Assembly: GCA_016875255.1 (NCBI GenBank)
Contig: VGRU01000108.1
Coordinates: 1-11,552 of the forward strand
Length of the DNA stretch: 11,552 nucleotides
Direction of reading: 5' to 3'
Source of the DNA: Deltaproteobacteria bacterium
Lineage (GTDB): Bacteria; Desulfobacterota; BSN033; UBA1163
Position numbers and translations under genes: made by a program. The notes beneath the pieces were generated by a model that worked only from the letters and a program-made list of their open reading frames with translations, ran no database searches and was not told the origin of the DNA. Of the stretch, positions 1 through 11,552 are shown one piece after another. Within the stretch, counting starts at the first letter, position 1. The number at the start of each line of letters is the position of its first letter.

Positions 1-443
1 CTAGATCTATCATCTGAACTGTCTTTTAAACCCCGGAACACCTCAGATTGAAGCAATTATTTGAATCTTCCATTAAAGATCCATGAACTACCCTGGAAGT
101 TGACCCATTTATACCAAAAATTTAATTTTATAGCAATTCCGAATGATTGCTCGCCATGGAAAGAAATGAGGTGAGAATCTGTGTAATTATTTCTTGGAAT
201 CCGCGTAATCAAGAGAGGAGAAAGTGGTTCTTGACAGCTCTCAAGAAGACGGCCTCCCATCCTTTGCACGATGCCACGATCTGTTGCAGTATTATTCTCA
301 TCCTTCTCAAAGAGGAGAGGCAGATGAACCTAATTTCATCGATAACCAGTATTTTTGCCTTTTTGATTACACCATCCCGCAGGATACCCCATAAATCGAC
401 GCTGGGCTTTATGAATTGACGCCCTAAGGCCGTTTGGGTGGTA
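1..443. other. Gene-poor left edge
   Basis: I see no convincing intact gene here. The DNA is AT-rich compared with the gene that follows. It holds a pair of related 12-bp words (176-209) and part of a long minus-strand frame without a start codon (212-532). A TTGACC word at 100-105, 17 bp before TAATTT at 123-128, resembles a weak promoter but has no gene to serve. The short plus-strand frames are not supported by recognisable products. Confidence 0.5.
176..209 (+). repeat. Degenerate 12-bp word pair
   Basis: AATCTGTGTAAT (176-187) and AATCCGCGTAAT (198-209) match at 10 of 12 positions and start 22 bp apart. From general experience, words of this kind (AATCYGYGTAAT) recur in intergenic DNA of large anaerobe genomes as decayed repeats. 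Only these two copies are visible here, so membership of a family is inferred. Confidence 0.4.
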
Positions 444-532
444 TTGCCATATTGCGGACCTTCTGGTATAGTGGGATCAATTTCAGGGGTGAAGAATACC
501 GGGAATTCAAGATAAGGGTCCGTATGAGACTG
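212..532 (-). pseudogene. Possible truncated gene remnant, no start codon
   Basis: On the minus strand a frame stays open for 107 codons between stops at 533-535 and 209-211, but it has no ATG, GTG or TTG in its first half. The translation has mixed composition and includes the stretch KKAKILVIDEI. This looks like a Walker-B strand of a P-loop NTPase or helicase, but the match is short and could be chance. The plus-strand promoter at 444-472 lies inside this frame, which argues against a live gene. I treat it as a possible decayed fragment of unknown origin. Confidence 0.2.
444..472 (+). promoter_or_regulatory. Sigma70-like promoter for the DUF4062 gene
   Basis: A -35 box TTGCCA (444-449, 5 of 6 to TTGACA) and a -10 box TATAGT (467-472, 5 of 6 to TATAAT) are separated by exactly 17 bp. 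Transcription would start near 479, about 100 nt before the chosen ATG at 580. It is correctly placed and oriented for that gene. The boxes are seen directly; activity is inferred. Confidence 0.5.
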
Positions 533-562
533 TCAACTACGACCTTGATGAGGTGTTGGTAC

Positions 563-570
563 GGGGGAGA
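563..570 (+). promoter_or_regulatory. Ribosome binding site deciding the start at 580
   Basis: GGGGGAGA lies 9 nt before the ATG at 580. The upstream in-frame GTG at 553 has no purine-rich site at a usable distance. The codons between 553 and 580 also add nothing to the DUF4062 domain, which begins directly after the ATG. Confidence 0.55.
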
Positions 571-579
571 GACGTTCCG

Positions 580-2118
580 ATGACAGCGAAGCTCCGCATA
601 TTCGTGAGTTCGGTACAAAAAGAGCTTGAAGACGAACGCCTCATTGTGCAGAACCTGGTAAGCACCGACCCGTTTCTTTCGGCGCATTATGTTCCAGTGC
701 TTTTTGAGTTCGAGCCCGCCTCGCCGGGCAAGGCCCTGGAGACCTGCCTCGAATCCCTCGACGGCTGCAACATATATCTGCTCATCGTGGGCATCGAGTA
801 CGGCACGCCTCTAAATGGACTATCTATCACTCACGCCGAATATCGACGGGCGAAGGAGAGGAAACTTCCCATCCTTGCCTTCATCAAGGGTGAACGTAGC
901 GCAAAAAGGGAGGAAGGGACATCGAAGCTCCTTACTGAACTCGATGCAGACGGACCGAAGTACAAGCGTTTCGGCAACGTCATCGAACTTCAAAAGGAGG
1001 TTCGTTCCGCTCTGGTCAAGCTGCTGAAAGACCGGTTTGGCATCGCACCAACCAGCGATGAGAACCAGATCGCTGAACAGACCATCGAGGCCACTTCCTT
1101 GTTCGAATCGCAACGGCTTGCTCGTTTCCGTTGGCAGGATCTTGACCACGAGGTGCTACGGAGATTGATTGCTGTTGCAGAGAACCGAGATGCGGGCAGT
1201 CTTTCGTCGGCGGATCTCATGTCCGGCGCCTCTGCTCGCGGCCTTTCCTGGCATGATTATGGCATGAGCGAAACCTACGCCACGGCTGCAGGCATCGTTC
1301 TCCTTGCCAAGGATCCCTCGATCGTGTTCCCCCAGTGTCGCATCCTCGCCGATGCCTACCGCAGTACGGAAGCAGACGGCGACCCGCGGGATCACGAGGA
1401 CATTCGGGCACCCATGCCGTTGGCGATCGATCGCGCCATTGCCTTCATTGATCGGAACACACGCCATCCAATGCGCATCATTGGTCTCAACCGTATGCGC
1501 CTCGACGAGTATCCCGTCGATGGGCTGCGTGAGGCTCTGGTGAACGCGGTTGCTCACCGCCAGTACGAGGACGCGGGACGCAAAATCCTACTCGAAGTCT
1601 TTGCAGACCGTGTTGTACTCTCCAGCCCGGGTCTTCCACCCAAGCCGATTACCATTGCCAGTCTGAGAAGGGGTAAGTATCGACCCTGTTCGCGCAATCC
1701 GGTTTTGGCCCAGAGCCTTTCCTATTTTCACCGTATTGAGGAACGCGGCAGCGGCTTCCGCAGGATGCGCGACCAGATGCTCGACCACGGGCTCGATCCG
1801 CCGCTCCTCGGCACCGATATGGGATACTTTCAAGTCATTTTCCAGGGGCCCGGCGAGAACATCGAGCGCCTTCGGGTGCATGAGAAGCGGCTTCTGATTA
1901 CCCCGGCTGTGGAGGCGCAGTTGAACGAGAGACAGCGCCAAATTATGGCGCACGCATTGGAAAGCGGTTACGTGACGACCGGATGGTGCATTGAGACATT
2001 GCACGTTGCCAGGGACACTGCTCATCGTGATCTGGTAGGTCTCGTCAGGAGGAATCTATTGGCTCGTAAAGGGTCAGGCCGGAGTGCGAAGTACATCCTC
2101 AGGGAAAGCGGTTCTTAA
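580..2118 (+). CDS. DUF4062 / COG2865-type ATP-binding protein with winged helix
   Basis: A 512-aa protein with three parts. Residues about 4-92 form a DUF4062 domain: it starts LRIFVSSVQKELEDER and continues through YLLIVGIEYG and SITHAEYRRA. Residues about 175-425 resemble the ATP-binding region of COG2865 proteins (HATPase_c_4), with YPVDGLREALVNAVAHRQY as the N-box-like helix and HRIEERGSGFRRM further on. Residues about 445-508 look like a winged helix, with NERQRQIM and a final wing GSGRSAKYIL. Many relatives carry an AlbA_2/Schlafen domain at the N-terminus; DUF4062 takes that place here. DUF4062 is often found on NTPases of predicted conflict systems, so a defence or stress-switch role is possible but inferred. 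No membrane segment or signal peptide is visible. The gene stands alone, and by eye it is more GC-rich than its surroundings, consistent with horizontal transfer. The substrate and trigger are unknown. Confidence 0.8.
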   Translation: MTAKLRIFVSSVQKELEDERLIVQNLVSTDPFLSAHYVPVLFEFEPASPGKALETCLESLDGCNIYLLIVGIEYGTPLNGLSITHAEYRRAKERKLPILAFIKGERSAKREEGTSKLLTELDADGPKYKRFGNVIELQKEVRSALVKLLKDRFGIAPTSDENQIAEQTIEATSLFESQRLARFRWQDLDHEVLRRLIAVAENRDAGSLSSADLMSGASARGLSWHDYGMSETYATAAGIVLLAKDPSIVFPQCRILADAYRSTEADGDPRDHEDIRAPMPLAIDRAIAFIDRNTRHPMRIIGLNRMRLDEYPVDGLREALVNAVAHRQYEDAGRKILLEVFADRVVLSSPGLPPKPITIASLRRGKYRPCSRNPVLAQSLSYFHRIEERGSGFRRMRDQMLDHGLDPPLLGTDMGYFQVIFQGPGENIERLRVHEKRLLITPAVEAQLNERQRQIMAHALESGYVTTGWCIETLHVARDTAHRDLVGLVRRNLLARKGSGRSAKYILRESGS

Positions 2119-2124
2119 TAATTG

Positions 2125-2235
2125 AATCATCCGATAATCATCCGATGATGCACTGTAATTATCCGATTTCGTCACTGGTATAGGACGTTCGGAATCATCC
2201 GCCATTCATCTGCTGCGCCTAAATAATTATCCGAA
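2125..2235 (+). repeat. Five copies of an AATYATCCGAT word
   Basis: AATCATCCGAT occurs twice back to back (2125-2135, 2136-2146). Variants follow at 2157-2167 (AATTATCCGAT), 2193-2203 (AATCATCCGCC) and 2225-2235 (AATTATCCGAA). Start-to-start distances are 11, 21, 36 and 32 bp, so the first three lie about one and two helical turns apart. The second copy is part of a 13-bp palindrome, ATCATCCGATGAT (2137-2149). They begin just after the stop codon of the DUF4062 gene. They could be protein-binding iterons or a decayed repeat array; the sequence alone does not decide. Confidence 0.6.
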
Positions 2236-2253
2236 AATTGAAGAGAGGTTGTA

Positions 2254-2296
2254 GAGGGTAATGAGACCCCTGAAAAAACAGGTTGGTTACACCCTC
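2254..2296. other. Stem-loop in the convergent gap
   Basis: GAGGGT (2254-2259) pairs with ACCCTC (2291-2296). Inside, CCTG (2269-2272) pairs with CAGG (2279-2282) around an A6 loop. It sits between two convergent genes, where a bidirectional terminator would be expected, but no run of T follows the outer stem on either strand. I do not call it an intrinsic terminator. The rest of the 2119-2382 gap shows nothing else I recognise. Confidence 0.3.
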
Positions 2297-2382
2297 GGTC
2301 CGACCCACTAAAAATAACTTTCACATGGCAAAAATTTAGTGTGCGATTTCGGCAATGGAAAAACCTTTGTCCTTACCAATAA

Positions 2383-3888
2383 TTATGAATGCGGCTGAGG
2401 GTTCGATTCTTTTGGGAGCAGAACAGTGAAGGTGGTGCCTCCTCCTTCCTCACTCTCGACGGAAATAGATCCGAGATGAGCATCCACGATGCTCTTGACG
2501 ATGGAAAGACCGAGGCCTGTTCCGACGATCTGGCGGGTCTCGATGGTCCTCACCCGGTAAAATTTATCGAAGATACGCGGGAGATCATCTTTCTTGATGC
2601 CAATGCCTGTGTCTGAAACCAAGGCTTTGGCAAATCCTCTCTCTTCGCTCAGGCTCACCCAGACCTTTCCTCCCTCCGGAGTATATTTGATCGCATTGGA
2701 GATGAGGTTGGTAAAAATGCCTTCCATGCTGGTCCGGTCGGCGTGGATGAGCGGATTTTGAGACGGGATAGGAAACTGGAGGTCGATCTTCTTGTTTTCA
2801 GCCTCCACCCTCATTAAGTCCACCACTTTCTGAATGATCTCCTGGAGTGTCAGGGGCTCCTTGTATTGGACCATTCTTCCTGCCTCAATTTTGGAAAGGT
2901 CGAGCAGATCCTTGATCAGGTTGAGCAGTCCCTTTGTCCTCTCTTTGGCGCGGACGAGCAGTTTCTCCTGTTTTTCGGTGAGGTCTCCGGCCACGCGATT
3001 GAGGATGACATTGAGTTGTTGTTCAACGGCGGCGATCGGCGCTCGAAGTTCGTGAGCGACCATGGCGATAAACTCCGATTTCATTTTATCGAGTTCTTTC
3101 AGATGGCTGATATCCTGCAAAACGGTGACAGAGCCCATGGTTTCGCCAAGGTCACTCCGGACGGGCGCAGTGTGGGCGCGCAAAAAGGTTTCACCGGATT
3201 CACCTATCCCCAATTCCTGGGACACAGAGGTATAATTCAGATCTTTTGACTTCAAGCTCTCCTCAATGGTCATGGATAGTTCCGGGTCAAGGTTGCACTG
3301 GGAGAGAAAATTTCCGATCAGGGAGGTTTCGGAAACCTTCAACATTCGGCCGGCGGCGGGATTGGTGAGAACAATATAACCGTCCCGGTCACAGACCAGG
3401 ACGCCATCCCCCATACAGTTGATGATCGTTTTGATCTTCGATTTTTCCGTCGCAATATCCCGAAGGGATTTCTCCCGCTCCCGTCGTAGGAACTCCGCCT
3501 CTTTTTGCAGATTCCTTTTATCCAGGGCTCTTCTGACGACAATGCGGAGCTGGTCGGGAGTGAACGGCTTGGGGATAAAATCGTAGGCTCCTTTCTTCAT
3601 CGCCTCCACGGCCGACTCGACCGTGGCGTAGCCGGTAATGACGATGACGAGGAGGTTTGGATCGATTGACCGGATGTGGTCCAGAACTTCCATTCCGCTC
3701 ATCCCCGGCATCATCAGGTCCAGGAGGATGACATCGATCTGGTCAGGCTGATTCCTGATGATTTCGAGCCCCTGTTGCCCGTTATCAGCCGTGAGGACTT
3801 CCCATCCGTCTTTGGAGAGGATGCGGGAAGAGCCATCCCGCATGATCTGTTCATCGTCGACAACAAGAATGTTGATTGGGTCAGGCAT
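2383..3888 (-). CDS. Hybrid: receiver-PAS-histidine kinase
   Basis: About 501 aa, apparently soluble. A receiver domain fills residues 3-118: acidic pair near 11-12, phospho-acceptor D57 in LLDLMMPG, T85 and K107 of the PKPF motif. A coiled linker leads to a PAS domain at about 150-262, then a HisKA domain with H279 in MVAHELRAPI. The HATPase has N-box NLISNAIKY (394-402), G1 DTGIGI (426-431) and G2 GTGLGL (456-461). With the receiver at the N-terminus, this kinase can itself be switched by phosphotransfer, probably from the upstream kinase. The ATG at 3888 has an AGGGG site 5 nt upstream and leads straight into the receiver (MPDPINILVVDDE). A GTG at 3909 would add only seven residues and would make the RBS coding. 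It is the last gene of the minus-strand run and has no DNA-binding output. Confidence 0.9.
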   Translation of the reverse strand: MPDPINILVVDDEQIMRDGSSRILSKDGWEVLTADNGQQGLEIIRNQPDQIDVILLDLMMPGMSGMEVLDHIRSIDPNLLVIVITGYATVESAVEAMKKGAYDFIPKPFTPDQLRIVVRRALDKRNLQKEAEFLRREREKSLRDIATEKSKIKTIINCMGDGVLVCDRDGYIVLTNPAAGRMLKVSETSLIGNFLSQCNLDPELSMTIEESLKSKDLNYTSVSQELGIGESGETFLRAHTAPVRSDLGETMGSVTVLQDISHLKELDKMKSEFIAMVAHELRAPIAAVEQQLNVILNRVAGDLTEKQEKLLVRAKERTKGLLNLIKDLLDLSKIEAGRMVQYKEPLTLQEIIQKVVDLMRVEAENKKIDLQFPIPSQNPLIHADRTSMEGIFTNLISNAIKYTPEGGKVWVSLSEERGFAKALVSDTGIGIKKDDLPRIFDKFYRVRTIETRQIVGTGLGLSIVKSIVDAHLGSISVESEEGGGTTFTVLLPKESNPQPHS

Positions 3889-3913
3889 GTCTTCCCCTAT
3901 AAGGAGCACTTCG

Positions 3914-4030
3914 CTTGAGGAGCGCCCTGCCGCAGGACTTGAGGCAGGAGGTAACTGATCCTGCGGCAGGCCCTCAATTTCATATCCTCAAGGCCAGAAG
4001 GGCCGCTCCTCAAGTCCTGCCTTGCAGGAC
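3914..4030. repeat. Nested inverted-repeat cluster
   Basis: Several perfect inverted repeats overlap in this short gap. CTTGAGGAGCG (3914-3924) pairs with 4004-4014. CCTGCCGCAGGA (3926-3937) pairs with 3959-3970. GCAGGACTTGAGG (3932-3944) pairs with 4008-4020. GTCCTGC/GCAGGAC (4014-4020/4024-4030) forms a tight hairpin with a 3-nt loop. Because the arms overlap, alternative folds compete. It lies between the response regulator and the hybrid kinase, so in the transcript it could act as a processing or attenuation structure, or it may simply be an inserted palindromic repeat. Confidence 0.7.
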
Positions 4031-4041
4031 GATCCTCTATC

Positions 4042-4425
4042 TCATTTTGAGAGCAGGGCTTCGATTCGCTTCACGAGAACCTCGGGCTCGACGGGTTTAT
4101 CGATGTAATCATCTGCCTCGGTCTCCATACCCATCTGCTGGGTGTAGCGGGTGGTGGAGATCTTGGAGACGACCGCTGTCAGAAGAAGGACGGGAATCCT
4201 GCTCAACTGGGAATCGGCTTTCAATTCCTTGCAGACCGCATACCCGTCCTTGTCCGGCATCATCACATCGAGAACGATCAGATCCGGATTCTCGGACTTT
4301 GCCTTCTGCAATCCCTCTATTCCGCCATAGGCGGCCGCAACATCGTAATTCTTCGACTCCAGGATCATTGATACTGCTTCCACCAAATCCGGATCGTCAT
4401 CCACAATCAATATCTTCTTCGCCAT
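4042..4425 (-). CDS. Single-domain response regulator (CheY-like)
   Basis: 127 aa, a receiver domain and nothing more. It begins KKILIVDDDPDL, with acidic residues at 9-11. The phospho-acceptor is D53 in VLDVMMPDKDG, the conserved Thr is T83, and the conserved Lys is K110 in DKP. There is no effector domain, so it must act by protein contact or as a phosphorelay intermediate. The start has a strong GGAGGG site about 8 nt upstream. It lies 48 nt after the three-PAS kinase and before the hybrid kinase, so a relay between these three products is likely. It is slightly unusual in having an insert-like stretch around 86-100 (VSKISTTRYTQQMGM) before the final DDYIDKP, a pattern seen in some phosphorelay receivers. 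Confidence 0.92.
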   Translation of the reverse strand: MAKKILIVDDDPDLVEAVSMILESKNYDVAAAYGGIEGLQKAKSENPDLIVLDVMMPDKDGYAVCKELKADSQLSRIPVLLLTAVVSKISTTRYTQQMGMETEADDYIDKPVEPEVLVKRIEALLSK

Positions 4426-4473
4426 CTTCTTACCCTCCTTCTGCGATGTTTGATTTGGTCGCTCGTCTATCTC

Positions 4474-6402
4474 TTATCCTTGGTTATTTTCGAGGTGAAC
4501 GGGGAGCTCGATCGCAAACGTCGCGCCCTCGCCGACCTTGCTATTCACACTGATTTTTCCTCCATGCTCTTCAATGATTCCAAAAGAGGTGGCAAGCCCC
4601 AAGCCGGTCCCTTTTCCTACGTCCTTTGTCGTGAAAAAGGGGTCAAAGATACGGGAGAGGTTCTCTTCTGGGATGCCTTCACCCGTATCCGTAAATCCAA
4701 TCCATACCGTCTTCCTGTCCGCAGAGACCGAGGTCCGGATGGTTAGGGTCCCGTTCCCATGCATGGCCTCTGCCGCATTGACGATAATATTCATAAAGAC
4801 CTGTTTCAGTTGGCCTGAATTTCCCCGCACAAAGGGCAGGAAGGGGTCCAACTCCTTGACGATCCGGATATTATGGAAAAGGGCCTGATTGACCAGGAAG
4901 AAAAGCCCGTCGTTGATCGCCCGGTTAATATCCGTGGGTTCCCGCTTCGGTTCGGTCTGTCGGGCAAATTCAAGCAGACCTTTTACGATCTCCTTGCAGC
5001 GTCCCGCCTCCTGGACAATTCGGGCAAGGTCGCCCCGTTTGGGATCTTCCTCCGGCAGGTCCTCCAGCATCAGACTGGAGTAAATGAGGATGCCGCCCAG
5101 GGGATTGTTGATCTCGTGGGCAATGCCGGCGGCCAGTTTTCCGAGGGAAGCCATCTTCTCAGAGCTGACCAGCTGAAGATGGGTCTCCTGAAGTTTTTTC
5201 TCCATCAACAGACGGGACCTCAGGTCGGTAAAGATGCCGACACTGGCTACCTCCTGCCCGGCTCTGTTGTAAATGAGGGCGGCGGAGATTTGTATGGGTA
5301 TCTCTTCCCCCTCCTTATTAACCACGTTGAATTGAGTGGGAAGGAGTTTTCCAACTCCTCCGTAATCCGGGCTCCGGAGCCTTTTCATAATCTCCTTTGC
5401 AATCCCTTCGGGGTAAATCTGGGTGATGTGAACCTTTCCGATCACCTCATCGGCCTTATATCCGCTCAGGGCCTCCGCCCCTTTATTGAAGATGAAAATA
5501 TTTCCCTGCATATTGGCGGCGATGATGCCATCGACAGAACTCTTAATCAGGTTTGTGAAGAATTCATTGGCCTCACGGAGTTCGTCTTCAATCCGTTTCC
5601 TCTCCGTGATGTCCAGGTTAATCCCTTCATAACCGATGATTTCGCCTTTTTCGTTTTTAATGGGATGGCCGGTCAGCAGGATCGTAATATTATCCCCATT
5701 CCTCTTGCGGAATTCCACCTCCATGTCTTTGACAAAGCCGTCCCTCTCGGTCCTTTCCATAAAAATTTCCCGGTCTTTCGGGTTGACATAGAGATCCCGG
5801 GCAATATCGATTTTGAGAAATTCCTCTTTGTCGGTATAACCCATCATGTCGAGAAGGGCCTGGTTGCATTCGAGGAACTTGCCCTCTTTCGAGCTGATGA
5901 AAAGGCCGTGTCTTACCCTGTCGAAAAGCCTCCGGAGCTTTTCTTCGGAGTTCTTTAAATCGCTTTCATATTTTTTCCGGTCCGTGATATCCTTGAGATA
6001 GGCATAGCCTTTTCGGATTCCATGAGATGTCTTGGCCAGGGCAATGCAGATTTCGGCTTCCTTGACCTCACCGGTGGAGGTGATCAGATGGGCTTCTGCG
6101 CAGGTTTTTTCGCCATACCGTTCGGGATGGATGAAGAGGTCTTCGATAAAGGACTGATGGGGTTTGTCGAGAAGCGAGAGAATGGTCATCTCGAGTAACT
6201 GCTCGTTTCTATATCCGGTAACCTCCGAGGCCACTCGATTGGCATATTCGATCCGGTGATTTTTATCGAAGACGAGGATCCCGTCGTTGCCAAGCTCGGC
6301 AATGGCCTGAAACATCCCGGCCTCTTCTTTCCGGTCGACAAGGACGAGTGGATGGGCCGTCCTTTTTCTTTTTGTCGGTGGAGATAGTTTCTTCGCCATC
6401 AT
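4474..6402 (-). CDS. Three-PAS soluble histidine kinase
   Basis: About 642 aa from the ATG at 6402 (an adjacent ATG at 6399 is equally possible). Three PAS domains lie at about 31-143, 154-267 and 279-394, the first two ending in the usual DITDRK/DITERK linkers. HisKA has the phospho-acceptor H429 in LGKLAAGIAHEINNPLGG. The HATPase shows N-box NIIVNAAEAM (538-547), G1 DTGEGI (572-577) and G2 GTGLGL (598-603). This is an NtrB/AtoS-like kinase type. There is no membrane segment or signal peptide, so it senses a cytoplasmic cue such as redox state or a ligand; PAS cofactors cannot be read from sequence. The frame stays open to an ATG at 6555, but that extension is translated repeat DNA (IPLNPPFSKGE) and overlaps metF, so I reject it. 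The RBS (GGAA) is weak, which suggests low expression or coupling. Confidence 0.88.
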   Translation of the reverse strand: MMAKKLSPPTKRKRTAHPLVLVDRKEEAGMFQAIAELGNDGILVFDKNHRIEYANRVASEVTGYRNEQLLEMTILSLLDKPHQSFIEDLFIHPERYGEKTCAEAHLITSTGEVKEAEICIALAKTSHGIRKGYAYLKDITDRKKYESDLKNSEEKLRRLFDRVRHGLFISSKEGKFLECNQALLDMMGYTDKEEFLKIDIARDLYVNPKDREIFMERTERDGFVKDMEVEFRKRNGDNITILLTGHPIKNEKGEIIGYEGINLDITERKRIEDELREANEFFTNLIKSSVDGIIAANMQGNIFIFNKGAEALSGYKADEVIGKVHITQIYPEGIAKEIMKRLRSPDYGGVGKLLPTQFNVVNKEGEEIPIQISAALIYNRAGQEVASVGIFTDLRSRLLMEKKLQETHLQLVSSEKMASLGKLAAGIAHEINNPLGGILIYSSLMLEDLPEEDPKRGDLARIVQEAGRCKEIVKGLLEFARQTEPKREPTDINRAINDGLFFLVNQALFHNIRIVKELDPFLPFVRGNSGQLKQVFMNIIVNAAEAMHGNGTLTIRTSVSADRKTVWIGFTDTGEGIPEENLSRIFDPFFTTKDVGKGTGLGLATSFGIIEEHGGKISVNSKVGEGATFAIELPVHLENNQG

Positions 6403-6417
6403 GAAAAAGGTTCCATA

Positions 6418-6494
6418 AAATCCCTCCCCACCTCCCTTTGCCAAAGGGAGGAGAAATACTTCCCCCTTTGAAAAAGGGGGATTGAGGGGGATTT
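6418..6494. repeat. Palindromic intergenic element with two hairpins
   Basis: Two perfect hairpins sit side by side: CCTCCCTTT/AAAGGGAGG (6431-6439/6443-6451, loop GCC) and CCCCCTTT/AAAGGGGG (6462-6469/6473-6480, loop GAA). Outer ends AAATCCC (6418-6424) and GGGATTT (6488-6494) are complementary. The layout matches a repeat class common in intergenic DNA of many anaerobe genomes, which translates to peptides such as LNPPFSKGE when it falls in an open frame. It fills the gap between metF and the kinase gene. It has no coding capacity of its own, so it would have to be moved or copied in trans, if at all. Confidence 0.75.
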
Positions 6495-6509
6495 GGGTAT
6501 CATCATCTG

Positions 6510-7382
6510 TTACAACCCCGCCTGGTCGAGAAGGATAGGAACGAGAGGTTCCCATCCGAGAGGAACGATCTGAATGCCCTGGCAGAGGGGTGTAACGTCT
6601 CTGATGAGATCTCCGGCGATTTCAATGCTTACTTTCTGCTTATCAGGGGCCTTGAGCAAGCGATCGATGATGGCATCCGGGATGGATGCCCCCTCCACAT
6701 GTTTACTGATATAGCGGGCCATTCCGACCGATTTGAGCAGGGTGATGCCCACAATGACAGGGACTTTGAAGTGGGCCGCTTTCTTCATGAAATTTTCAAG
6801 CAAGCCCGGATCGTAGATGGAACCAGCGAGGAAAAAATTGGCCCCCTCGCGGATCTTTTTCTCCATGGTCATGAGCTCGAGGTCGAGGCAATGGCCCTGG
6901 GCGGCCGCATTGATCTGGGTTCCGACAAAGAACACGGGTTTTCCATTGAGGTCATTCCCGACGAGATCATAGCCTTCCTGGAGACGTTTGGCAGCGCCAA
7001 GCAAGCCCATCACATCGAGATCAAAAACAGGTTGAGCGTCAAAATGATCCCCCATGGAGGGAGGATCGCCCTGAAGGAGGAGGAGATTCTTCAAGCCAAG
7101 GGCAGCCGCATTGAGAAGTTCCGATTGAAGGGCCAAGCGGTTTCGATTGGCACAGGAGAGATCGTAGATGACTTCCATTCCTTTTTCCTTCAGGAGGGCG
7201 CATGCCGAGAGTGAGCCCAGCCTCATGATCCCGTTCTGGAGGTCTGGAATCATGACCGCATCTACCCGGTTCCGCCAGCGTTCCGCATATTCATAGAGTT
7301 CGGAGAGATCGGTCCCTTTTGGGGGTTGAAGTTCAGCCGTTACGGCAAACTTCCCTGAATGGAGTTGATCCTTAAATGACAT
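6510..7382 (-). CDS. metF: Divergent MetF (methylenetetrahydrofolate reductase family)
   Basis: 290 aa, the usual length for the catalytic TIM barrel of MetF. Family features: E17 in TAELQPP (position of the catalytic Glu), the run NRNRLALQSELL (79-90) and GDPP (105-108) near the flavin, then KSVGMARYISKHVEGASIP (217-235). MetF interconverts 5,10-methylene- and 5-methyl-THF. The odd point is residues 186-188: where the family, including the 305-aa paralogue in this window, has a Thr-Gln that contacts folate, this protein has AGS (FFLAGSIYD). Its substrate handling may therefore differ, or it may need MetV to complete the site. The start has a GAGGAG site about 8 nt upstream. A strong promoter lies about 120 bp upstream, and metV is the gene before it. 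The three signalling genes follow downstream. Confidence 0.85.
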   Translation of the reverse strand: MSFKDQLHSGKFAVTAELQPPKGTDLSELYEYAERWRNRVDAVMIPDLQNGIMRLGSLSACALLKEKGMEVIYDLSCANRNRLALQSELLNAAALGLKNLLLLQGDPPSMGDHFDAQPVFDLDVMGLLGAAKRLQEGYDLVGNDLNGKPVFFVGTQINAAAQGHCLDLELMTMEKKIREGANFFLAGSIYDPGLLENFMKKAAHFKVPVIVGITLLKSVGMARYISKHVEGASIPDAIIDRLLKAPDKQKVSIEIAGDLIRDVTPLCQGIQIVPLGWEPLVPILLDQAGL

Positions 7383-7504
7383 GGGTTTTCTCCTCTCGAG
7401 TCAACTCAAGCTGTAAACGTCCTGCGTTCCGGATGGATGAGCGGTTCCAACAGAACGAATCTTTCCGATGGAGGTCTATGTCACGCCAAGGGAAAAGTGG
7501 CCAC

Positions 7505-7532
7505 ATTATATAATTTAGAGGAAAAAAGTCAA
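7505..7532 (-). promoter_or_regulatory. Near-consensus sigma70 promoter upstream of divergent metF
   Basis: On the minus strand, TTGACT (7527-7532) and TATAAT (7505-7510, perfect -10) are separated by 16 bp that are T/A-rich. Transcription would begin near 7498, giving a leader of about 115 nt before the ATG at 7382. The leader holds an imperfect palindrome, CTCGAGT-CA-ACTCAAG (7395-7410), close to the RBS, which could be an operator; that is speculative. This is the best promoter in the window and suggests that metF and the signalling genes can be expressed independently of metV. Confidence 0.6.
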
Positions 7533-7566
7533 TGGGTTGTCTTCTCCGGGGGTAAGTTATCCCATC

Positions 7567-8241
7567 TCATTTGGCATATCTCTTTTGATAAGCTTCGTGA
7601 ATCATTGTCCCACGGGTCTGGTTTTTCCACTCCCTTGCAGGCTTGACCTTCAGAATGTTCTCCAGCCGGCTCTGATCCTTCAGTCGTTTGAAAATTTCAT
7701 ACCAGGCGCAGGGGGTGTCTTTGCTCACCTCACACTTTCCTTCCCGGGAGGTTCCACCGCAGGGGCCGTTGAAAAGGCTTTTTGCGCATCGGGTGACCGG
7801 GCAGATCCCTCCGGTTTCACCGATGACGCATTCTCTGCAGGTCCGGCAATTTTCCTCAAACCAGCCGACATCCTTGTCGATTCCGACAAAGATGGTGTTT
7901 AGAGCGGGGAAAACGGGCTTTTCAGGGTATCGGTCGGCCAGGAATTGGACGCCGGCGCCGCAAGCCATGGAAAGAAGGGCGTCGTAGTTTCTTGCGATTT
8001 CATCCAATTCGGGATAAAAATCGGCGTTGCACTGGCGCTCTATCGTAAAGCCGTCCGGCCGGGTGGCCATCCCCTCCTGCTCTAAACTATTTTTCAGGTC
8101 TTCATTGAGTAACCCGACTTCCCTCTGTCCGCCCGTATAGCAGATGGAAGTGCATCCTCCGCAGCCCACGGTTAAGAGCTTTTTGTAGCTTTTGACCATC
8201 TCCTTGATTTCATCCAAAGGTTTTCTTTCAGCGACGATCAT
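7567..8241 (-). CDS. metV: MetV, cysteine-rich partner of MetF
   Basis: 224 aa, matching the methylene-THF reductase C-terminal/MetV family (zinc- and Fe-S-binding partner of MetF in acetogens and related anaerobes). It starts with the family-typical MIVAERKPLDEI. Thirteen cysteines are visible: C27, C30 and C34 (GCGGCTSIC), C71, C94 (ACGAG), then a dense C-terminal block with C132, C135, C138 (CRTCREC), C147, C152, C161 (GPCGG), C170 and C178. The end block resembles the canonical MetV signature FNGPCGG...KCEV...CAWY. MetV passes electrons to or from the MetF flavin. An RBS of GGAGGAG lies about 5 nt upstream of the ATG. It is preceded by the cytochrome c3 gene (54-nt gap) and followed by the divergent metF, so its electron partner may be the cytochrome/Fe-S/cytochrome b set, not the usual HdrABC or ferredoxin-linked proteins. 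Confidence 0.9.
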   Translation of the reverse strand: MIVAERKPLDEIKEMVKSYKKLLTVGCGGCTSICYTGGQREVGLLNEDLKNSLEQEGMATRPDGFTIERQCNADFYPELDEIARNYDALLSMACGAGVQFLADRYPEKPVFPALNTIFVGIDKDVGWFEENCRTCRECVIGETGGICPVTRCAKSLFNGPCGGTSREGKCEVSKDTPCAWYEIFKRLKDQSRLENILKVKPAREWKNQTRGTMIHEAYQKRYAK

Positions 8242-8295
8242 TTTTCTCCTCCAGTATGTAGAACATTTAAAGGTTTTTCAAGACTCTGTACTCTA

Positions 8296-8697
8296 TCACT
8301 TCCGGATATGGCATCCCCCGCAATATCGGGGGGGAGCCTTTTTCTGTTCTTTCAGAGGTTTCTTGTGGCAACCCATGCATTGCCCGTGATAGGCCTGTTC
8401 AAGGGTGAGCCTGGCCTTTGAACCATGGCAGGAAGAACAGAAAATCTCTTTGTTTCCTTCGGTCAGGCTGCTTTCATCCAGGACATTTTTTCCTTTTTCA
8501 TAAAGATGGTGGCAATCTTTGCAGTCCAATCCTTTCTCGACATGGAGGTTATGCGGGAAAGGGACAGGAGGCCGCTTTTTCCCAGGCAAACCCTTCATTG
8601 AATCGAGGATCATCACGTCCGATTGGGCCAGGAGGGAATTTGCCAAAAGGACAAAAGAAAATGCGATAAAAATCGTCCGGAAACCTAACCTTTTCAT
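8296..8697 (-). CDS. Periplasmic tetrahaem cytochrome c3-type protein
   Basis: 133 aa. The first 25 residues form a signal peptide: MKR, a hydrophobic core IFIAFSFVLLANSLL, and a likely cleavage after LLAQ. Four CxxCH haem-binding motifs follow: CKDCH (59-63), CSSCH (87-91), CMGCH (107-111) and CGGCH (126-130). Extra histidines H49, H52, H64 and H104 sit where cytochrome c3 has its distal ligands (FPHNLH, CHH, YHGQC), so four bis-His haems are expected. The length and layout fit class III cytochromes of sulfate reducers, closest in context to the TmcA type, although this is inferred from neighbours. A good AAGGAG site precedes the ATG. The gene lies 33 nt after the Fe-S protein gene and 54 nt before metV, so a periplasmic electron carrier is embedded in a folate-enzyme cluster. 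Confidence 0.92.
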   Translation of the reverse strand: MKRLGFRTIFIAFSFVLLANSLLAQSDVMILDSMKGLPGKKRPPVPFPHNLHVEKGLDCKDCHHLYEKGKNVLDESSLTEGNKEIFCSSCHGSKARLTLEQAYHGQCMGCHKKPLKEQKKAPPRYCGGCHIRK

Positions 8698-8730
8698 ATT
8701 ACTCTCTCCTTCGGAAAAACCTATTTCTTT

Positions 8731-9144
8731 TTACAGCCAGCTCTCCGGAGAAGCTTCGTCAAGCTGGGGGTAGACCTCCTGTGACCTTACGATGGTTCGG
8801 GCAAAGGCGATCATGCTCGGGACATGGATGCCGATCGGACAGTAACAGCGGCCGCAGAGCACGCAGTTTTTCCATACGATCCCCTTGATTTCGTTTAAAA
8901 ACTTCCAATCCACGTTGCCTCTCTTCTTGTAGAGTTTCCCGAGAGAGTTGATCACCTTGTAAGAGGGCATATATTTCGGATCCTTCTTATATTTCATATA
9001 GAGAAAACAGCTTTCGGCACAGAGACTGCAGTGGGCGCAATAGGAGAGGAACCGTTTCATTTTTCCCTTCCTGCGGTTGAGCAATGATTTAATCTTTTTC
9101 GTATCAACCTTCTTCGTTTCCTGATTTGGAACGGTTTGATTCAT
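8731..9144 (-). CDS. Small two-cluster Fe-S protein (HdrC/TmcB-like N-part)
   Basis: 137 aa, basic at the N-terminus (TKKVDTKKIK), soluble. The first motif is C36-C39-C42-C46 (CAHCSLCAESC), a good 4Fe-4S site. The second is C94-C97-C100-C102 followed by P (CVLCGRCYCPIGI). The usual ferredoxin pattern is CxxCxxCxxxCP; here the last spacing is one residue instead of three. The protein resembles the Fe-S part of HdrC, DsrK or TmcB, but stops before any CCG domain, so it lacks the heterodisulfide-type active site. It would serve as an electron wire between the NarI-like protein and a cytoplasmic partner, plausibly MetV. No transmembrane segment is seen. It is preceded by the NarI-like gene across a 90-bp gap with a hairpin. 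Confidence 0.82.
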   Translation of the reverse strand: MNQTVPNQETKKVDTKKIKSLLNRRKGKMKRFLSYCAHCSLCAESCFLYMKYKKDPKYMPSYKVINSLGKLYKKRGNVDWKFLNEIKGIVWKNCVLCGRCYCPIGIHVPSMIAFARTIVRSQEVYPQLDEASPESWL

Positions 9145-9181
9145 ATGGCGTCTCCTTGTGCTTTACACTGTAAGAGATCAT

Positions 9182-9216
9182 GTCCTGCCGGGCTTCGAGT
9201 CCCGCTATGGCGGGGC
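9182..9216. repeat. Short structured repeat in the narI-like/Fe-S gap
   Basis: CCCGC (9201-9205) pairs with GCGGG (9210-9214) around a TATG loop, preceded by TCCTGCCGGGCTTCGAGT. The layout resembles the right arm at 4009-4030, where CTCAAGTCCTGC-CTT-GCAGGAC shows paired substitutions in the same stem. No T-run follows, so I do not call a terminator. It may nevertheless separate expression of the membrane subunit from the downstream genes. Confidence 0.5.
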
Positions 9217-9234
9217 TGAAATGTCTAACCGGGT

Positions 9235-9900
9235 TTACCAGGTTCTCGATCCCCGCAGAAAACTATATTCCCCTCCGATGAAGAAACGGTAAAGAAAGAA
9301 AAAGAGCATGTGCCCGAGCTTGGTGAAGGGAATCGTGATGAGCATGATTTCTCCTGAGAGGATATGCACCAGCATCACCGTCTCATAATGGAACCACTGA
9401 TGATAAGCGAAAAACCCCGTCAGAAAGGGGGCGACAGCGATGAGCCAAACGACATAGTCATAAATCGTTGTAATTGCCCTGACCTTAGCCAAAAGGATGC
9501 GCCGTCCGAGAAAATAGACTCCGCAGAGAAGAACGATCAGGGTCAATCCGTCGGACAGGGGTTCAGGGAAACTGAACAGGCTCCATCCGCAGGATTGATC
9601 GAGAAGGATATTGTGTCCGAGCAGGAAGAGGGGCGTCAGGATCAGAAGGACATGGAAGACGGAGGTTGCAACAGTCAGGACAGGATCGGTTTTCCAGAGG
9701 GTTCCATTCAGGGAGGCTAAGCATGAGGCAAGGATTTTCTCTGCGGTTTTCTTTTCGGGTTTCATCTCATAGGCAATGGGAAGACGACCCCACTCCTTCT
9801 TTCGGGTGAGCCTGAAAAACTGGATCAACTGGAAGAGGATCCCCAGGATAAATATGATAAAGGCAATTGTTATCAACGGGCCCTGAACAAAATCAAACAT
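9235..9900 (-). CDS. NarI-like di-haem cytochrome b membrane subunit
   Basis: 221 aa with five likely membrane segments at about 8-28, 78-98, 117-133, 150-166 and 175-203. It fits the NarI/DsrM/TmcC superfamily of quinone-reactive cytochrome b subunits. Candidate haem ligands are H83 and H96 on one side and H179 and H197 on the other. The 18-residue spacing of H179/H197 equals that of the two C-terminal haem ligands in E. coli NarI (H187/H205). H167 and H171 lie in a loop (YHQWFHYE). Such proteins exchange electrons between the menaquinone pool and an Fe-S partner. A cytoplasmic loop at 30-75 is rich in Lys and Arg. The GGAG RBS is good. The gene follows metF (305 aa) across a 189-bp repeat-rich gap and precedes the Fe-S protein, which is the expected partner. 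Confidence 0.85.
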   Translation of the reverse strand: MFDFVQGPLITIAFIIFILGILFQLIQFFRLTRKKEWGRLPIAYEMKPEKKTAEKILASCLASLNGTLWKTDPVLTVATSVFHVLLILTPLFLLGHNILLDQSCGWSLFSFPEPLSDGLTLIVLLCGVYFLGRRILLAKVRAITTIYDYVVWLIAVAPFLTGFFAYHQWFHYETVMLVHILSGEIMLITIPFTKLGHMLFFFLYRFFIGGEYSFLRGSRTW

Positions 9901-9974
9901 GACCTTCTCCTTCTCTCTGCAAGAATAAGTTACTTCTCCTCATGCTTTTTGCATCTCACCCGTTTAACGTTGGC

Positions 9975-10086
9975 GAAGCTCGTATCGAGGCTCGTATATA
10001 GATACTGGATGCTCGAGTTTCTAACTTCGAGCTTCTTGACACGATACCAGCATCGTTACCGTTTACCGATTGAAGTTAGCCGAGCC
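9975..10086. repeat. Degenerate inverted and direct repeat patch
   Basis: GAAGCTCG (9975-9982) pairs with CGAGCTTC (10028-10035). CTAACTTC (10021-10028) pairs with GAAGTTAG (10072-10079). GGCTCG (9989-9994) pairs with CGAGCC (10081-10086). ACGAT (10041-10045) pairs with ATCGT (10052-10056). GCTCGTAT occurs twice directly (9979-9986, 9990-9997). On the minus strand the words CATCCAGTATC and GATGCTGGTATCG are variations on one theme. This looks like a decayed repeat cluster filling the gap between metF and the NarI-like gene. No promoter was recognised in it. Confidence 0.5.
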
Positions 10087-10089
10087 TCT

Positions 10090-11007
10090 TTAAACCACAG
10101 GCCTGGGCAACAGTTTTGCACGCTCTGCAATCTCCGGCACCTTGTGCTCCCATTCGATGGCCATGAGATGAACCCCATGAACCCCTTTCATCTCCTTCAG
10201 CTCTTCGATCTGTTCCACGCAGAACTGGATCCCTTCTTCAGCGGGTTTTTTTGCCTGCACAATCCGGTCGATGACATGGTCCGGGATGATGATGCCGGAA
10301 ACGTTCTTCGCCATATAGCGGGCCATACCTCCTGATTTAAGAGGGGTGGTCCCCGCCAGAATATGAACTTTTTCCGTCAGGCCCATATCATTGGCCTGTT
10401 TGATCCATTCACGGAACATCTTCATATCATAAATGCACTGGGTCTGAATAAAATCCGCTCCGGCCTCAATCTTTTTGGCCAGGCGATAGACCCGCCAGTC
10501 AAAAGGCTCGGCGAATGGATTTTCAGCCGCCCCGATAAACATCTGAGGGGGGCCGTCAATCTCATCGCCATTGAGAAATTTTTTATCATCCCGCATCTTT
10601 TTGACGAGCCCGATGAGCTGAATGGAATCGATATCGAAAACGCCCTTGGTCAGAGGGTGGTTTCCGAACTGCTGGTGATCGCCGGAAAGGCAGAGCATGT
10701 TCCGGATGCCATGGGCATAGGCTCCGAGGATATCGCTCTGGATGGCAATGCGGTTACGATCCCGGCAGACCATCTGATAGTTGGGCTCCAGGCCCTCCTG
10801 AATGGCGATTAAACCGGCTCCCCAACTCGACATGCGGACCACCGCGGTCTGGTTGTCCGTGATATTGACCGCATCAACGATCCCTTTTAGGTAACTTGCC
10901 TTTTTTCTGACGTGTTCAACATTGGCTCCCTGAGGGGGGCCGAGCTCCCCTGTGAATGCAAAATGCCCGGCTTCAAGAGTTCTTTCAAGACGGCTTCCTG
11001 ATTTCAT
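10090..11007 (-). CDS. metF: MetF, canonical methylenetetrahydrofolate reductase
   Basis: 305 aa with the complete MetF signature. E21 in TGELGPP is at the position of the catalytic Glu. NITDNQ (48-53) and RDRNRIAIQSDILGAYAHGIRNMLCLSGD (82-110) form the flavin side of the barrel. T189-Q190 in FIQTQCIYD is the folate-contacting pair. It ends in a conserved-looking MAIEWEHKVPEI. It catalyses the methylene-/methyl-THF step of the Wood-Ljungdahl and methionine pathways. It shares with the 290-aa paralogue the GMARY block and the VIDR helix, so both come from one family but have diverged. The RBS is a loose GGAAAGGG about 8 nt upstream. It follows the 134-aa protein across 68 nt and precedes the NarI-like gene. 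Either paralogue could pair with MetV. Confidence 0.92.
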   Translation of the reverse strand: MKSGSRLERTLEAGHFAFTGELGPPQGANVEHVRKKASYLKGIVDAVNITDNQTAVVRMSSWGAGLIAIQEGLEPNYQMVCRDRNRIAIQSDILGAYAHGIRNMLCLSGDHQQFGNHPLTKGVFDIDSIQLIGLVKKMRDDKKFLNGDEIDGPPQMFIGAAENPFAEPFDWRVYRLAKKIEAGADFIQTQCIYDMKMFREWIKQANDMGLTEKVHILAGTTPLKSGGMARYMAKNVSGIIIPDHVIDRIVQAKKPAEEGIQFCVEQIEELKEMKGVHGVHLMAIEWEHKVPEIAERAKLLPRPVV

Positions 11008-11075
11008 AAGCGTTTCCCTTTCCTGGTGACCATGGTTTCCTTTAATGCTCCGCTTGATAAGGATTTCTCAAATTT

Positions 11076-11480
11076 CTACACAAAATTACAAATCTCAGGC
11101 AATCTTTTTCCGGGTTGCGAGCCGCGAATATAATGAATCATATGATTAATGGTGGCAATGGCCAGAACAGATAGGTCATCCCCTTGTAACTCTCTCACCT
11201 TCTCTCCGGCAAAGAGGACCTGCATGGAGGGGGGAAACTCCTCGTCCTTACGGTTATAGAGGAAATAAGCTTCCACTCCCGGGTAGAACATTTTTTTCAC
11301 CATCCAGTCACAACGGATGGAAGGCGATGCGACTCGCTCTCCGCCAATATAATCGGCCATCTTTTCCACATCGTCAAGATATTCAAAAGCCTCCGATCTC
11401 CTGGCCACCTCTTTTTTGAGATAGAGATCATGAACCACCACCCCTTCGATCTCCTTCAGGGTTAAGAATTCCTTATCCAT
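11076..11480 (-). CDS. Uncharacterised 134-aa protein next to ferredoxin
   Basis: I do not recognise this family with confidence; a distant link to DUF3786 is only a guess from context. The protein is soluble and acidic, with one patch of basic residues. A central stretch reads PGVEAYFLYNRKDEEFPPSMQ, and a final helix-rich part reads LSVLAIATINHMIHYIRG. Only two cysteines (C58 and C131) are present, so it is not an obvious Fe-S protein. Its ATG overlaps the end of the upstream ferredoxin-like gene (ATGGATAA holds both the start and the TAA of the other frame), which implies translational coupling. An AGGAGG site about 9 nt upstream supports the start. It is probably an accessory protein for the same anaerobic C1 or redox cluster. 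Confidence 0.6.
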   Translation of the reverse strand: MDKEFLTLKEIEGVVVHDLYLKKEVARRSEAFEYLDDVEKMADYIGGERVASPSIRCDWMVKKMFYPGVEAYFLYNRKDEEFPPSMQVLFAGEKVRELQGDDLSVLAIATINHMIHYIRGSQPGKRLPEICNFV

Positions 11481-11552
11481 CTGCCGTGCCTCCTGACTCT
11501 TTGAGAAAAAGAGCGCCCGTGGGACAGACCTTCACACACTCCAGGCAGGATT
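11473..11552 (-). CDS. C-terminus of a 4Fe-4S ferredoxin-like protein (partial)
   Basis: Only the last 25 codons are in the window; the gene enters from the right edge. The translation begins SCLECVKVCPTGALFLKES and stops at TAA (11473-11475). It contains the end of a 4Fe-4S binding motif with C-xx-C-xxx-CP, typical of the final cluster in 2[4Fe-4S] ferredoxins and of ferredoxin domains in larger redox enzymes. The stop overlaps the start of the 134-aa gene. Whether it is a small ferredoxin or the end of a large subunit cannot be told from this fragment. Confidence 0.75.
   Translation of the reverse strand, partial: SCLECVKVCPTGALFLKESGGTADG

Follow-up and report, generated by a model that had tools for sequence, protein, structure and literature searches.

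A conserved gene module pairing MetVF with Tmc/Hmc-type cytochromes: a candidate integral-membrane methylene-THF reductase

Results

MetVF is encoded with its own cytochromes and Fe-S protein

We analysed an 11,552-nucleotide stretch of DNA, hereafter the window, and found a run of genes that, judging from sequence, probably (roughly 75%) encodes a methylene-THF reductase complex integral to the membrane. Such a complex would be a transmembrane conduit of the Tmc/Hmc type, with MetVF in the position of the HdrD-like (CCG) catalytic part. The presence of dedicated cytochromes and an Fe-S protein beside MetVF suggests direct electron exchange across the cell membrane. Wiring through an own membrane cytochrome is not among the known types of methylene-THF reductase, and the module most likely represents a fifth, integral-membrane type. 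Membrane coupling of the methyl-THF/methylene-THF step has yet to be explained in acetogens and acetate oxidisers; in the passages available from recent papers, the proposals are a membrane carrier of unknown identity, menaquinone or a Q-cycle protein that is hypothetical (PMC9430772, PMC13391211, PMC13040438). The module addresses this question with a conserved gene set that holds the parts of a transmembrane path. Its gene content and conservation, the separate tree groups of its proteins, the loss of the CCG part and the conserved haem and cluster ligands are direct observations, which are described below.

The genes of the run and their predicted products are as follows:

11076..11480, minus strand: DUF3786 protein (PF12654, 1e-9), encoded by the first gene of the run to lie wholly inside the window
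10090..11007, minus strand: MetF1 (metF), 305 aa, flavin-type methylene-THF reductase catalytic subunit (PF02219, 2.3e-38)
9235..9900, minus strand: cytochrome b, TmcC/HmcE-type, NarI-like, di-haem, 221 aa
8731..9144, minus strand: stand-alone two-cluster Fe-S protein, 137 aa
8296..8697, minus strand: periplasmic tetrahaem cytochrome c3, TmcA-like, 133 aa (PF02085, 1.5e-12)
7567..8241, minus strand: metV, second subunit of a MetVF-type methylene-THF reductase, 224 aa (PF12225, 2.5e-34)
6510..7382, minus strand: MetF2, second metF paralogue, 290 aa (PF02219, 1.1e-26)

As a preliminary description of this DNA had reported, the cytochrome b, Fe-S protein, cytochrome c and metV genes are co-directional and closely spaced (gaps of 90, 33 and 54 bp, from the coordinates), and MetF genes flank them on both sides (11007-10090 and 7382-6510). 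MetF (PF02219) and MetV (PF12225) are thus encoded together as a MetVF-type gene pair. In the window's closest kin, MetF2 also follows metV (loci L001-L006, L056, which is the same place as L004, L057 and L080); it is perhaps accessory. A promoter-like sequence, TTGACT-16-TATAAT, lies just ahead of MetF2 at 7532-7505. In the sister locus L001, the DUF3786 gene is preceded by CODH/ACS-, NuoE-, NuoF- and NuoG-like genes. Rfam and tRNA scans gave no lead. Single-sequence searches of the PDB with MetV, the Fe-S protein, cytochrome b and MetF1 (for MetF1 at a threshold of 1e-10 only) returned nothing at the thresholds set, nor did profile searches with MetV and the Fe-S protein.

The module is conserved across genomes

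The gene order is not unique to the window genome, as became clear when its conservation was checked in related genomes. Of the 395 genomes in the phylum sample, 32 carry the stand-alone Fe-S protein, as do four of the nine genomes of the class of G003. Of 39 loci with the short Fe-S protein, 37 had a MetV on the same strand within 3.5 kb, against none of 45 controls (Fisher 8e-22, with loci treated as independent and kinship ignored). Two pairs of loci, L008/L089 and L009/L087, have identical rows and probably come from the same genomes, and leaving out the repeats gives 35/37. The controls are loci with longer TmcB/HmcF relatives, hand-picked from the longer frames rather than drawn at random, and several are shortened by contig ends. 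Outside the 39 loci stand the window itself, which is represented by L001, as well as repeats of L001-L010 (L026, L027, L028, L030, L031, L036 and L088) and L079. A chance or genome-specific gene order was rejected on the basis of this conservation.

The preliminary description had named an order unique to this genome, or cytochrome genes kept apart from metV in relatives, as the case against its reading. Neither was observed, as the order recurs and metV is alongside in 37 of the 39 loci. There is one true exception: in L078 (genome G257), module-type Fe-S and cytochrome b genes follow acsE without MetV alongside. G257 also had no MetF match and is absent from the genomes with a PF12225 match. 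Cytochrome b accompanied the short Fe-S protein on the same strand in 38 of the 39 loci, and MetF adjoins in most of them. The most frequent order was MetF-CytB-FeS-CytC-MetV (18 loci), followed by CytB-FeS-MetV-MetF (seven) and MetF-CytB-FeS-MetV-HmcA (five), while orders seen at a single locus include MetV-CytB-FeS-CytC and CytC-MetV-CytB-FeS. A multihaem cytochrome c (CytC or HmcA) was encoded near the module in 29 of the 39 loci and in seven more when wider flanks were included; beside the module in L007, L049 and L078, a gene for neither type of cytochrome c was found. The module occurs in two forms, with a tetrahaem c3 as in the window or with HmcA/B/C. In L010, which has the Hmc form, it lies directly behind acsD-cooS-acsB-acsC-acsE, and HmcA-HmcB-HmcC follow MetF. 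CODH/ACS was matched in 31 of 34 module genomes, in 23 of them above the cut-off.

Records of the uncultured carriers are labelled Syntrophaceae, Deltaproteobacteria or Proteobacteria. The carriers also include at least one cultured organism, putatively Desulfococcus multivorans: in a putative genome of this species, the module occupies the site described as 'tmcA2B2C2 at 2.38 Mbp', and the MetF gene lies at 1.22 Mb. According to the passages available from PMC5109826, most Tmc constituents of D. multivorans were detected, at rather low abundance, in fractions enriched for membranes whichever of the 17 conditions was used, and TmcB2, given as 50 kDa, was undetected. The Fe-S gene at this locus encodes 127 aa, which is at odds with a 50-kDa TmcB2.

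The cytochromes and the path of the electrons

The cytochrome b of the window aligned over its full length with TmcC (2.4e-60) and HmcE (1.8e-53), both below the NCBIfam cut-offs (for TmcC, 203.8 bits against a curated 240). Histidines 83, 96, 179 and 197 are invariant in 83 rows (39 module and 44 control) of an alignment in which frames over 260 aa were trimmed to their last 240 residues. These four residues fit the ligands of two b haems, which the protein is predicted to bind. The protein has six hydropathy peaks, the last two of which overlap. Its family profile matched the nitrate reductase gamma chain 1q16_C (4.7e-5) across 37 positions that leave the four histidines outside, and the match to PF02665 (0.0034) stayed under the cut-off. 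Module cytochromes b were split from the controls in a tree (100, starred), which, like the trees of the Fe-S protein, MetV and MetF below, came from a quick search and is unrooted.

By its PF02085 match, four CxxCH motifs (at 59, 87, 107 and 126), further conserved histidines (49/52/64/104) and predicted export, the cytochrome c is assigned to class III (c3). Export was judged by eye from its signal-like N terminus. The nearest family is TmcA (1.3e-24), at 86.4 bits against a cut-off of 114.

We propose that a cytoplasmic MetVF, with flavin and Fe-S centres, would dock on the dedicated two-cluster Fe-S protein, which in turn would dock on the membrane-embedded di-haem cytochrome b of TmcC/HmcE type. 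Cytochrome b would connect to a periplasmic multihaem cytochrome c, the tetrahaem c3 here and HmcA with HmcB/HmcC in other lineages. The contacts, the path and the function of the complex are what we infer from the genes, and the direction of flow is beyond what sequence tells. If the complex worked oxidatively, haem b would hand electrons from methyl-THF (about -200 mV) to c cytochromes in the periplasm, from which they would go to H2, formate or extracellular acceptors, and the membrane potential could pay for the uphill step of methyl-THF oxidation. In the reductive direction, periplasmic electrons would reduce methylene-THF inside the cell and build proton-motive force. With odds that we place slightly short of even, the module may constitute a respiratory enzyme in its own right, a transmembrane, charge-moving and quinone-independent coupling site within the Wood-Ljungdahl pathway, with proton-motive force made in methylene-THF reduction by periplasmic electrons and spent on driving methyl-THF electrons outward to periplasmic cytochromes while acetate or fatty acids are oxidised.

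Of the two acceptors named in the preliminary description, menaquinone and periplasmic cytochromes, the latter are favoured. With menaquinone, the genes would encode a methyl-THF:menaquinone oxidoreductase in which the Fe-S protein relays electrons from MetVF to a quinone site that cytochrome b provides, and cytochrome c is secondary. A NarI-like cytochrome b with predicted ligands for two haems is consistent with this reading, as are the three loci where neither type of cytochrome c was found alongside and the MqnA/D family, which scored above its cut-off in 21 of the 36 module genomes. Going by the passages available, the reaction would be downhill by about 125 mV, from -200 and -74 mV (PMC13391211), and a quinone-linked MTHFR has been proposed for Thermacetogenium phaeum (PMC6895022). 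We nevertheless consider this reading unlikely, albeit the strongest of the alternatives, since a c-type cytochrome accompanies 36 of the 39 module loci and the ten genomes whose Fe-S proteins scored best have MqnA/D, MqnC, MenD and MenB all under their cut-offs. MenD exceeded its cut-off in 0 of 15, and MenB in 0 of 18 (best G358, 332.4 against 342.7 bits). Both dsrA and a DsrK-like protein were matched in G001; these usually accompany menaquinone, so an undetected pathway is possible. The case for a menaquinone branch in the window's closest kin, where the markers were under cut-off, is weak. The proposed path to periplasmic cytochromes has no need for a quinone and thus fits these kin; a quinone branch may exist in other lineages.

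Module MetV and MetF form their own groups

A tree separated 36 module MetV rows from 27 others (99, starred). Both groups, the module MetV and the HdrA-linked MetV, co-occur in G001, G002, G003 and G004. MetF1 is the MetF that accompanies the module: the MetFs of 29 module loci likewise cluster in a single group (SH-aLRT 92, not starred); L011 in this tree is the HdrA-linked MetF of G001 and not a module MetF. The best MetF of G165, G336 and G109 lies elsewhere in the genome. We compared 20 other MetV loci, taken from the top of the list of PF12225 matches. None of these 20 had the module cytochrome b or Fe-S protein, and 19 had a same-strand HdrA match (weak in L131 and L136; L150 was the source of the query). 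At 1e-20, HdrA was matched in seven of 40 module loci and not in the window. The match is close by in L077; in L002, L005, L006, L008, L057 and L080 it sits kilobases downstream or on the edge of the locus.

These groupings bear on the possibility that the genes are merely co-regulated neighbours, with MetVF soluble and linked to ferredoxin or NADH and the Tmc-like genes forming a separate complex for CODH or NuoEF electrons. This would agree with the Nuo-like genes in the run of L001 and with the cytochrome/Fe-S pair beside acsE in L078. It is rendered improbable by the distinctness of module MetVs from HdrA-linked ones, even within one genome, and by the constancy of MetV (37 of 39 loci), whereas NuoE/NuoF matches were limited to L001-L004 and L056 among the module loci.

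The Fe-S protein lacks the CCG part of HmcF/TmcB

The Fe-S protein matched HmcF (6.5e-31) and TmcB (1.6e-24) only over positions 34-154 of 457 and 17-136 of 430, respectively. PF02754, the HdrD-type CCG domain, is absent from the 137-aa protein of the window and present in all four full-length relatives tested. By these matches, the protein is the N-terminal ferredoxin part of HmcF/TmcB, with the HdrD-type CCG part missing. Eight cysteines are invariant in the module Fe-S protein, and its second cluster motif, CxxCxxCxC, was found in 46 of 47 rows labelled module and in none of the 45 controls. The odd row, L079, is a TmcB cut by a contig end, as judged from its motif and place in the tree. 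In the tree, module Fe-S proteins were split from the controls (99, starred). Their single tree group and own cluster motif led us to reject a truncated or mis-assembled TmcB. Judging by open-frame lengths, no fusions of the Fe-S protein to MetV were seen among the short frames. MetV as a relative of the CCG-bearing part was likewise rejected (hhalign probability 0.5%, from four TmcB/HmcF sequences only).

A profile search detected a CCG frame in two of 69 module loci, duplicates and 3.4-kb pieces counted: L007, where it is 6-8 kb off, and L069, where an HdrD-like gene with an in-frame TGA lies about 2.5 kb from MetV. The idea in the preliminary description that MetVF takes the place of the HdrD-like catalytic subunit is therefore well supported at the gene level. 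Other partners are possible in L069, with this HdrD-like gene, and in L077, with its HdrA-like match. That the module is instead a Tmc/Hmc variant whose partner is an HdrB/HdrD-like CCG protein from another locus, MetV being a neighbour by linkage only, would suit L069 and the loose TmcB-family matches in all 36 module genomes (which include the module Fe-S protein itself, the sole match in G007), many of them with HdrD-like frames, but is very improbable given the rarity of CCG frames at module loci, the lack of a TmcB match of at least 700 bits in 31 of the 36 genomes (present in five), and dsrA above its cut-off in only eight of 34. The job proposed for Tmc in the passages available from PMC10553843, DsrC reduction, would thus mostly be unneeded.

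Comparison with known systems

Among the titles and abstract openings found, none names an arrangement of MetV/MetF with Tmc, Hmc, a cytochrome or menaquinone, and neither do the passages available from PMC9430772, PMC10553843, PMC5109826, PMC11887813, PMC2702500, PMC6895022, PMC13391211, PMC13040438 and PMC9012536. The module shares MetV and MetF homologues with the type IV MetVF-HdrABC-MvhD of Moorella and Sporomusa ovata. It differs in having a cytochrome b, an Fe-S protein and a cytochrome c of its own, as well as a MetV from another group. Type IV is defined by HdrA with metVF, and the window has no HdrA match; G001 has both the module and type IV (the HdrA-linked locus L150). The MetVF core is also common to the third type, MetVF-RnfC2, where the RnfC2 subunit makes NADH the donor (PMC9430772, passages available).

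The earlier statement that characterised MetFV enzymes are soluble is incomplete, as the accessible parts of two papers describe membrane-associated MetVF activity. In S. ovata, the enzyme is associated with membranes in part, and membranes reduce methylene-THF with H2; its link is HdrCBA-MvhD, in whose subunits no transmembrane helices were found (PMC9430772). In T. phaeum, washed membranes oxidised methyl-THF with artificial acceptors, and the table given lists hdrA and an MvhD-type gene in the metFV cluster but no cytochrome belonging to it (PMC6895022). Unlike the module, both of these MetVFs lack an own membrane-spanning subunit in the parts of these sources available.

With the TmcABCD complex of sulfate reducers, the module has in common a TmcC-like cytochrome b, a TmcA-like tetrahaem c3 and a TmcB-like ferredoxin domain. 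The CCG domain of TmcB is missing, MetVF stands instead, and the second cluster loop of the Fe-S protein is two residues shorter. Of HmcABCDEF, HmcA (16 CxxCH), HmcB, HmcC and an HmcE-like cytochrome b recur in the Hmc form of the module, whereas HmcF is reduced to its ferredoxin domain, and in L010 MetV-MetF lies between this and HmcA. The module suggests that the Tmc/Hmc membrane base may serve with either of two catalytic heads in the cytoplasm, an HdrD-like one or MetVF.

Gene content of the window

On the minus strand, the window carries the end of a ferredoxin-like gene followed by genes for a DUF3786 protein, MetF, a cytochrome b, a small Fe-S protein, a tetrahaem cytochrome c, MetV, a second MetF (metF2) and a PAS-histidine kinase. 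The preliminary description had located the metV, cytochrome, Fe-S and cytochrome b genes and named their functions correctly. In family profile comparisons, the cytochrome b is of the TmcC/HmcE type across its whole length, the cytochrome c is of the TmcA type, and the Fe-S protein matches the N-terminal ferredoxin part of HmcF/TmcB alone. As all three stayed under the curated cut-offs, they are relatives rather than members of these families. Other features of the window include:

553-2118, plus strand: protein with DUF4062 and HATPase_c_4 (RecG C-terminal type), unrelated to the module
2383-6555, after metF2: PAS histidine kinase, lone receiver protein (4042-4425) and receiver-PAS-kinase hybrid
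7505-7532, ahead of metF2: near-perfect (11/12) sigma-70-like promoter
11076-11480, minus strand: DUF3786 gene

The promoter-like site suggests that metF2 may have its own transcript; seven such sites were found in the window where 4.2 were expected. The PAS histidine kinase downstream of metF2 is retained in the closest sister loci.

Conservation and linkage to MetV

The Fe-S protein profile matched in 123 of 395 genomes from the phylum of G001, which holds L001, a near-identical sister locus of the window. These matches formed two classes. One consists of 31 short frames that stand alone (124-183 aa, E <= 8.7e-52); the other, with E values of 2e-44 and above, is made up for the most part of longer frames, typically 440-530 aa. 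Two more short frames scored in the longer-frame range. The one in G257 has the module motif; the one in G392 is a TmcB ending at a contig edge. The short protein also occurs in four of nine genomes of the class of G003, all four with MetV, so the gene order is not unique to one genome.

Gene order in related genomes showed that the module is kept. MetV is a same-strand neighbour in 37 of 39 module loci, compared with none of 45 control loci, which were chosen from the longer frames of the profile search and hold TmcB/HmcF relatives. Near controls, MetV was found on the other strand in L111 and 9 kb away in L119. The module loci with no MetV nearby are L037, where the contig ends, and L078. 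Cytochrome b is present in 38 of the 39, and all ten loci found by scanning genome contigs for the Fe-S protein have MetV, cytochrome b and MetF. A point against the module reading is that three genomes have their nearest MetF at an unlinked site. Since the 39 loci show several gene orders, the linkage has survived rearrangement. DUF3786 genes also occur with the module, including at L078:6388-7026, where MetV is absent.

Phylogeny and cluster motif

In the cytochrome b tree, one change split the module rows from the control rows (39 and 44; support 100, starred in the tree output). The Fe-S domain tree did likewise (99, starred), L079 aside. Module MetVs were separated from other MetVs at 99 (starred; 36 versus 27 rows), and module MetFs formed a single group (support 92, 29 rows). 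In 46 of 47 module-labelled rows, the Fe-S protein has CxxCxxCxC as its second cluster motif. The odd one is L079, rejected as a module row because its motif and tree place fit the control side. All 45 controls have CxxCxxCxxxC as their second [4Fe-4S] motif, two residues longer, and this difference is, at the sequence level, a simple marker of the module protein. L111-L114 encode a further sub-type, Fe-S relatives of TmcB of intermediate length (255-261 aa) beside cytochrome b; the HdrD-like CCG domain was not found in the frame of L112, the one tested.

Two forms of the module and their Wood-Ljungdahl context

The window's kin have the c3 form, and in them the gene for a tetrahaem c3 is placed after that for the Fe-S protein and ahead of metV. 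In the Hmc form (L010, L063, L068, L072-L076), HmcA follows MetF, then HmcB and HmcC as far as contigs reach; these names were assigned in L010 and extended to the others by similarity. CODH/ACS genes directly precede the module in L010, L063, L068, L072 and L075 and, at contig edges, in L070 and L074. They were not found in the stretches examined for L073 and L076. The c3-form loci L005 and L080 likewise have CODH/ACS ahead of the module. In L001, the module comes after CdhC-, AcsC-, NuoE-, NuoF- and NuoG-like genes. The NuoE-, NuoF- and NuoG-N-like genes (L001:4540-7780), between the AcsC-like gene and DUF3786-metF, are a possible entry point for NADH in the window's closest kin.

Of 34 genomes searched, 31 had a CODH/ACS match and eight had dsrA above its cut-off; one of the 34, G392, has dsrA but does not carry the module. 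These findings suggest that the module accompanies the Wood-Ljungdahl pathway rather than sulfate reduction.

Other MetVs and MetF-MetV fusions

PF12225 matched in 300 of the 395 genomes, which makes module-type MetVs a minority. Among 20 non-module MetV loci from the top of this match list, 19 had a same-strand HdrA match (weak in L131 and L136; L150 supplied the query), and none had the module's cytochrome b or Fe-S protein. G001 has both kinds, with L150 encoding MetF, MetV and a 1477-aa HdrA2-like protein; in that genome, the module would add a methylene-THF reductase rather than replace one. Single-chain proteins of 509-674 aa also match the MetV profile (L061:6852-8861, L060:4686-6707, L062:268-1851, L064, L065, L081 and L023), some directly adjoining the module. 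The two tested, from L061 and L062, carry the PF02219 MTHFR and PF12225 MetV C-terminal domains and are MetF-MetV fusions.

Counter-evidence and quinone markers

Three loci count against the module reading: L078, for its missing MetV; L077, with an HdrA-like match near the module; and L069 (G109), where an HdrD/TmcB-like gene (12866-14404) with an in-frame TGA lies ~2.5 kb from the module MetV. This TGA perhaps encodes selenocysteine. G336 has two similar one-TGA matches.

Among 36 module genomes, 21 had MqnA/D above the cut-off. In the ten genomes with the best Fe-S scores, none of MqnA/D, MenD, MenB and MqnC reached it. This is no proof of absence, since most of these assemblies consist of many contigs and both dsrA and a DsrK-like match are present in G001. 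The MenB of G358 came close.

A putative cultured carrier

In the genome taken as Desulfococcus multivorans DSM 2059, the module lies at 2.378 Mb, where passages of PMC5109826 place the second Tmc cluster, tmcA2B2C2. The same passages report most Tmc constituents in membrane-enriched fractions, at low abundance under all 17 conditions; TmcB2, given as 50 kDa, is absent from the proteins they list as detected. At this putative D. multivorans locus, the Fe-S gene encodes 127 aa and MetV comes after cytochrome c. Neither "metF" nor "methylene" occurs in the text of PMC5109826.

Proposed electron path and comparison with known systems

The module is real, conserved and distinct. Judged from sequence comparison, which gives its predicted function good support, it appears to be a new MetVF-type methylene-THF reductase variant on a Tmc/Hmc-type membrane base. 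Electrons from MetVF would enter the small Fe-S protein at its two clusters, and continue via the inner-side and outer-side haems b to the periplasmic cytochrome c. With protons staying inside, outward flow would draw on the membrane potential and could in this way drive electrons on to H2 or formate; reverse flow would build the potential up. Four MTHFR types are recognised in the relevant passages of PMC13391211, and those of PMC9430772 describe NADH, ferredoxin, RnfC2 or Hdr-type partners. A similar path was inferred for S. ovata (PMC9430772, in the passages concerned), from which the module differs by its identifiable membrane subunits.
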